A DNA stretch of 64,000 nt from contig VXMF01000005.1 of assembly GCA_009841225.1 (NCBI GenBank), forward strand, positions 62,001 through 126,000, in the 5' to 3' direction. Numbering within the stretch: the first letter of the stretch is position 1; every line of letters begins with the position of its first letter. The stretch is from Terriglobia bacterium. Its GTDB lineage: Bacteria; Acidobacteriota; Terriglobia; Bryobacterales; UBA6623. Under the pieces are notes generated by a model. That model had not been told where the DNA came from, ran no database searches, and saw only the letters and a list, made by a program, of their open reading frames with translations. A program made the position numbers and the translations under genes. This document shows positions 1 through 64,000 of the stretch, one piece after another.

Positions 1-407
1 TTGCCCTCCTGCAAGGCGCGGTCGCGCTGGATTTGGCGCTCCTTGTCCACGGTCTCGGCCGGTACCTGCTCGCGAGTGATGTACTGCGGATCGGCGGCCG
101 CGATTTGCATCGCAATGTCCTTGACCAATTGCTGGAAGTCGTCCGTGCGCGCCACGAAATCCGATTCGCAGTTCACTTCGACAAGCACGCCGAGCTTCGC
201 GCCGGCATGGATGTAGCTGCCAACCACACCCTCGTTAGCAGCCCGGCCGCTCTTCTTCTGGGCGATTGCCACGCCACGCTTGCGCAGCGCAATTTCGGCT
301 GCGGCGAGATCGCCGCCGGCATCGACCAATGCCTTCTTGCACTCCATGAAACCCGCGCCGCTCTTGTCGCGCAGTTCCTTGACTAGCTTTGCGCTAACTT
401 CCGCCAT
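1..407 (-). CDS. tsf: Elongation factor Ts (C-terminus outside window)
   Basis: Nucleotide-exchange factor that recycles EF-Tu-GDP in the cytoplasm. The N-terminus reads [19 protein letters not shown] followed by FMECKKAL, the classic UBA-like N-domain of EF-Ts, then the [13 protein letters not shown] segment that contacts EF-Tu. About 135 codons are visible and the gene runs off the left edge, so it is partial. It lies 49 bp after rpsB in the same direction, the usual rpsB-tsf pairing, and is presumably co-transcribed with it. Confidence 0.95.
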
Positions 408-456
408 TGGATGCCTCCCCTCGAAAACCCTCCGTCGAGACCGGCCTAGCCGGCGC

Positions 457-1236
457 CTACTCGCCGAGCGAAGATACGCCGGCGCCGTCGTCCACCAGGG
501 TCCCGGCCGAATCGTCGCCTTCATCGCCGGCCGGCTCGTCCTCGGGCGGCGGGATAGTGGCCCTGCCTTCGAGGACCGCTTCGGACACCCTGTTGGTGAA
601 CAGCGAAATCGACCGCAGAGCGTCGTCGTTGCCAGGGATCACGTAGTCCACCTCGTCCGGGTTGGAGTTCGTGTCCACAACCGCGATCACAGGGATGTTG
701 AGCTTGCGCGCCTCGTGCACGGCGATCTCTTCCTTGCGCGTGTCGATGATGAAGACCATGTCCGGCAGGCCCGGCATGTCCTTGATGCCCGCGATATTGG
801 CCGCCAGCGCCTTGCGCTCACGCTCGAGGCGCGAGATCTCTTTCTTGCTGCGCCCCTCGTAGCCATCTTCTTCGGCGAGCCGCTGGAGCTCCTTGTAGCG
901 GTCGAGCGACTTCTGCACCGTGACCCAGTTGGTCAGCAACCCGCCAAGCCAGCGATGGTTGACGTAGTACATGCCGCAGCGGCGGGCCTCCTCGGCCACC
1001 GCCTCCTGGGCCTGGCGCTTGGTGCCGACGAAGAGCATGGTCTTGCCCAGAGCGGCCTGCTCGCCGATGAACTGCAGCGCCTCCTTGAAGTTCTTCAGGG
1101 TCTTCTGCAGGTCAATGATGTGGATGTTGTTGCGTTCGCCGAAGATGAACTCCTTCATCCTCGGGTTCCAGTGCCTGGTCTGGTGCCCGAAATGAACGCC
1201 GGCTTCGAGCAATTCCTTCATGGTGATTTGCGGCAC
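457..1236 (-). CDS. rpsB: 30S ribosomal protein S2
   Basis: Small-subunit ribosomal protein. The 259-residue product begins [19 protein letters not shown] and carries the S2 signatures [33 protein letters not shown] and [20 protein letters not shown]. It has a roughly 30-residue acidic C-terminal tail ([13 protein letters not shown]...) beyond the usual S2 core. It follows rpsI by about 120 bp and precedes tsf. Whether rpsB has its own promoter in the 122-bp gap cannot be told by eye. Confidence 0.97.
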
Positions 1237-1358
1237 GGTACCTCCGTTGACGGCTGTGCGCGGGTCTACGGCAGCTTGCTACAAGCCGCCCCGAACGACC
1301 GGGACCTTCCAAGCAGGATTTGGCCACGGACGCTATCTGAGCTTGATTCGATCCCCAA

Positions 1359-1754
1359 CTAGCGCTTCGAGTATTGGAACCGCTTGCGAGCGCCGGGCCG
1401 GCCGTACTTCTTGCGCTCGTGCTTGCGCGGATCGCGAGTCAGGTAGCCGCCCTTCTTGAGCAGCGGCCGCAACTCGCTGTTGAACTCCTGCAGGGCACGG
1501 GCGATGCCCAGGCGAACGGCGTCGGCCTGGCCCGACTTGCCGCCGCCGTGGACCAGAATCAGCGCGTCGAACTTGCCATCCGTCTCGCTTGCCAGCAGCG
1601 GCTGGCGCACCTTGGCCTTGAGGGACTCGGTCGGAAAGTACTGCTCCGGCGATTGATCGTTGATCTGGATCTTGCCCGCCCCCGGCCGCAGGAACACACG
1701 GGCGACGGCGCTCTTGCGCCGACCCGTCCCCAACCACTGTGTTTGATTCGGCAA
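1359..1754 (-). CDS. rpsI: 30S ribosomal protein S9
   Basis: Small-subunit protein whose basic C-terminal tail reaches the P-site tRNA. The 131 residues include the family marks [17 protein letters not shown] near the N-terminus, [19 protein letters not shown] in the middle, and the ending [18 protein letters not shown]. The final KR residues are the conserved S9 terminus. It starts 39 bp after rplM, the canonical rplM-rpsI pair. Confidence 0.97.
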
Positions 1755-1793
1755 AACGATGACTCCTGTTCCCGCTGCCTCGGCTTCAGCCGG

Positions 1794-2228
1794 CTAAAAG
1801 GTCCACGGCTTCGGCTGCTGCGCCTGGTGCGGATGGTCAGCACCGGCGTACACCTTGAGCCGCGACTTCAGCTGCCGGCCCAGTTTGTTCTTCGGCAGCA
1901 TGCCTGCCACCGCGCGCTCGACCAAGCGCTCCGGGTGCTTCTCGCGCACCTCCTTGGCCGTCTCCTGCCTGATGCCACCCGGGTAGCCGGTGTGCCGGTA
2001 GTAGATCTTGTCGGTCTCCTTCTTGCCGGTCAGGCACACTTTTTCGGCGTTGACGACAACGACGAAGTCGCCGGTCTTCATGAACGGGGTGAAGTTAGGC
2101 TTGTGCTTGCCCCGCAGCAGCGTCGCGGCTTGGGTGGCTAAGCGGCCCAAGGGCTTGTCTTCGGCGTCCATGACGTACCAGTCATGGGTCAGTTCGGACG
2201 CTTTGGGGACGTACGTCTTGTTCGACAT
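1794..2228 (-). CDS. rplM: 50S ribosomal protein L13
   Basis: Large-subunit assembly protein. I start it at the ATG giving [19 protein letters not shown] (144 residues), because the open frame upstream is not L13-like and the normal L13 length is about 140. Conserved stretches are [37 protein letters not shown] and [17 protein letters not shown]. It is the first gene of the leftward rplM-rpsI-rpsB-tsf group. A promoter and a stem-loop lie just upstream. Confidence 0.96.
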
Positions 2229-2243
2229 TTCCGAAACGGTGCA

Positions 2244-2300
2244 CGAAGCGGGACCGCTTCGCGAGTATTTATGGTACCGCGCTGGCGCTGTGCGGGTCAA
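2244..2300 (-). promoter_or_regulatory. Predicted rplM promoter and leader hairpin
   Basis: On the minus strand TTGACC (2300-2295) and TACCAT (2276-2271) are separated by 18 bp and point at rplM. Between the expected transcription start and the ATG lies a perfect 8-bp inverted repeat with a 2-base loop (2244-2251 with 2254-2261, CGAAGCGG/CCGCTTCG). L13 operons in several phyla carry autoregulatory leaders. Whether this stem-loop is one is only a guess. Confidence 0.45.
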
Positions 2301-2524
2301 ACACGGCGCTGGTGGAAACAGCCCGGAACAGCCAAGCCGGGGGCCTGCGCGGCTCTCGGTCGGGCCGGTCGGAAGCATGCGTCCACACTTCCGGCGTGTT
2401 AGCATCGAAATGGTCTTTGGTTAATCGCTATGGTAATCGGTCGGCAATTCGCTGAGCTCGGTGCTGTAGCCCATCGACCTGTTTGTGAAGGATTGAGGTC
2501 TTTCCATAGGAGGACAAGACGAGG

Positions 2525-5500
2525 ATGACTAGACTACCCCGCGCAAGCTGGCTGGCAGCCGGCATGCTTGCGATTATCGGACTGATCGTTCCGTCCGCTG
2601 CCGCCCAGCTGATCCAAGGCGGGATCGACGGGTTGGTGACGGACACCACAGATGCCGCCATCGTCGGCGCTGAGGTCACGATCACCAACGAGGACACGGG
2701 CCAAGTCCGTGAAACAACCACCGGCGCTGCTGGCAACTACAGCTTCGCGACCGTGAACACCGGCAACTACACCGTGACAGTACGCTCGGACGGGTTCCAG
2801 GCGTATACCACGACCGGAGTCGTGGTTTCGCAGAACAACGTGACGCGCGTCAACGCGAGTCTGGAGATCGGCCAAGTCACCGAGGTCGTGACCGTCGAGG
2901 CTTCGGCCGCGACGCTCCAAACTGACCGTGCCGAGGTTCGGCAGGAGGTTACCGAGACAACTCTCAGGAACGTACCGGTTCCGCTCGGCCGGAACTACCA
3001 GATGCTATTCGTCACGCTGCCGGGCTTCTCGCCTCCTCAGAACGCGCACTCCGTGCCGACGAATCCGACCCGCGCGGTGCGCTTCTCGGTCAACGGCACG
3101 AGCCGCTCCAACAACAACACCCGCATCGACGGCGCTTCGTCAACCAATATCTGGGTGCCCCACATGACGGGCTACAATCCCGCGCTGGAGTCGATCGAGA
3201 CTGTGAACGTTGTCACGAACTCGTTCGATGCCGAGCAGGGCCTCGCCGGCGGCGCTGCGATCAATCTGCAAATCAAGTCGGGCACGAATGAAGTGCACGG
3301 TTCCGCATTCCAATACCACATGAACCAGCACTTGAAGGCCTATCCGTTCTTCAGCAATCGCAACTCTGCCCAGCCGAAACTGATCAACAACCAGTTCGGC
3401 GGCACGGTAGGCGGCCCGATCAAGCGCAACAAGTGGTTCTACTTTGTCAGCTACGAAGGCACCTATGAGTCGCGGTTCGCGCAGCGGTTCATCGACATGC
3501 CGACGAACACGATGCGGTTCGGCGACCTCACGGGGTCGCCGACGCCGATCTACGACCCGCTGACCGGGATCCAAGATATGAACGACTCCGGCTATGCACG
3601 AGACCGCGAACCATTCCCCGGGAATATGGTGCCGAGGAGTCGGATCGACTCTGGCGTGTCTGCCATGATCCATGACCCGGCATTCCCTGACCCGAACAAT
3701 ATCGGCAATCTGTTGGGCGGCAACGGCGGCTCGCTGGGGCTGGGGCAGAACCATGTAGCAGACGGCTCCACGACGTTCTTCCGCGACACGGTGGACGCGA
3801 AGACCAACTTCAACCTGAGTCCGACATTGACCGGCTTTATCCGGTTCAGCATGCTCGACTACCGAATGGCGAACGCACAGACGCTCGGGGCGTTCGGCGG
3901 AAACCGGCTGCACCCTACGAACTCGAATCCCGGCACGGGCTTCGGAAACACCTACTCCGGCACGATCTCCATCACGAAGGTCGTCTCACCGACCTTCATC
4001 GTCGACGGCTACTACGGCTACACGCTGGTGGACACCAATGTCGAACAGCAGCGGCTGGAGGAGAACCTCGGCTGGAGCGTGCTGGGGATCCCGGGCCTGC
4101 AGTCTAGCCGCTTTATCGACGGCGGATGGCCGCGCCTGCGCATCGACGGCTTCGAAGGCTTGGGAATGTCGAACAGCTTCCAACCGTACTACCGGTCCGA
4201 TCCGCAGAACCAGTTCGTGCTGAACGCGAACTTGACCAAGGGAACCCACAACATCCGCTTTGGGACCGACATCTACTTGCAGGATCTCGATCACAACCAG
4301 CCCGAGTTCTCAGGCGGCACGGGAGCCGCCTCGGGCGAGTTCCGCTTCCGCCAGAACACGACCGAACGCCGGGGTGGCGAGCGCGGGAACGACTACAACG
4401 CCCATGCGGCATGGCTGCTCGGGTTTCCGCAAAACGCGGGCAAGATCTGGCAGTTCAATGAGAACGGCTACTTCACGCGGACGCAGCTGCTCAGCTTCTA
4501 CGTGCGCGACCGCTGGCAGATCACTCCGAAGCTGACGATGTCCTACGGGCTGCGCTACGAGATCTTCCCGTTCCCGACGCGCGCGTCGCGAGGCTTGGAA
4601 CGGTACGACTTCTCCAACAACACGATCTGGGCGTGCGGCGTCGGGAGCATTCCAGAGGATTGCGGCATTGACGTCGGCAAGCACAACTTCGTGCCGCGGG
4701 TGGGATTGGCCTACCGCGTGGACGACGATACCGTCTTGCGCATCGGCTACGGCGTCACAGTGGATCCGTTCAACTGGGCGCGACCGCTGCGCACCAACTA
4801 CCCGATCATGGCCAAGGATGGCCCTGGGTTGCCGCACAGCTTCGGGTATTCGACCACCCTCAGGCAGGGCTTGGAGGTCATCAACGAACCGTCCCTCGGA
4901 GACGGAGTTCTAAATCTCCCGCTGAACACCAACGTGCGCACGATGGACACAGAAAACCTCACCAGAGGCTATATCCAGTCGTGGAACTTCACGCTGGAGC
5001 GGCGCTTCGGCAACTGGATCGCGACCGCAGGCTACGTGGCAACTCGCTCGGTCAACCAGCTTGCCGGCTTGGAACAGAACTGGGGCGACATCGGCGAGGG
5101 CAACGCGGGCCGCCAGCTGTTCAAACGCTGGGGCCGTTCCGGCTCGACTGCGCTGTTCGGCAGCCTCGGCACCGCCAAGTACGACTCCCTCCAGACGAAG
5201 CTCGAGCGCCGCTTCAGCAATGGTGTTCAGGTGAATCTCGCTTACACTTGGGCGCACGGCCGAGGCTATACCGACGAGGACTCCGGAGATGGCCCGGGGT
5301 TCTTCCGCATTCCTCGCTTCTACGACCGTACCTACGGCGATCTCAACCAAGACATCCGGCAGAACTTCCAGATGACCTTCATTTACGAGACTCCGTTTGG
5401 AAGGGGCAAGCGTCTGCTTACGGACAGCCCGCTGGGAATGATCCTGGGCGGCTGGCAGATCAATGGGCTCATGAGCGCGTATACGGGCACGCCGTTTTCT

Positions 5501-5908
5501 GTCCAGGCGAATACCGGCGATCTCAATGCCGCGGGTTCCAGCCAGATCGCTGACTGCCTCAGCGAGCCCCGCTATGTCAAGGCTGGCAGCAATGGCTTGT
5601 GGATCGACCCCGGCGCGTTTGCCCAGCCCGAAGGGCCTCGGTTCGGCACTTGCGGCCCCAACAGCGTGCGTGGACCCGGTCTCTTCAACCTTGATATGGG
5701 GATCTTCCGCAAGTTCCGGATCAGCGAGGGAACGACCTTAGAGTTCCGCGCCGAGGGCTTCAACATGACCAACACCCCGCATTTCGAGCGGCCGAACAGC
5801 CGGAACGTGAACTCGGGGACATTCATGATCCTCAATCGCATCCGCAACACGGGGCGAGAGGGCATCGACGAACGGTTCTTCCGGATCGGCCTGAGGCTCG
5901 GCTGGTAG
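2525..5908 (+). CDS. TonB-dependent receptor with carboxypeptidase-regulatory-like N-domain
   Basis: Large outer-membrane beta-barrel transporter of 1127 residues. A signal peptide (about 1-27, ending PSAAAQ) precedes a carboxypeptidase-regulatory-like/CNA-B fold (about 33-115, GIDGLVTDTTDAAIVGAEVTI). A plug domain follows (about 125-250, with RNVPVPLGRNYQ and INLQIKSGTNEVHGSAFQY), then a long barrel ending in aromatic W. An AGGAGG ribosome site sits 10 bp before the ATG. The family imports bulky ligands such as oligosaccharides or siderophores; the substrate is not readable here. It is monocistronic, divergent from the ribosomal genes, and ends at a strong terminator. Confidence 0.9.
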   Translation: MTRLPRASWLAAGMLAIIGLIVPSAAAQLIQGGIDGLVTDTTDAAIVGAEVTITNEDTGQVRETTTGAAGNYSFATVNTGNYTVTVRSDGFQAYTTTGVVVSQNNVTRVNASLEIGQVTEVVTVEASAATLQTDRAEVRQEVTETTLRNVPVPLGRNYQMLFVTLPGFSPPQNAHSVPTNPTRAVRFSVNGTSRSNNNTRIDGASSTNIWVPHMTGYNPALESIETVNVVTNSFDAEQGLAGGAAINLQIKSGTNEVHGSAFQYHMNQHLKAYPFFSNRNSAQPKLINNQFGGTVGGPIKRNKWFYFVSYEGTYESRFAQRFIDMPTNTMRFGDLTGSPTPIYDPLTGIQDMNDSGYARDREPFPGNMVPRSRIDSGVSAMIHDPAFPDPNNIGNLLGGNGGSLGLGQNHVADGSTTFFRDTVDAKTNFNLSPTLTGFIRFSMLDYRMANAQTLGAFGGNRLHPTNSNPGTGFGNTYSGTISITKVVSPTFIVDGYYGYTLVDTNVEQQRLEENLGWSVLGIPGLQSSRFIDGGWPRLRIDGFEGLGMSNSFQPYYRSDPQNQFVLNANLTKGTHNIRFGTDIYLQDLDHNQPEFSGGTGAASGEFRFRQNTTERRGGERGNDYNAHAAWLLGFPQNAGKIWQFNENGYFTRTQLLSFYVRDRWQITPKLTMSYGLRYEIFPFPTRASRGLERYDFSNNTIWACGVGSIPEDCGIDVGKHNFVPRVGLAYRVDDDTVLRIGYGVTVDPFNWARPLRTNYPIMAKDGPGLPHSFGYSTTLRQGLEVINEPSLGDGVLNLPLNTNVRTMDTENLTRGYIQSWNFTLERRFGNWIATAGYVATRSVNQLAGLEQNWGDIGEGNAGRQLFKRWGRSGSTALFGSLGTAKYDSLQTKLERRFSNGVQVNLAYTWAHGRGYTDEDSGDGPGFFRIPRFYDRTYGDLNQDIRQNFQMTFIYETPFGRGKRLLTDSPLGMILGGWQINGLMSAYTGTPFSVQANTGDLNAAGSSQIADCLSEPRYVKAGSNGLWIDPGAFAQPEGPRFGTCGPNSVRGPGLFNLDMGIFRKFRISEGTTLEFRAEGFNMTNTPHFERPNSRNVNSGTFMILNRIRNTGREGIDERFFRIGLRLGW

Positions 5909-5941
5909 GGTACACGCCTCCGACCGAATCCGAACACTCAG

Positions 5942-5972
5942 GGGCCGCGCTTCGGCGCGGCCCTTTTCTTTT
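5942..5972 (+). terminator. Rho-independent terminator of the TonB receptor gene
   Basis: A perfect 9-bp GC stem (GGGCCGCGC, 5942-5950, pairing with 5955-5963) with a TTCG tetraloop is followed by a T-rich tract (TTTTCTTTT). It lies 33 bp after the stop codon of the receptor gene. Confidence 0.93.
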
Positions 5973-6180
5973 CCCTGCCGGGCGCGTTCGGCAGCTTGAC
6001 AGCCCTCCGCAATCCCGGATGCAGGTGTCCCGTGGACGCGAGGCCGTCTTTGTCAGGTCCGTTGCGATAGCGAACGGGATCCCTCGCTGCACCCACCGCA
6101 CCACGCCGCCTCACCACTCCCGGCCGCCAGGGCCGACGCAGTTCCGACAGCGAAGCTCCAGCGGCCCGCCCTCCGCCCGG

Positions 6181-6579
6181 TCACGTGCGGGCGTCCAGGC
6201 GGTCCAGATCTCCGCCCCACGCAAGAATCCTCTCATCTCCAGTCAGCAGTCGGTGCCCGTCTAGGGCGGTGGCCAAGATAATCCGGTCAGCGGAGTCGCC
6301 GTGAAAGGCGGCGAAGCTGTTGGCGCGGATCCCTATTTCACCGTCAACGGGCACTTCGACGAGCCCCTGCTCCAACTGCTCTCGACGCCACAGAGACACG
6401 TCCCCCGAGAAGGCGATCCGCCTCTTCTGGTGAAGCAATGCCACTTCCCAGAAGGTGATGGCAGACACGGCGACCTCGCCGACGTGCCAAGCGCGGTCGA
6501 TCTCTCGTAGCGCAAGGCTCCCCAAGCGAGCGTTCCCGGTGCGCAGCCAGAGCAATACGTGGGTGTCAAGCAATGTCAC
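6181..6579 (-). CDS. PIN-domain toxin (VapC-type ribonuclease)
   Basis: Predicted Mg-dependent ribonuclease toxin of about 132 residues. The acidic PIN residues are visible: the Asp in TLLDTHVLLWL, the Glu in ITFWEVALL, the Asp in GDSADRIILATAL and the Asp in LLTGDERILAW. I choose the GTG at 6579 because it gives the standard PIN N-terminus and overlaps the antitoxin stop in a GTGA motif, suggesting translational coupling. Partner and operon mate is the upstream Phd-like antitoxin. The cleaved RNA is unknown. Confidence 0.88.
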   Translation of the reverse strand: MTLLDTHVLLWLRTGNARLGSLALREIDRAWHVGEVAVSAITFWEVALLHQKRRIAFSGDVSLWRREQLEQGLVEVPVDGEIGIRANSFAAFHGDSADRIILATALDGHRLLTGDERILAWGGDLDRLDART

Positions 6580-6857
6580 GGTGCCACGCTGCGGCCGGGA
6601 TCGGTCTCGGCTTCCCAAGCCACTTCGACCGGCCCGACGATGTCGCCCAAGACTTGGATGCGACCCCTGTCAATACCGAAGAGCGTAGAGGGCTTTGTTC
6701 GGTAAGGCACTAATCGGGAGATGGGACGACCGTGCTTGGTGATTATGACCTCGCCGCCGCCTGCAGCCACGTCGTCCATTAGCTGCAGGCACTTGGCCTT
6801 GAATTCCGATGCCTTCATGGTCACAGGGTTGTCGAGCTTGCCGCTGGCGCTTCCCAT
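6576..6857 (-). CDS. Phd/YefM-family antitoxin
   Basis: Ninety-three-residue antitoxin that should bind both the PIN toxin and its own operator. The Phd/YefM fold is seen in KASEFKAKCLQLMDDVA followed by GGEVIITKHGRPISRLVP; the C-terminal half is the expected toxin-binding tail. A GGAGGG ribosome site 8 bp upstream supports the ATG at 6857, although MKASEF (6818) would also fit the family. Its stop codon overlaps the toxin start. The operator-promoter just upstream supports autoregulation. Confidence 0.88.
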   Translation of the reverse strand: MGSASGKLDNPVTMKASEFKAKCLQLMDDVAAGGGEVIITKHGRPISRLVPYRTKPSTLFGIDRGRIQVLGDIVGPVEVAWEAETDPGRSVAP

Positions 6858-6886
6858 CGGTCGGACCCTCCAGAGAGACGTGTGAA

Positions 6887-6914
6887 ATTATACCATGGTC
6901 ATGACCATGGTCAA
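6887..6914 (-). promoter_or_regulatory. Toxin-antitoxin promoter with embedded palindromic operator
   Basis: On the minus strand TTGACC (6914-6909) and a perfect TATAAT (6892-6887) are spaced by 16 bp. The spacer is a perfect 20-bp palindrome (6892-6911) made of two overlapping copies of the near-palindrome ACCATGGTCA (6892-6901 and 6904-6913). Binding here would block RNA polymerase, which is the standard conditional autorepression layout of Phd-type modules. The antitoxin start lies 30 bp downstream of the -10. Confidence 0.85.
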
Positions 6915-7184
6915 ATATCGCCTGCCTGACGAACCAGCGAGAGGCCCCGGAATCGTGCCACGGAAGGTGCGGGCATGGATTTCCTTGCCAGATCCGTTCA
7001 CGACCCTCTTCACTCCACGGGCGATAAGCTCGACTTCGACGATGAGCGGACCACCCGTGGAAATCTGCTCGTGCTCGGGGACGGACGGCGGTTGGGCGAG
7101 ATCCTGCTTGATGCGCGGCAGACTGCCGATGTCGTCGGCCGACGAGTCGGCAGTGCCAGCCGCGGCCGCGGTGATTGTTGCGAC
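6888..7184 (-). pseudogene. Copper nitrite reductase remnant (N-terminal piece)
   Basis: In the frame reading [20 protein letters not shown]... this stretch matches residues about 35-100 of the intact NirK encoded at 10463-11578, with 49 of 66 residues identical by my manual alignment. Homology stops after TIPGPL (about 6939), before any copper ligand, and the frame ends at a TAA inside the toxin-antitoxin -10 hexamer. There is no start codon in the visible frame. It is a relic of a second nirK-like gene, truncated next to the toxin-antitoxin promoter. Confidence 0.8.
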
Positions 7185-7482
7185 CCTCGCCGACGGTCTT
7201 CTCGAACTCGCGGGCGCGGACTATGATGCCGGTGTTGAGCCTGTCGCTGACTTTGGCGTCGAACTCCAGTTCGAAGTCGCCGTAGTCTCTGGTGGTGCAG
7301 AGGAAGGAATTGGGCCTGGCTTCGGCGGTCTCGCCGACGATCGCGCCGTCGGCGACGCGGTAGGTGGCAGTGCCATCGTGCTGTCTCCAGCCCTGCAGAG
7401 TCTTGCCGTCGAATAGGTCAACCCAATCGGCCGCGAACGCGGGCGTCGCGATCAATAGGGAGAGAAGGATGGGAGCTCGCAT
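7185..7482 (-). pseudogene. DUF1080 (3-keto-disaccharide hydrolase-like) N-terminal fragment
   Basis: Begins with a good signal peptide (MRAPILLSLLIATPAFAADW) and the DUF1080 opening WVDLFDGKTLQGWRQHDG. It continues through FELEFDAKVSDRLNTGIIVRAREFEK and then loses the family about residue 95, where about 200 residues are expected. The open frame runs on, but only because it passes out of frame through the nirK relic and the antitoxin gene. The DUF1080 fold is a lectin-like/glycosidase-like domain for sugar processing; this copy cannot be complete. Confidence 0.75.
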
Positions 7483-7652
7483 CGCGGCCTCTTTGGCGCG
7501 GGACTTGGGCCCACGCCTAAGGGTCGGTCTGAGCCGAGCATGCGAGCCTCGCGCAATGGTTTTCCCGCCTTGTCGATCGGGCCGTGCCTAGTAGCTTCGT
7601 GTCTCACAGGCTTTGGCTGACACGCTTTCGTAGGTGAAGGCGCGACAGATCG

Positions 7653-7661
7653 TGATATAAC
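7653..7661 (+). promoter_or_regulatory. Possible extended -10 promoter for a leaderless mRNA
   Basis: TGATATAAC (TG at 7653-7654, TATAAC at 7656-7661) forms an extended -10 element. Transcription would start 6-7 bp downstream, at or next to the ATG at 7668. No Shine-Dalgarno-like sequence precedes that ATG. No convincing -35 is present, as is common with extended -10 promoters. Confidence 0.4.
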
Positions 7662-7667
7662 GGGCCC

Positions 7668-8624
7668 ATGCCAGCAAACCGGTCGGACCAGGTCTTGATT
7701 GCCGGGCTCGTTTGCCTCCTCACCGCCTGCGCGAGCCCGACCGAGCGTTTCTCCATCGTCATGCTGCCCGACACTCAGTTCTACAGCGAGAAACACCCTG
7801 AGGTCTTCCACGCCCAGACTCAATGGGTTGCGGAACACGTGGAGAGCGAGAACATCCGGTTCGTCACCCACGTGGGAGACGTCGTGCAGAACTGGGATCA
7901 ATCGGAAGCGGAGTGGAACGTAGCTGAGGAAGCAATGGGGCGACTCGATGGGATCGTGCCGTGGGGAGTGGCAATCGGAAACCACGATTACGACTTAGGG
8001 CAGGATGGTCAACCGGGTCGAGATGCGTCAGCGTTCTTGAAACGGTTCGGCCCGCAACGCTTCGATCGTCGCGACTGGTTCGGAGGATCTCATCCCAACG
8101 GCATAAATACCTATCAGCTGTTCGAGGCTGGCCCACGCTCGTTCTTGATCTTGCACTTGGAAGCAGACGTGCCGGACGACGTCATCGATTGGGCTGAAGG
8201 CGTTCTGGAAGCGCACCCGGAACTACCGGCGATCGTCACAACCCACATCTACATCAGCGACAGGATTGGCGGCCGCACGCCGACGGCTTACATGGGAGGC
8301 GACGGGGCAAACTCGGGCGAGGAAATCTGGCAGAAGTTCGTTCGTAAGAACCCCCAGATCTTCATGGTCCTTTGCGGCCACTGGGACACAGTCGGCGGGG
8401 AGTGGAAGCAGGTCTCGATGAATGACGCCGACCAGGAGGTCATCGAGGTGCTGGCCGACTTCCAATCCCGTGAGAACGGCGGCAACGGGTGGCTTCGCGT
8501 CATTCAGTTCGACGAGGCTGAAAGCAAGGTTTGGTTCAAGACCTATTCGCCGTCCCTCGACCGGCACGAAGATGACAACAACAGCGAGTTCTTCTTCAAC
8601 GTCAATTTCGAAGAGCGGTTCTGA
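7668..8624 (+). CDS. Calcineurin-like metallophosphoesterase, lipoprotein
   Basis: Predicted cell-envelope phosphoesterase of 318 residues. A short signal with lipobox LLTAC puts the lipidated Cys at 21. The dimetal site is readable: D35-x-Q37, GD at 70-71 (HVGDVVQNWD), GNHD at 104-107, TTHIYISD, and CGHWD near residue 240. The D-x-Q rather than D-x-H opening is typical of secreted metallophosphoesterases found in environmental bacteria. The substrate is unknown. It stands alone, divergent from the DUF1080 remnant. Confidence 0.85.
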   Translation: MPANRSDQVLIAGLVCLLTACASPTERFSIVMLPDTQFYSEKHPEVFHAQTQWVAEHVESENIRFVTHVGDVVQNWDQSEAEWNVAEEAMGRLDGIVPWGVAIGNHDYDLGQDGQPGRDASAFLKRFGPQRFDRRDWFGGSHPNGINTYQLFEAGPRSFLILHLEADVPDDVIDWAEGVLEAHPELPAIVTTHIYISDRIGGRTPTAYMGGDGANSGEEIWQKFVRKNPQIFMVLCGHWDTVGGEWKQVSMNDADQEVIEVLADFQSRENGGNGWLRVIQFDEAESKVWFKTYSPSLDRHEDDNNSEFFFNVNFEERF

Positions 8625-9138
8625 TTCGAGCGAGCAAGAGGCAGCGACCCAACGCGGCCGATCCATGCTCAGTCGGCGCGCGCCTCCCTAGTAGCCACCT
8701 GCGAAGTGGTCTCCGGCTGAACCAGCGCTCTTCCCGTCTCGCTTCGAGACGCTGCTATGCCCCTTTGAAGGCTTGCCCCGTGGCCCGCAGCCCCCACAGG
8801 TAGGCGCCAAGGACGGTAGCGGCGTAGTCGCGGTTGGTGGCGTCACTCACCAACAGAGGGGTGGCATCCGACTCGGAGACATAGCCCCGGAAGTCCGGCT
8901 CCTTCGGCCAGAAGACCCGAAACAGGGGTATGGCTGCCCTGTCGAGAACTCCCGTGCCGAGGCGGCGAATCTCTTCCCGCTTGCTTTCAGGCCGCGAACG
9001 GTAAAATCAGCGCATCTTGATCGGAACTGCGACCAGCTATTACAACAGCCTCGACAAGCTGGCCGCGGGCGCCCGGCCGGCCGCCCGCGCCACACGCGTC
9101 AGACCTTTGATGGTTCTGCAAATCTGAGGTGGAAGGCG
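8625..9138. other. Intergenic stretch with a possible gene-tail remnant
   Basis: This 514-bp gap holds no convincing complete gene. On the minus strand 8755-9006 is an 84-codon stop-to-stop frame with coding-like sequence (FRVFWPKEPDFRGYVSESD, ATPLLVSDATNRDYAATV, LGAYLWGLRATGQAFKGA) but no ATG. It looks like the 3-prime end of a lost gene of a family I cannot name. An open frame on the plus strand from 8773 runs into the Kelch gene but has no protein-like features. Confidence 0.4.
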
Positions 9139-10146
9139 ATGATCAATCGTTTAGGACTCAGTTCATCAATGGCATTCGTCGCCGTGCTGGTCTCGGCCGC
9201 GGCCCTTCCGCAAACGTCTAACGCCGACACCAACCGCGGCGAGCTCCTGGTCCCTCGCTACGGCCCAACCGCCGTCTCCGATGGCAGGTGGGTCTACGTC
9301 TACGGCGGCGCCCCCAGAGGCGCGCGAAACGGTCCCGGCTTCATGCACGACGGGTTGCTCTCGCTGATCGAGCGCGTCGACCCGACCTCGTTGAAATCGG
9401 AGTACTTCAGCAACGGTTTGCATCGGCGGGCGAACCACGGGTCGGCTTTCGCGCACGGCTCCATCGTCAGCTGCGGCGGCCGCACCCAGGTGGGGTTGTC
9501 GCGCGGTCGAGTCTCGTCGTGCGAGTCCCTTGACCTCGAAAGCGGAACCTTCAGGGAGCTGCCGGCGCTTCCGGAGTCGGTCAGAACGCTCGGCATGGTG
9601 GCTGCCGGCGACCATCTCTATGCCGTCGGCGGGCTCACGGAGAGTGGGCGCTACTCGGCGGCGACGGTCCGTCTTGCGCCGGAGGCAAGCGCATGGGAGC
9701 GCTTAGCCGATATGCCACTCGCACGCGAGGGGAAGATCGTGGCCGTTGGCCGCCAGCTCTACGCGATAGGCGGCTACGACGGTTCAGCCATGCGTTCGGT
9801 GATGGTCTTCGATACGGAAACGGAGCAATGGGAGCGGCGCGAAGATCTTCCATTCGGGCTGAGCGCACATTCGCTAGCGACCGACGGGGACTCCATCTAC
9901 CTGTTCGGCGACTACGAGCGCATGAACTTGATTCACAGGTACGAGCCCGGCACGGGAGCGCTATATCGGCTTGACCAGCAGATTGCCCCCAGGCGCCACA
10001 CCGATGCCGTCGCGGTCGCCGGCCGCGTGCTCGTGATTGGAGGCAACCAGACAAGCGCTGGCCAAGCGACGACTTTGATCGAAGCCTTCGAATTGGAAGA
10101 CCTGCGCGCGGGGGGGCGTAGGATCGGCTCTGTGTCAGCCAAGTAG
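9139..10146 (+). CDS. Secreted Kelch-repeat protein
   Basis: A 335-residue protein with a signal peptide (MINRLGLSSSMAFVAVLVSAAALPQTSNAD), hence periplasmic or secreted. Kelch blades recur about every 50 residues: VYVYGGAP, HLYAVGGLTESG, QLYAIGGYDGSAM, SIYLFGDYERM and VLVIGGNQT, with paired W/ERR-type strands (WERLADMP, WERREDLPF). This predicts a beta-propeller. I start at 9139 because a purine-rich AGGTGGAAGG site precedes it and the longer frame adds non-protein-like sequence. The role is unknown. Confidence 0.85.
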   Translation: MINRLGLSSSMAFVAVLVSAAALPQTSNADTNRGELLVPRYGPTAVSDGRWVYVYGGAPRGARNGPGFMHDGLLSLIERVDPTSLKSEYFSNGLHRRANHGSAFAHGSIVSCGGRTQVGLSRGRVSSCESLDLESGTFRELPALPESVRTLGMVAAGDHLYAVGGLTESGRYSAATVRLAPEASAWERLADMPLAREGKIVAVGRQLYAIGGYDGSAMRSVMVFDTETEQWERREDLPFGLSAHSLATDGDSIYLFGDYERMNLIHRYEPGTGALYRLDQQIAPRRHTDAVAVAGRVLVIGGNQTSAGQATTLIEAFELEDLRAGGRRIGSVSAK

Positions 10147-10462
10147 CCGCACCAATCGCCCAATTGCCTCGGCGAGAGTTTCAAGATGAGCAACATCAGG
10201 GCCGCCATCCAAGATCCGATTAGCCTGACGAACTGATCAGAAGTGGCTGTCGATGTGTGCCTGCGGAAAGACGAATTTTCCTAGTTCCGGAAGCTCGCGG
10301 CCGCGCCTGCTGGTTGCCCCGGATCGAGGCGACTCCGGTCCAGCATCGGTGCCGTCCAGTCCGAGCCGCCGGGCTGGCTGGCAACTACGACGGGGCGCGA
10401 CTCGAGGCCGCAGCGGATCGCAGTGGCGGCAGCATCGAACCGGCCACCGAGACGCGAATCAG
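10147..10462. other. Intergenic gap between Kelch and nirK genes
   Basis: A 316-bp convergent gap with no gene, RNA gene or clear terminator that I can support. The short frames on both strands have no family-like sequence. Confidence 0.5.
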
Positions 10463-11578
10463 TCAGGCGGGAATCGGCCCAGGAGGCTGGACCTGCTTCA
10501 TCAATGTCTCGTCCCACTCGCCTTCGACAACCACTTGGGCCAGAGCCCCCAATTCGACTGCCTCGATCAGATTGTGATTGAGGTAGTTGTAGACTCCGGG
10601 CTGCCGAAACGTGTAGATGGCGGCACCCGCCGAGCCGCCGCGAATAAACCAAGTCTCGAGACCATGGGCGGGTGGGTCCGAGAACGACCCCTGCTCCCAA
10701 ACGTAGTCTCCGTGCCCCCCTATCAAATGCGGCCGCGAATCCCGGTTGGCCTGGGAGTGGATGAATAAGACCGCTTCGCCGACCTTTGCCCTCAGGGCTT
10801 GGTCGCCTGTGAGAGAGCCGGCCCCGCCGTTAAAGACTACGTGAGACGGAATCAGTCCGCGCATCGCCCCAAGCGTGTCGGCAATCCCGTCGGCATGGCT
10901 CGTGTATCGCTTGAAATTCCCCTCGGCATCCCGGGGGACATAGAGATCCTGCTCGCCAACATAGTACGCCCGGTCGTACCGGATCGGGCTACCGTCTCGG
11001 TCGCTGAGGCCTTCCCTCGGCAAGACCATCACAGCTCCGTTCATGCCCGAGACGACATGGTAGGGAATCATCGATCCACCCGGCGCACAGTGGTAGATGA
11101 ACGTGCCGGGCTTGGTCGCGCGCCAGCGGAGAACCACCTGCTCCCCAGGATTCACCTGCGTGAGCGCGCCGCCACCGAGCCCGCCCGTCGACGCGTGGAA
11201 GTCAATGTTGTGCATGAAAGCGTTGCCACGCGGATTCCTCAAGGTGAGTTCGACGAAGTCCCCCTCGTGGCAAACGATGAGGGGCCCCGGAATCGATCCG
11301 TTGAAGGTAAGGGCGTGGACTTCGGTGCCGGCTCCGTCCACCACCTTCTTCACTTCTCGAGCGACAAGCTCGACTTCGACGATGACCGGACCGCCCGGGG
11401 AGATCTGCTCGTGCTTCGGGACGAGCGGCGGTTCGACAAGATCCTGCTTGATGCGCGGCAGGCCCCCGATGTCGTCCGAGGACAAGTCGGCAGAGCCTGC
11501 CCCGCCCTGGCTGGCAGCGGGCATAGCTGCGATCGCTCCGGTGGCCTTCAGAACCCTTCGCCTGCTGACTTTGGACAT
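10463..11578 (-). CDS. nirK: Copper-containing nitrite reductase
   Basis: Periplasmic reductase of nitrite to nitric oxide (denitrification), 371 residues with a twin-arginine signal ([14 protein letters not shown]). Type 1 copper ligands are H123, C164, H174 and M179, in FMHNIDFHA and YHCAPGG...[17 protein letters not shown]. Type 2 ligands are H128, H163 and H335. The catalytic pair D126 and H284 ([13 protein letters not shown]) is intact. The start at 11578 gives the Tat signal. No other denitrification gene lies nearby, and I see no FNR/NNR-type box upstream. A decayed paralogue sits 3.5 kb away. Confidence 0.93.
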
Positions 11579-11854
11579 TGGTTCTAGCTCAATCTTAGCG
11601 AAGCGGTCTCTGAGGCCTAGGACGTCAGCCGTCCAGGCCACGCACGCGCACGCAGTCCTGTTGTAATGCGACCGTTCCCGGCCCTATCATGATGATGGTG
11701 TTCGCACAGTCGGTCAGAGGATCCCGCAAACGGACGCCTCAGGGCAGGACGCGGAGAATCGCGAGGATGTTGCTGCGCCCCGCGCGAGCCTTGGCGTGGT
11801 CCGACCAGATCGGCGTGCAAGCGCTAGGACCGGCGCCAACGTAGCTCGGCGAAG

Positions 11855-13123
11855 ATGGCTGTGAGAAGAAAACGCATGGACCGTCGCGTCGTCTTGAAAG
11901 GGCTGGGTGGAGCTTTGGCGCTACCCCTGCTGGAGGCCGGAGCGCTAGCGAACCAGTCCCCGCCCTTGCGGCTCTTGGTCGTCGGCAACCCGCTCGGAAT
12001 GCACCCTGAGAACTTCTTCCCGGAGCAATTCGGCAAGACGTTCACCCTTCCCAGGACCCTCCGCTCTCTCGAGTGGCTCAAGGATCGGATGTCGATCCTG
12101 GCCCATACCGATCACGGGATGGTCAACGGACACGGCCGCGAGATCTCGTTCCTGAACGGCATCTTGCCCGCGAACAGCCAAGCGTACCCCGAAAAGAACG
12201 TTTCCCTCGACCAAGTGATCGCTCGCAGGACAGCCGGCCGCGTGCGGTTCGCTTCGGTCCACGCGGCCCTGGAGAGCGGGATCCGGATGAGTTGGAACTC
12301 CAACGGCGTCGAAGTGAAGCCGTTTACGGATCCTCAAAGGCTGTTCGATCATCTGTTCTTGAACCTAACGCCGGAAGAACGCACGGCACGGCGAGCACTG
12401 ATCGAACGCAACGGCAGCATCCTGGACTCCGCTGCAGAGCAATTGGCGGCGCTGAAGCGGCGCGTGGGAAGCCGAGACAGCGAACGCTTGGATCAGTACG
12501 CAACCTCGGTGCGAGAGCTGGAAAGCAGCTTTGCAGACCGCACGCAATGGATCGACCGCGACAAGCCGCGGTTTGACATCTCGAAACACTTCTCGGCCTA
12601 TGAAGCGACGGTCGAGAATCGCTACAACGCCATCTTTGACATGGTCGCCTACGCGTTTCAGACCGACTTGACCCGGGTCGCCACCGTGGCTTTCCCGAAC
12701 GAACTCAGCTACAGGGACCTTGACGGAGTCACGCGCGGCTATCACGCCTGCACCCACAACGGCAAGAAAGAGGAGATCGTCGCCGAGTTGGTCGCGATCG
12801 AGTCCTTCCAGATCGCACAGCTGTCAAGGTGCCTCGGGAAGCTCGACGCGATCCAAGAGCCCAATGGGGACGGCACGATGCTCGATCACACGATCGTCCT
12901 CTTCGGTAGCGGCATGGGCTATGGCGGCACGCATTCGAACCGAAACCTCCCAATCTTTGTAGCGGGCGGCGGCTTCAAGCACCGCGGCCACGTCGACACG
13001 CGGAGCGCCTCCGGAACCAACATGCCGCTCTGCAATCTGTTCCTGACGCTGATCCGGCGCTTCGGAATCGACCGGGACCGGTTTAATACCAGCACGGGAT
13101 CGTTCGACCTGCGTCATGCCTAG
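11855..13123 (+). CDS. DUF1552 domain protein
   Basis: A 422-residue exported protein of the DUF1552 (HXXSHH-type) family, found with planctomycete-type cytochrome proteins in Planctomycetes and Acidobacteria. The N-terminus MDRRVVLKGLGGALALPLLEAGALA resembles a Tat or Sec signal. Family-like stretches are SILAHTDHGMVNGHGRE, DLTRVATVAFPNE, YHACTHNGK and VLFGSGMGYGGTHSNRNLP. The start could be 11855 or 11876 (MDRR). Its end overlaps the next gene by 8 bp, so the two are coupled. The biochemical activity of the family is unknown to me. Confidence 0.87.
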   Translation: MAVRRKRMDRRVVLKGLGGALALPLLEAGALANQSPPLRLLVVGNPLGMHPENFFPEQFGKTFTLPRTLRSLEWLKDRMSILAHTDHGMVNGHGREISFLNGILPANSQAYPEKNVSLDQVIARRTAGRVRFASVHAALESGIRMSWNSNGVEVKPFTDPQRLFDHLFLNLTPEERTARRALIERNGSILDSAAEQLAALKRRVGSRDSERLDQYATSVRELESSFADRTQWIDRDKPRFDISKHFSAYEATVENRYNAIFDMVAYAFQTDLTRVATVAFPNELSYRDLDGVTRGYHACTHNGKKEEIVAELVAIESFQIAQLSRCLGKLDAIQEPNGDGTMLDHTIVLFGSGMGYGGTHSNRNLPIFVAGGGFKHRGHVDTRSASGTNMPLCNLFLTLIRRFGIDRDRFNTSTGSFDLRHA

Positions 13124-15635
13124 TCTTCTCCGACTAGCGGGCTTGCTTGCGGCGCTTGCGATCCCTCAGTCAGTTCTCGCCGACCAAGCGCTACTCCAGG
13201 CCCATTGCGCAACGTGCCACAAGGACGTGAACCCTCCGGCCGGCTTCAGCATCGGCTCCCTCGGCAACAATCCCGACGCTCAAAGCATTGAGCTCTGGGT
13301 CAAGAGCCGAGCATACGTCGAGACCGGCTACATGCCTCCCGCCAACGAGAGCCGGTTGTCTGTCGCAGAGCGCCGACAGCTGGTGCGGTATCTGGACGAG
13401 AGAATCGGCACCCACCAACAGGCAGCCGCTCGGCCGAAACCCGCACCGCCCAGAAGACTGAACAACCGAGAGCTGGCCAACAGTGTCCGCGACGTTTTGT
13501 TGATCGAAGACGTCGGAACCCACCATCCGCTGGCCAATCTGCTCGGCGACACCCTCGAAGACGGATTCGACACCGTTGGCGACACCCTCGGGCTGAGTGA
13601 GTTCCATCTGGAACAGTACATCGAAGCGTTCCGGAGGGTCGTTGACGCCACCATTCTCTCCGGCGCTCCTCTGGCGGCCCGACGCTACGCGGTTACGGCC
13701 GAGGAGATGCGGATGACCAGCTTGTCTCAAGCCGCGGGACGCGAGTGGGCGATCCGCACCCCGGACAGCATCGATTTCCTAGACCCGCGGCTGCGCGTCT
13801 ATTTCTCGAATTTCAAGATGGCTCCCGCGACGGGGTGGTACCGCATCAAGATCCGAGCCACCGGCACGGACCGCGGCGTCTACGACGCCGACCAGACCGG
13901 CATTTACGATGGCGACCCCGTCCGGCTGGCTGTCCACCTGGGGGATCGCAAGAGAGTCTTCTACCTTCCCGATGGCGAGGCATTCGAGATCGAGATGAAG
14001 GAGTGGATCGCCGCCGGAACAAGGCTGGAGCTGTCCTACCCGACGGACGGGCTGCGCTTCCGGGGCAACGGGAACTTCAAGTTCCAGTTTTCGATCGGCC
14101 ACGACCACATCAAGCAGCACGACCCCGCGCTGTACGACCGGGTCTTGAAGGAGATGCTTCCGAAGGCCCCTGCCAGAACCGCTAAGAATCCTCGGCACTG
14201 GAGCCATTGGACCGAGCATTGGCAGGGAGCGCGCCCGCGACTCTTCCGTGCCGAGGTCGAGGGCCCGCTGTACGCTAGCTGGCCGCCCAAACGCCAGATC
14301 GAGCTATTGGGAGAACACCCTCGGGCGCAAGACGCTGCCATGATTCTCCGCCCGATCGCCGAACGGGCGTGGCGTCGGCAAGTAGGCGACCGGGAACTCG
14401 ACCCCATAGTTCGGCTGGTCCGCTCCAAGGCCAGCGAGATGAGCGATCTAGACGCGATCAAGGAGGGCATCGTCGCGATCCTCGCTTCGCCGTCCTTCCT
14501 GCTATTGAATCTCGGCGACAGCGCACCGGCCGATCGCTTGGCCACCAAGCTCGGCTACTTCCTGGAGAGCACGATCCCTGACGATGGCATCCGCAAAGCG
14601 GCCCACATGGGGAGGCTAGATGACTTTGAGGGGATTCGCTCGCTGCTTCTGGGTCGGATCGACGGCTCCGGAGCCGAAGAGTTCCTGCGGCAGTTCCCAC
14701 ATTCGTGGCTAGAACTGGACCGGATCAACTTCATGGCCCCGGATCCGGATCGCTACCCGCTCTATGACCGCAAGCGCCTGAGCGAGGACATGGTCAACGA
14801 GGCGTTGCGGTTCTTCCGCCACGTGGTCGAGAACAACCTGCCCGTGACCGAGCTGCTGTCGGCAGACTACTCGTTCATCAACGCGGACCTCGCCAAGGTC
14901 TATCAGGTCGACGGCGTGCCCCAAGATTCGACGCTGCGCAAGCACACCTTCGCCGACGGGCGGCGCGGCGGGCTGCTCGGCATGGGAGCGTTCCTTACGT
15001 TGACTGCTGACAGCCTGGGAACCTCGCCAATCCACCGGGCTGTATACGTGATGGAGAAATTCTTGGGAATTCATCCGCCGCAGCCCCCGGCCGACGTCAA
15101 TATCACTGAGCCGGACATTCGCCAAGCAAAGACGATCAAGCAGATCCTCGCGGCCCATACGGAGGACGTATCCTGCGCCTCGTGCCATGCCAGCATCGAT
15201 CCCTACGGGTACGCCTTCGAGAACTTCGACCCCGTGGGCGCTTGGCGCGACAACTACACGGAGCACATCGCCCCTCGACCGTCCACGCAGGCCTTGCTCG
15301 AGATCGAGGAGCAAGACAGGCAGCGGGCCGCCGGAGGGTTGCCGACGCTGCCAAGGCCCTGGGAGAGCAAGCCGATCCCCGTCGATGCAAGCGCAACGCT
15401 GCCCGGCGGGACCGAGTACCGGGACATCATCGAATTTCGCCGTCACCTTCTCAAACGGGAAAATCTTGAGCGCTTCGTCCGCTGCTTCATCACGAAGCTG
15501 CTCATCTACGCGAACGGGGCGGAGCCCGAGAACGAACCGGAGATCCAGAGCATCCTTTCTCAGTCAGCGCAAAGCGAGCACCGCATCGTGGACACGATCG
15601 CCGCCGTCGTGGACAGCGCCCTATTTCGCAAGTAG
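13116..15635 (+). CDS. Planctomycete-type cytochrome c protein with DUF1587/1592/1588/1585 modules
   Basis: An 839-residue periplasmic protein. After a signal peptide (to about 22) a single-heme domain holds CATCH (31-35), with a Met ligand likely in GYMPPANE. Then come DUF1587 (RRLNNRELANSVRDVL), a carbohydrate-binding-like middle (about 225-330), DUF1595 (AWRRQVGDRELDPIV), DUF1592 (LATKLGYFLESTIPDDGI through FINADLAKVY), DUF1588 with a second CASCH and HASIDPYGYAFENFDPVG, and DUF1585 at the end. It overlaps the DUF1552 gene and probably works with it. The redox or degradative role is inferred only from the hemes. Confidence 0.87.
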   Translation: MPSLLRLAGLLAALAIPQSVLADQALLQAHCATCHKDVNPPAGFSIGSLGNNPDAQSIELWVKSRAYVETGYMPPANESRLSVAERRQLVRYLDERIGTHQQAAARPKPAPPRRLNNRELANSVRDVLLIEDVGTHHPLANLLGDTLEDGFDTVGDTLGLSEFHLEQYIEAFRRVVDATILSGAPLAARRYAVTAEEMRMTSLSQAAGREWAIRTPDSIDFLDPRLRVYFSNFKMAPATGWYRIKIRATGTDRGVYDADQTGIYDGDPVRLAVHLGDRKRVFYLPDGEAFEIEMKEWIAAGTRLELSYPTDGLRFRGNGNFKFQFSIGHDHIKQHDPALYDRVLKEMLPKAPARTAKNPRHWSHWTEHWQGARPRLFRAEVEGPLYASWPPKRQIELLGEHPRAQDAAMILRPIAERAWRRQVGDRELDPIVRLVRSKASEMSDLDAIKEGIVAILASPSFLLLNLGDSAPADRLATKLGYFLESTIPDDGIRKAAHMGRLDDFEGIRSLLLGRIDGSGAEEFLRQFPHSWLELDRINFMAPDPDRYPLYDRKRLSEDMVNEALRFFRHVVENNLPVTELLSADYSFINADLAKVYQVDGVPQDSTLRKHTFADGRRGGLLGMGAFLTLTADSLGTSPIHRAVYVMEKFLGIHPPQPPADVNITEPDIRQAKTIKQILAAHTEDVSCASCHASIDPYGYAFENFDPVGAWRDNYTEHIAPRPSTQALLEIEEQDRQRAAGGLPTLPRPWESKPIPVDASATLPGGTEYRDIIEFRRHLLKRENLERFVRCFITKLLIYANGAEPENEPEIQSILSQSAQSEHRIVDTIAAVVDSALFRK

Positions 15636-15744
15636 CGCAAGGACCGCGGTCAGCGCCCGGCGACGCAAGCGCCTCTGCGCCGGACCCCCAGTCGAGCCGG
15701 TGGCAAGCCCAGGCGGGCAAGCCGCGCGAGATCCCGCAGACACC

Positions 15745-17520
15745 CTATGCGAACCGCCACTCGTGCAGCACTCCTGACCCGCCTCGCCTACGCAGCCTCG
15801 CACGCCGGCAATACGCTACGCTCTCGCCGGCCGGGAAGAGGATTGAGAACCAAGCGAGCCAGCCCTCGCAGTCGAAGTCCACGGTGACCGTCTGCCAGCT
15901 CGACCCGCCGGCCAAGCTGACATCCGACTCTCCCAAGCCGCCCATCCGGGCAGGATTGCCCCAGCGCACCTTCAGGTCCCGCGCCGCTTCGCTCCGCAGC
16001 TCCAGCTCCAGCGTCAGCGCCCCTCCCCGCACGACCCAAGGCACGACGACCTCTTGGGGACGCCGCCCCGTGCCCGTCCATCGCAGACGGAGCGCTCCAT
16101 CCGACTCGCTCAGCAACCCGTTGTTGGTATACCAGCCAGCGACCATCGTCCGCAGGTCGTACTCGGCGGGGAGCGGATCCTCCAGCTCCCGGCCGTGATC
16201 ATTGGTCTCTTCGATCCAATCCGCAAGGCGCTCCCGTAGCCGGTTGAAGACGTCGGCGTGCTCAGAACTCTCCGCTAGGTTGTTGACCTCGTCGGGATCG
16301 GACTGCAGATCGTACAGCTCGTACTCGGGCCTAGCAGGGGCCATCCAGAGAGCTGCCGGCCCGGCCAGCTGGCCGCTCGAATTCAACTGGCGCATGACCT
16401 GCAAGGCCGGATAGCTGGTGTCCTTGTAGTGGTTCTTCTGCGCGTAGGGGCGATCCGGCAGGAAATTGCGGATCAGCTTCCAGCGCTTGTCCCGCACGCA
16501 GCGGATCCGGTCCACGGTCTCGTCGCAGCGGTCCCTAGCCGCGAACGCATAGTCCGGCTCCGGCTGCGCATCCGGGCCGATGAACACCCGACCCTGCATC
16601 GCGCCGGGCGGATTCTCGCCGACGAGATGCAGCGATGTCGCCGTGATGTCGATATGCTGTAGCAGCTGGCCATCAGCAGTGCCCGGCTCGAAGCCCGGCG
16701 GCTGGAACTGTGGCGGGATCCTGACGATCAGGGGAATGTGGATGCCCTGTTCGTAGAGCCACTGCTTGCCGCGATGCAACGCCTGCCCGTGGTCGCCGAA
16801 GAAGAAAATGATCGTTTGGTCGTAGAGCCCCTCGTCCTTCAGCCGCTGGATCACCTTGCCAACCTTCACGTCCAGATGCTGGGCGGTATCGAGGTACAGC
16901 GCGATATCCTCCCGGACCACCGGATGGTCCGGATAGAAGGCGGGCAGCGGGACGTCTTCCGGATTCACCGGCGCTTCGTCAAAGCGGCGGAACTTGCGAT
17001 GCGTCTCCGGGAAGTTGACCTGCGCGTAGAAAGGCACTCCGTCGGGCCGCTCGCTCCAATCGCTGCCGTCGAACGGCTGCTCGACACTGAAATTGAAATC
17101 GGTCTTGCCCCCGACCCGGATGCCGGGAGCCGGCTCGCGGCAATTCGCCGTGAAATAGCCGGCCTTGCGAAATAGGTCGGTGACGGCCTCGACACCTGCG
17201 GGCAAGCTGCGCGGACGGTCCCGGTAGCTCCGGTGGTTGTGGGCGCCGATCGATGTCTGGAACATCCCGGTCATGAGGGCGGAGCGCGCCGCAGAGCAGA
17301 CCGGGGCGGTGCAGACGCACTGTGTGTAGCGCACGCCCTCTTCCGCCAGGCGGTCGAGGTTCGGAGTGCGCACGAGCTCGTTGCCGTAACACGCAAGGTC
17401 CGGCGAGAAATCCTCGGCCAGTATCCACAGCACGTTCGCGCGCGCCTCGGCCGACCGGCACGCCGCAGCGGCCAAGCCGGGCAGTACTGGCGAAATACGG
17501 AGAAAGCTGCGTCGCTGCAT
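15745..17520 (-). CDS. Sulfatase (formylglycine-dependent)
   Basis: Secreted alkaline-phosphatase-superfamily sulfatase of about 591 residues. The N-terminus MQRRSFLRISPVLPGLAAAAC looks like an exported or Tat signal, so I prefer the second ATG over the one 9 bp upstream. The C-x-A-x-R maturation motif is CSAAR in TAPVCSAARSALMTG. Metal-site motifs are WILAEDFSPD near the start and FFFGDHGQALHRGKQWLYE. A C-terminal jelly-roll-like extension of about 130 residues follows. Its Cys would be oxidised by an FGE such as the one at 40416-41309. It lies 50 bp after the NIPSNAP gene, same strand. Confidence 0.9.
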   Translation of the reverse strand: MQRRSFLRISPVLPGLAAAACRSAEARANVLWILAEDFSPDLACYGNELVRTPNLDRLAEEGVRYTQCVCTAPVCSAARSALMTGMFQTSIGAHNHRSYRDRPRSLPAGVEAVTDLFRKAGYFTANCREPAPGIRVGGKTDFNFSVEQPFDGSDWSERPDGVPFYAQVNFPETHRKFRRFDEAPVNPEDVPLPAFYPDHPVVREDIALYLDTAQHLDVKVGKVIQRLKDEGLYDQTIIFFFGDHGQALHRGKQWLYEQGIHIPLIVRIPPQFQPPGFEPGTADGQLLQHIDITATSLHLVGENPPGAMQGRVFIGPDAQPEPDYAFAARDRCDETVDRIRCVRDKRWKLIRNFLPDRPYAQKNHYKDTSYPALQVMRQLNSSGQLAGPAALWMAPARPEYELYDLQSDPDEVNNLAESSEHADVFNRLRERLADWIEETNDHGRELEDPLPAEYDLRTMVAGWYTNNGLLSESDGALRLRWTGTGRRPQEVVVPWVVRGGALTLELELRSEAARDLKVRWGNPARMGGLGESDVSLAGGSSWQTVTVDFDCEGWLAWFSILFPAGESVAYCRRARLRRRGGSGVLHEWRFA

Positions 17521-17570
17521 GGCCCACATTGTAGGAGGGCAACGACGCGGTTAGGTCAAGAAAAGGCGCG

Positions 17571-18353
17571 CTAGCGGATCGGCGAGAACGGCAGTCCGGC
17601 CAAATGGATATTCGAAACCGTGGAAACGATCTCCGCGTTGCTCCAGCCCGGCGTGACCTTGATCCGGTTCCAAGCATCGCTCCTGCCAAACGTCGACCAA
17701 GCCTCGCCGCGGGCTTCCATGTCGGCGTAGTGCGACATGTAAATCAAGCTGGGCATGTGCGAGCCCACGATCGTCTCGCCGAAGAATACCGGATGGATGC
17801 CGCAGTCGCGGAAGATCTGGATCTCTTCCTCGTTGAACATCCGCATTTTCTCCTGCGTGTCCCGCACAGTCTCCTGCTCGTAGATCCGCAGGTCGAAGGC
17901 GCGTCCCTTCTCCGCTGCCGGCGGCACCTCGATCGTCTTCATCCCATCAAAGGCCCGCAGCAGCCAGCTCTCGACGCGGTCGTAGGGAGCGTGGTCGTGG
18001 GATCCGAATTCGGAGGCAGCCTTGCTCCAATCCTTGTCCGCGCGCTTGGCGGCGAGCTTCTCGCCCATGTCCGCCAAGGAGTCGTACGCCGACAGCGCGT
18101 AGACGCGCGGCGTGAACTCTCCGAGGGTCACGCGGAAGTAGCCCTGCACCAATCCCACCCGCTTCGTCATCGGCAGGTGCTCCTGCTCCAAGAACTGGGT
18201 CAGTCGCCCGAACTGGTCGGACTTCGAATAGCGCAGCTTATAGCAGCGGATCTCAAAGATCTGGTTCTCGCCGTCAGCTTTGTCGGCCGCAGCAGCAGAC
18301 CCGGCCGCCAGCCCGGCAGCCGAAGATGTCGCCAGGAAATTGCGTCTGTCCAT
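17571..18353 (-). CDS. NIPSNAP-family exported protein
   Basis: A 260-residue protein with a DRRNFLATSSAAGLAAG (Tat-like) signal followed by two NIPSNAP ferredoxin-like repeats: FEIRCYKLRYSKSDQF in the first half and FDLRIYEQETVRDTQEK in the second, ending MPSLIYMSHYADMEARGEAW. The start at 18353 is chosen because it gives the signal peptide. Bacterial NIPSNAP proteins have no firm function. It sits 72 bp behind ftsZ in the same direction and may be read through from the dcw operon. Confidence 0.83.
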   Translation of the reverse strand: MDRRNFLATSSAAGLAAGSAAAADKADGENQIFEIRCYKLRYSKSDQFGRLTQFLEQEHLPMTKRVGLVQGYFRVTLGEFTPRVYALSAYDSLADMGEKLAAKRADKDWSKAASEFGSHDHAPYDRVESWLLRAFDGMKTIEVPPAAEKGRAFDLRIYEQETVRDTQEKMRMFNEEEIQIFRDCGIHPVFFGETIVGSHMPSLIYMSHYADMEARGEAWSTFGRSDAWNRIKVTPGWSNAEIVSTVSNIHLAGLPFSPIR

Positions 18354-18425
18354 GTAGACCGTTATAGCACCTCGGCGACGGCCCGTCTTGTGGACAGGGC
18401 CGCCCGCGTCGGTTGCCGCCAGCAC

Positions 18426-19805
18426 CTAGCGAAAGATCGACCGCCGGCCGAAAAATCCGGTGCGCGCTTGGCCCTCTTGGTCAGCCTCTTGAGCCGCCAC
18501 GGCAGGCGGAGGCATTAATTCCAGCGGTTCGTCGGCGGCCCCGTTGGAACCGTTGGCCGCGGCTTGCGGCTGCACGGCGGGCTCGCCGCCCGCAGGCAAC
18601 TCCGCCGCTTGCCCTGACTCGACGTCTTGAACGGAAGCCTCGGGCGCCATCTCCGGCAACGGATCGTTCTGGAGCAGTTCGACAGCTCGCTCGGACTGCC
18701 ACGAAGAACCGGCGCGTGCATCGGACACGGCCTTTGCACGTCCCTCGTTCTCCGGGCGGAGCTCGAAGTTCTGCTGCGCGAAGCCGGATGCGATCATCAT
18801 CACCCTGACCATCTCTCCCATCGAGTCGTCCTGAACGACTCCAATGATCAGCTCCGCGTCCGACGAGATCTCGCGCTGGACCAACTGCAGTGCCTCGGTG
18901 GCGTCATGCATCCCGAACTTGGTCGAACCGGTGATGTTCACGAGCACCTTGCGCGCACGCACCAAGCCCTCGGCTTCCATCACAGGGCTCGCGATCGCAT
19001 CGCGGGCCGCCTGCATCGCGGCATCACGCCCGCTGCGCTGAGCGGTGCCCACGACGGCCATGCCGGCTTCCTCGAGCACAGCCCTGACGTCAGCGAAGTC
19101 GGTGTTCATGATGCCCCGCTTGCCCAGAATGGACGTCACGCCTTGAAGCGTGTCGGAAACAATCTGGTGCGCCGCCTGGAAGCCCTCGAAGAACCCCGTG
19201 CCAGACTCGACCTGACCCAAGAGCCGCTCGTTCTGGATGATGATCGTGGTGTCCACGTTTTCGACCAGCCTGTCCAGGCCGTCGTCCGCGATGCGAGCAC
19301 GGCGCGTGCCCTCGAAGGCGAACGGCTTGATCGCTGTGGCCACCGTGAGAGCGCCCATTTGCTTGGCGAGCGACGCGATCACGGGCGCGGCGCCCGTTCC
19401 CGTGCCGCCTCCCAGGCCGGTGACGAGAAAGACCATGTCGGCGTCGCCGAGCAGTTCGGTGAGGTCCTCCGTGTTCTCCAAGGCGGACTGCTTCCCGACC
19501 TCTGGATTCGAGCCGGTGCCATGCCCTTGGGTCGTGCGCTGGCCGATCTGCAACTTGGTGGTCGCGCAGCAGGTCTGCAACGCCTGCTCGTCCGTGTTCA
19601 CAGCGACGTAATCGACTTGTTCGATTCCGTTCGCAATCAGAGTGTCAAGGACGTTCCCCCCGCAGCCGCCGATGCCAACCACCTTGATGCAGATAGCGCT
19701 TTTCGGCACTTGCTCGAGGATGAACTTCACCTTGTCATCAGCCGGTTTCTCGGCGGCTTCGACTGGTTCGATCGTCATCGATACCGGTTCGCGAATGTCA
19801 GTCAT
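18426..19805 (-). CDS. ftsZ: Cell division GTPase FtsZ
   Basis: Tubulin-like GTPase that forms the Z-ring. The GTP signature GGGTGTGAAP, the NTDEQAL segment and the catalytic T7 loop NTDFADVR are intact. I start at MTDIREPVSM (459 residues), whose ATG overlaps the ftsA stop (ATGA). The C-terminal linker is acidic and Pro/Ala-rich. The last residues read TGFFGRRSIFR instead of a recognisable DIPAFLR-type conserved peptide, which is unusual for the FtsA-binding tail. It is the last gene of the dcw cluster. Confidence 0.96.
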   Translation of the reverse strand: MTDIREPVSMTIEPVEAAEKPADDKVKFILEQVPKSAICIKVVGIGGCGGNVLDTLIANGIEQVDYVAVNTDEQALQTCCATTKLQIGQRTTQGHGTGSNPEVGKQSALENTEDLTELLGDADMVFLVTGLGGGTGTGAAPVIASLAKQMGALTVATAIKPFAFEGTRRARIADDGLDRLVENVDTTIIIQNERLLGQVESGTGFFEGFQAAHQIVSDTLQGVTSILGKRGIMNTDFADVRAVLEEAGMAVVGTAQRSGRDAAMQAARDAIASPVMEAEGLVRARKVLVNITGSTKFGMHDATEALQLVQREISSDAELIIGVVQDDSMGEMVRVMMIASGFAQQNFELRPENEGRAKAVSDARAGSSWQSERAVELLQNDPLPEMAPEASVQDVESGQAAELPAGGEPAVQPQAAANGSNGAADEPLELMPPPAVAAQEADQEGQARTGFFGRRSIFR

Positions 19806-21037
19806 AGTACTTTCTCCTCGTGTCGCAGGCCGCTGCTGGCAAGCCGCTCCTGCTTGTTCGTGTTCCTCTCTTGCCAGTACGCAAGTCGGTGTGCGTACAG
19901 AACCGAACCGGCGGCGCAAGCCCAGCCCGGGTGTTGCAGCGCCGGCGGTAAGTTTTGCAACTTGGACGGCAGGCCGATGCGAGTGCTCAAGCGCAGCACG
20001 TCCCTAGCCCTTTTCTGGATGCCAGGCAGCGCCGCCATGTCACCGCTGAGCACGAGAGAGCGTACGGGATCGCCTTGCACGGCGACCTTTCTGATCTCTT
20101 CGTGCGCCATCTGAAGGCAGTCGTTTACGCGGCGGGTGATGATCCTGTTCACCAGGTTGCACGAGCGCATCGCCCCAGAGCCGACCGGGTCCTTCGGATC
20201 GGATCCAGGCACGAAGACCAACGCTCCGTCCTGCCCAAGATCGAACTCGATCCTGCCAAAATCGGTGATCAGTGACGACGCCACCGCGGTCGACGTCTTC
20301 AGCGACCGGGCGATGTCCTCGACTAGGTCGTCCCGCCCGATCGGCAGCCCAATCGCCAGCCGCAAGCAGCCCCGACGGTGGACCGTCAGGCTGCTGGCAG
20401 CCTTGCCGAAGTCGATGTGGGCTACGCCCTGAACCATTTCTTCCTGGGTAAGCGTGCCAAAGGCGGCGGCAAACCCACCCAAGACCGTGTCCTTGACGCC
20501 GACCCCGGCCTCATTCACCATGGCGCCGACGCTGTCGTGGTCGCTCTTGCGCATTGACACGATCCGCACGAAGGCCTCGAGCCGACTGGCCGGATAGCCG
20601 ATGGGGTCGCGCAGGCCGCTGCACGGACCCGCGATGAACTCCAGCGGGACAAGCTGCAGCGCCGTCGTGCCGCGGTGCACCAACCCCTGCTCGGCCTTTG
20701 CAATCACGGCTTGAACATCGCGCGGTCGGATCTTTCCCTCGCCGGCCGGCAACGTGACGCCCGTATGGACCAAGTGACTGGACACTCCCGTCGCGCCGAC
20801 GCCTACCACCGCCGAGACGATGGTGACTCCTCCGCTCTCCTCGGCCTCCCGGATCACCTCGTAAACGGACTCTGCGGTAGCATCCTTGGCAGCTGCTTCG
20901 CCTTCATCCCAGCGCGCCGGAGGCATGACGCCGCAACTCAAGTACCTCAGCTGCTCCCCGTTGGCCACGGCGACCAAGCAGCGGGTCAGCGCCCCGCTCA
21001 TGTCGAGGCCCACGAAAGTGCTCGGTTTGTCTGTCAT
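19802..21037 (-). CDS. ftsA: Cell division protein FtsA (divergent)
   Basis: Actin-like membrane tether for FtsZ by position (between ftsQ and ftsZ with 4-bp overlaps at both ends), size (411 residues) and the SHS2-like 1C segment (about 85-160, PRDVQAVIAKAEQG). The nucleotide-binding motifs are eroded. The first phosphate loop reads GLDMSGALTRCLV, the second HIDFGKAASSLTV where D-x-G-G-G/S-T-T is usual, and the adenosine motif LVLSGDMAALPGI. No clear C-terminal amphipathic membrane helix is visible, though the tail RLASSGLRHEEKVL is charged. Confidence 0.88.
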   Translation of the reverse strand: MTDKPSTFVGLDMSGALTRCLVAVANGEQLRYLSCGVMPPARWDEGEAAAKDATAESVYEVIREAEESGGVTIVSAVVGVGATGVSSHLVHTGVTLPAGEGKIRPRDVQAVIAKAEQGLVHRGTTALQLVPLEFIAGPCSGLRDPIGYPASRLEAFVRIVSMRKSDHDSVGAMVNEAGVGVKDTVLGGFAAAFGTLTQEEMVQGVAHIDFGKAASSLTVHRRGCLRLAIGLPIGRDDLVEDIARSLKTSTAVASSLITDFGRIEFDLGQDGALVFVPGSDPKDPVGSGAMRSCNLVNRIITRRVNDCLQMAHEEIRKVAVQGDPVRSLVLSGDMAALPGIQKRARDVLRLSTRIGLPSKLQNLPPALQHPGWACAAGSVLYAHRLAYWQERNTNKQERLASSGLRHEEKVL

Positions 21038-21894
21038 GACTGTCTGTCTCCGCCTAGATCAAGCACCACGGGAATCTGACCTTCCAAGCGCAAGTTGACC
21101 GACTTCAATGGGCCGAGAGCGGACTGCCAGCTGTCGACGCCGTTGAGGAACATCTCCACGCGGTGATGCAGGTGGTCATTACCCATTTCGAGCCTGACCA
21201 GTCGACCCTCGTGCTTGGCAAGGACGAGGGCGTTTTCCAGATCAGCGACATTGATCTCCGACACCCGCTCGCTGAAACGCTGCACGCTGCAGGCGTCCAT
21301 CACTGACATGAAAAGCTTGACGCGATCCTGGCGCGCCCTCAAGTCCATCTCCGCGTCAATGCCCGTCATCACAGGAAGGCCATCGTTGCCCGTGCTGCGG
21401 TACTCCAGCAGTACGCCGTCCGCATCGATCATGCGGACCGCCTCACCCCCGGCTAGCGGCACCAGTGCCACCGGCGCGCGCTCGCGCACGGCCACTCGGA
21501 CTGCATTTGGCCAGACCTTGGAAACGCGGGCCTCCTTGATCCACTGGATAGCCAGCAACTGCTGACGCCGCTTCGAAACGTCTACCGAGGCCAAGCTCTG
21601 GCCATTGTCAGGATTGAAAACGGCCGCCACTTCGGATTCGTCTCTGCTCTCAACCCCGTCGACCGTCAACCACGACCCGTCCGGGGAAAGCTGAAAGACC
21701 GCGGCCCGCAGGACGGCCTCCTGTGCTTGCCACCAAGAGACACCCAACACTGCCAACAGGAGGCCCGAGAGCAACACGGCACGCTTGTACCGCGCGCCAG
21801 GCTGCGAGCCGCTGTCGCCGCGCGCTGCCCGCAGGATCTGGCTCAACTTTGAAGTCTTGGCCGGCTTGGCCTTGCTGTTCACTTGTTTCTTCAC
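21034..21894 (-). CDS. ftsQ: Cell division protein FtsQ
   Basis: Bitopic divisome protein of 286 residues. It has a basic cytoplasmic N-terminus (KKQVNSKAKPAKTSK), one membrane segment (about 42-60, AVLLSGLLLAVLGVSWW), a POTRA domain (about 70-140) and the FtsQ beta-domain (VAVRERAPVALVPLAGGEAVRMIDADGVLLEY). It overlaps murC and ftsA by 4 bp each. The order murC-ftsQ without murB or ddl between them is notable. Confidence 0.9.
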   Translation of the reverse strand: MKKQVNSKAKPAKTSKLSQILRAARGDSGSQPGARYKRAVLLSGLLLAVLGVSWWQAQEAVLRAAVFQLSPDGSWLTVDGVESRDESEVAAVFNPDNGQSLASVDVSKRRQQLLAIQWIKEARVSKVWPNAVRVAVRERAPVALVPLAGGEAVRMIDADGVLLEYRSTGNDGLPVMTGIDAEMDLRARQDRVKLFMSVMDACSVQRFSERVSEINVADLENALVLAKHEGRLVRLEMGNDHLHHRVEMFLNGVDSWQSALGPLKSVNLRLEGQIPVVLDLGGDRQS

Positions 21895-23345
21895 GATCGA
21901 TCCTTTCCCCGCGCCCGAGAGACGCGAATGCCCGAACCCTTCTCACTGTCCTTGCCGCGGAGCCGTTTCAACATTTCCTCGCCGGCCATCCAGACGTTTC
22001 CGGCGCCGAACGTGACGAGGGCTTCGCCCGACCTGACGGTGGCGAGCGCTTGATCGACAGCGTCCTCCATCGTGGGACAGTAGTCGACGCTGCGATGCCC
22101 GGCTCGCAGGATCTCGCCCACCAGCCAGGGACTCGACACCCCGGGAATGGGATCTTCGCCGGCGGCGTAGATATCGACCACCCAGAGTCGGTCCGCTTGG
22201 CCGAAACACTCGGCGAAATCGGCGGCGAGGTCTTCTGTGCGGCTGTAGCGGTGCGGCTGGAATATCACGTTCACCGCGCCGAATCCGCACGAGGCGGCCG
22301 CTGCAAGGGTCGCCCGGATTTCGGTGGGATGGTGCCCGTAGTCATCGATAACCGCAATGCCGCGTTCGACACCACGCGTCTGGAAGCGCCGGTCGACGCC
22401 GCGAAAGTCGTCGAGCCCGGCGCGGACCTGATCGGGCGAAAGCCCCAACTCGAGACCGACCGCGATGGCGGCCGTGGCGTTGCGCACCGTGTGCAAGCCC
22501 ACGCCGCGCACGCCGAACTGGCCTAGGCTCCGGCCTTCCCGCTCGAGATGGAACGACACCTCGCCGGTATCAAGCTCGACCCGGTCGGCCACGATGTCCG
22601 CCGTCGGAGAGACTTCGCGCAGACCGTAGGTCACGCAGCGTCTGCGAAGGCGCTCGGCGACATAGCGAGCGCGCGGGTCGTCCGCGCAGACAATCACGGC
22701 ACCGTAGAAAGGCACGTTGTTCCCGAAAGCCTCGAAGGCCTTGAGCAGATCCTCGTCCGTGCCGTAGTGATCCATGTGCTCGCGATCAATGTTGGTGATG
22801 ATGCCGATGATCGGATTGAGCGCCAAGAAGGAGCCGTCGGACTCGTCGGCTTCGACCAACAGGTAGTCGCCTTGGCCGAGGCGCGCACTGGAGCCAATCG
22901 AGGCAACCCGACCGCCGATCACCACCGTGGGATCCATGCCGCCTGCGCCCAGAATCGCCGCGCACATCGACGAGGTGCTGGTCTTGCCATGGCTGCCCGC
23001 CACCGCGATGCCGTACTTCACCCGCATCAGCTCGGCCAGCAGCTCGCCCCGGGCAATCACTGGAAGCTTCCGGCGGCGCGCTTCGGCCAATTCAGGATTG
23101 TTGGCCGGAATGGCGGAGCTGGTCACCACAGCCTCCGCCTCGCCGACCTGGTCGGCGCTGTGCCCCACCCAGATCGTGGCTCCCAGCTCGCGCAGCCGGA
23201 TCACGATCGGCGATTCGCGCAGATCCGAGCCGGTCACGGTATAGCCGAGGTTGAGCAGGATTTCGGCGATTCCGCTCATGCCAATTCCGCCGATGCCGAT
23301 GAAATGCAGCCGCCTCTGCTGGAACGCTTCCTTGTTGAAGGGCAT
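21891..23345 (-). CDS. murC: UDP-N-acetylmuramate--L-alanine ligase
   Basis: Adds L-Ala to UDP-MurNAc in the cytoplasm, ATP-dependent. The 484 residues show the Rossmann opening FIGIGGIGMSGIAEIL, the ATP loop AGSHGKTSTSSM, the central NIDREHMDHYGT and the C-domain DDYGHHPTEIRATL, all hallmark MurC segments. It starts 2 bp after the murG stop, and its end overlaps ftsQ by 4 bp. Confidence 0.96.
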   Translation of the reverse strand: MPFNKEAFQQRRLHFIGIGGIGMSGIAEILLNLGYTVTGSDLRESPIVIRLRELGATIWVGHSADQVGEAEAVVTSSAIPANNPELAEARRRKLPVIARGELLAELMRVKYGIAVAGSHGKTSTSSMCAAILGAGGMDPTVVIGGRVASIGSSARLGQGDYLLVEADESDGSFLALNPIIGIITNIDREHMDHYGTDEDLLKAFEAFGNNVPFYGAVIVCADDPRARYVAERLRRRCVTYGLREVSPTADIVADRVELDTGEVSFHLEREGRSLGQFGVRGVGLHTVRNATAAIAVGLELGLSPDQVRAGLDDFRGVDRRFQTRGVERGIAVIDDYGHHPTEIRATLAAAASCGFGAVNVIFQPHRYSRTEDLAADFAECFGQADRLWVVDIYAAGEDPIPGVSSPWLVGEILRAGHRSVDYCPTMEDAVDQALATVRSGEALVTFGAGNVWMAGEEMLKRLRGKDSEKGSGIRVSRARGKDRS

Positions 23346-23347
23346 CG

Positions 23348-24454
23348 CTAGTTCAGTCCTCCTGATCGCGCGGCGGCCTGCGCGACCGCGTCGGCCGCGT
23401 CTTCGGCCGCTCCCCTTGGAGACAGCTCGGCGAGTGCGCGGGACATACGCTGCAAGCGGACAGGATCCGCCGAAAGGGCGTCAATCTCGCGGACCATGCG
23501 TTCGCCGGTCCATTCCGAGTCGTCGCACAACAGGGCGCCGCCTGCGTCGGCGATCGCGGCCCCGTTCGCCTGCTGGTGGTTGTCCGCCGCGAACGGAAAC
23601 GGTACGAGCACCGCCGGCTTGCTGGCGGCGCACAGCTCGGCAATGACCGACGCGCCAGCCCGGCAGACCACGAGATCTGCCTGAGAGAACAGCCGCGGCA
23701 TGTTGTCGAAGAAGGCCGCTGCTTCGGCCTCAACGCCAGCTTCGCGATAGGCGGCCGACACCTCTTCCGCGTCTCGCTCGCCGGTCTGGTGCAGCAAGCG
23801 CGGGCACCGCCGGCCCTCGTCGCGCCAGATTCGGACCGCTTCCAAGGCAGCTTCGTTCAGACGAACCGCGCCTTGGCTGCCGCCCAGAATCAGCACCGTA
23901 AAGGGCTCGCCCGGCGCCTTTTCCGGCGCCTCGAAGAACTCCTTGCGGACCGGCAGTCTCGCGAGCTGGCAGGAAGCGGATCGGAATCTCTTCGCCGCCC
24001 CTGGGTGGCATACCAGCGCCCGCCGCGCTACCAGCGCCGCGAGGCGATTGGCCAGACCGGGCCGGGCATTGGGCTCGAGCAGGACAAGCGGCACGTCCAG
24101 CAGCGCACTGGCCAGCACCAAGGGGCCGGCCGCATACCCGCCCAAACTGAGGGCTGCCGCAGGCCGGTACCTGAAGACCAAACCCGCCGCTACGGAGAAC
24201 GCGGCCGGCAACAGCAGCAAGGTGGTCATGCGCCGACGCAGCGACACGCGGTTCAACGCTCCCGCAGGCACGAGCCGCAGGTCGAATCCGGCGGCCGGGA
24301 CCAGCCGATTCTCGAAGCCGCGGGCAGTGCCGACAAACACGCACAGCCATCCCCGCTGGCGGAGCACTTTGGCCACTTCCAAGCCCGGAATGACGTGGCC
24401 GCCGGTACCTCCGGCGGCGATCAGCACGCACTGCTCTGTAGTGGACCTCGTCAT
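23348..24454 (-). CDS. murG: Lipid II synthase (UDP-GlcNAc transferase)
   Basis: GT28 glycosyltransferase that makes lipid II from lipid I at the inner membrane face. I start at MTRSTTEQCVLIAAGG (368 residues), whose ATG overlaps the ftsW stop. The N-terminal glycine loop AAGGTGGHVIPGLEVA, the middle LGGYAAGPLVLAS and LLEPNARPGLANR, the second glycine loop ILGGSQGAVRLNE and the donor-site CRAGASVIAELCA are all present. Confidence 0.95.
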   Translation of the reverse strand: MTRSTTEQCVLIAAGGTGGHVIPGLEVAKVLRQRGWLCVFVGTARGFENRLVPAAGFDLRLVPAGALNRVSLRRRMTTLLLLPAAFSVAAGLVFRYRPAAALSLGGYAAGPLVLASALLDVPLVLLEPNARPGLANRLAALVARRALVCHPGAAKRFRSASCQLARLPVRKEFFEAPEKAPGEPFTVLILGGSQGAVRLNEAALEAVRIWRDEGRRCPRLLHQTGERDAEEVSAAYREAGVEAEAAAFFDNMPRLFSQADLVVCRAGASVIAELCAASKPAVLVPFPFAADNHQQANGAAIADAGGALLCDDSEWTGERMVREIDALSADPVRLQRMSRALAELSPRGAAEDAADAVAQAAARSGGLN

Positions 24455-25530
24455 GACTGACTCAACCTGCTGACGGACAGCAACCCGCCTGAAGCTGCGA
24501 GTGTCGTCCAGAGCGAAGACCCGCCGTAGCTGATGAACGGAAGCGGCATTCCCTTGGTCGGGAGCATGCCCAGCACCACTCCCATGTTGAGCATGGCTTG
24601 GCTCACGATCATCACCGTGACCCCAGCAGCCAAATAGAAGCCGAAGCGATCCGGAGCACTCGTGGCGGCGCGCAGGCCGCGCCACAAGATCACCGCGAAG
24701 CCCACCACCAGCAGCGCCGTTCCGATCAGACCGAGTTCCTCGCCAACCATGGCGAACATGAAGTCCGAATGCGCCTCGGGCAAGAAGTCCATCTTCTGCT
24801 TGCCCGCCATCCAGCCTTTGCCCAGCAGCCCCCCCGATCCGACGGCGATCCCGGACTGGATGATTTGAAAGCCACCTCCCAAGGGGTCCGCTTCCGGCTC
24901 AAGGAACACTAGCAGCCGCTTCACCCGGTAGGGCTCCATGAACACGAACACGCTCAGCAGCGCCACCGCGACCAGCGCAGCCGATGCAAGCCAGCGGAGC
25001 GGCACTCCGGCCAGAAAGATCAAGGTGCCAGCCAAGAGCACCAAGCAGGCCGTCGTGCCGAAATCCCTGCCGGCGATGATCAGGCCAGCCAGCAGGGAAA
25101 CCACCAGAACGGGCATCACCAGCGCCTGCCCGAGATGCAACTTGTCCCGGTAGCGCTCGAAGTGATACGCCAAGTACAGGATGATCGCGGGCTTGGCCAG
25201 TTCCGATGGCTGTAGGGAGAGCGGGCCCAATCGCAGGAATCGCCGCGTATTCGCCCCCGTGCCCAAGCCTGCGGCTATAACCAGCATCAGGACGGTGAGG
25301 GCCAGTACCGTGAAGACAACCCTCGGATCCTGCAAGGATCGGTAGTTGACGAACATCAGCCCGTACATCAGTGCGAGCCCGATCACGGCGGCGATCAGCT
25401 GCTTCACGAAATGGGCCGAACCCGAGACGCCGCTGGAGGCCGTGGCGCTGTAGACCATCAACAGCCCGAAAAGCACCATCGAGAGGATCGTCCAGATCAG
25501 CACGCGATCAAAGCGAAGCATCAGCGGCAT
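24451..25530 (-). CDS. ftsW: Lipid II polymerase FtsW (SEDS family)
   Basis: Septal peptidoglycan glycosyltransferase of 359 residues with about ten membrane segments. SEDS marks include LMVYSATASSG near the N-terminus, LRLGPLSLQPSELAKPAIILYLAY, RDFGTTACLVLLAGTLIFLAG, LPEAHSDFMFAMVGEELGL and the C-terminal GMPLPFISYGGSSLW. It would pair with the FtsI encoded upstream in the operon. Overlaps: 10 bp with murD, 4 bp with murG. Confidence 0.95.
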   Translation of the reverse strand: MPLMLRFDRVLIWTILSMVLFGLLMVYSATASSGVSGSAHFVKQLIAAVIGLALMYGLMFVNYRSLQDPRVVFTVLALTVLMLVIAAGLGTGANTRRFLRLGPLSLQPSELAKPAIILYLAYHFERYRDKLHLGQALVMPVLVVSLLAGLIIAGRDFGTTACLVLLAGTLIFLAGVPLRWLASAALVAVALLSVFVFMEPYRVKRLLVFLEPEADPLGGGFQIIQSGIAVGSGGLLGKGWMAGKQKMDFLPEAHSDFMFAMVGEELGLIGTALLVVGFAVILWRGLRAATSAPDRFGFYLAAGVTVMIVSQAMLNMGVVLGMLPTKGMPLPFISYGGSSLWTTLAASGGLLSVSRLSQS

Positions 25531-26870
25531 GCTCCACCTCCAAGCCCTGCGACAATTCGGCGGAAGTCGCGCCCGCGCTGGATGTAATTCGGATACTGGT
25601 CAAAGCTGGCACACGCCGGCGCGAGCAATACCGTGTCGCCAGGTTCCGCCCGGGCTGCCGCATGATCCAGCGCAGCTCGGAGCGTGCGCACCTCCGCCAC
25701 GGGAACGGCCCCCCCTAGGTGATCGCGAATCAGCGGTGCTGCTTCGCCGATCAACAGGGCCTCCCGCGCATTGCGCCGCAATACCGACGCCAGCGGGCTG
25801 TAGTCCGAGCCCTTGTCGTACCCGCCGAGAATCGCCCACAAGCCGCCGGGGAAGGAGCCGCACGCCTTGACAGCGGCGGCGACATTGGTCGCCTTGGAAT
25901 CGTTGTAGTAGTCGACCCCCCGAATCGTGGCGACGAATTCCATGCGATGCTCGACGGGCTGGAAAGACTTGAGCGCCCGGCCGATCACCTCGACGCTCAC
26001 GCCTGCCAAGGCGCAGGCCGCAACCGCGGCCAATGCGTTCTCGAGGTTGTGCTCGCCGCGGATCGGCAGGTCCGTCTCGGCGACGTCCTCTCCCCGATAG
26101 CGAATCCGGCCCTTAGCGGCGCAGGCATCAACGCCCTTGGCACAGCGGATTCCGAATCGAACCACCGCACCCCGCGCCGCCGGCTCCATGGCGCGACAGT
26201 GCGGATCGGACGCGTTGAACACTGCGGTGTCCCCGGAGCGCTGGTTGCGCAATATGCGCGCCTTGGCAGCGGCGTAGTCGGCGAAGTCGCGGTGCCGGTC
26301 CAAGTGATCCGGAGTTACGTTCAGCACGGCGGCGACATGGCACCGGAACGATGTGGCCGCCTCGAGCTGGAAACTGGACAGTTCGAGCACGTGCCAGTCG
26401 TCGGAGCGGGAGCCGTCGGCGATTTCGAGCACCGGGGTGCCGACGTTTCCGGCCAGCCTGCCGGATACGCCCGCTCGGCGCAGCACGTGATCGATCAACG
26501 AAACGGTCGTGGTCTTGCCATTGGTACCGGTCACGCCGATCACGCGCCCGCGCAGCGCGCCGGCAGCGAGTTCGAGCTCGCCACACACCGCGACTCCCCG
26601 CTGCCGGGCGGACACCAACCCAGGCAGATCCCACGGCACTCCGGGCGAGGGCACGATCAGATCCTGCTCGGCCAGCAGGGAGTCGGGGTGCCCGCCGAAG
26701 TGCAGGCGTACCGGCAAGTGCTCGAGCGAGGCCGCCGCCGCGGCCAGCTCGCTCTTCGCGCTAGCGTCCGCAGCGGCAACGATGGCACCTCGCGCTACGA
26801 GAAAGCGCACGGCCGCAAGGCCTGACTTGCCCAGCCCCAGGACCAACGCTCGCTTTCCTTGCAACGTCAT
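25521..26870 (-). CDS. murD: UDP-MurNAc-L-Ala--D-glutamate ligase
   Basis: Adds D-Glu to the wall precursor. Started at MTLQGKRALVLGLGKSG (449 residues), whose ATG overlaps the mraY stop (ATGA); the longer open frame upstream is antisense-like noise inside mraY. Seen: the glycine-rich opening, the ATP loop GVTGTNGKTTTVSLIDHV, NVTPDHLDRH, the EHRMEF segment and YYNDSKATN with the C-domain Lys/Ser. Confidence 0.95.
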   Translation of the reverse strand: MTLQGKRALVLGLGKSGLAAVRFLVARGAIVAAADASAKSELAAAAASLEHLPVRLHFGGHPDSLLAEQDLIVPSPGVPWDLPGLVSARQRGVAVCGELELAAGALRGRVIGVTGTNGKTTTVSLIDHVLRRAGVSGRLAGNVGTPVLEIADGSRSDDWHVLELSSFQLEAATSFRCHVAAVLNVTPDHLDRHRDFADYAAAKARILRNQRSGDTAVFNASDPHCRAMEPAARGAVVRFGIRCAKGVDACAAKGRIRYRGEDVAETDLPIRGEHNLENALAAVAACALAGVSVEVIGRALKSFQPVEHRMEFVATIRGVDYYNDSKATNVAAAVKACGSFPGGLWAILGGYDKGSDYSPLASVLRRNAREALLIGEAAPLIRDHLGGAVPVAEVRTLRAALDHAAARAEPGDTVLLAPACASFDQYPNYIQRGRDFRRIVAGLGGGACR

Positions 26871-28000
26871 CGCAACTTGAGGGTGCTCAAGGCCATCAGC
26901 GCCATGATCAGACCCACGATCCACAACCGCGTGATGATCTTGGACTCGGGCCAGCCGAGCTGTTCGAAGTGATGGTGGATGGGCGACATGCGGAAGATGC
27001 GCTTGCCCGTGAGCTTGAAACTGCTTACCTGCAGGATGACCGACACCGTCTCGATCACGAACACGGCCCCGATCAGCAGCAGCACGACTTCCTGCTTCGC
27101 CAGGACGGCCACGGTGGCCAGTGCTCCGCCAAGGCTGAGCGAGCCCACGTCGCCCATGAAGATCTCCGCAGGGTGGGCGTTGTACCACAGGAACGCCAGA
27201 CTGGCTCCGACCATGGCACCGCAGAAGATCGTAAGTTCCGCCGCCAGCGGGACGCTGGGCACGTCGAGATAGGCGGAGATCTCGGCGTGTCCTGCAACAT
27301 ACGCGAGAATCGCCAGCGCACCGGCACAAACGACTGTCAATCCAATGGCCAACCCATCCAGGCCATCGGTCAGGTTGACGCCGTTGGCAGTGCCGGCCAA
27401 CACGAAGAACAGCCACCCGAAGAAGCCCACATAGGCGAACGGAAGCGTTACCGGACTGCCCAGCAACGACTGGATGACCAGCTCTGGCCGAAAGTTCTTC
27501 GCGAATGGCAGCGACAGTTCCATCGAGTAGTTCCCGCGGCTGCTCAGCGCAATCAGGACCAGCCCGATGAACAGGGTCAAGGCGATCTGAAATCCAAACT
27601 TTTGCCTCGGTGTCAGGCCGAGGTTCTGTTTCTTGGCCAACTTGCTGTAGTCATCCAAGAACCCGATGAGTCCGAATCCGACAAACGCCGCCAACGCGAT
27701 TCCGACGTACACGTTGCGCAGGTCGGCCCACAGCAGCGTCGGAACGATGGTGGCCAAGCCGATGAGCAGCCCGCCCATCGTCGGGGTTCCCGCCTTCCAC
27801 TGGTGTGATTCTGGGCCCTCGGCCCGGATGTATTGCCCGATCTGAGCTGAGCGCAACCGCCGGATCAGCCAAGGGCCGATCGCCAGCCCGATCAGCATGG
27901 CCGTGAAGGTTGCCATTGCCGTGCGGACCGTGATGTAACCGAAGACGCGCAACGCTCCGAATACAGAGGACAGCGGCTCGAAGAGAAACTCGTACAGCAT
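26867..28000 (-). CDS. mraY: Phospho-MurNAc-pentapeptide transferase
   Basis: Polytopic enzyme that makes lipid I from undecaprenyl phosphate. The 377 residues with about ten membrane helices carry PTMGGLLIGLATIVPTLLW, the DDYSK Asp pair, NLTDGLDGLAIGL, FMGDVGSLSLGGAL and the cytoplasmic PIHHHFEQLGW loop, all diagnostic. It starts 5 bp after murF and overlaps murD. Confidence 0.97.
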   Translation of the reverse strand: MLYEFLFEPLSSVFGALRVFGYITVRTAMATFTAMLIGLAIGPWLIRRLRSAQIGQYIRAEGPESHQWKAGTPTMGGLLIGLATIVPTLLWADLRNVYVGIALAAFVGFGLIGFLDDYSKLAKKQNLGLTPRQKFGFQIALTLFIGLVLIALSSRGNYSMELSLPFAKNFRPELVIQSLLGSPVTLPFAYVGFFGWLFFVLAGTANGVNLTDGLDGLAIGLTVVCAGALAILAYVAGHAEISAYLDVPSVPLAAELTIFCGAMVGASLAFLWYNAHPAEIFMGDVGSLSLGGALATVAVLAKQEVVLLLIGAVFVIETVSVILQVSSFKLTGKRIFRMSPIHHHFEQLGWPESKIITRLWIVGLIMALMALSTLKLR

Positions 28001-28005
28001 GCGGG

Positions 28006-29370
28006 CTACGCGGCCTCCCTTCCTTCAGAAGCCGCCGCGCCAAGGCAGCCGCAAACGATATCCCGTGCCCGCTCGAGTTGCACCCCGCGCGACGCCTTGA
28101 AAAGCACTGCATCGCCCTGGCGCAGCATTCCCGTCAAGGCGGAAGCGGCCGACTCGGGAGACGCATGGAATTCCGCCGAGATCCCTGATGCTGCGGCGAT
28201 CTCGGCAGCATCCCCGGCGACGGCAACCAAGTGGTCGATGCCGGCCCGTCCCACGGCCGCCCCCACGCGGCGGTGCAGTTCCCGCGACCGGGAGCCGAGC
28301 TCGCGCATCTCGCCCAGGACCGCGATCCGGCGCGACGCCGGCGTGCCCCGCAAGACCTCCAACATGGCTTCCATGGCGGGCGGGCTCGCGTTGTAGCAGT
28401 CGTCGATGAACGTGATGCCTGCGATCTGACGGACGCTTCCTCGCATGGTGGAGGGTTGAAGACCTCTCAGCGGCTCGCCGAGGCGCTCGGGAGCGACGCC
28501 CAGGGCCGCGGCGGCGGCGGCGGCAGCCAAGGCGTTGTAAACGTTGTGCCGGCCGGCCAGCGGCGAATGCATCGGATGGCCATTGAGCCGGAAGCGCGCG
28601 CCATCGGCGCCCAGCAGTTCGATGTCCTCGGCCCGCAGGTCGGCAGAGCGCTCGATGCCGTAAGTCACCACCGTCCCGGAGTGTCGATCGCGGAACGCCG
28701 CCACGCGGTCGTCGTCCGCATTGAGCACGGCCGTGCCCGTCGGCGCCAGCGCCTCGACCAACCGGCCCTTCTCGGCCGCGATCTCTTCAACGGAGGCGAA
28801 ATTCCCGACGTGGGCGGTGCCAACGTTGGTCACGACGCTCACGTCCGGCGCGGCAATCTCACCGAGCGGGCGCATCTCGCCGACTCTGTTAATCCCGATT
28901 TCGACCACTGCCGTGCGAACCTGATCGGGGATCCTGAGAAGCGATAGCGGCAAGCCGTATTCGTTGTTGAGGTTGCCCTGCGACTTCGCCACCGGCAGGA
29001 TGCCCTGCAACAGCGCCGCAATGATGTCCTTCGTGGTAGTCTTGCCGCTGCTGCCGGTCACGGCGATAACTGTTCCGCCCCATTCCCTGCGAGCCTCAGC
29101 CCCGAGCCGACCCAGGGCGAGCGCTGTGTCGTCTACCCGCAGCAGCGGGCCATCACCGCGGTAGCCGCGCCGGACTACTGCGGCAACCGCTCCCTTGGCA
29201 AGTGCCTCGGGGACGTAGTCATGGCCATCGTTCGACGGCCCGCGAATCGCGAGGAACAGCTCCCCGGCCTTTACGCTGCGCGAATCGATCGAACATCCGC
29301 GGGCCGTCCCGGAGGCGCCCTGGGCAGGCAGGCCCAGCCATGCACGAATCTGGGACAGCTGCAGCGTCAT
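28006..29370 (-). CDS. murF: UDP-MurNAc-tripeptide--D-Ala-D-Ala ligase
   Basis: Completes the pentapeptide precursor. The 454 residues show the N-domain SIDSRSVKAGELFLAI, the ATP loop VTGSSGKTTTKDIIAALL, NVGTAHVGNF, the Glu-rich centre, and DDCYNASPPAMEAML in the C-domain. It overlaps murE by 4 bp. Ddl, which makes its D-Ala-D-Ala substrate, is not in this cluster. Confidence 0.96.
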   Translation of the reverse strand: MTLQLSQIRAWLGLPAQGASGTARGCSIDSRSVKAGELFLAIRGPSNDGHDYVPEALAKGAVAAVVRRGYRGDGPLLRVDDTALALGRLGAEARREWGGTVIAVTGSSGKTTTKDIIAALLQGILPVAKSQGNLNNEYGLPLSLLRIPDQVRTAVVEIGINRVGEMRPLGEIAAPDVSVVTNVGTAHVGNFASVEEIAAEKGRLVEALAPTGTAVLNADDDRVAAFRDRHSGTVVTYGIERSADLRAEDIELLGADGARFRLNGHPMHSPLAGRHNVYNALAAAAAAAALGVAPERLGEPLRGLQPSTMRGSVRQIAGITFIDDCYNASPPAMEAMLEVLRGTPASRRIAVLGEMRELGSRSRELHRRVGAAVGRAGIDHLVAVAGDAAEIAAASGISAEFHASPESAASALTGMLRQGDAVLFKASRGVQLERARDIVCGCLGAAASEGREAA

Positions 29371-30848
29371 GCCCTGAAGTACCCTTTTTCATGCAGCGCC
29401 GCCCGAACGGCCTTGCGGTCGTCGAAGGGGAGCGTGCCTTTGCGCGTAGTCTGCGTGGTCTCGTGGCCCTTGCCCGCGATCAGCACGATGTCACGGCAAC
29501 GCGCCTCGTACAGCACGCCCTTGATGGCTTCCGCTCGGTCAGGGTGGACGGTCCACGCATCGCTGGCCTGTCGCAGTCCGGCGGCCACCTCCTGGATGAT
29601 GGCTAACGGATCCTCGCTGCGAGGATTGTCGGAAGTCAGCATCACGAAGTCGCTCAGTTCCCCGGCGATATTCCCCATGGGCGCGCGCTTGGTCCGATCC
29701 CTGTCCCCGCCGCAGCCAAACAACGTCAAGACTCTTCCGGGCGGGTCCTTGCGCTGAGCGATCTCTCTGGCTGCCTCGATGGAGCGGTGCAGGGCGTCGG
29801 GGGTGTGGGCGTAGTCCACGACCACCAAGAACGGCTGGCCGCAGTCGACGGTCTCGAAGCGCCCCGGCGCAGGCGGCACCGCCATCAGCCCAGCTTCAAT
29901 CTCGGCTGCGCCCAAGCCGTGGCACTGGGCGGCGCCCACCGCGGCGAGAATGTTGTCCACGTTGAAGTCGCCTATCAGATTCGACTCCACTCGAATCCGG
30001 CCCGCCGGCGAGTCGACGTTGAAGCGGACGCCCCGGGCGTCCGACTGAACCCGTGAGGCCCGCACGCATGCCTCTGGGCGCCGGCCGTAGGAAAGCATCC
30101 GCGAACCCTCTAGCTTGAGCAACTCCCGCCCCGCCTTGTCGTCCGCGTTGATAACGGCGTTGAGGGGCGGTCGCGCGCCGGCGCCCAAGAACAGGCGCCT
30201 CTTTGCAGCAGCGTAGGACTCCATGTCCCCGTGGAAGTCGAGATGTTCCCTAGAGAGATTGGTGAAGACAGCCGTGTGGAATTCGATCCCGTAGATGCGC
30301 GCGAGGGCGAGGGCGTGCGAAGAGGCCTCGATGGTGGCGTGGCTGCCACCAATCTCGCGCAGTTCCGCGAGCGATCGGACGATGTCCAGTGACTCGGGCG
30401 TAGTGTTGATCGATTTCGCGACGCGCTCGCCGATGCGCTGCTCGATCGTGCCCAGCAAGGCCGTGGTCCTGCCAACCGACCGGAACAGGGCATCGAGCAG
30501 ATGCACGGTGGAGGTCTTGCCGTTCGTCCCGGTGACAGCTGTGATGCTGACATCACGGTCCGGACGCTCGTAGAAGCGGAGCGCGGCCTTCGCCAGAGAG
30601 CGGCGGCCGTGCGAAACGCGGGCCCATCGCGACTCCATGCCCTCGGGGGCGCTGCGCTCGCTGACAACGGCCGCGGCACCGTCCCGAAAGGCGGCGGGCA
30701 CGAACTGGTGGCCATCGACCCGCTCGCCGGGAAAGGCAAAGAACGCCTCGCCTGCGAGGAGCTTGCGCGAATCGTACTGCAGACCGGTGACCTCCAGGTC
30801 CGGCACTGGACCGGCCGCGCTGCCTTCCAACATCGCACGCAGTCTCAT
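29367..30848 (-). CDS. murE: UDP-MurNAc-L-Ala-D-Glu--meso-DAP ligase
   Basis: Adds the third amino acid of the stem peptide. The 493 residues have the MurE opening (VTGLQYDSRKLLAGEAFFAF), the ATP loop VTGTNGKTSTVHLLDALF, the STTPES-like INTTPESLD, EASSHAL and DYAHTPDAL. The selectivity motif reads DNPR (TSDNPRSEDP), which marks meso-diaminopimelate enzymes, so the wall is predicted to be of DAP type. Four-base overlaps link it to ftsI and murF. Confidence 0.96.
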   Translation of the reverse strand: MRLRAMLEGSAAGPVPDLEVTGLQYDSRKLLAGEAFFAFPGERVDGHQFVPAAFRDGAAAVVSERSAPEGMESRWARVSHGRRSLAKAALRFYERPDRDVSITAVTGTNGKTSTVHLLDALFRSVGRTTALLGTIEQRIGERVAKSINTTPESLDIVRSLAELREIGGSHATIEASSHALALARIYGIEFHTAVFTNLSREHLDFHGDMESYAAAKRRLFLGAGARPPLNAVINADDKAGRELLKLEGSRMLSYGRRPEACVRASRVQSDARGVRFNVDSPAGRIRVESNLIGDFNVDNILAAVGAAQCHGLGAAEIEAGLMAVPPAPGRFETVDCGQPFLVVVDYAHTPDALHRSIEAAREIAQRKDPPGRVLTLFGCGGDRDRTKRAPMGNIAGELSDFVMLTSDNPRSEDPLAIIQEVAAGLRQASDAWTVHPDRAEAIKGVLYEARCRDIVLIAGKGHETTQTTRKGTLPFDDRKAVRAALHEKGYFRA

Positions 30849-33022
30849 CCGCCACCCTCGCCGGCCAAATCCAAGGCCTTGCGCAATTCAACTCTCGCCG
30901 TGCCGAAAACGACCTTGATCGGATCGCCTGCGGACAGGGCTTCGTTGGGCCCGGGGTATTGCTGCTGGGCAAACCCACTGCCATGCGGTTCGATCGGGAT
31001 GCCGTGCTGGGCCCCTAGGGCGAACACCTCGCGCATTGTGAGCCCCAGCACGTCGGGAGCGGTGCGCGACTCGCCAAGCGGCTCCGGAGCGAGAGTCCAT
31101 GTCGAGGCAGATTCTGGTTGGCGCGACATGGCCTCGGCAGCGGGAGCCTGCCTCTCTACCGGCCCCGCCTCGTTCCGGCCCGGAAAGATCGGCTCGTCCT
31201 CGTAGTCGCTAGCCCGGCCCTCGATGAAGTCCGCCAACAGTGCCGAGTCGACGTCGGCCGGCGGTCGCACCGGAAGCGCCGGGATCCGGGACGGCGGTAC
31301 GTCCAAGATGCGCAGAGCCTGCCGCACGACAGTCGAGAACACCGGAGCCGCGATTCGGCCGCCGTAGTAGAACTGACCACGCGGATCGAACAACATCACC
31401 ACGCCGACTACGGCCGGATTGTTGACCGGCGCGAAGCCGCAGAAGCTGGCCAAGTACATGCCGTCCCTGTAAGAGCGCGTGACCGGATTGATCATTTGGG
31501 CCGTGCCGGTCTTGCCCGCCACGCGATAGCCTTGGATCTGCGCGAAACGGCCAGTGCCGCTCTGGACGACCTGCTCCAGAATCGCCTGCATCGTCGCGGC
31601 GGTGTCCTGGCTGATCACTCGCTCGGCCGACGGTAGCTCTAACGGCACTTCCTGCGAGCCGCTCTCTCGAATCGCGCGGACTATCCGGGGCTTGACCCGC
31701 ACTCCCCCGTTGGCGATCGTCCCGAACAGGCCGGCCATCTGCACTGCGGTCACGCCGATTTCCTGCCCCATCGAGAGAGAAGCTAGCGAGGCAGCGGACC
31801 ATCTCTCCAACGGCCGGACCAGTCCGTGGATCTCGCCCGGGAGGTTGACGCCGGTCTTGGCGCCGAACCCGAAGCGGCGGATGTAGTCGTGCAACCTCTC
31901 CGCCCCGACCCGGTAGCCGATCTTGATCGTGCCGATGTTGCTCGACTTCATCAGTACCTGCGGCATCGTCAGAATTCCGTACGGGTGGTGATCGCGGATG
32001 CGCCGCCGGTCGATCCACATGCCACCCATCTCGCAATCGAACTCATCTTCGACGCTCACTAGCCCCTCCTCCAAGGCCGCTGACGCAGTCAAGACTTTGA
32101 AGGTGGACCCTGGTTCGACCATGGCACTGACCGCAAAGTTACGTAGGTTCTCGAGATCTTCCTTGGTTCTCGACAAACCGTTGGGATCGAACCGAGGCCA
32201 GCTAGCCATGGCGAGGATTTCCCCGCTGCCAGGACGCATCAGGACGATCGTTCCCGACCGGGACTTCGTTTCGCGCACAGCGCGTTCGAGTTCTAGGTCA
32301 GCCAACGACTGCAACTCCAGATCGAGATTGAGCAACACGTCGCTGCCGGACTTGGGCGCTTGCAGCACCTGCCAGCCGTAGCGCCGCTGGAGAGCGTCGT
32401 ATTGCATCAGGCCGCGTCCCGGCGTTCCGCGCAACCGGCTCTCGAACTCCTGCTCGAGGCCGGCTTGGCCCGTGTGGTCGATGCCTACGGTGCCCAGCAC
32501 CTGGGCGGCCACCGAGCCGTAGGGATAGTAGCGGCGGCTCTCTTCCTCGAAGTGCAGGATGTCCAGGTCCAAGGCTCGGGCTCGCTGCGCTTCGGCCAAG
32601 GTGACCATGCGCTTGACCCACTGGAACCCGCCCCGCTCGATCCTCCTGCGCAGAGCCTGTTCGTCGACGGCGACGGCCTCGGCCAGAGCAGCCGCCACGG
32701 CCGGTGGATCGGACACGTGATTGGAGAAGATCCCGATGGAATCCATCTGCATGCTCAGGGCCAGCTCTCGCCCGTGGCGATCGATGAGATGCCCCCTGCG
32801 CGCGGGAATATCCACGCTGCCGACATGCTGGCGCGTCGCCTTGGCGGAGAGTTGTTCGTGCTGGAGGACCTGCAAGTCGACCAGCTTGGCGAGCACAAGC
32901 AGGATCCATCCCGCCGCAACACACACCACGGCCAGGATTCGGCGGTTGGAACTCGATCCGAGCAGCCGCCGCATGGACGCGAAGGCGCCGCCTGCCCGCT
33001 CCGCTCTGACCTTCAATTTCAC
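30845..33022 (-). CDS. ftsI: Septal transpeptidase FtsI/PBP with PASTA domain
   Basis: Class B penicillin-binding protein of 725 residues. It has one N-terminal membrane segment (about 28-48), a pedestal domain starting with the RGHLIDRHGRELA motif, and a transpeptidase with the SxxK motif STFK (EPGSTFKVLTA), SSN (MKSSNIGTIKIG) and KTGT (VAGKTGTAQM). A single C-terminal PASTA-like domain (PDVLGLTMREVFALGAQHG...) follows a Pro/Glu linker. It is the FtsW partner. It starts 77 bp after ftsL. Confidence 0.94.
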   Translation of the reverse strand: MKLKVRAERAGGAFASMRRLLGSSSNRRILAVVCVAAGWILLVLAKLVDLQVLQHEQLSAKATRQHVGSVDIPARRGHLIDRHGRELALSMQMDSIGIFSNHVSDPPAVAAALAEAVAVDEQALRRRIERGGFQWVKRMVTLAEAQRARALDLDILHFEEESRRYYPYGSVAAQVLGTVGIDHTGQAGLEQEFESRLRGTPGRGLMQYDALQRRYGWQVLQAPKSGSDVLLNLDLELQSLADLELERAVRETKSRSGTIVLMRPGSGEILAMASWPRFDPNGLSRTKEDLENLRNFAVSAMVEPGSTFKVLTASAALEEGLVSVEDEFDCEMGGMWIDRRRIRDHHPYGILTMPQVLMKSSNIGTIKIGYRVGAERLHDYIRRFGFGAKTGVNLPGEIHGLVRPLERWSAASLASLSMGQEIGVTAVQMAGLFGTIANGGVRVKPRIVRAIRESGSQEVPLELPSAERVISQDTAATMQAILEQVVQSGTGRFAQIQGYRVAGKTGTAQMINPVTRSYRDGMYLASFCGFAPVNNPAVVGVVMLFDPRGQFYYGGRIAAPVFSTVVRQALRILDVPPSRIPALPVRPPADVDSALLADFIEGRASDYEDEPIFPGRNEAGPVERQAPAAEAMSRQPESASTWTLAPEPLGESRTAPDVLGLTMREVFALGAQHGIPIEPHGSGFAQQQYPGPNEALSAGDPIKVVFGTARVELRKALDLAGEGGG

Positions 33023-33099
33023 CGCCAGTCCTTTGCTTGCCCCCTATTGCCTTCAGCTCTCAGCATGTACCGCTGGAATCCCACAGCTTCGCTGAGAAG

Positions 33100-33639
33100 T
33101 CACTCGCCTGATCGCAGCAATCGCGCCACGGTCGTATCCGACTCGCCGTCTCCGGGCGGCAGCGCGAACCAGCTATAGCTGTCCGGCTCGGTCTGTCGCA
33201 GCCCCATCTGCTCGGCCAGCGCGGCGACACGCCGCAGGTCCTCCAACCGTCCGCGCTGCATCTTCAGCTCATCGCGCACGGCCTGCAGCTGTCCGACCCG
33301 CTGGCGGAGCGCCTCCTGCTTGTAGCCGGATTGGGTGACCAATCTCTGCGGCCCCCACAGCAAGATCGCCAGTACTAGCAGGAACAGGCCCAGGCTCAGA
33401 CCGACGCGCCAGACTTCTCGGTCCCGTGGGTCGTGCCTGTAGCGGATTCCGCTGTTGTCAATGTGCTTCTGGTACAGCGGCGCGCCTCCGATCGACATCG
33501 ACTGCGCTTGGGCCGCTGCGGGCGGGGTGGCGCCGCCGGGCACGGACGGGCTGGGCGTGGCGCGCTCCTTGGGCACGCCACGCCGGCCGTGGTGGGAAAG
33601 CCGTCCCGGCGGCGCCTTCTTCGTTAGTACCTTCTCCAT
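33100..33639 (-). CDS. ftsL: FtsL-like divisome protein
   Basis: A 179-residue bitopic protein with a long basic, Pro/Ala-rich cytoplasmic N-terminus (about 1-75), one membrane helix (about 80-97, GLSLGLFLLVLAILLWG) and a leucine-zipper-like periplasmic coiled coil (about 105-145, QRVGQLQAVRDELKMQRGRLEDLRR). Position between rsmH and ftsI plus this topology identify it as FtsL; sequence conservation in the family is low. The N-terminal extension makes it longer than the usual 90-120 residues. Confidence 0.8.
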   Translation of the reverse strand: MEKVLTKKAPPGRLSHHGRRGVPKERATPSPSVPGGATPPAAAQAQSMSIGGAPLYQKHIDNSGIRYRHDPRDREVWRVGLSLGLFLLVLAILLWGPQRLVTQSGYKQEALRQRVGQLQAVRDELKMQRGRLEDLRRVAALAEQMGLRQTEPDSYSWFALPPGDGESDTTVARLLRSGE

Positions 33640-33657
33640 TGCTAACCGATCCTCTCT

Positions 33658-34563
33658 TTAGGCGGAATACGCCATCTCCGTGCGCTGAACCGCTCGCAAG
33701 CGGGCGCTGCGGCTGGCTGGATTCCGCTGTACTTCTTCCTCCGACGGGCGCACGATGCGGCGCGTCAGCAGGCGATAGGTTCCGGCCGCCGCAAGCTGCC
33801 GGAAACTCTGCTTCACCATGCGGTCTTCGCCGCTGTGAAAGCTCAACACGACGAACCGGCCGCCCGGAGCGAGCAGGCGCGGCACCTCGGCGAGCAGCTT
33901 GCCTAGCTCGCCAAGCTCGTCGTTCACTGCCATGCGCAGTGCCTGAAAAGTCTTGGTCGCGGGATGGATGCGCGAGGCCGCGCTGCGCGGCACCGCCGCG
34001 GCAACGACCTCGGACAAGTGCGCGCTGTCGCGGATCGGACGCGCTCGCACCACGGCGCGGGCGATGCGCCGGCTGAAGCGCTCGTCCGCCAGGCCGTATA
34101 GCGTGTCGGCCAGGCCGGCTTCACCGCCCCGGTTGACCAGCTCGTCGGCTTGCAGCGCTTGGCGGCGATCGAAGCGCATGTCCAGCGGGCCGGGGTGCCG
34201 CAGGCTGAAGCCGCGGCGCCCGTCGTCGAGCTGTAGGCGGGACAGGCCCAGATCCGCCAAGACGCCGGCCAGCGGCAGGCAGTCCTTGGCCGCTTGAGCC
34301 AGCTTGGAAAAGCCGCCGTGAAAGTAGCGGACCCGACTGCCGAACTCGGACAGCTGCTTGCGGCAGCGCCGCAGGGCGTCCTCGTCCCGGTCGATCGCGA
34401 TCAGCTTGCATCCCGCCGCGCGTTCCAGGATGCGCAGCGCGTGCCCGCCCGCTCCCACAGTACAATCGCAGTAAACCCCGCGCGGGATCGGGTCGCCTTC
34501 GCCGAACAGGTAGCGTTCCATCTCGTCTGCCATCACGGAGTAGTGTCCGAGACCTTCCTCCAT
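33658..34563 (-). CDS. rsmH: 16S rRNA m4C1402 methyltransferase
   Basis: SAM-dependent methyltransferase (MraW) acting on 16S rRNA C1402. The start at MEEGLGHYSVMADEM (301 residues) is chosen because its ATG touches the mraZ stop (TGATG) and HYSVM is the family opening. Other marks: the SAM site VYCDCTVGAGGHALRILE, DLGLSRLQLDDGRRGFSLR, PATKTFQALRMAVNDELG, and the C-terminal RNPASRSARLRAVQRTE. Confidence 0.96.
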   Translation of the reverse strand: MEEGLGHYSVMADEMERYLFGEGDPIPRGVYCDCTVGAGGHALRILERAAGCKLIAIDRDEDALRRCRKQLSEFGSRVRYFHGGFSKLAQAAKDCLPLAGVLADLGLSRLQLDDGRRGFSLRHPGPLDMRFDRRQALQADELVNRGGEAGLADTLYGLADERFSRRIARAVVRARPIRDSAHLSEVVAAAVPRSAASRIHPATKTFQALRMAVNDELGELGKLLAEVPRLLAPGGRFVVLSFHSGEDRMVKQSFRQLAAAGTYRLLTRRIVRPSEEEVQRNPASRSARLRAVQRTEMAYSA

Positions 34564-35054
34564 CACAGCCCCAGCGTGCTCGCGCCGTATGCGAGGTCCC
34601 CCGAGGTCGGCGCGTTGTTCGCAACTTGCCGCTCGAAGGTCTCCTCGCGCCACACGACCAAGTGGTGGTTGCGCCACTGGATCATGACGGGACCAGTGAA
34701 ATCCGTCTTCTTGCGCAGCGCCGCAGGCAGCAGCAGCCGACCTTGGTTGTCGAGGTTCTCGGGCTTGCCAAAGCTATTCGCCCGCATCAGCAGCCTGTTG
34801 TTCGCTGCGCCGTCGGTCGCAGTGTCGCCCGATGCCATCTGCTTCAGGATCCTGGCCCATTCCTCCGACGGAAAGACCTTGATCTCCTCACCGTCAAAGC
34901 TGGTGACGAAGACATCGGCGGCACCCTCGCGGTCAGGGCTGTCGGGCGCGCGCCCCAGCGCGTCGCAGCGTTCCCTGAGGCTGCGATGCAGCGATGCCGA
35001 GAGCTTCAGCCGGCCCTTGGCGTCTACTCTGCCTGTCTCAGTGCCCCAGAACAT
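34563..35054 (-). CDS. mraZ: MraZ transcriptional regulator
   Basis: AbrB-fold DNA-binding repressor of the dcw operon, 163 residues. The two MraZ repeats are seen in GRVDAKGRLKLSASLHRSL and ENLDNQGRLLLPAALRKKTDF, each with the D-x-x-G-R core. It is the first gene of the operon. The repeat array and promoter upstream (35121-35199) are its expected target. A weak AGGTGA ribosome site precedes the ATG. Confidence 0.93.
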   Translation of the reverse strand: MFWGTETGRVDAKGRLKLSASLHRSLRERCDALGRAPDSPDREGAADVFVTSFDGEEIKVFPSEEWARILKQMASGDTATDGAANNRLLMRANSFGKPENLDNQGRLLLPAALRKKTDFTGPVMIQWRNHHLVVWREETFERQVANNAPTSGDLAYGASTLGL

Positions 35055-35120
35055 GGCGCGTTCACCTGCGTGGACAGAGTCGAGCGTGTTCCGCCGGTTC
35101 CAACCGCATCAGCGGGCATG

Positions 35121-35170
35121 TTCCCATTTGGACCACTTTGCTCTACTCTTGACCACTTTCGACCACCACA
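35121..35170 (-). promoter_or_regulatory. MraZ-box array (10-bp phased GTGGTC repeats)
   Basis: On the minus strand, GTGGTC occurs at 35166-35161, 35156-35151 and 35136-35131, with a degenerate GTAGAG at 35146-35141 and TGGGAA at 35126-35121. All lie exactly 10 bp apart and most are preceded by AAA. Ring-shaped MraZ is known to bind short G-rich direct repeats with one-turn spacing upstream of mraZ. The array lies just downstream of the -10 element, so binding would block initiation. Confidence 0.85.
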
Positions 35171-35199
35171 TTATCGAAAGCGCAAAAACCCGCTGTCAA
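35170..35199 (-). promoter_or_regulatory. dcw operon promoter
   Basis: On the minus strand a consensus TTGACA (35199-35194) is followed after 18 bp by GATAAT (35175-35170). Transcription would start near 35163 and leave a leader of about 110 nt before mraZ. The MraZ-box array overlaps the expected start site. Confidence 0.8.
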
Positions 35200-35449
35200 G
35201 GCCTAATTCCGAAGAAAACTCGGCTCCGTGAAGATTTACTAGATGTAGGGTGCAATTTGCCCTAAACGACTATCAGTAGTGCATCTAATGCGCTCAAACT
35301 AGGCCAAACCTAGGGCAGACTTGGGCCGGACCCCGCGATTGGGGCCGGAGCACAACGCCGCGAGACCCGGCATCGACTATTTGCGACAATGTGAGCGGCG
35401 CATCGAGGCCATTTCCAGACCATCGGCGCAGAAGGAGGATCCGACCACC
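35200..35449. other. Divergent intergenic region with a near-palindrome
   Basis: With the promoter elements this completes a 395-bp gap between mraZ and the isomerase gene. It holds a near-palindrome at 35246-35264 (TAGGG/CCCTA arms around an AT-rich GCAAATTGC-like core) and a weaker CTAGG/CCTAG pair at 35299-35313. I see no gene. Confidence 0.4.
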
Positions 35450-36214
35450 ATGAGGCTGGGCTTGGTTACGTACAACGTCGGTCGCGACTGGGATATCGAG
35501 ACCATCATCCAGCAGCTCGAGGCGGCGCGTTTCGAAGCCGTTGAACTGCGCAGCACGCACCGCCACGGAGTGGAACCGGGGCTGCCGCGAGAGGAGGTCG
35601 AACGCGTCCGCTCGCGCTTCCAGAACAGCCGCGTGCGGCTGCTGAGCCTAGGCTCGGCCTGCGAGTTCCACTCCCCCGACGAGGCCGAGCGGCGGCAGAA
35701 CGTGGAGCAGACCGCCCGCTTCGTTGAACTTGCGCACGACTTAGGCTGCTGGGGTGTCAAGGTGCGCCCGAACGGGCTGCCGGAGGGAGTCCCCCACGAC
35801 GTCACCATCCGCCGGATCGGCGAGGCGCTGCAGGAATGTGGCGAGCACGCACTGCGTTACGGCATCGAGATCTGGGTCGAAGTCCACGGCCGCCAGACCC
35901 AGCAGCCCGAGGTCATGCGGCAGATCATGGACGCCTGCGGCCACCCGTCGGTCGGGATCTGCTGGAACTCGAATCCGACCGATATTCGCAACGGGACCAT
36001 CGAGCCCGCCTTCGACCTGCTCAAGGACTTCATCCGCAACGTCCATATCCGCGACCTGCCTGACTACCCCCATCGCGAGCTGTTCCGGCTGCTGGCCTCG
36101 ATCGGCTACGACCGGTACACTCTCGCCGAGACGGCTCAGAGCTGCGAGCCGGAGCGCTACCTGCGCTTCTACCGGGCCCTGTGGCAGGAGCTGGCGGGAG
36201 ACGGCCGGGCCTGA
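35450..36214 (+). CDS. Sugar phosphate isomerase/epimerase-like TIM barrel
   Basis: A 254-residue xylose-isomerase-like (AP-endonuclease 2 superfamily) TIM-barrel protein, cytoplasmic. The start at 35450 (MRLGLVTYNVGRDWDIE) follows an AAGGAGGATC ribosome site; the upstream frame is not protein-like. Barrel strands read AVELRSTHRHGVE, LLSLGSACEFHSPD, GVKVRPNG, IEIWVEVHGR, GICWNSNPTD, NVHIRDL and YTLAETAQS, with the usual Glu/His/Asp metal ligands at strand ends. The substrate cannot be told. It converges on the minus operon 14 bp away. Confidence 0.85.
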   Translation: MRLGLVTYNVGRDWDIETIIQQLEAARFEAVELRSTHRHGVEPGLPREEVERVRSRFQNSRVRLLSLGSACEFHSPDEAERRQNVEQTARFVELAHDLGCWGVKVRPNGLPEGVPHDVTIRRIGEALQECGEHALRYGIEIWVEVHGRQTQQPEVMRQIMDACGHPSVGICWNSNPTDIRNGTIEPAFDLLKDFIRNVHIRDLPDYPHRELFRLLASIGYDRYTLAETAQSCEPERYLRFYRALWQELAGDGRA

Positions 36215-36228
36215 CCGCGCGGCAAGGA

Positions 36229-36648
36229 TCAGTTCGGCGCGAAATTGATCGTCGGAGGATCCAGCTCGATCCACAGCGGATCGCCGTTCGCGCCATTGAT
36301 CCTGTAGCGCAAGATCACACCGCCGGGCTGGGTGTAGGAGCGGCCCAGCGTGTACTGGGAAAGCTCCCCGAACGGCGCTTCCGGCCCCCAGTCTTCCAAG
36401 AATTCCTCGTACGGGTAGTAGCGGCAGGGCTCCTCGACGGAACAGCCCCACATGCGGTAGGCCTCCTCGTAGCGCTGCGCTTGGAGCAGCTCGAAGAAAG
36501 CCTTCGCCTGGCGCTCCTCGCGCCAGTTGCGGAAGAACATGTAGTAGAACCCGCCCAGCAGCGCCACGGCTGCCAAAGCGATCAGCACCGCCTTGACGAT
36601 GCGCTCGAACAGAACACTCTGGCTGCCGTAGGCACCTAGGTATTCCAT
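36229..36648 (-). CDS. Hypothetical single-pass membrane protein
   Basis: A 139-residue protein with one strong membrane helix (about 18-40, AVLIALAAVALLGGFYYMFF) and a soluble domain rich in Tyr/Trp (AYRMWGCSVEEPCRYYPYEEF). I do not recognise a family. It is the last gene of the minus-strand run that includes the OmpH-like gene 17 bp upstream, which hints at an envelope role. Confidence 0.75.
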   Translation of the reverse strand: MEYLGAYGSQSVLFERIVKAVLIALAAVALLGGFYYMFFRNWREERQAKAFFELLQAQRYEEAYRMWGCSVEEPCRYYPYEEFLEDWGPEAPFGELSQYTLGRSYTQPGGVILRYRINGANGDPLWIELDPPTINFAPN

Positions 36649-36665
36649 GCGAGCGGAGCGGACAA

Positions 36666-37193
36666 TTAGTTGGCCGGGTGCTTGGCGTCGTAGGCCTGGG
36701 TGGCTTCGGCGGTTAGGTTGATCAAGGGATCGCCGGCCAGCACGCTCGAGCTGTCGATGATCAGGTCAAAGCCCTTCTCCGCACGCAGGCCCTGGACGAT
36801 TTCCCGCATGCGGCCGCTGGCGGCGGTGAGGATGTTCTGCCGGTCGAACTCGACATCAGACTGGAGGTCCTCCGTCATTCGCTGGGCTCTGATCTGCTTG
36901 CGCTGGCCCTCGGCCTGCAGCTGGGCCAGCTCGGCCCCGGTGGCGCCTTGGATCTTGGCCTGAAGCTCTTGCAGTTCTGCCGAGAGCGCATTCAGCTCCT
37001 CCTGCCGGTCTTGGTACTTGGCTTCCAGCGCCGCCGATTCCTTCCTCATGTCGGCGGTCGACAGCAGTGCCTCCTGAAAGTTGATGACGGCCACCTTGGT
37101 TTGGGCTGCCAGCTGGCTCGGCCAAGCGCAAAGCAACACGGCCGGCGCCAGCAAGAAGACGCGCATTCGCATGGGATTCCATCGTTGCAACAT
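36666..37193 (-). CDS. OmpH/Skp-family periplasmic chaperone
   Basis: A 175-residue exported protein: signal peptide (about 8-30, VFLLAPAVLLCAWPSQLAAQ), the OmpH opening KVAVINFQEALLSTADMRK, a long charged coiled-coil arm (about 55-125) and the C-terminal FDLIIDSSSVLAGDPLINLT strand. Family members hold outer-membrane proteins in the periplasm. Position downstream of rseP and dxr matches envelope gene clusters elsewhere. MRMRVFLL is an alternative start. Confidence 0.88.
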   Translation of the reverse strand: MLQRWNPMRMRVFLLAPAVLLCAWPSQLAAQTKVAVINFQEALLSTADMRKESAALEAKYQDRQEELNALSAELQELQAKIQGATGAELAQLQAEGQRKQIRAQRMTEDLQSDVEFDRQNILTAASGRMREIVQGLRAEKGFDLIIDSSSVLAGDPLINLTAEATQAYDAKHPAN

Positions 37194-37301
37194 GGTCAGT
37201 GTTCCTTGAATCCCTATTTTGGCATGCCGCGCACGCTCGATTCCACAGACCGACCGCAGCCGCTGTCCGGCCGGCCGGTCCGGACGGGACGATGGCGCCG
37301 A

Positions 37302-38600
37302 TCACGGCGAAAGGAACTGGCGTGCCAAGTCGTTGTACATCACAACCCCGAACAGGACGATGATGAAGAGCAACCCTGCCTGAGTGATGCGCTGCCTGAC
37401 CTTCATGCTCACGTCACGGCGCAGCATCGATTCAACGGCCAGCAGCAAGATCTGACCGCCGTCGAGCACTGGAACGGGCGCGAGATTTATGACGCCGAGG
37501 TTGACGCTGATCAGCGCCATGAACTGGACCAACGCGGCGAGGCCGAAGGACGCTGCGGCCTGGGTGTGCTCGTAGATCCCGACCGGCCCTTCAAGGTTCG
37601 TTACGGCCATGTCGCCCGTGATCAGCTTGCCGAGAGAGCGGAAGATGATGCTCGCGAATCCGACATTCTCCTCGACCGACACGCCGACGGCGGCGCTGAA
37701 GGACAGTTTCTCTTCGATCCGCTCGCGGATCGGCCGCATTACGATCCCGAGCCGCCATCCTTCCTCGTGCTTTGCCGGCTGAAGCTCGAAGGACCGCCGC
37801 TCGCCCTCCCGCTCGATTTCGAGCAGCAACGCCTCGCCGTCCGAACCGCCGACGATCTCGGCGACCTGCTCCACGGCGATGATCTGGGAGCCGTCGATGC
37901 TCGCAAGTACGTCGCCGACCTCGATCCCGGAGCTGGCTGCCGGCGACCCCGGGACCAGCTCGACCAATTCCACCCGATGGGCCGCGCTCCAGCCGGGGTC
38001 GGGCACGCCGCGCTCCCCCTGCATCTCGGGGATCGTGATGCGGGTGTCCAGCACGGTGCCGCTTCGCTCCAGCGCCAGGACTGCCTCGTTCTCCTGAACG
38101 AGCGTCGACGCAACGATCAAGTCCTTCCAGGTCGGCGTCTCCACGCCATCGATGGAGCGAACCACGTCGTTGGTCTGAATCGCAGCGCGATCCGCCGCCG
38201 AGCCTGGCCTGACGTAGCCGATCCGCGCGACTTCCTCCAAGTAGGCTGCCCGCGAGTACTCGTGCATGTAGACGCCGGCCAACAGGCCTATCGCGAGGAT
38301 GAAGTTGAACGCAGGGCCGGCAGCGAGGATGATCAGGCGCTGCCAGCGCGGCTTCGCCGAGAACCCGTCCGGTTCGTAGACTGCTTCGTCCGACAGGGCA
38401 TGGCCGGCCATCTTCACATAGCCGCCTATCGGCAGCAGGCAAACCTTGAAATCCGTGCCGTCGTGGTCGAATCCCAGCAGCTTGGGGCCGAAACCGATCG
38501 AAAAGCTCTCGACCTTGACTCCGAAGTACCGAGCCGCCAAGTAGTGTCCCAGCTCGTGAAACACGACCAAGACGCTCAGGACGAGAATGAAATTGACCAT
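37302..38600 (-). CDS. rseP: Site-2 protease RseP
   Basis: Intramembrane zinc metalloprotease of 432 residues. The HExxH site is H15-E-L-G-H19 in the first helix (VVFHELGHYLAARYFGV). Two PDZ domains follow (about 115-285, with GYVRPGSAADRAAI and LVPGSPAASSGIEVGDVL). The second catalytic segment NLGVINLAPVPVLDGGQIL supplies the Asp ligand. It would cut anti-sigma factors or signal-peptide remnants. It lies 28 bp after dxr. Confidence 0.94.
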   Translation of the reverse strand: MVNFILVLSVLVVFHELGHYLAARYFGVKVESFSIGFGPKLLGFDHDGTDFKVCLLPIGGYVKMAGHALSDEAVYEPDGFSAKPRWQRLIILAAGPAFNFILAIGLLAGVYMHEYSRAAYLEEVARIGYVRPGSAADRAAIQTNDVVRSIDGVETPTWKDLIVASTLVQENEAVLALERSGTVLDTRITIPEMQGERGVPDPGWSAAHRVELVELVPGSPAASSGIEVGDVLASIDGSQIIAVEQVAEIVGGSDGEALLLEIEREGERRSFELQPAKHEEGWRLGIVMRPIRERIEEKLSFSAAVGVSVEENVGFASIIFRSLGKLITGDMAVTNLEGPVGIYEHTQAAASFGLAALVQFMALISVNLGVINLAPVPVLDGGQILLLAVESMLRRDVSMKVRQRITQAGLLFIIVLFGVVMYNDLARQFLSP

Positions 38601-38628
38601 ATGGCGACTTCGAGCCTCAGGCTGGCAC

Positions 38629-39810
38629 CTAGCCTACGCGGGTCGGGGGCGCGCGATTCGCCACCAACGCAGCCGCGTAAGCGCGGGCCTCGCGATCGCA
38701 CTCCATGACGTCCTCGATTCCGGAAACCGATCGCGCCGCGCCCCATTCCAAGGTCCGCTCGACCACGCCATGAATGTCCAAGTAGGCAATCCGGCCTGCC
38801 AAGAAAGCCCCTACGGCCACCTCGTCGGCTGCGTTGAGCAGGCAGCCGGACGGGCCGCCCAGGCGCAACGCTTCATACGCTAGCGCCAGCAGCGGGAACT
38901 TGGAAAGGTCGGGCGCCTCGAAGTCCAATTGTGGCACGCTGCCCCAATCCATGCGCTCACGCGGGCTGGCTTCCCGTGCCGGGAATGTCAATGCGTAGCG
39001 GATTGGCAGCTTCATGTCAGGCGGGCTGAGCTGCGCAATCATCGAGCCGTCCACGAATTCGACCATGGCATGGATGATCGACTGCGGATGCACGACCACG
39101 TCCACCCGCTCCGGCGGCAGGGCGAACAGGTGGCAGGCTTCGATGACCTCAAAGCCCTTGTTCATCATCGTGGCCGAGTCAACGGTGATCCGGCTGCCCA
39201 TGTTCCACGTCGGGTGGCGCAGGGCGCTGGCTGGCGTGACATGCGCCAGCTGCTCCATCGGCGTGCGGCGGAACGGCCCGCCGGAAGCCGTCAGGACGAT
39301 CCGCTCCACTTCGTCGGGCCGCCCGGCTCGCAAGCACTGGTGGATCGCGTTGTGCTCGCTATCGACCGGCAGCAGGTCCGCGCCGGACTCCCGGGCGGCC
39401 TGCATCACAGCCTCCCCGGCGGCGACGAGCACCTCCTTGTTCGCCAGCGCGACGCGCCGGCCGTCTCGCACCGCCGCATAGGTGGCCGCCAGGCCGGCGA
39501 CCCCGACCGCGGCCGAGACCAGCACGTCAGAGTCGATGCCGACCGCGGCCTCGTAGTTCCCGTCGGGCCCGCACACGCAGCGCGGAGCATAGTCCGGGAT
39601 TCCGGCGATGCCGTCGCGCAACGCTGCAAGAGATTCCTCGTCGGCCACCGACAGCAGGCGAGGCCGAAATTCGGCAGCCTGGCGCACAAGTTCGGCGACA
39701 TTGCGCCCGGCAGCAAGCGCGACCACCTCGACCTCGCTGTCGATCTCGCGCACCACCTGCAGGGTGTTGCGCCCGATCGAGCCGGTGGATCCGAGCAACG
39801 CGAGTCGCAT
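38629..39810 (-). CDS. dxr: 1-deoxy-D-xylulose 5-phosphate reductoisomerase
   Basis: NADPH-dependent second step of the MEP isoprenoid pathway. The 393 residues open with the Rossmann motif MRLALLGSTGSIGRNTL. They show RVALANKEVLVAAG, LLPVDSEHNAIHQC, the substrate loop LTASGGPFR, HPTWNMGSRITVDSATMMNK and LNAADEVAVGAFL. I start at the ATG (39810) rather than the TTG one codon earlier. Confidence 0.96.
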   Translation of the reverse strand: MRLALLGSTGSIGRNTLQVVREIDSEVEVVALAAGRNVAELVRQAAEFRPRLLSVADEESLAALRDGIAGIPDYAPRCVCGPDGNYEAAVGIDSDVLVSAAVGVAGLAATYAAVRDGRRVALANKEVLVAAGEAVMQAARESGADLLPVDSEHNAIHQCLRAGRPDEVERIVLTASGGPFRRTPMEQLAHVTPASALRHPTWNMGSRITVDSATMMNKGFEVIEACHLFALPPERVDVVVHPQSIIHAMVEFVDGSMIAQLSPPDMKLPIRYALTFPAREASPRERMDWGSVPQLDFEAPDLSKFPLLALAYEALRLGGPSGCLLNAADEVAVGAFLAGRIAYLDIHGVVERTLEWGAARSVSGIEDVMECDREARAYAAALVANRAPPTRVG

Positions 39811-39858
39811 CAAGGCTGTACCCCAACCGCCGCGTCCCGCCGACTTGGCATGCCGGGG

Positions 39859-40401
39859 CTAGCCGGGATCATGGCACAGATCGCAGTCGTTCGGCGCATT
39901 GTTGCGAGCGTGGCACTCCATGCAGGCTGCCATCGTGGTGGGCTTCTCCTGAAACAAGACCTCACGCTGCGCCACCGGACCGTGGCAGGTTTCGCAGTCG
40001 AAACCGGCGTCTTCCACATGCGAGGCGTGCGAGAACCAGACGAAGTCCGGCACTCGGTAGATCCGTTTCCAAGGCACGGCCGTGCCCTCGGAGTTGAGCT
40101 TGGCAAGCAGTTGGATGTGCGGGCTATCCGTCTTGATCGACGCATGACAGGCCATGCAGGTTGCCTCAGCGGGATAGCCGGCGGCGAAGCCGGGATCCGC
40201 GATGGCATGACAGTCGCGGCACTGGATGCCCAGCGCGACATGCGTCTTGTGGCTGTACGGCAGGGGCTGCTCGACTGGTACGGGCGCGGCCTGCTCGCCG
40301 GCAGGGGCTTCGGGTTCCTGCGGATTGCCGGGCGGCACTGCTGCCAGCCCCAGGCCCAGCAGTAGGGCGCAGATTCGCGGCAGGAGCTTAGCGGTGTTCA
40401 T
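39859..40401 (-). CDS. Pentaheme periplasmic cytochrome c
   Basis: A 180-residue exported protein with a signal peptide (about 1-22) and five CxxCH heme sites at C61, C82, C136, C160 and C173. Extra His residues (SHKTH, WFSHASH) suit bis-His ligation, as in cytochrome c7/c3-like proteins. The heme-bearing halves are separated by a 50-residue segment. It lies 14 bp after the FGE-like gene and 48 bp before dxr. Its redox partner is not identifiable here. Confidence 0.88.
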   Translation of the reverse strand: MNTAKLLPRICALLLGLGLAAVPPGNPQEPEAPAGEQAAPVPVEQPLPYSHKTHVALGIQCRDCHAIADPGFAAGYPAEATCMACHASIKTDSPHIQLLAKLNSEGTAVPWKRIYRVPDFVWFSHASHVEDAGFDCETCHGPVAQREVLFQEKPTTMAACMECHARNNAPNDCDLCHDPG

Positions 40402-40415
40402 TCAGCGCCTCCCGG

Positions 40416-41309
40416 TCAGGCATCGCTAGCGCAGCGGAAGCCCAAGTTGGTAGTGGCGCTATCGGGCGTGTTGGACGTGCGCGCGGCTACGCGATAGCGG
40501 TTGCAATAGGAAGCGTGGCACAAGAACGACCCGCCGCGCATGACCCTGGCCGTCCCGTTGGGCGGGCCGACCGGATTGGAGCGCGTCGCCGTGACATGGT
40601 AGGTCGGATCGAACCAGTCTGCGCACCACTCCCAGACGTTCCCGGTGATCGAATAGATGCCGAATCCGTTCGGCGGAAACGCGTCGACGGGGCATGGGCC
40701 GCGATAGCCATCCTCGCCCGTGTCGTGGTCCGGAAAGCGACCCTGCCAGACGTTGCATAGGTGCTTCCCCTCCGGTTCGAGCTCATCGCCCCATGGATAC
40801 AGCTGCTGTTCCAAGCCGCCGCGCGCGGCGAATTCCCACTCCGCTTCTGTGGGTAGTCGCTTGCCGGCCCAGCGGCAATAGGCCAGTGCGTCCGCGTAAG
40901 AGATATGGGTGACGGGATGGTCGGGTTGCTGCTCAATGCCGGAATCGGGACCCTCGGGATGCCGCCAGTCAGCGCCCTTGACCTTGCACCACCACTCGTG
41001 GCCGGCGACGGTGTCCTCGGCTAGGTCTCGGTACTGTTCGGCGGGCAGTTGCTTGTGGAACACAAACGACCAGCCGAAACGCTCCGCCTCGCTAACGTAG
41101 TCTGTGGCGCGCACGAAATCACGAAACGATTCCACCGTAACCGGGTACCGGTCGATGTAGAAGGGATCCAGCAGCACTTCCCTGACCGGGCCTTCCCCGT
41201 CAGCGGGGAAGCCCACGTCGGTCTCAGTGCCCATTAGGAAGCGCCCGCCGGCCATCCGGCACATCTCGGTGGCGGAGGCTGCGCGCGCTACCGGCCGCGA
41301 TTCCGACAT
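40416..41309 (-). CDS. Formylglycine-generating enzyme (SUMF1 family)
   Basis: Oxidises the Cys of sulfatase C-x-A-x-R motifs to formylglycine. The 297-residue form carries the FGE fold (GGRFLMGTE, DRYPVTVESFRDF, PVTHISYADALAYCRWAGKRLPTE, GNVWEWCADW). The copper-binding catalytic pair C264 and C269 is intact in RGGSFLCHASYCNRYR, and the end TPDSATTNLGFRCA is diagnostic. The start is uncertain: AGGAGG abuts the ATG at 41309, and an upstream frame opens to 41474. No export signal is evident. A matching sulfatase lies at 15745-17520. Confidence 0.88.
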   Translation of the reverse strand: MSESRPVARAASATEMCRMAGGRFLMGTETDVGFPADGEGPVREVLLDPFYIDRYPVTVESFRDFVRATDYVSEAERFGWSFVFHKQLPAEQYRDLAEDTVAGHEWWCKVKGADWRHPEGPDSGIEQQPDHPVTHISYADALAYCRWAGKRLPTEAEWEFAARGGLEQQLYPWGDELEPEGKHLCNVWQGRFPDHDTGEDGYRGPCPVDAFPPNGFGIYSITGNVWEWCADWFDPTYHVTATRSNPVGPPNGTARVMRGGSFLCHASYCNRYRVAARTSNTPDSATTNLGFRCASDA

Positions 41310-41551
41310 CCTCCTGGACTCTGCCAGCCGCTGCGCCCTGGACACGCTAGGAACGCAGCACGGGCTCGGCGTGAACGGGAGCACCGGCAGGCCGGGTCCG
41401 GTTCCCTGACTATCCTGGACTGGCGCTTGCGAGTGGTTGGGCTGCACCGGCACGGCCGTAGGCGATTTTAGCACGATGATCGCGCAACTACTTGCCTGCG
41501 GCGGGGATACGCCCAGCCCACGAAACAGCCAAGCGGCTGCCTCGCAGTGGC

Positions 41552-42442
41552 TTAGGCCTCGCTCGCTGAAGCCGGCGCATCTTCCACGACTGCGCGCTCG
41601 CGGAGGCCGTCCAAGTACCGCTCGACGAGTTCCCTGCGCCGGTTCTCAAGGGCCTCTCGCGCCAGCTCGTCTTGGACTTCGGCGAACGGACGTACCCCGG
41701 CGGCCTTGCGGTCGGTGAGCTTGACAATGTGGAAGCCAAAGACCGTCTTGAAGACCTCGCTGACCTGGCCGACCTGCATGTCGAAGACGACGTCCTCGAA
41801 CTCGCTCACCATCTTGCCCCGCGCGAAGTAGCCCAAGTCGCCACCCCCTCCAGGGCAGTCGGAGTCCTCGTCGGCGAGCCGCTCGAAGGCCTCGCCGGAC
41901 TGCAGCCGGCCGTAGATTCTCTCCGCGGCGGATTTGGCCTGTTCTTCGGTGACGTCCTTCTCGATGTGCTTGACGATGTGGGACGCCCGCACCATCTCCT
42001 CGGTCTTGTAGCGCTGCTTGTTGCGTCGGTAGGCTTGCGCGAGTTCCTTGGGTCTTGGTGCCTTCGCCTTTGACGTCACCGATTCGATGAGCCGTTCGAC
42101 CTTGAGCTGCGTGCGGATGTCGCCGCGGAGCGCGTCTTCATCGACACCCGCTTCCGCGAGCTTCTTAGCACCTCCGTATCGCTTGAGCGCGTCGGCGAAA
42201 CGCTGCTCGGCGGCCTCTTCGTCGACGGGCCGGGGGTCCGAGCCGGCCTGCTGCCGCAGTAGAATCTGTTCGATGAGGTTCTCGCGGCCCCACTCGATCG
42301 CGCGCTCGCGGATGCCTGCTGCATCGAGGCCCATCTCCTCGCGCTGTTCCGGGGACAAAGTCTCTAAGCGCTGACGGACTGATTCGGCTTCGCGCGCCAG
42401 CGCTTCGTCGGAAACCAGTTCTCCGTTGATGCGAATCGGCAT
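41552..42442 (-). CDS. Parvulin-type peptidyl-prolyl isomerase
   Basis: About 296 residues starting MPIRINGELVSDEALAREAE, with no signal peptide. A SurA-N-like helical region (about 15-130) precedes a parvulin domain (about 150-250) with RASHIVKHIEKDVTEEQ, FERLADEDSDCPGGGGDLGYFARGKM and FKTVFGFHIVKLTDRKA. It is probably a folding helper. The lack of a signal suggests a cytoplasmic or trigger-like role. Another ATG lies 9 bp upstream. It follows accC by 91 bp. Confidence 0.88.
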   Translation of the reverse strand: MPIRINGELVSDEALAREAESVRQRLETLSPEQREEMGLDAAGIRERAIEWGRENLIEQILLRQQAGSDPRPVDEEAAEQRFADALKRYGGAKKLAEAGVDEDALRGDIRTQLKVERLIESVTSKAKAPRPKELAQAYRRNKQRYKTEEMVRASHIVKHIEKDVTEEQAKSAAERIYGRLQSGEAFERLADEDSDCPGGGGDLGYFARGKMVSEFEDVVFDMQVGQVSEVFKTVFGFHIVKLTDRKAAGVRPFAEVQDELAREALENRRRELVERYLDGLRERAVVEDAPASASEA

Positions 42443-42533
42443 CGCGGCCATTCTAGCGTGTGCCGGAGGACGACCGCAGGGATGGCGGGTCCGTGCTGGC
42501 GTTCGGCTGTGGTGGGCGGGAGTGGGGCGGAGT

Positions 42534-43874
42534 CTAAATTCCCTGCTCTTCGATGAACCGGGTATCGTAGCGGCCCTCTGCAAACGCGGCGGTCTCCAGA
42601 ATCTTGCGGTGCAACGGGATCGAGTTCCTGATTCCATCCAGCCTGCACATTGACAGCGCGCGCTTCATGCGCTCGATCGCCTCGGCCCGGCTTGCGCCGT
42701 GGGCGGTGATCTTGGCAACGAGGGAGTCATAGTAGGGCGGGACCGTCCAACCTGAGTAAGCTGCCGTGTCGACCCTAACGCCAATCCCTCCGGGTGCGGA
42801 GAACTCGCTGATCCTCCCTGCAGATGGCATGAACGTCTCGGGATCTTCCGCGTTGATGCGGCATTCGATCGCATGACCGCGCACTTCCACAGGCAGGGGT
42901 ACCACCGAGTCCAAGGGCTCGCCCGCTGCCAGCAAGAGCTGGCTCTTCACTAAGTCGATGCCCGTGACAGCCTCCGTCACAGGATGCTCGACCTGGATGC
43001 GAGCGTTGAGCTCGATAAAGTGAAGTTCCCCGTCCTCGTCCATCAGGAACTCGACCGTCCCGGCATTCGAATAGCCGATCGCGGACAGCGCCTTGGAAAG
43101 GATCGCGGCCATCTCGCCTCGACGCTCGGCGCTGAATCCATTGGCCGGTGCCTCTTCCAGCAGCTTCTGATGGCGCCGCTGGATCGAGCACTCCCTCTCG
43201 CCCAGCGAGACCGCGTTGCCGTAGTTGTCGCCCAAGACCTGGAACTCGATGTGGCGGGGCCGCTCGACGAACTTCTCGAGGTAGACCTCGCCAGCCCCAA
43301 ACGCCGCCTCAGCCTCGGCTCGCGCCTGCTGAAACGCCCCGTCGAGGTCTTCGGCGCTGCGCACGATGCGCATGCCCCTGCCACCGCCGCCCATCGACGC
43401 CTTGAGAATTACCGGGAATCCGATCTCCTCGGCGTAACCGCGCGCCTCGGAAAGGTCTTGCAGCGGTTCCTGGGAGCCGGGAAGGACGGGGATTCCCGCG
43501 TCCTGCGCTGCTCTGCGCGCCTGCGCCTTGTCGCCCATCAGGCGAATCGCTTCCGGGCCGGGGCCGATGAACTGAATTCCGCAGTCGCCGCAGATTTCCG
43601 CAAAGTGCGCATCCTCTGCGAGAAAACCGTAGCCGGGATGGATCGCGTCAACGTTGGCAATCTCTGACGCGCTGATGATGGCAGGCACGCTCAGGTAGCT
43701 CTGGGAACTCGGCGCCGCTCCGATGCACACTGCCTCGTCGGCATAGCTGACATGCAGCGAGTCGCGATCGGCCGTCGAGTAGACCGCGACCGTCTTCACG
43801 CCAAGTTCGCGACAAGCCGCGATGACTCGCAGGGCAATCTCGCCACGATTGGCGATGAGAACCTTTTCGAACAT
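42534..43874 (-). CDS. accC: Biotin carboxylase subunit of acetyl-CoA carboxylase
   Basis: ATP-grasp enzyme that carboxylates biotin on AccB, the first step of fatty-acid synthesis. The 446 residues open [19 protein letters not shown]. They show [16 protein letters not shown], the glycine loop [54 protein letters not shown] and [13 protein letters not shown]. It lies 12 bp after accB, the normal accBC pair. Confidence 0.97.
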
Positions 43875-43886
43875 CTCGGCGCGGCC

Positions 43887-44339
43887 CTAGTCGGCAGTAA
43901 TGCGGAACAGAGGCTGGCCGAATTCCACGCCCTCGGCATTGTCGACCAAGCGCTCGGCGACCACGCCCTCGTACTCGCACTCGATCTCGTTCATTAGCTT
44001 CATGGCCTCGATGATGCAGACCACCTGGCCCTTCTTGACGCGATCCCCGACCTCGACGAATGGGGGTGCTTCCGGCGACGAGGCCGCATAGAACGTGCCG
44101 ACCATGGGAGACTCGATGAGCTGCCCGCCGGCGCTGGCGACGGCATGCGCCTCGCCCTCGGCCTTCGGTGCCGTCGCTGCAGTGGCTTGGGGAAGCGGCG
44201 CCGCTGCCAGCGGCGCTCCGGTTCGAGCCACCCGAACGCGAACCCCCTCGGCCTCGTATTCGACCTCTGTCAACCCCTTTTCGTCGAGGATCCCAACGAG
44301 CGCTTCGATCGCTGCTCGGTCCAGCTTGGTTCTCGCCAT
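43887..44339 (-). CDS. accB: Biotin carboxyl carrier protein
   Basis: A 150-residue carrier whose biotinyl lysine lies in the C-terminal motif EAMKLMNE (VCIIEAMKLMNEIECEYEG). The N-terminal domain (AIEALVGILDEKGLTEVEYEAEGVRVRVAR) and an Ala/Pro linker precede it. It is 19 bp after the M24 peptidase gene and 12 bp before accC, an arrangement common in bacteria. Confidence 0.95.
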   Translation of the reverse strand: MARTKLDRAAIEALVGILDEKGLTEVEYEAEGVRVRVARTGAPLAAAPLPQATAATAPKAEGEAHAVASAGGQLIESPMVGTFYAASSPEAPPFVEVGDRVKKGQVVCIIEAMKLMNEIECEYEGVVAERLVDNAEGVEFGQPLFRITAD

Positions 44340-44358
44340 GTCGCTCCGATCTCAACCC

Positions 44359-45441
44359 TTACAGCACGCGCAGCTGTCGTGGCGTGCCGGTCAGAACTTC
44401 GCATCCGCCTGCTGTGACAGCCACCACGTCTTCGATCCGCACACCGGCCAAGCCCTCCAAGTAGACACCTGGCTCCACAGTCACCACCATGCCCTGCCGC
44501 AAGCGCTGGCGCTGCCCCGGCGCGATGCGCGGCCCCTCGTGGATCTCTAGTCCCAGACCATGGCCCGTCGAATGCACGAACAGCTCGTCAAGCCGGACGC
44601 CTCCCACGTTGGTCTTCTTCAGAACGCCGCGTGCCCGCCCGTCCACTGTCCTGCATTCTACGCCGGGACGGATTGCGTCGATCGCAGCCGCTTGGGCCTC
44701 TAGAACGGCTTGGATCAATGCTTTCTGTGCCGCGCCCGGATCGCCCAAAGCAACCATCCGGGTCATGTCGCTGCAATAGCCCCCGAGTATAGCACCTTGG
44801 TCCACTACCACTAGCGCCCGCGGCTCGATCCGCTGGTCGCGGGGCTCGGCATGGGGGCGAGCGCCATGCTCCCCGCTCGCCACGATTGTGGGGAAGGCGG
44901 CGCCTTCTGCCCCGCGCCTGCGCATGGCAAATTCCAGCTCGGCGGCCATCTTCGCCTCGCTCCAACGGGCGTCTAACCTGTTGATGACATCTTCGTAGGA
45001 GGCGGAATTCAGCGCTAGCGAATCGCGGATGGCGGCGATCTCGGAAGCGCTCTTGATCTGGCGCAGTTTCTCCACGACCGAATCCACGGGCATCAGCCGG
45101 CATCGGGGCAACTCGGCATTCAAGTAGGCGTAGGTCCCGTAATCAATTCGGTTGGCTTCAAAGCGCAGTCGTCTCAGCCGCAGTTTCTTCGCTTCCGCGA
45201 CCAATTCCGGACGCGCATCTCCGCGAGAGATGCGGACGGTGGCGCAACGCGCCTGTTCCCGCGCCTGGGTGGAGTAGCGACTATCTGTGAACAGCGTGGC
45301 CTCGTCTGCGGTGACAAGCAGGTGGCCCGCTGACCCGGTGAATCCAGTCAGGTAGCGGATGTTTGGCAGCGCGGAAACGTAGAAGGGCTGATCGCGCAAG
45401 CGACTGCGCAGTGCCGCCAGCCGATTCGAGTGGTCTTGCAT
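44359..45441 (-). CDS. M24-family Xaa-Pro aminopeptidase
   Basis: Cytoplasmic dimetal peptidase of 360 residues with a creatinase-like N-domain (about 1-125) and a pita-bread catalytic domain. Ligands are visible: two Asp in VVDQGAILGGYCSDMTRM, His in HSTGHGLGLEIHEGPRI, and Glu in GMVVTVEPGVYLEGLAGVRIED. It probably removes N-terminal residues before Pro. It is the first gene of the run with accB and accC. Confidence 0.92.
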   Translation of the reverse strand: MQDHSNRLAALRSRLRDQPFYVSALPNIRYLTGFTGSAGHLLVTADEATLFTDSRYSTQAREQARCATVRISRGDARPELVAEAKKLRLRRLRFEANRIDYGTYAYLNAELPRCRLMPVDSVVEKLRQIKSASEIAAIRDSLALNSASYEDVINRLDARWSEAKMAAELEFAMRRRGAEGAAFPTIVASGEHGARPHAEPRDQRIEPRALVVVDQGAILGGYCSDMTRMVALGDPGAAQKALIQAVLEAQAAAIDAIRPGVECRTVDGRARGVLKKTNVGGVRLDELFVHSTGHGLGLEIHEGPRIAPGQRQRLRQGMVVTVEPGVYLEGLAGVRIEDVVAVTAGGCEVLTGTPRQLRVL

Positions 45442-45501
45442 CAGGTGCGATCAGAGACTCGCCGCCTCCCCTGCCAGCCCATCATACGGGCAACGGCGGC
45501 A

Positions 45502-47904
45502 TCACCAAAACAGGCGCAGCCGCACGCTGGCCGCGAACGGCTGGAGCACGCGAGTGCCGACGAACACAGACTGGAAGCTGTACAGGGCCTCTCGATTCGT
45601 CAGGTTCGACACGTGGAACGCAACCTCCCAGACGCGCCGGTCAGCGCGATAGTGCTCGTAGCCGAGCGAGGCGTCGATGATCGTGCGCGGCCGGATCCGC
45701 GGCGGATCGCCCGCCAAGTCGACATACGGCAGAAGGTCGAAGTAGTCGGGATCGGCCGCGACCTGCTGGGGGTCGGAAGGATTGGAGACCAAACCGCTGT
45801 CATAGCGCAACTGCCAGCTCGTCCACCAGTGCTTGCCCGGGCGGTAGATCACGTTTCCGCTCATGCCCAAGGCTTGGTCATGGTCGATCACGAAGGGGCC
45901 CTCAGACAATGCGTCCAGGCTCGATCTGGCCAAGAACAGTCCTCCGGTGAACGGCGGAGTCACGATCGCCCGGAAGTGAGTCAGGCTCAGAGAGCCCGAA
46001 ACGCCGCGCCTCTCAGGCAAGACGACGCGCGCATCGACGCCATTCACCCGCGAGAATGCCAGCGACGTGGGGAAGATGATTCCCGTGTCGAGGAAGTTGT
46101 CGTTGTCCTGGGGGTTCGTCGAATTCTTGTGGTAGAAGGCAGCGTCGACTGACACGACGCCCCCGATGCTCTGCTGCAACCCGGTCTCGTACACGTTCTG
46201 GTACTGCGGCTGGATCGGAATCGATCCGCCGTTCAGGGACCTGCGCACGGCCGGGGGCGCGAGTTGGGCGGCTTGCTGGGAGTTTGCCAAGAGCAGGTTC
46301 TCATTGGGCGGCGTCTGGAAGTTGCGGTTGTAGGAAGCCCGCAGCACTGTGCCCGTGGACTCGATGTGGTAGGCCAGTCCGACCCGCGGCTGGAGCTCGC
46401 TGTCGACCACGAGCATGGAATAGCGATCCAGCCTTAGGCCGAGGTCGAGCACAACGTTGCGCCAGCGCACGCGGTCGCGCACAAACGTAGTCAGCAACTG
46501 GCCCGAGGCGCTCTGCTGGAAGCGGAAGCGCGCCCCTCCGCGGGTCAGGTCGAATGGCAGCAAGTTCGGGTTGAACTCATCAGACCCGGGAACGTTCACG
46601 AGCGCGTCAGTCAGTCCGAAGACGAAGTTCTCCGACACCGGGAAGTACTGACCGTCAAGTCCTACCGTGAGCTGGTGCGAGCCGCGCTGCCAGCTGAAGC
46701 GATTGAAGCTGGCCAGAGTCGAAAGCGAACGGGCCAGCTCCGCCGTGACAGGGGTGTCGCCCGGACTTGGCGTCAGGCTGCCCGCTGTTGTGCGAAACGA
46801 TGTGGTGGAATCGAACGTGGCCATGGGCGCCAGAATCCGCACGTAGCCGAGCGAGACGGCCTGGTCAGCCAGCAGCCGCCTCTGTTGCTGGCCGCTTGCG
46901 TGCTGGCTGCGCAGGTTGGCAAGTTGGAACGAAGACCGCCCGCCCATGGCCGTGATGCGGAACAGATCCCCTCTCGGGCGGTGCCAGTCCAGCCGCAGCG
47001 ATCCGCGCTGGGCGTTGCCGCCGTTGTGGAGGTTGTCCAGCGACGGCGAGTCGAGAAAGCGATTGGTCTTGACGCTGGAAATCGAGCCAAACCAGCCCAG
47101 AGTCCCGAGCGTCCCGCCGACCTGCGCTGCCTGCGACAACGTGTCGAATCCCCCGCCCCCCAGGTCAAGCTGTCCGAAAGTGCGGCCGCCGTTGTCAAAA
47201 CCGGATCGCGTCGTCACGCGCGCAACGCCGGAAACCTTCGCGCCATACTCGGGCGGGATGTTGCCAGTGAACAGTTCCAGAGTCTCGACCAAGTTGGGAT
47301 CGATCGAGGTCGCGAACTGCCCGGAGAACTGGTCGCTGATGGGCATTCCGTCAATCACGTAGGTCATCTGGTTGTGGGCGCCGCGCGGGTGGATCGAGCC
47401 GTTGGCGTTTGCGGCGAAGCCCGGGAAACCGAGCAGCACCGCCTCCAGGCCCCTGGTGGCGCTGCTGACCGGCAGCTTCTCGATGATCAAACGGCTGAGT
47501 TGAGTCTGCGTCCCGCTGGCCTCCGGATCCAGCAGAGCGATACTCGCGTTGGCACCAACGGACACCGATTCCAGTTGGGTCAACAACTCCAACTGGAGAT
47601 CAATGCTCATGGGTAAATTCGAGCGGAGTTCCACTCGACGGCTTGAAGGCCGGAATCCGAGCTGCATCGCCCGTAGCTCGTAGGCTTGGAAGGGGAGGTT
47701 GGTGAAGCGAAACCCGCCACTGGCGTCGGCCGTGACTTCGCGTTCGAAACCGGACACAGGGTGGATCAGCGAGACGGTGGCTCCGGCCACCGCGGCACCG
47801 GATGGATCGACCACTGTTCCGTTCAGCGTCGCCGCAGCCTGATTGGCGCTCGCGGAAGACACCGAGAAAAGAATTAGTGTCAGCAAGATTTGAATCACTG
47901 TCAT
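45502..47904 (-). CDS. TonB-dependent receptor, probably iron-regulated
   Basis: Outer-membrane receptor of 800 residues. Signal peptide (about 1-21), carboxypeptidase-regulatory-like domain (about 25-105, LNGTVVDPSGAAVAGATVSL), plug (about 110-235, with YVIDGMPISDQFSGQF and VSGVARVTTRSG), then a barrel ending RLRLFW with the terminal aromatic residue. It is shorter than the other two receptors here. A DtxR/IdeR-like box lies 13 bp before the start codon, so the cargo may be an iron or manganese complex; that is inference from the site alone. Confidence 0.88.
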   Translation of the reverse strand: MTVIQILLTLILFSVSSASANQAAATLNGTVVDPSGAAVAGATVSLIHPVSGFEREVTADASGGFRFTNLPFQAYELRAMQLGFRPSSRRVELRSNLPMSIDLQLELLTQLESVSVGANASIALLDPEASGTQTQLSRLIIEKLPVSSATRGLEAVLLGFPGFAANANGSIHPRGAHNQMTYVIDGMPISDQFSGQFATSIDPNLVETLELFTGNIPPEYGAKVSGVARVTTRSGFDNGGRTFGQLDLGGGGFDTLSQAAQVGGTLGTLGWFGSISSVKTNRFLDSPSLDNLHNGGNAQRGSLRLDWHRPRGDLFRITAMGGRSSFQLANLRSQHASGQQQRRLLADQAVSLGYVRILAPMATFDSTTSFRTTAGSLTPSPGDTPVTAELARSLSTLASFNRFSWQRGSHQLTVGLDGQYFPVSENFVFGLTDALVNVPGSDEFNPNLLPFDLTRGGARFRFQQSASGQLLTTFVRDRVRWRNVVLDLGLRLDRYSMLVVDSELQPRVGLAYHIESTGTVLRASYNRNFQTPPNENLLLANSQQAAQLAPPAVRRSLNGGSIPIQPQYQNVYETGLQQSIGGVVSVDAAFYHKNSTNPQDNDNFLDTGIIFPTSLAFSRVNGVDARVVLPERRGVSGSLSLTHFRAIVTPPFTGGLFLARSSLDALSEGPFVIDHDQALGMSGNVIYRPGKHWWTSWQLRYDSGLVSNPSDPQQVAADPDYFDLLPYVDLAGDPPRIRPRTIIDASLGYEHYRADRRVWEVAFHVSNLTNREALYSFQSVFVGTRVLQPFAASVRLRLFW

Positions 47905-47916
47905 GCTGAACTTAAT

Positions 47917-47934
47917 ATTTAGGCTAACCTAAAT
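47917..47934. promoter_or_regulatory. DtxR/IdeR-like metal-repressor box
   Basis: The 18-bp element ATTTAGGCTAACCTAAAT has 7-bp perfect arms (ATTTAGG/CCTAAAT). Read on the minus strand it contains TTAGGTTAGCCTAA, identical to the first 14 positions of the DtxR/IdeR consensus (TTAGGTTAGSCTAACCTAA). It sits 13 bp upstream of the TonB receptor start, where it would block transcription or early elongation. A TTGACT element at 47949-47944 could be the -35. Confidence 0.72.
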
Positions 47935-48217
47935 TTAATTCCGCAGTCAATCGGGTTTGTTCCTCTAGCGGGCAAATTGTCGCGGCTTGCCACCAAGTCG
48001 TAGGTTGTAGATCCAGGCGCAGGAGACATCGGCGTGGGCCCCACAAGGTCCAAGCAGACCTGCGCGGAGTTTCGTACGCTCCGCTATCCCTGTCGGCTCG
48101 ATACCAGCCTCGCTTTACTCACGCAGCATGAAGCGCTGGACTAGCTGCACCAGCCCCGCAGCATCAGTGCCTAGTCCCCGCTTCTGGCAACATCCTGCTC
48201 CGAACGGAACCGCCTAT
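47935..48217. other. Intergenic region between receptor and Fic gene
   Basis: Part of a 418-bp divergent gap. Apart from the metal box on the left and the half-site array on the right, I see no gene, RNA or repeat in this stretch. Confidence 0.45.
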
Positions 48218-48307
48218 GCGCAAGTTTCACGGTATTCGCGCAATTTTACCTAACCATTGCATTGAAAATTGCGCATAGATCGCGTAAAATGAGCTATAGG
48301 CGCAATT
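48218..48307 (+). promoter_or_regulatory. GCGCAATT half-site array upstream of the Fic-like gene
   Basis: Four copies of a GCGCAAnTTT-type half-site occur: GCGCAAGTTT at 48218, GCGCAATTTT at 48238 (exactly 20 bp on), its perfect inverse AAAATTGCGC at 48265-48274, and GCGCAATT at 48300-48307. The inverted pair overlaps the -35 and spacer of the promoter at 48262-48290. This looks like an autoregulatory operator, possibly for the N-terminal winged-helix-like domain of the encoded protein. Confidence 0.65.
48262..48290 (+). promoter_or_regulatory. Fic-like gene promoter
   Basis: TTGAAA (48262-48267) and TAAAAT (48285-48290) with the optimal 17-bp spacer lie 32 bp before the ATG. A GGGAGG ribosome site follows at about 48311-48316. 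Confidence 0.72.
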
Positions 48308-48322
48308 AAGGGAGGTGCGCTC

Positions 48323-49720
48323 ATGAAACGCATTGCCGAGGCGGACCTACTGGCCATCGAAGAGCTTGTACGCGGACGGACGGACGGCTCGACTGCGAAG
48401 CAGATCGCGGCAGGGCTCGATCCCTCACCGCCGCGCCGGACACTGCAGTATCGTCTTAAGTCGCTAGTCGACAGCCAGCGGTTGGCTGTACAGGGTTCGG
48501 GGCGCTGGACACGATATCGCATGCCCACGGCTGTCCCGTTGTTGGCCGAGCTCCGTACCGGGCGAGCGACAGTGAGCGGCCGCGTCCTTGCAATGGAACC
48601 GCTCTCCAAGGCTGGTGCCGCAGTTCGGAATCAGGTCGAGCTACCTCTCGAAGTGCGCGAACCAGTTGGCTATCATCGCGATTTCCTCGACTCATATCTG
48701 CCCAACCGGACCTTCTATCTCTCGGAAGTGGAGCGAACTGAGCTCCGGAAAATTGGCTCGGCCGCGCCTGCTGAACAGCCGGCGGGCAGTTTTGCCAAGC
48801 AGATCCTGAACCGGCTGCTGATCGACCTCTCATGGAACTCCAGCCGCTTGGAGGGCAACACCTATTCTCTGCTCGATGCGGAGCGCCTTATCGAAGCAGG
48901 CGAGGAGGCGGAGGGGAAGGATACACGCGAAACCCAGATGATTCTGAACCACAAAGATGCCATCGCCTTTCTCGTCGACGGGGCGGAGGAGATCGGGTTC
49001 AATCGCCACACCATCCTCAGCCTTCACGCCTGGCTGGCGGACAACTTGCTGCCGGATCCGGCAGCGCCGGGCCGGCTCCGCTTCCGAGGCGTAGGCATAG
49101 GGGGTTCGGTCTTCCGCCCGCTCGAGGTACCGCAATTGATCGAGGAGTGCTTCGACCTGGCTCTCGCGAAGGTCTCGGTGATAGAAGACCCGTTTGAGCA
49201 GGCCTTTTTCGCGATGGTGCAGTTCCCCTATCTACAGCCTTTCGACGACGTCAACAAGCGCGTCTCCCGGCTCGCCGCGAATATCCCGTTCATCAGAGCG
49301 AATCTGTCGCCCCTGTCGTTTGAAGAGGTGCCGCGCGACCACTATTCCAAAGCGTTGCTCGGCGTGTACGAACTCCGACGCACTGAACTGCTGCGCGATC
49401 TGTTCGTGCGGGCTTACAGGCAGTCTGCCGCCCGCTATGCGGCTGTACGACAGTCAATCGGTGAGCCCGACGCGCTCCGGATGCGATACCGCAACGCGTT
49501 GCGGGAGGTTGTAGCCGCTGTTGTGCACGCAGCCATGGACAAGAAGCAGGCTGCCGCCCATGTCGCGTCATGGGCAGGCGAGCACATCGCGGAACCTGAC
49601 CGCGAACGCTTTCGGTCCATCGCCGAGCGTGAATTGCTGAGCCTGCACCAAGGCAACTTCGCACGCTACCGCGTCACGCCCTCCGAATTCGCCACTTGGC
49701 ATGGGGTTTGGAACCGGTAA
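48323..49720 (+). CDS. Fic-domain protein with N-terminal winged-helix-like region
   Basis: A 465-residue cytoplasmic protein. Residues about 5-70 look like a winged helix (TAKQIAAGLDPSPPRRTLQYRLKSL). A Fic_N-like helical region holds an inhibitory-type motif S173-x-x-x-E177-G (SSRLEGN), placing it among Fic proteins with an N-terminal inhibitory helix. The active-site loop reads LQPFDDVNKRVSR (304-316), so the catalytic His of HxFx(D/E)GN(G/K)R is Gln305 and the first Gly is Val310. Canonical AMP transfer is therefore doubtful. No partner antitoxin gene adjoins it. The strong autoregulatory-looking promoter fits a DNA-binding role. Confidence 0.85.
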   Translation: MKRIAEADLLAIEELVRGRTDGSTAKQIAAGLDPSPPRRTLQYRLKSLVDSQRLAVQGSGRWTRYRMPTAVPLLAELRTGRATVSGRVLAMEPLSKAGAAVRNQVELPLEVREPVGYHRDFLDSYLPNRTFYLSEVERTELRKIGSAAPAEQPAGSFAKQILNRLLIDLSWNSSRLEGNTYSLLDAERLIEAGEEAEGKDTRETQMILNHKDAIAFLVDGAEEIGFNRHTILSLHAWLADNLLPDPAAPGRLRFRGVGIGGSVFRPLEVPQLIEECFDLALAKVSVIEDPFEQAFFAMVQFPYLQPFDDVNKRVSRLAANIPFIRANLSPLSFEEVPRDHYSKALLGVYELRRTELLRDLFVRAYRQSAARYAAVRQSIGEPDALRMRYRNALREVVAAVVHAAMDKKQAAAHVASWAGEHIAEPDRERFRSIAERELLSLHQGNFARYRVTPSEFATWHGVWNR

Positions 49721-49874
49721 GAGGGCTTAAGCGCGACGCAGCACAGTGCAGCAGGCCTTGAAATTCGCATTTGAGAGCGGAAACAGTGGTACTGTATTGG
49801 CGGGCAGCTTGGGCAGGCCGCGCAGCTTTGGGCGGGCGCTCAACTGCGAAAGTTGCGATTGGGGGGGACCTAGC

Positions 49875-52800
49875 ATGCATCGAAACCTCTGGCTCCTAGT
49901 GGGAGCGCTACTCCTAATGGGCGCGGCCATCGGCCTGGCCCAGACCAACGCCACGCTGACTGGGACCGTCAGCGACGGATCCGGCGCGGTGATTCCCGGC
50001 GCCGAGATCGTGATCATGAACATGGAAACCGGCGAGTCGTACACGACAACGACGAACGAGACAGGCAGCTACACGATCCCGTTCATCAAACCCGGCACGT
50101 TTGAGTTGATCGTCACCACGGCCGGCTTCAAGCAGTACACGCGAGAGGGTATCCGTCTAGACACCGCTTCGTCGGCTAGGGCTGACGCGGTAATGGAGCT
50201 CGGCGAAGTCACGGAGTCGGTCACGGTGGAAGCCGATGTGCCATTACTCAAGACCGAGAATTCCTCGGTTGGCGGAGTGATCCAGAACCGGTCCATCGCG
50301 AACATGCCGTTGCTCGGGCGGCGAGCGGCCCAGCTAGTCCGCCTCAGCGGCTTTGTCGTCCAACGCGGCAACGGCTCGCAATTCCAGATCGCCGGTGGCC
50401 GAAGCAACAACGCCATGTGGACCTTGGACGGCGGCTCGACGCAGAACATCCTCTTGGGCGTCGCCTCGCTGAACTACGACCCGCCGATTGAGGCCCTGGA
50501 AGAGATGAACGTCGAGGTCTCGAACTACAAGGCCGAGATGGGGCGCTCGGGAGGCGGCTTCATCCAGATGACGACCAAGTCTGGGACCAACAGCCTTCAC
50601 GGAGCGGTCTACGAGTTCGTTCGCAACGACGCCATGGACTCGCGACACTTCTTCTCAGGCTCGAACAAGCAACTCCTCCGCCGGAACCAGTACGGCTGGG
50701 CCCTCGGCGGGCCGATCGCCAAGGACAGGAGCTTCTTCTTCGCCAGCCAGGAGTTCACGAACATTCGGACGGCGTCTCCCCGGATCGAGAACATCCCCGA
50801 TCCGGCCGAAACGCGCGGCGACTTCTCCGGCTTGGGCACGACGATCCGCAATCCGGTGACCATGGAACCAGTTCCGAACAATATGATCCCCGCAGCCGAC
50901 TTGGATCCGGTCGGGGCTGCCGTCGCGAAGTTCTGGCCGACGCCTAACGTCGAGGGACGGCCGTCTCGGAGCCGGAACTTCCAGAACAACGCCCGCAACA
51001 CGAACGACAACAACACGCTGTCACTCCGCGTCGACCACACTTTGAACGAGCGACACCGCTTGTACGGTCGATACGTTCACACCATCGGCAACCGCGAGGA
51101 CTTCAAGGATTTCTGGCCTCAGCCGGTCCACACCGCCCAGCGAATCAACAAGTACCACTACTTCAACTGGTCGGTGACGGAGATCTCGAATCTCACGAAC
51201 AAGTTGGTCACGGAGAACCGCTTCACGTGGAACAAGCGGAAATGGCACCCCACCATCGCCGCCAAGGGCCTCGGCCTATCCCAACAGATCGGTTTCACCG
51301 GTAACAACCCGGAATTCTTCCCCGGATTCGGCCTGGCCGGCGGAATCCAGCGCATCGGTCGCGGCGGCGGCCAGGAGCGCCGGCAGTTCCCGATCCGCGA
51401 CAACCACATCGTTTCCAACTGGACCTACGTGAGCGGCAAGCACACGCTGAAGTGGGGCGGAGAGTTCCGCTGGTCGATCAACGACGACGTGTTCCTGTCC
51501 CAAGCCGGCGGTTCGATGAACTTCAACCAGAACGCCACCGGCGACTCGGTCGCGGCCCTGCTTTACGGATGGGTGGCAGGCGGCAGCCGGCAGGAGACGT
51601 TCCTGATCCGCAGCCGGGCGAACTCCATGGGCCTGTACGTGCAGGACGACTGGAAGGTAACGCCCAAGCTGTCATTGAACCTGGGCCTGCGCTGGGACTT
51701 CGACACGCCGCGGTGGGAAGCGATCGACAACCGCCAGAATTCGTTCGACGCGGCGGGCAACAACCCCGTCTGCGATTGCCCGGGAGTGATCACGTGGTCC
51801 GGCCGCGATGCCCGCAATGGCAGCAGGTACGCGCATAACTTCGTCTACGGCAACATCGGACCGCGCGTGGGCTTCTCGTATCGCGCCACCGACGACTGGG
51901 TGATCCGCGCCGGCGCATCGATCGTCTACATCGGGCAGTACGACCAAGCGACCCCGGTCGTCACCAACGCGGGTTTCTCGATTCAGGGCACGTTTGGCAC
52001 GCTGCGCCCGACCGATGCGGCCTTCCTGCTGCGTGACGGCCTGCCGCCGGTCATCGAACCGACCGAGGCCGACCTCGTGCCGGGCTTCGGCGCAGTCCCG
52101 ATCGGCGACCGTCCGAGGTTCTCGCCGCAGTTCTTCGAGCCCGAGAGACGCCCGAATCCGTACCTGCTCACGTATAACTTCAACATCCAGCGCCGCCTGC
52201 CCGGCGACATGCTCTTCGAGGTCGGCTACCTGTCGACTATCGGCAAGAAGCTGACCATCCCCGGGTCGGCAACGCAGAACCAGGTCCACCCGTCGCAGAT
52301 CCACCTCGTGGACAGCCAAGGCATCGCTCCACAGGTGCTGCGCCCGTTCCCGCAGTTCTCGAACGTGGTGATGATCTCGCCGACCTTTGGCGATTCGGAA
52401 TACCACGGCGTGAACTTCAAACTCGAGAAGCGCTACTCGAACGGCATCCAGTTCCAAACCAACTACACCTGGGCCAAGGCGATGGACAATGTCGAGGGCC
52501 GCAATGAGTTGGGCGGCGAAGACGGCCGTGTCCCGTTCTCGGACCAGTACAACCGCCGGATCGCATGGTCCCTGGGGGGCAGCCACGTCGCCCATCGCGC
52601 TGTCTTCAGCTTGGTCTACGAGCTCCCGCTGGGCCAAGGGCGCGCGGTGGCCTTCAGCAGCGGCGTGCTCAACCAGATCCTGGGCGGCTGGTCGCTGGGG
52701 ACCATCGTGGAAGCGCGCACCGGCCCCCCCTTCTCGGCGTATTGGGGCAACGCCAGCCAGGTCTACCCGACAGCAGCGCGCGTCCGCGCTGACGTGAGCG

Positions 52801-53147
52801 GAGACTACCAGCGCAACGGCTCGTGGCGCGACAACGTCCGCGGCGAGAAGTTCTTCAACACGTCGGTATTCCATCGCCCGGCACGCTTTACGTTCGGTGA
52901 ACTTGGCCGGAACGCGTTCATCGCCCCCGGGGCGCTACGCGCCGACCTCTCGATCATCAAGGACATCCGCATGCCGTGGGAGGGCCACACCCTGCAGTTC
53001 CGCGGCGAAGTCATCAACCTGCCGAACCGGGCCAACTTCGGCCAACCAGTCGGCAACGTGCAGAACCGCGCGTTTGGCAACATCACCGGTCTGACACCGG
53101 GGGCCTCGGGCCGTATTCTCCAACTCGGCCTGCGCTACGGCTTCTAG
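49875..53147 (+). CDS. TonB-dependent receptor with carboxypeptidase-regulatory-like N-domain
   Basis: Outer-membrane transporter of 1090 residues. Signal peptide (MHRNLWLLVGALLLMGAAIGLAQ), regulatory-like beta domain (about 27-110, LTGTVSDGSGAVIPGAEIVI), plug (about 115-245, with NMPLLGRRAAQLVRL and IQMTTKSGTNSLHGAVYEF) and a long barrel ending LRYGF. I start at 49875, where the signal peptide begins; the longer frame adds 43 unconvincing residues. It resembles the receptor at 2525-5908 in layout and ends at a good terminator. The ligand is unknown; nearby serine hydrolase and PmoA genes hint at an organic substrate. Confidence 0.9.
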   Translation: MHRNLWLLVGALLLMGAAIGLAQTNATLTGTVSDGSGAVIPGAEIVIMNMETGESYTTTTNETGSYTIPFIKPGTFELIVTTAGFKQYTREGIRLDTASSARADAVMELGEVTESVTVEADVPLLKTENSSVGGVIQNRSIANMPLLGRRAAQLVRLSGFVVQRGNGSQFQIAGGRSNNAMWTLDGGSTQNILLGVASLNYDPPIEALEEMNVEVSNYKAEMGRSGGGFIQMTTKSGTNSLHGAVYEFVRNDAMDSRHFFSGSNKQLLRRNQYGWALGGPIAKDRSFFFASQEFTNIRTASPRIENIPDPAETRGDFSGLGTTIRNPVTMEPVPNNMIPAADLDPVGAAVAKFWPTPNVEGRPSRSRNFQNNARNTNDNNTLSLRVDHTLNERHRLYGRYVHTIGNREDFKDFWPQPVHTAQRINKYHYFNWSVTEISNLTNKLVTENRFTWNKRKWHPTIAAKGLGLSQQIGFTGNNPEFFPGFGLAGGIQRIGRGGGQERRQFPIRDNHIVSNWTYVSGKHTLKWGGEFRWSINDDVFLSQAGGSMNFNQNATGDSVAALLYGWVAGGSRQETFLIRSRANSMGLYVQDDWKVTPKLSLNLGLRWDFDTPRWEAIDNRQNSFDAAGNNPVCDCPGVITWSGRDARNGSRYAHNFVYGNIGPRVGFSYRATDDWVIRAGASIVYIGQYDQATPVVTNAGFSIQGTFGTLRPTDAAFLLRDGLPPVIEPTEADLVPGFGAVPIGDRPRFSPQFFEPERRPNPYLLTYNFNIQRRLPGDMLFEVGYLSTIGKKLTIPGSATQNQVHPSQIHLVDSQGIAPQVLRPFPQFSNVVMISPTFGDSEYHGVNFKLEKRYSNGIQFQTNYTWAKAMDNVEGRNELGGEDGRVPFSDQYNRRIAWSLGGSHVAHRAVFSLVYELPLGQGRAVAFSSGVLNQILGGWSLGTIVEARTGPPFSAYWGNASQVYPTAARVRADVSGDYQRNGSWRDNVRGEKFFNTSVFHRPARFTFGELGRNAFIAPGALRADLSIIKDIRMPWEGHTLQFRGEVINLPNRANFGQPVGNVQNRAFGNITGLTPGASGRILQLGLRYGF

Positions 53148-53168
53148 CCGGGCGGCTTAGACGGCTCC

Positions 53169-53204
53169 GCGGGGCAGTCCCAACGACTGCCCCGCCTTTC
53201 TTTC
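53169..53204 (+). terminator. Rho-independent terminator after the third TonB receptor
   Basis: A perfect 11-bp stem (GCGGGGCAGTC, 53169-53179, with 53185-53195) and a 5-base loop are followed by CTTTCTTTC, 22 bp after the stop codon. Confidence 0.92.
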
Positions 53205-53392
53205 GGGCGAACTCCAGCGCGAGCGTCCACGAGTCGGTTGCAGGAGTTCGCACTGCTCGGCCAAGAGACCCGGCTGCGTAGATTTGGCGGAGGTTTTTCC
53301 AGTCACCACCACAGTCGGTGATTCCCGCTCCCGTGGCTGCCAGGCCAGTCCCCGCACTCAACCAGCAGGCCGTGTCTCAGATATCATTAGCC

Positions 53393-54670
53393 ATGCCTAA
53401 TCTCCGGCTGCGCCGCACAATCCTCACGCTTTGCCTAGCCGCAGCGCTAAGCGGATCCGCCCTAGTCCAAGCGCAGGACCTCGCTCCGGCGGTCCCGGAG
53501 AGTGTGGATGTCTCCTCCGAGCGCTTGGGAAGGCTCACATCCACCCTCCAGGGCTATGTTGCCGACCAACAGCTGGCCGGTGCTGTCGCTCTGGTCGCCC
53601 GACACGGTCGAATTGTCTACCACGAAGCCGTTGGGATGCGCGACGTGGAGTCGAGCGACGCAATGCGGAAAGACGCGATTTTCCGCATCGCGTCTCAGAC
53701 CAAGGCGCTGGTCAGCGCGGCGGTGATGGTCCTGCAAGAGCAAGGCAGGCTCCTGATCAGCGACCGCCTATCGAAGTACCTTCCAGAATTCGAGGCGACA
53801 ACTGTGGCTGTCGAGGAGGACAGCGGCTACAAGGTCGAACCGAGCCGCCGACCGGTCACGCTGCGCGATCTGCTGACACATACCGCGGGCATCGACTATG
53901 GCCAGGGTATCGCCAAGGATCGCTGGGCCAAAGCCGACATCCAAGGTTGGTATTTCGCCCATCGGGAGGAAGTCATGCGCGACACGGTCGCTCGGATGGC
54001 GTCGCTGCCGTTCGCCGCGCATCCCGGCGAGCGCTTCGTATACGGGTACAACACTGACATCTTGGGGGCGGTAATCGAGCGCGTCAGCGGCCAGTCCCTC
54101 GACGTTTTTCTGCGTGAGGCGATCCTCGACCCTCTGGGCATGGACGATTCGCACTTCTACCTTCCACCCGACAAGACCGGCCGGCTGGCAACTGTCTACT
54201 CAGCCAGAGCGAGCGGCCTCAAGCGGGCGCCGGAGCCAGGGCTCGGCATCGGACAGGGGCACTATGTCAAGGGCCCGCGCGTCAGTTTCTCCGGCGGGGC
54301 GGGGCTGCTCTCCACCGCGAAGGACTACGCGCGTTTCTTACAGATGATGCTGAACGGCGGCAGCTTGGATGGCAGGCGCGTGCTGAGCCGCAAGAGCGTA
54401 GAGCTCATGACAGTCGACCACTTGAACGGGATCCCGTTCCGCGCCGGCCAGGGCTTCGGACTTGGATTCTCGGTCGTCACGGATCTCGGCGCGCGGGGCC
54501 AACCGGGCAGCGTTGGCGAGTTCGGCTGGGGCGGGGCCTACCACTCGACCTACTGGGTCGATCCGCAGGAAGGGCTCGTGGTGGTCTATTTGACCCAGCT
54601 CATACCGGCCAATGGGCTCGACGAACACTCGAAGCTCAGGGCGCTGGTCTATCAGGCGCTCACGGACTAG
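53393..54670 (+). CDS. Beta-lactamase-family serine hydrolase
   Basis: Exported class C beta-lactamase-like hydrolase (EstB/D-aminopeptidase type), 425 residues from MPNLRLRR with signal cleavage near ALVQAQ. The SxxK nucleophile motif is S101-Q-T-K104 (RIASQTKALVS). The second motif lies in GERFVYGYNTDILG (about 212-225), and the third is the Gly-rich GEFGWGGAYHSTYW near the C-terminus. Also typical: LRDLLTHTAGIDYG and DPLGMDDSHFYLP. Probably an esterase or peptidase rather than a drug-resistance enzyme; the substrate is unknown. Confidence 0.9.
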   Translation: MPNLRLRRTILTLCLAAALSGSALVQAQDLAPAVPESVDVSSERLGRLTSTLQGYVADQQLAGAVALVARHGRIVYHEAVGMRDVESSDAMRKDAIFRIASQTKALVSAAVMVLQEQGRLLISDRLSKYLPEFEATTVAVEEDSGYKVEPSRRPVTLRDLLTHTAGIDYGQGIAKDRWAKADIQGWYFAHREEVMRDTVARMASLPFAAHPGERFVYGYNTDILGAVIERVSGQSLDVFLREAILDPLGMDDSHFYLPPDKTGRLATVYSARASGLKRAPEPGLGIGQGHYVKGPRVSFSGGAGLLSTAKDYARFLQMMLNGGSLDGRRVLSRKSVELMTVDHLNGIPFRAGQGFGLGFSVVTDLGARGQPGSVGEFGWGGAYHSTYWVDPQEGLVVVYLTQLIPANGLDEHSKLRALVYQALTD

Positions 54671-54853
54671 AGCCCTCGCCATCTCCTCGCGCTACAGATC
54701 TCGGTATCCAGATCCCTCGCCATGCTCACCGTTCGGAACCCACCATCGGCCCTGATGAAGCGCATCGCCGCAGCAGTGGTCCGCAGCGACCGTCGGTCGG
54801 CCGCAAGGGTGGAACTCGCTCCGTGTGAACAGCTGGTGTTCCACAATGGAGTC

Positions 54854-55825
54854 ATGCAACGCGCTCTGTTGCTCGTGCCACTGCTGTGTTTCCCCACCCT
54901 GTCCGCGGAGACCGTCTCTCTGGCGCGGGACGGAAACCGCATTGAAGTGGAGATCGGCGGACAGCCGTTCACGTCCTTCTACTTCGGGCCGGAGGCAACC
55001 AAACCGTACCTGCATCCGCTGCGATCCGCCGACGGCACAATCGTGACGCGCCGCTACCCGATGGAACAGCTAGCGGGAGAGCAGACCGACCACCGCCATC
55101 ACCGCGGCGCGTGGTTCAGCCACGGAGACGTCAACGGCGTCGATTTCTGGGGCAACGAGCCCGAGCAGCGCAGCCGGGGCAAGAAGGGCATCATCAGCCT
55201 GGTGTCAATCGATACGGTGAAGGTCAGCGGACACAGCGGCACGATTGCCTTCACTTTCAGCTGGAACGATCTCACCGGGACGGCGCTCGTGTCCGAACAA
55301 CGAACAATGACGTTCCATCGAGTCGACGGGGACAACGTCGTCGACTTCGACATCGTGCTCAGCGCACAGAGCGAAACGGTGAAGTTCGGGGACACCAAGG
55401 AGGGCACCTTCGCCGTACGAATGGCTACCGAGCTCGAAGAGCAGCACTTCCGGGCCAAGGGCGTGCCCCGCACGGGCACGATCACGAACGCAAACGGCGC
55501 CAAGACCGAGGCCAACACTTGGGGCAAGCGCTCGCCCTGGGTGGACTATGCCGGCAGCATTGAGGGCAAGCCCAAGGGGATCGCCATCTTCGACCATCCG
55601 GCGAATCCCAAGCATCCGACCTACTGGCACGTGCGCGGATACGGGCTGTTTGCCGCAAACGTGTTCGGCGAGCACGACTTCCACGCTGACGCCAGCCGGG
55701 ACGGCAGCATCACTCTCGCCAGGGGAGAAACGCTCCGCTTCCGCTATCGCGTCGTGATCCACCAAGGATTGGGCGGCGGCGAGCAGATCAACCGCCTGTT
55801 TCGAGCCTGGGCCGAGTCGAACTAG
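54854..55825 (+). CDS. PmoA-family exported protein (DUF6807)
   Basis: A 323-residue secreted protein with a signal peptide (MQRALLLVPLLCFPTLSAE). The PmoA-type core is PYLHPLRSADGTIVTRRYPM, DHRHHRGAWFSHGDVNGVDFWGN, then WVDYAGSIEGKPKGIAIFDHPANPKHPTYWHVRGYGLF. These beta-sandwich proteins occur with glycan-degradation genes in Acidobacteria and Planctomycetes but, despite the name, have no shown methane role. The signal peptide decides the start. Confidence 0.86.
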   Translation: MQRALLLVPLLCFPTLSAETVSLARDGNRIEVEIGGQPFTSFYFGPEATKPYLHPLRSADGTIVTRRYPMEQLAGEQTDHRHHRGAWFSHGDVNGVDFWGNEPEQRSRGKKGIISLVSIDTVKVSGHSGTIAFTFSWNDLTGTALVSEQRTMTFHRVDGDNVVDFDIVLSAQSETVKFGDTKEGTFAVRMATELEEQHFRAKGVPRTGTITNANGAKTEANTWGKRSPWVDYAGSIEGKPKGIAIFDHPANPKHPTYWHVRGYGLFAANVFGEHDFHADASRDGSITLARGETLRFRYRVVIHQGLGGGEQINRLFRAWAESN

Positions 55826-55857
55826 GTCGCCATACATCTAGACCCGTCACCACCGGC

Positions 55858-56235
55858 ATGAGGTATTCGAGAACACGCTTTGAAGAGTGGGTGGATGACG
55901 CTTGGGAGAGCATTCCCGAGTCCATTCGGAGGGAGTTCTCCAATCTGATCATCGCCGTCGAAGACGAGCCCAGTCAGGAGCAACTCGCGAAGGCCAAGGT
56001 GCCTCGCGGAGACACGCTGCTAGGGCTGTATGAAGGCGTGCCCATCAAGCGGCGCGGCTGGTACTACCAGATGGCGCTGCCGGACAGGATTACCTTGTTC
56101 CAAGGCCCCTTGGAACGTTCCTCCGGCAGCGACATCCGGCAGGCGATCTACGAGACCTTGTGGCACGAGCTCGCCCACCACATTGGCATGAACGAGAAAG
56201 AGGTGCGGGCGGCAGAGAGGCGAAAGTTCGGCTGA
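55858..56235 (+). CDS. Small zincin-like metallopeptidase-family protein
   Basis: A 125-residue cytoplasmic protein of the minimal zincin family (DUF1025-like). The zinc motif is H103-E-L-A-H107 followed by HIGMNEKEV, and the preceding conserved strands are TLLGLYEGVPIKRRGW and ITLFQGPLER. Substrates are unknown. It lies 32 bp after the PmoA gene and may be read with it. Confidence 0.88.
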   Translation: MRYSRTRFEEWVDDAWESIPESIRREFSNLIIAVEDEPSQEQLAKAKVPRGDTLLGLYEGVPIKRRGWYYQMALPDRITLFQGPLERSSGSDIRQAIYETLWHELAHHIGMNEKEVRAAERRKFG

Positions 56236-56296
56236 GGGCCGCCGGAACGGCTAAATCACGGCGGGTACAATGGCAGACGCCGCAAGGCCTCGCCTC

Positions 56297-57499
56297 ATGA
56301 ACTTCGATTTCAGCCCCAAGGTCCAAGATTATCGCCAGCGTTTGCTCGCCTTTATGGACGAGCACATCTATCCCAACGAAGCTCTGTTCCGCCAGCAAAT
56401 CTCCGAAGGGGATCGCTGGGCACCGCCGCAGATCCTTGAGGAGCTCAAGCCCAAGGCGCGCGCCGAGGGCCTCTGGAACCTGTTCCTGCCCGACAGCCGG
56501 TACGGCGCCGGCCTGACCAATCTCGAGTACGCGCCGCTGTGCGAAATCATGGGCCGCTCCCCGATGGCCCCGGAGGTCTTCAACTGCTCGGCACCGGACA
56601 CCGGCAACATGGAGGTTCTGGTGCGCTACGGCACCGACGAGCAGAGGGAGCGCTGGCTGAAGCCCCTGCTGGCCGGCGAGATCCGCTCCTGCTTCTCGAT
56701 GACGGAGCCGGACGTGGCCTCGAGCGACGCCACCAACATCCGCTCCACGATCCGTCGCGATGGCGACGAGTATATAGTCAACGGCCACAAGTGGTGGTCG
56801 TCTGGCGCCGGCGAAAAGCGCTGCAAGCTCTCGGTCTTCATGGGTAAGACCGATCCTAGCGCGCCTAAGCACAAGCAGCAGGCCATGATCCTAGTGCCTC
56901 TGGATACACCGGGAGTGAATATCAAGCGCGTCCTGCACGTGTTCGGCTATGACCATGCGCCGCACGGCCACGCCGAGATCCACTTCGACAACGTGCGCGT
57001 TCCCGCTTCGAACATGCTCTTGGGAGAGGGCCGGGGATTCGAGATCGCGCAGGGCCGGCTCGGGCCGGGCCGCATCCACCACTGCATGCGCTCGATCGGC
57101 ATCGCCGAGCGAGCGCTGGAAGCCATGTGCCGCCGTGCAAAGCAGAGGGTGGCTTTCGGCAAAACACTGGCCGAGCACGGCGCACTGCGCAAGGAGATCG
57201 CCGATTCGCGGATGGAGATCGAGCAACTCCGGCTGCTCGTGTTCAAGGCCGCCTACATGATGGACACTGTGGGCAACAAGGTCGCGCGGCAAGAGATCGC
57301 GCAGATCAAGGTGATCGCGCCGAACGTTGCGCTGCGTGTGCTGGACCGGGCGATCCAGGCTCACGGCGCGCTAGGCGTGTGCCAAGACGCCTTCCTCGCC
57401 AGCGCATGGGCGAGCCAGCGTACCTTGCGGCTCGCTGATGGCCCGGACGAAGTCCATCGCGAAGCCGTGGCGAAGCTGGAGTTGCGCAAGTACGACTGA
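56297..57499 (+). CDS. Acyl-CoA dehydrogenase family protein
   Basis: FAD-dependent dehydrogenase of about 400 residues. N-domain ([20 protein letters not shown]), FAD/substrate loop [33 protein letters not shown], the middle strand [33 protein letters not shown], and the C-terminal [11 protein letters not shown]...[20 protein letters not shown] with the usual R-x-x-DGPDEVH. It resembles the ACAD10/11-like branch. An ATG at 56270 also opens the frame, but MNFDFSPK is the family-like start and TACAAT just upstream could be its -10. Confidence 0.9.
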
Positions 57500-57858
57500 A
57501 GTTTGCGTGCTTGGCGCCAGTGGGCTGCCCAAAATGGGAAATTGTGAAATCCTTTTCGGAGCGATCCATCCGCGGGAAGCTCTCCCACCGGTTCATGCCG
57601 ACAATCCGACGGCAACTGCGAGGCAAGGACCGTTGACGCAGCCTGTGGGGGCATTGGAGATGTCCAGAGTCTCGTAACTTTTCCAATCCGCCATCGGCGC
57701 AGGCTGCGCTCGTCGACAGTCAGGGCTTGGAGCTTCGCCAGCGAGCGCACCAAGCCGTCCTCGGCGCATTCCCGGGTGAGTACTCTTTGCGCCTTAGCGT
57801 CTTCGTGGCGGATTGACATCATGTGTGAATCAATCCAAAATCAGGCAAGAGGTTTGAT
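57500..57858. other. Intergenic gap before the HsdR-N-like gene
   Basis: A 359-bp stretch where sequence becomes less GC-rich toward its right end. A minus-strand open frame (57361-57822) crosses it into the acyl-CoA dehydrogenase gene but shows no family features. I see no terminator or RNA gene. Confidence 0.4.
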
Positions 57859-58818
57859 TTGCTACTAGAAGACCTAACTGCTGTAATCGAGTCACGGCGG
57901 AGCACCATCCGCAACCACCGTCAGTTCATTAGCGAAAACGAGACCAGAACTCGGATGGCTCTCATTGATCCCCTCCTTAAAGCGCTCGGGTGGGACTCTA
58001 GCGATCCAAGCCGAGTGGCACCAGAATATGGGGTTGAAGACAAGAAAGGCAAACGCGTTGACTATGCATTGAAAGACACTGGCGGCAATCCTGTCGCCAT
58101 TATGGAGGCCAAGCGACTTGGCGAGGATCTTGATGAGCACCTGATTCAACTGATCAACTACGCAAACTTGAGTGGGATCAAATACGCAGGTCTAACGGAC
58201 GGAGACCGGTGGCAACTCTACGACGTGTTCGCCCCTGTGCCAATTGAAAAAAAGCGCATGTTGAATGTGTCTATCGATTCGGAATCACTCCATTCCTCAG
58301 CTCTAAAATTGCTGGTATTGTGGAACCTCAACCTCCAAGATGGAATCCCGGTCAAAGCAGGGACTCCCGTCTTGAATTTCACAGAAGCTTCACCCACCGT
58401 TCCGCAAACACCGATTGACAAGACACTCGAACCTTCCAACACTTGGCTGTCCATCAGTGAGTGCCGCAAGAAAGCGACGGGCAACAAGCCCCAATCCCTG
58501 CGCATCGGAGATGGCACACAGCATCCAATACAGCATTGGAACCAGATCTTGCCACTGTTGGCTCGTGGGCTATTCGACGAGGGCTTACTGCACCGAGGCA
58601 ATACGCCACTGAAGGACCAAGCGGGGAGTCGGCACATCATTGCAAGTGAACCTTCTCATCCGATGGGCAAAGCGTTTACGAAAAAGCTACTGGTCAAAGG
58701 TACTCCCTTCTACCTTGACTTGCATGCGTCTGCAAGGCGGATCTTGGCCGACGTGGAACGACTACTTCGACATTGCGAGAAGACTCCAGACAAGATGCGA
58801 ATTCAATTGAAGCAGTAG
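57859..58818 (+). CDS. Orphan HsdR N-terminal-like nuclease-domain protein
   Basis: A 319-residue protein whose first about 170 residues match the type I restriction HsdR N-terminal (PD-(D/E)xK) domain: ENETRTRMALIDPLLKALGWD, then D68 in RVDYAL and E83-A-K85 in VAIMEAKRLGEDLDEHLIQLINYA, then GLTDGDRWQLYDVF. A TTG start at 57859 is supported by AAGAGG 6 bp upstream; no ATG fits. The C-terminal about 130 residues are unrecognised. No helicase, HsdS or methylase is nearby. Codon and base use look less GC-rich than its neighbours, suggesting transfer. Confidence 0.78.
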   Translation: MLLEDLTAVIESRRSTIRNHRQFISENETRTRMALIDPLLKALGWDSSDPSRVAPEYGVEDKKGKRVDYALKDTGGNPVAIMEAKRLGEDLDEHLIQLINYANLSGIKYAGLTDGDRWQLYDVFAPVPIEKKRMLNVSIDSESLHSSALKLLVLWNLNLQDGIPVKAGTPVLNFTEASPTVPQTPIDKTLEPSNTWLSISECRKKATGNKPQSLRIGDGTQHPIQHWNQILPLLARGLFDEGLLHRGNTPLKDQAGSRHIIASEPSHPMGKAFTKKLLVKGTPFYLDLHASARRILADVERLLRHCEKTPDKMRIQLKQ

Positions 58819-59002
58819 CAGCTATTGCTTCTCTGTTTGGAGAGATTGGGACGGCGGGACAATGGGCGTCACGGAACGGACCGCACGCGCTGGGCGGTTA
58901 CCGTAACCACCCTCGCGCAGTAGGGCTACATGTGCACCTATGCCAAGATCGCCTCGATAGTCCCCACTCCTTGGCGAGTGGACGACCCAAACGGATGCCC
59001 AG

Positions 59003-60721
59003 CTACCTAGCGACGCTCGCAGCACGGATGCCCCGGCCCTCGGACAGGACAATCTCGCGGTTCGGTTCCAGTCCCTCGAGCTTATCGACCTGACCGCTCG
59101 GCCAGCGCGCTTCGAGACTATCAATCACGGTATCGGCCCCGAGCCCAAAGGTAGCGACGACCTCGCTCTGGGAGCAGTAGCTCGATCCGCCCCGCACGAC
59201 CTGTCGCTGCTGGCCCGACGCGCTGGCAAGCGTGAGCAGCGTTCCCAGTCCCGATCTATTGGATTCGGAGCCCACCAGCCGGATTCTCAGATAGTTGTTG
59301 GAGTTTCCGCCATCGTTGCGTAACAGCTTGGCCGGACCGTCATTGGTGGTGATCAATACGTCCAAGTCACCATCGCCGTCGTAGTCTGCATACGCCGCTC
59401 CGCGCCCGACCAAAGGTTCCGCCAGATCATGGCTCGGCGAGGGCGGGACCAGATCGAACCCGCCGCGGCCATCGTTGCGAAATAGCTGCGGCGCTTGAGC
59501 GAATTTCACCGCAGGCTGGACGATCTCGATCTCCTCGTCGAGGTGGCCGTTGGCGCAGAAGATATCCAGATGCCCGTCCAGGTCGAAGTCAAAGAAGAAG
59601 GCCCCGAACGTCAGCGAGAGAAGGCTGTCGCGACCGATCTGGCTGGTCGGGGCCTCGTCCACGAACAGGCCGTTGCCCTCGTTGTGGAACAGGTTCAGCA
59701 TCTCGTTGGCGAAGTTGCCGACCAATAGGTGGAAGCGGCCGCTGCGGTCGTAGTCGGCCGCGTCAACACCCATCGCGCCGCGGGCCTTGCCGTCCTCGGC
59801 ATAGGCAATCCCGGCCGAGACCCCGTGCTCGCTGAACGTGCCATCTCCCTCGTTTCGATACAGCTTGTTTGGCTGGGTGTCGTTGGCTTGGAAGACATCG
59901 GGCCAGCCATCGGAGTCGTAGTCAAAGATGGCGATGCCTAGCGCCTTGGCGGTCGGGTCGTCCACGCCCGCCTTGGCGCTGACATCTTCGAACGTGCCGT
60001 CTCCCCGATTCCGGTACAGCACCGACGGCTGTCCGGTATACGACTCGGGCGTGCAGTACGTCTTGGTGGAGCCGTCCATCGAGCACCACAGGTCCTCGTC
60101 CGTAGACCACTGCACGTAGTTGGCCACGAGCAAGTCCAAGTGCCCGTCTAGGTCGTAGTCAAACCAAGCGGCGCTGGTGCCGAAGCGAGCATTGTCGATG
60201 CCCGCCGACCTGGTTACGTCTTGGAACGTGCCGTTGCCTTGGTTGCGAAACAGCCGGTCGCCATCTAGGACAGTGACATAAAGGTCGCTAAATCTGTCGT
60301 TGTCGTAGTCGGCCGCTGCAACGCCCAGGGCATACATGGCCGAGCCGAGGCCAGCGGCCTCGGTCACATCCTCAAACTTACCCCCGCCCGCGTTGCGATA
60401 TAGCTTGGAGGTAACACCCTCGGCGCTGCCCGCCCAGGGCTTGGAATTCACCAGGAAGATGTCCGGCAGGCCATCGTTGTCGTAGTCAAAGAAGGCGCAC
60501 CCGGATCCCAGTGTTTCCGGCAAGTACTTCCTGCCGGACCTGCCGTTGTGATGCTCGAAGTCGATACCCGCTTCCTGCGTTACGTCGGTAAAGACAACCG
60601 TAGCTTGCGCTGGTCCCCCGGCAGAGCGCTCCGGCTGCGGCACCGGGTGGCCGCAGCCCAGCCAGCCGCATAGCGCCGCAGTCGAGAGGATCTGCTTAGA
60701 GGTGGGCAGAAACATGTTCAT
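59003..60721 (-). CDS. CRTAC1-type FG-GAP repeat protein with ASPIC/UnbV domain
   Basis: Secreted or lipid-anchored beta-propeller protein of 572 residues. The N-terminus (KQILSTAALCGWLGCGHP) suggests an exported, possibly lipidated product. Repeats of the form F-F-D-Y-D-N-D-G-x-x-D (SGCAFFDYDNDGLPDIFLVN, AADYDNDRFSDLYVTV, WFDYDLDGHLDLLVAN, IFDYDSDGWPDVFQAN, FFDFDLDGHLDIFCAN, DYDGDGDLDVLITTN) bind Ca. The C-terminal ASPIC/UnbV segment reads VVRGGSSYCSQSE...LEARWPSGQ. It overlaps the multiheme gene by 26 bp. Confidence 0.88.
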   Translation of the reverse strand: MNMFLPTSKQILSTAALCGWLGCGHPVPQPERSAGGPAQATVVFTDVTQEAGIDFEHHNGRSGRKYLPETLGSGCAFFDYDNDGLPDIFLVNSKPWAGSAEGVTSKLYRNAGGGKFEDVTEAAGLGSAMYALGVAAADYDNDRFSDLYVTVLDGDRLFRNQGNGTFQDVTRSAGIDNARFGTSAAWFDYDLDGHLDLLVANYVQWSTDEDLWCSMDGSTKTYCTPESYTGQPSVLYRNRGDGTFEDVSAKAGVDDPTAKALGIAIFDYDSDGWPDVFQANDTQPNKLYRNEGDGTFSEHGVSAGIAYAEDGKARGAMGVDAADYDRSGRFHLLVGNFANEMLNLFHNEGNGLFVDEAPTSQIGRDSLLSLTFGAFFFDFDLDGHLDIFCANGHLDEEIEIVQPAVKFAQAPQLFRNDGRGGFDLVPPSPSHDLAEPLVGRGAAYADYDGDGDLDVLITTNDGPAKLLRNDGGNSNNYLRIRLVGSESNRSGLGTLLTLASASGQQRQVVRGGSSYCSQSEVVATFGLGADTVIDSLEARWPSGQVDKLEGLEPNREIVLSEGRGIRAASVAR

Positions 60722-63473
60722 GGATGGCCTGACGCTCGTTATTGTCTTCCGGGCTGGCCCGCCGCAACTCAGCGGTACGGGTCTGGGCCGATTCGTCCGC
60801 CTTGTAGCGCAAGAAGAGCGCCTCCTCGCGCTCGGCGGCTTCCAAGTCGCCTAGGCCACGGTAACAGCGCATTCTCGTATAGTGCATCTGCAGGTCCTCT
60901 GGATCGATCTCTGCCACTCGATCCAGCACCTCGACCGCCGCCGAGTACTCCCGGCGCAGAAAGAGGATGTTGGCGATCTCGTTCAGCACCACCCGATCCC
61001 GCGGGTACTGGGCCGCAGCGCCACGCAGGTCCTCAAGCGCGCCGTCGTAGTCTCCGGCTGCCCGCCGTGCCAAGGCACGGAAGTATAGAGCCCGTGGCAG
61101 GCCCGGGGAGAGCTCGAGCGCTTTGTCGAGAAACGGCTCCGCCTCCGACGTTCTGCCTTCCTCGACCATGGACCGGGCAACGTTCAACCAGCCATCCGGA
61201 TGCTGGGGATCGGCGTCGACCGCGCGGTGGAAGGCATGCTCGGCTCCCTTGAGGTCGCCCTGCAGCAACAGGCCGATGCCATAGTCGTTCCATCGCTCCC
61301 AATCGGTCGGCTCCACCTGCGGCGACCATTCGTCGTTCCGGGCACCCACATGGATGACGGTTTCCGCATTCGCCATTTCGATGATCGGCAACACCGGGAT
61401 CCGGTCTTTGATCGCTCCCGGCACATTGGCCGGGATATCCGCCGGATCGTATGTGAACTGGCGGTCGTCGAAGCCCTCTCCGAAGCTGCCGGCGCCGGCC
61501 TTGCCTGCGTAGGCAAACGCCGTGTAGGAGTGCGAGAACTTGCGGTAGTTCAGCTTGGCGCGCAGTGTGAGAGGCCCGCTCGCATCAGCCGGCACAGTCA
61601 GACGGTAGTGAACGACGTCGGCCGCTCCGGGCGGAATTAGCCGGGCGTACAGCAGGCCGCGCATGTGGAACGCGTTGCGCTTGTCGATGGGGTTGCCGTG
61701 CGCGTCAACCTGCAAGGCGCGGTAGAAGTGCGCGCCGGGATCGACAGGGCCGGTGCCTCCCGGCACGGCACCGCTCCAGAATATCCGCTTGCCGGCCGCA
61801 TCCATGGCCTCGAACTCAACCCATACATCGAATGCATCGACCGTGCCGCTGGGAAAGAAATGGCCCACCTTCCTTGTCCGCACAACCACATCGACCCGGA
61901 CCGTTTCGCCCGGCAGAACGCGAGGGACTGCCCTGTCCAGGGGGGCCGCGAGGTTGCCCACCTCGCGCAGCAGGACCGGCCCCCGGCGAGCGCCGGCCTC
62001 CTCTCCGACCGCGAAGCTGGTCGCGGCCGAGAGTTGTCCGGCCGAGCGCATCATCTGGGGCGATGCGGAATCCTCGCCGACCGGTGAAAGCGCGAAGATG
62101 TCGACCGTTACGATGCCGTCCTGCAGGAATTTCGTGACTTCGTCCAGCTGGCGCTGGTCTTGGTTTACGTACGGCACGGCCGAGTTGGCAGCCGCGAAGC
62201 GATGCGAGCGCACCATGCCATTCTTGCTGCCGGGATCGTTCGAGGGCACCAGCGGCATGTGGCAGTCGGCACAATCCTGCGCCTGTTCGGGGTAGTAGAA
62301 CGAGCGAGCTCCCTGCCCCGAGACGCCGCTGGCCTGCCAGTTGTCGTAGGAATTGAAGCCGCGCACCCAGCGATAGCTGTTCACCGGCACGTCCAGATGC
62401 ACTTTGTGGCACGAGGCACAGAATTCGGAACCGTCCTCGCGCATGAACGGCTTCAAGAACGCGCGCCGGTGCGCTGCCGGCGCCGTGTTGGTCACATAGT
62501 TGTGGACCGCTCGGACGATCCCGAACTCGCTCGCCGCCAAGCCGTGCAACTTCGGATACTGGATGACGAATCCCCCGTTGCCCATGGTGTCCGGCACGTG
62601 CACGATGGAGTGGCATGACACACAGGCCAGCCCGGCGTGGGCTTCGGGAGTGTCAAGCTGGTCGCGAACAGGATCCTCGAACATGCCATTGAAGAGCATG
62701 GCGTGGTCGTGGCAGCCAGCGCACCACTTCGAAGCCTCCACTCCCGCGGTTTCCTGCATGTACTCGATCGACTTGCGATAGAACTGGTTGTTGAACGACG
62801 AGAAGCGGTGCATGGACGATTGCCACTGCTCGTACACATCCTTGTGGCACTCGCCGCAGGCGGCGGACTCGAGGAAGAAATCTGACGGTATCTTTCCTCC
62901 GGTCGTGGTCTGGGCGGCCGAGGGGAAGAATGGGCTTTCACGGCCACCACCCTCGTAGTCCATCGACAGCGGCGCCTGCGTGGGATTGATAATCCTCTGG
63001 TCGGCGCTGGGAAACCAGCGCTCCCTGACGGCAGAGTAGGCTGGCAGCAAGAGGGCCACTGCGGCGCAAGCGGCGATCCGCCGGTCCCGCATGCCGACAG
63101 CGAGCAGTACAGCGCCGACGAAGCCGAACGCCGCGTGGATCGCGACGACGGGAAGGTGCGGGCGCGTGGCGCCGATGACGCACAATACCGCTCCCAGCGC
63201 GGCGCAGGCTGAGAGCGCAACCATCGCCCCCCGGTTGGAACGAGCTCGTCGAAACAGCTCGATGCCGGAAAACCACAGCCCGGCAGAGAGGGCGACCCCC
63301 ACTACGACGTGCAGCAAGACGTTGGTGACGTAGAAGATGTCAGCCGACGGAAAGGCTACCAGCCAGCCCGAATTCAGCAGCAAGACGAGGAACGCTGCTC
63401 CGACCACGGCACGCGTCCGCCGGGAACTGCTGGCGGACTCTCTCTCTGCACCGATTCCCGAATGCGACGTCAC
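60696..63473 (-). CDS. Five-heme membrane cytochrome with C-terminal TPR repeats
   Basis: A 925-residue protein. Five predicted N-terminal membrane helices (about 24-165) precede a multiheme region with CxxCH sites in AACGECHKDVYEQW, KWCAGCHDH, LACVSCHS, EFCASCHKVHLD and DCADCHMPL (about residues 205-420). A beta-sandwich-like middle (LPGETVRVDVVVRTRKVGHFFPSGTVDAFDVWVEFEA) follows, then TPR repeats (about 730-895, DWERWNDYGIGLLLQGDLKGAEHAFHRAV and on). Probably an electron carrier or periplasmic scaffold. It is coupled to both neighbours by overlaps. Confidence 0.86.
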   Translation of the reverse strand: MTSHSGIGAERESASSSRRTRAVVGAAFLVLLLNSGWLVAFPSADIFYVTNVLLHVVVGVALSAGLWFSGIELFRRARSNRGAMVALSACAALGAVLCVIGATRPHLPVVAIHAAFGFVGAVLLAVGMRDRRIAACAAVALLLPAYSAVRERWFPSADQRIINPTQAPLSMDYEGGGRESPFFPSAAQTTTGGKIPSDFFLESAACGECHKDVYEQWQSSMHRFSSFNNQFYRKSIEYMQETAGVEASKWCAGCHDHAMLFNGMFEDPVRDQLDTPEAHAGLACVSCHSIVHVPDTMGNGGFVIQYPKLHGLAASEFGIVRAVHNYVTNTAPAAHRRAFLKPFMREDGSEFCASCHKVHLDVPVNSYRWVRGFNSYDNWQASGVSGQGARSFYYPEQAQDCADCHMPLVPSNDPGSKNGMVRSHRFAAANSAVPYVNQDQRQLDEVTKFLQDGIVTVDIFALSPVGEDSASPQMMRSAGQLSAATSFAVGEEAGARRGPVLLREVGNLAAPLDRAVPRVLPGETVRVDVVVRTRKVGHFFPSGTVDAFDVWVEFEAMDAAGKRIFWSGAVPGGTGPVDPGAHFYRALQVDAHGNPIDKRNAFHMRGLLYARLIPPGAADVVHYRLTVPADASGPLTLRAKLNYRKFSHSYTAFAYAGKAGAGSFGEGFDDRQFTYDPADIPANVPGAIKDRIPVLPIIEMANAETVIHVGARNDEWSPQVEPTDWERWNDYGIGLLLQGDLKGAEHAFHRAVDADPQHPDGWLNVARSMVEEGRTSEAEPFLDKALELSPGLPRALYFRALARRAAGDYDGALEDLRGAAAQYPRDRVVLNEIANILFLRREYSAAVEVLDRVAEIDPEDLQMHYTRMRCYRGLGDLEAAEREEALFLRYKADESAQTRTAELRRASPEDNNERQAIHEHVSAHL

Positions 63474-64000
63474 TGCAGCTTGCTCTGGGCCACGAGCGGC
63501 CGGATCAGACGCATCGCGGGCCGTGTGTGGTAGCGGAGTAGGTCCGCTTGGTGGGTCGCGCTCGTTGGGTAGCTCTCGTCCGGGCCGTACGGATAGCCAC
63601 TCATCGAATGAAACGGAAGCGGCCAGACCGAGTCCCCGAATGCAGTGTTGGCCTCGTTCTCCTTGGCCCAGCCATCGACCAGCAGCAAGTAGTCCCGGAC
63701 CCAGCCCGATGCCAAGGCGGGCAATTCCGCGGCGCTGAAGCGCAGCTCGAGCTCGTCTCCGGCGCCCATGATCACGTAGCGGTCATCTTCCCGATCCAGC
63801 AGTTCGCCCACTGCGCCGAATCGCGTGTACCTGCCTGGCGTTGGATTCCAATTGGTCGTGGCCGACACCTGCTGGTAGTCGAACCATTCCGGCTGCGTCC
63901 GGCCGTCCGCAACATAGTTGCGCGAGAAGCCTCGGAAGCGCAGGTTGGCGATGCCAGCCTCCATCGTCGTGACTCGCGCTTCTGCGGCGGAGGGCTTGAC
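63470..64000 (-). CDS. C-terminal part of a CRTAC1-like secreted protein (partial)
   Basis: About 176 codons are visible and the frame stays open to the window edge, so the N-terminus is missing. The segment reads like the end of a large CRTAC1/ASPIC-type protein: YTRFGAVGELLDREDDRYVIMGAGDELELRF, then WVRDYLLLVDGWAKENEANTAFGDSVWPLPFHSMSGYPYG. It overlaps the multiheme gene by 4 bp (ATGA), so they form one operon. The identification is by resemblance of the tail only. Confidence 0.7.
   Translation of the reverse strand, partial: VKPSAAEARVTTMEAGIANLRFRGFSRNYVADGRTQPEWFDYQQVSATTNWNPTPGRYTRFGAVGELLDREDDRYVIMGAGDELELRFSAAELPALASGWVRDYLLLVDGWAKENEANTAFGDSVWPLPFHSMSGYPYGPDESYPTSATHQADLLRYHTRPAMRLIRPLVAQSKLQ

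What the first reader, a model, noticed from the sequence alone, without database searches (positions are those of the whole stretch)
48218..49720. Fic-fold protein with altered active site and its own half-site array
The catalytic His is Gln and the first loop Gly is Val, while the structural Asn-Lys-Arg and the inhibitory S-x-x-x-E-G motif are kept. An N-terminal winged-helix-like region and four GCGCAATT half-sites around a TTGAAA-N17-TAAAAT promoter suggest that the protein is a self-controlling regulator, perhaps sensing nucleotides through a dead or repurposed Fic pocket.
Basis: partly seen in the sequence, partly recalled or inferred. Interest (0 to 1): 0.62.

Follow-up and report, generated by a model that had tools for sequence, protein, structure and literature searches.

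The report
Inactive-looking Fic protein guarding its promoter
This gene encodes a relative of protein-modifying (Fic) enzymes that has lost its key catalytic residue in every relative examined and carries a DNA-reading head; across many bacterial phyla its gene sits behind an array of short DNA sites that changes in step with that head, so it most likely switches its own gene on and off.

Summary
The 465-aa protein (48323-49720) has a Fic fold, Q305 for the catalytic His, V310 for the loop Gly, an intact SSRLEG inhibitory helix and an N-terminal winged helix (AlphaFold pLDDT 90). This is not local decay: Q305 is kept in 143/144 relatives from about six phyla, with S173, E177, G178, N311, K312 and R316 invariant. 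The half-site array (3 exact GCGCAATT plus GCGCAAGTT) is a family trait: relatives carry 4.6 matching sites per 200 bp upstream against 0.06 in control DNA, with fixed spacing (direct copies 19-21 bp apart). Relatives with other winged helices have different half-sites in the same place. Residue 43, in the recognition helix, is the best predictor in the whole protein of one half-site base (Y/H/F with TTGCG, R with TGGCG). Thirty ordinary HPFxxGN Fic genes lack such arrays. No partner gene and no second array in the genome were found. Best reading: a catalytically dead Fic-fold one-component autoregulator. Repression is inferred; nucleotide sensing is plausible but untested. The proven autorepressor CccR works alike but is an active enzyme built differently. 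New variant of a known kind.

The parts
48218..48226 (+). half-site 1 (GCGCAAGTT, in TATGCGCAAGTT)
   Evidence: sequence; 17.7 bits with family matrix; conserved in L025, L026
48238..48245 (+). half-site 2 (GCGCAATT), 20 bp from site 1
   Evidence: 17.0 bits
48262..48290 (+). sigma-70-like promoter TTGAAA-N17-TAAAAT
   Evidence: kept as TTGAGA-N17-TAGAGT in L025 and TTGATA-N17-TATAGT in L026
48267..48274 (-). half-site 3 (GCGCAATT on minus strand), at the start of the promoter spacer, 31 bp from site 2
   Evidence: 19.8 bits
48300..48307 (+). half-site 4 (GCGCAATT), just downstream of the -10 box, 31 bp from site 3
   Evidence: 18.0 bits
48323..49720 (+). Fic-fold winged-helix protein, 465 aa
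48323..48523 (+). winged-helix DNA-binding domain, residues 1-67; recognition helix 38-50; residue Y43 predicts a half-site base
   Evidence: AlphaFold; residue-base covariation
48839..48862 (+). inhibitory helix motif S173-S-R-L-E177-G178-N-T
   Evidence: S173, E177, G178, N179 in 144/144
49235..49270 (+). altered Fic motif Q305-P-F-D-D-V310-N-K-R-V-S-R316
   Evidence: Q305 143/144, N311, K312 and R316 144/144, R313 143/144, V310 135/144

Best explanation
A stand-alone, one-component autoregulator built on a Fic fold without its catalytic base. The winged helix (residues 1-67) reads TTGCGCnTA half-sites that are arrayed over and beside its own promoter; one site lies between -35 and -10 and one just after -10, so binding most likely represses transcription, cooperatively through sites about two or three helical turns apart. 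Recognition-helix residue 43 most likely contacts the second base of the half-site. The Fic pocket, with the inhibitory Glu177 and its partner Arg316, N311, K312 and R313 all kept, is most likely a ligand (probably nucleotide) sensor that changes DNA binding instead of transferring AMP. Shown computationally: fold, lost His, family-wide array, spacing, covariation. Inferred: repression, cooperativity, ligand sensing.
For: Family: relatives in Acidobacteriota, Proteobacteria, Rhodothermales, Gemmatimonadota, Planctomycetes, Verrucomicrobia and on plasmids, with Q at 305 in 143/144. Array: best repeated 9-mer score 4.54 upstream of 144 relatives vs 2.20 in shuffles and 2.23 in control DNA; at least 4.5 in 55% vs 0.35%. 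Matrix sites 4.6 vs 0.06 per 200 bp; 122 of 144 adjacent '++' pairs are 19-21 bp apart. Covariation: half-site similarity follows winged-helix identity after removing the rest of the protein (partial r 0.41, 0 of 300 permutations), more than the reverse (0.15). Residue 43 has the highest mutual information of all 465 positions; Y/H/F: 76 T, 2 G; R: 5 T, 17 G; Fisher 6e-13. Close pairs: L003/L004 (R43, TGGCGCGAT) vs L070/L078 (Y43, TTGCGCGAT), 78-82% identical; L067 (R43, TGGCGCATA) vs L055 (H43, TTGCGCATA), 80%. Ordinary HPFxxGN Fic genes: mean 2.3, none at 4.5 or above. No conserved neighbour.
Against: No experiment. The sign of regulation is inferred from site positions in the window and its sisters; in other relatives the predicted promoter is weak (mean score 7.1 vs 6.4 shuffled). 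Covariation is partly clade-structured: Fitch gives only 4 changes of residue 43 and 9 of the base, and 7 of 100 members break the simple rule. A regulator that controls only itself has no obvious benefit, so an output is missing from the picture.
Confidence: 0.75

Rival explanations
1. A stand-alone toxin or defence effector: the protein acts on a cellular target (perhaps by another chemistry with Gln305), and the array only keeps its expression low until a trigger frees the promoter.
For: Patchy, mobile distribution: 21/396 Acidobacteriota, 34/321, 7/337 and 6/296 genomes of three other groups, plasmids; plasmid neighbours include integrases and conjugation genes; PADLOC candidate family PDC-S04 matches at 4e-14; some loci sit beside GajA-like or short-Argonaute genes. 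Compatible with autoregulation.
Against: No general base for AMP transfer in 143/144 members; no antitoxin-like partner; defence-type neighbours are a small minority of 103 scanned; the PDC-S04 match covers the Fic body only.
Confidence: 0.3
2. The array is read by a different, host-encoded regulator, and the Fic protein is merely its target gene.
For: Only sequence evidence links the protein to the array.
Against: The same array follows the gene across unrelated phyla and its sequence changes with this protein's winged helix, best predicted by one recognition-helix residue. No second array in the window's genome. In sister genome L028 one deletion removes array and winged helix together, which is compatible but not proof.
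Confidence: 0.04
3. A regulator of other genes (a regulon) in which self-control is a side effect.
For: Not all array arrangements could be scanned in the whole genome, and a purely self-controlling protein has no evident output.
Against: Paired half-site patterns in the 5.7-Mb genome gave no second cluster with the AT-rich context; three-site clusters in the flanks of 144 relatives, outside the gene's own upstream region, were 10 hits, all overlapping-palindrome chance cases or one extended own array in L139; no conserved neighbour.
Confidence: 0.12

Closest known systems
CccR (YPK_0951), Yersinia pseudotuberculosis; PMC9755527 (probably PDB 7xux)
   Same: Fic fold joined to a helix-turn-helix domain; binds and represses its own promoter (footprinting and lacZ fusions in that paper). 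PDB 7xux, a 380-aa Fic protein, matches by profile (5e-6) and by fold (5.8e-6).
   Different: CccR has its catalytic His (H192), AMPylates FtsZ, carries the HTH at the C terminus and uses one pair of 10-bp inverted repeats; here the wHTH is N-terminal, His is Gln, and the operator is an array of half-sites.
CbFic2 (CBU_0822), Coxiella burnetii, PDB 8cil; PMC10628234
   Same: Class II Fic protein with inhibitory helix and a winged HTH that binds DNA; DNA binding and Fic pocket communicate (DNA stimulates its activity).
   Different: Active HPFDDGNGR motif; C-terminal HTH; no specific operator known.
SoFic (SO_4266), Shewanella oneidensis, PDB 3eqx/3zcn
   Same: Fic fold, class II inhibitory helix, wHTH; PADLOC SoFic model matches at 4e-11.
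   Different: Active His; wHTH is C-terminal; the whole-protein fold match is weak (TM about 0.4).
FICD/HYPE and Fic-1 (PDB 6i7g, 5jj6)
   Same: Best fold and sequence matches to residues 156-345, including the inhibitory-helix arrangement.
   Different: Active His; eukaryotic; no DNA-binding domain.
Doc toxin (phage P1)
   Same: D-x-N-K-R end of the motif as in Doc (general knowledge).
   Different: Doc needs its His, is a short protein and is paired with Phd; here 465 aa, no partner.

Membership tests
Fic/Doc (Fido) fold superfamily, Pfam PF02661 | Match above the curated cut-off and the Fido fold | tested here: met
   37.6 bits vs 24; all 68 sampled relatives match; FICD structures at 1.8e-9 with the AlphaFold model
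Active Fic AMP-transferase | HPFx(D/E)GN(G/K)R with catalytic His | tested here: not met
   Q305 and V310; Q in 143/144 relatives, R in the other
Active Fic AMP-transferase | AMP transfer activity | not testable with these tools
   needs the protein
Class II Fic (N-terminal inhibitory helix) | (S/T)xxxE(G/N) before the Fic core and its partner Arg | tested here: met
   S173, E177, G178 and R316 in 144/144
Fic-HTH autorepressors (CccR-like) | HTH/wHTH DNA-binding domain joined to Fic | tested here: met
   AlphaFold wHTH at residues 6-66
Fic-HTH autorepressors (CccR-like) | C-terminal HTH and intact His | tested here: not met
   wHTH is N-terminal; Q305
Fic-HTH autorepressors (CccR-like) | Represses its own promoter | not testable with these tools
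   supported by array and covariation only
FicTA / Phd-Doc toxin-antitoxin modules | Small antitoxin gene in the same operon | tested here: inconclusive
   no recurrent neighbour of 90 aa or more in 144 loci beyond groups of 5; shorter ORFs were not examined
PADLOC PDC-S04 candidate defence family | Profile match and anti-phage activity | tested here: inconclusive
   partial match 4e-14 over residues 159-345; activity not testable

The most novel reading that the evidence does not exclude
A large, cross-phylum, horizontally moving family of pseudo-Fic transcription factors in which the ATP-pocket Glu switch of class II Fic enzymes has been converted from an enzyme brake into a nucleotide-sensing switch for DNA binding, each copy with a private operator array that co-evolves with its recognition helix so that copies stay insulated from one another.
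Probability: 0.45. Interest if true: 0.78.

Novelty: new variant of a known kind. Interest (0 to 1): 0.64.

Why it matters
Fic proteins are studied as AMP-transferases. A widespread subfamily that always lacks the catalytic base, yet keeps the rest of the pocket and owns a co-evolving operator array, would be a pseudoenzyme turned into a transcription switch. It gives a direct, cheap test of what the conserved inhibitory-helix pocket can do without catalysis, and the residue-43/base pairs offer a ready specificity-swap experiment.

Tried and rejected
Exact GCGCAATT count in the window as evidence: rejected, not above chance; clustering and conservation are what matter. Regulon in the own genome: pattern searches gave no second array; the excess of GCGCAA pairs over the reversed control lies without the AT-rich context and probably reflects word bias. 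Conserved partner gene: none among 714 neighbouring ORFs or in Pfam/PADLOC scans of 103 neighbours. A residue for half-site position 6: no clear single residue. Family-wide promoter position: too weak to use. Literature searches found no description of the QPFDDVNKR subfamily in the held open-access library; Kinch 2009 (PMC2686095) had proposed in general that HTH domains fused to Fic may control fic expression.

Full report
What is there. The ORF at 48323-49720 (+) encodes 465 aa with a ribosome-binding GGGAGG before its ATG. Pfam Fic matches residues 226-320 well above its cut-off. The Fic motif reads Q305-P-F-D-D-V310-N-K-R-V-S-R316, so the catalytic His is Gln and the first Gly is Val; the inhibitory motif S173-S-R-L-E177-G178 is intact. 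AlphaFold with 63 aligned sequences gives pLDDT 90.2: a winged helix (helices 6-17, 25-31, 38-50; strands 55-57, 64-66), a disordered linker (71-88) and an almost all-helical Fic body. Foldseek places the body with FICD/Fic-1 (best 1.8e-9) and, more weakly, with 7xux, SoFic and CbFic2.

The altered active site is a family signature, not decay. Relatives were collected from the phylum, from GTDB contigs, plasmids, viral contigs and three more groups of genomes. Among 144 non-redundant members Q305 is kept in 143, V310 in 135, D309 in 142, N311, K312 and R316 in all, S173, E177, G178 and N179 in all. Against two sister species dN/dS is about 0.24 (0.036/0.149 and 0.073/0.312). Even a plasmid relative that is 34% identical over the Fic part keeps Gln. 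So the pocket is held under strong selection without the catalytic base.

The array is a family trait. Upstream of those 144 genes the best repeated 9-mer (up to 1 mismatch, both strands, 200 bp) has a mean score of 4.54 copies, against 2.20 in Markov shuffles and 2.23 in 1,152 control stretches from the same loci; 3.5 or more is reached by 86% vs 3.8%, 4.5 or more by 55% vs 0.35%. For members with Tyr, His or Phe at position 43 a weight matrix (AT-rich, TTGCGC, n, T, A) finds 4.6 sites per 200 bp against 0.06 in controls; adjacent direct copies lie 19-21 bp apart, and opposed copies mostly 17-19, 12-13 or 31 bp apart. The matrix was trained on the same upstream regions, so the controls, not the absolute score, carry the point. 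In the window the four sites start at 48218, 48238, 48267 and 48300 with centre spacings of 20, 31 and 31 bp, the third inside the spacer of TTGAAA-N17-TAAAAT and the fourth just after the -10 box. Thirty ordinary Fic genes of the same phylum, all with HPFxxGN(G/K)R or a near variant, have a mean score of 2.3 and none reaches 4.5.

The array is read by this protein. Members that lack GCGCAA mostly have other half-sites in the same place: for example TGGCGCGAT with RTLQRWLK, TTGCGCGAT with RTLQYWLK, AATGTCCTA with TARKAIRRAL, ATTGGGACA with TERKAIRRAL. Half-site similarity correlates with winged-helix identity after the rest of the protein is regressed out (partial r 0.41; 0 of 300 permutations reach it), more than with the rest given the winged helix (0.15). 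Of all 465 positions residue 43, in the middle of the recognition helix, has the highest mutual information with the second base of TNGCG: Y/H/F go with T (76 of 78), R with G (17 of 22). The single Asp (L099) goes with TCGCG. Several of the R-with-T exceptions (L017, L121, L138, L141) have TGTCGCA-type half-sites in which TTGCG is read on the other strand, so they may not be true exceptions. Two close pairs show the switch within 78-82% identical proteins: L003/L004 vs L070/L078 and L067 vs L055. The partial Mantel test and the parsimony count do not remove all effects of common descent; the close pairs are the strongest part.

Setting. No neighbour recurs widely (714 ORFs), about half of the upstream neighbours are divergent (33 of 67), and neighbours are functionally mixed with a few defence-type genes. 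The gene is scattered over unrelated bacteria and plasmids, so it appears to move horizontally as one gene plus its operator. Two copies in one genome can carry different half-sites (L009 AATGTCCTA and L022 TGGGACAGA, both in G173), which would keep them insulated. In sister genome L028 a deletion has removed array and winged helix together.

Mechanism. Most likely the protein binds its array cooperatively and represses its own promoter, and a ligand in the Fic pocket changes binding. Established knowledge of class II Fic enzymes is that the inhibitory Glu pairs with the second Arg of the motif and blocks productive ATP binding; both residues are invariant here although there should be no catalysis left to inhibit, which is why I infer that the pocket serves as a switch. 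Direct evidence for a ligand is absent. What the protein does beyond controlling itself is the main gap.

Known work. CccR (PMC9755527) proves that a Fic-HTH protein can repress its own gene, and CbFic2 (PMC10628234) shows cross-talk between DNA binding and a Fic pocket; both are active enzymes with a C-terminal HTH. Kinch et al. 2009 (PMC2686095) suggested that HTH domains joined to Fic may control fic expression. In what I read, none of these describes a Gln-motif family with operator arrays; the library holds open-access papers only, so unseen prior work is possible. Hence: new variant of a known kind.

Noticed in passing
L028:3990-4010 (sister genome), missing stretch equals window 48200-48636: A deletion of about 437 bp removes the array, promoter and winged helix together, leaving a Fic body of about 330 aa at 90% identity: a natural loss of DNA binding and operator at once.
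   Followed up: partly
L099 upstream (-184 to -24): 20-bp tandem array of TCGCGCATAGAG-type half-sites, eight copies, with Asp at residue 43.
   Followed up: partly
L151, L135, L136, L137 upstream: Arrays with about 10-bp as well as or instead of 20-bp spacing (for example seven TGTCGTAAT copies in L151), suggesting a different packing of the protein on DNA.
   Followed up: no
L139 upstream, to about -400: Very long array of TTTGGCGCAAA-type repeats at about 20-bp period reaching far beyond the promoter.
   Followed up: no
L003, L004, L070, L078: A subgroup of 556-559 aa members, about 90 aa longer than the rest.
   Followed up: no
L110 (Undibacterium plasmid) 1-6584: The Fic gene lies beside a WYL regulator, a multiubiquitin protein, a ThiF-type adenylyltransferase and an integrase.
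   Followed up: no
own genome G000: Eleven or so matches to the Fic family; only the window copy is found by whole-protein search with the Gln-type protein.
   Followed up: no
window 45502-47904 (-) and 49746-53147 (+): Two large TonB-dependent-receptor-like genes with carboxypeptidase-regulatory-like N-termini flank the Fic gene on both sides.
   Followed up: no
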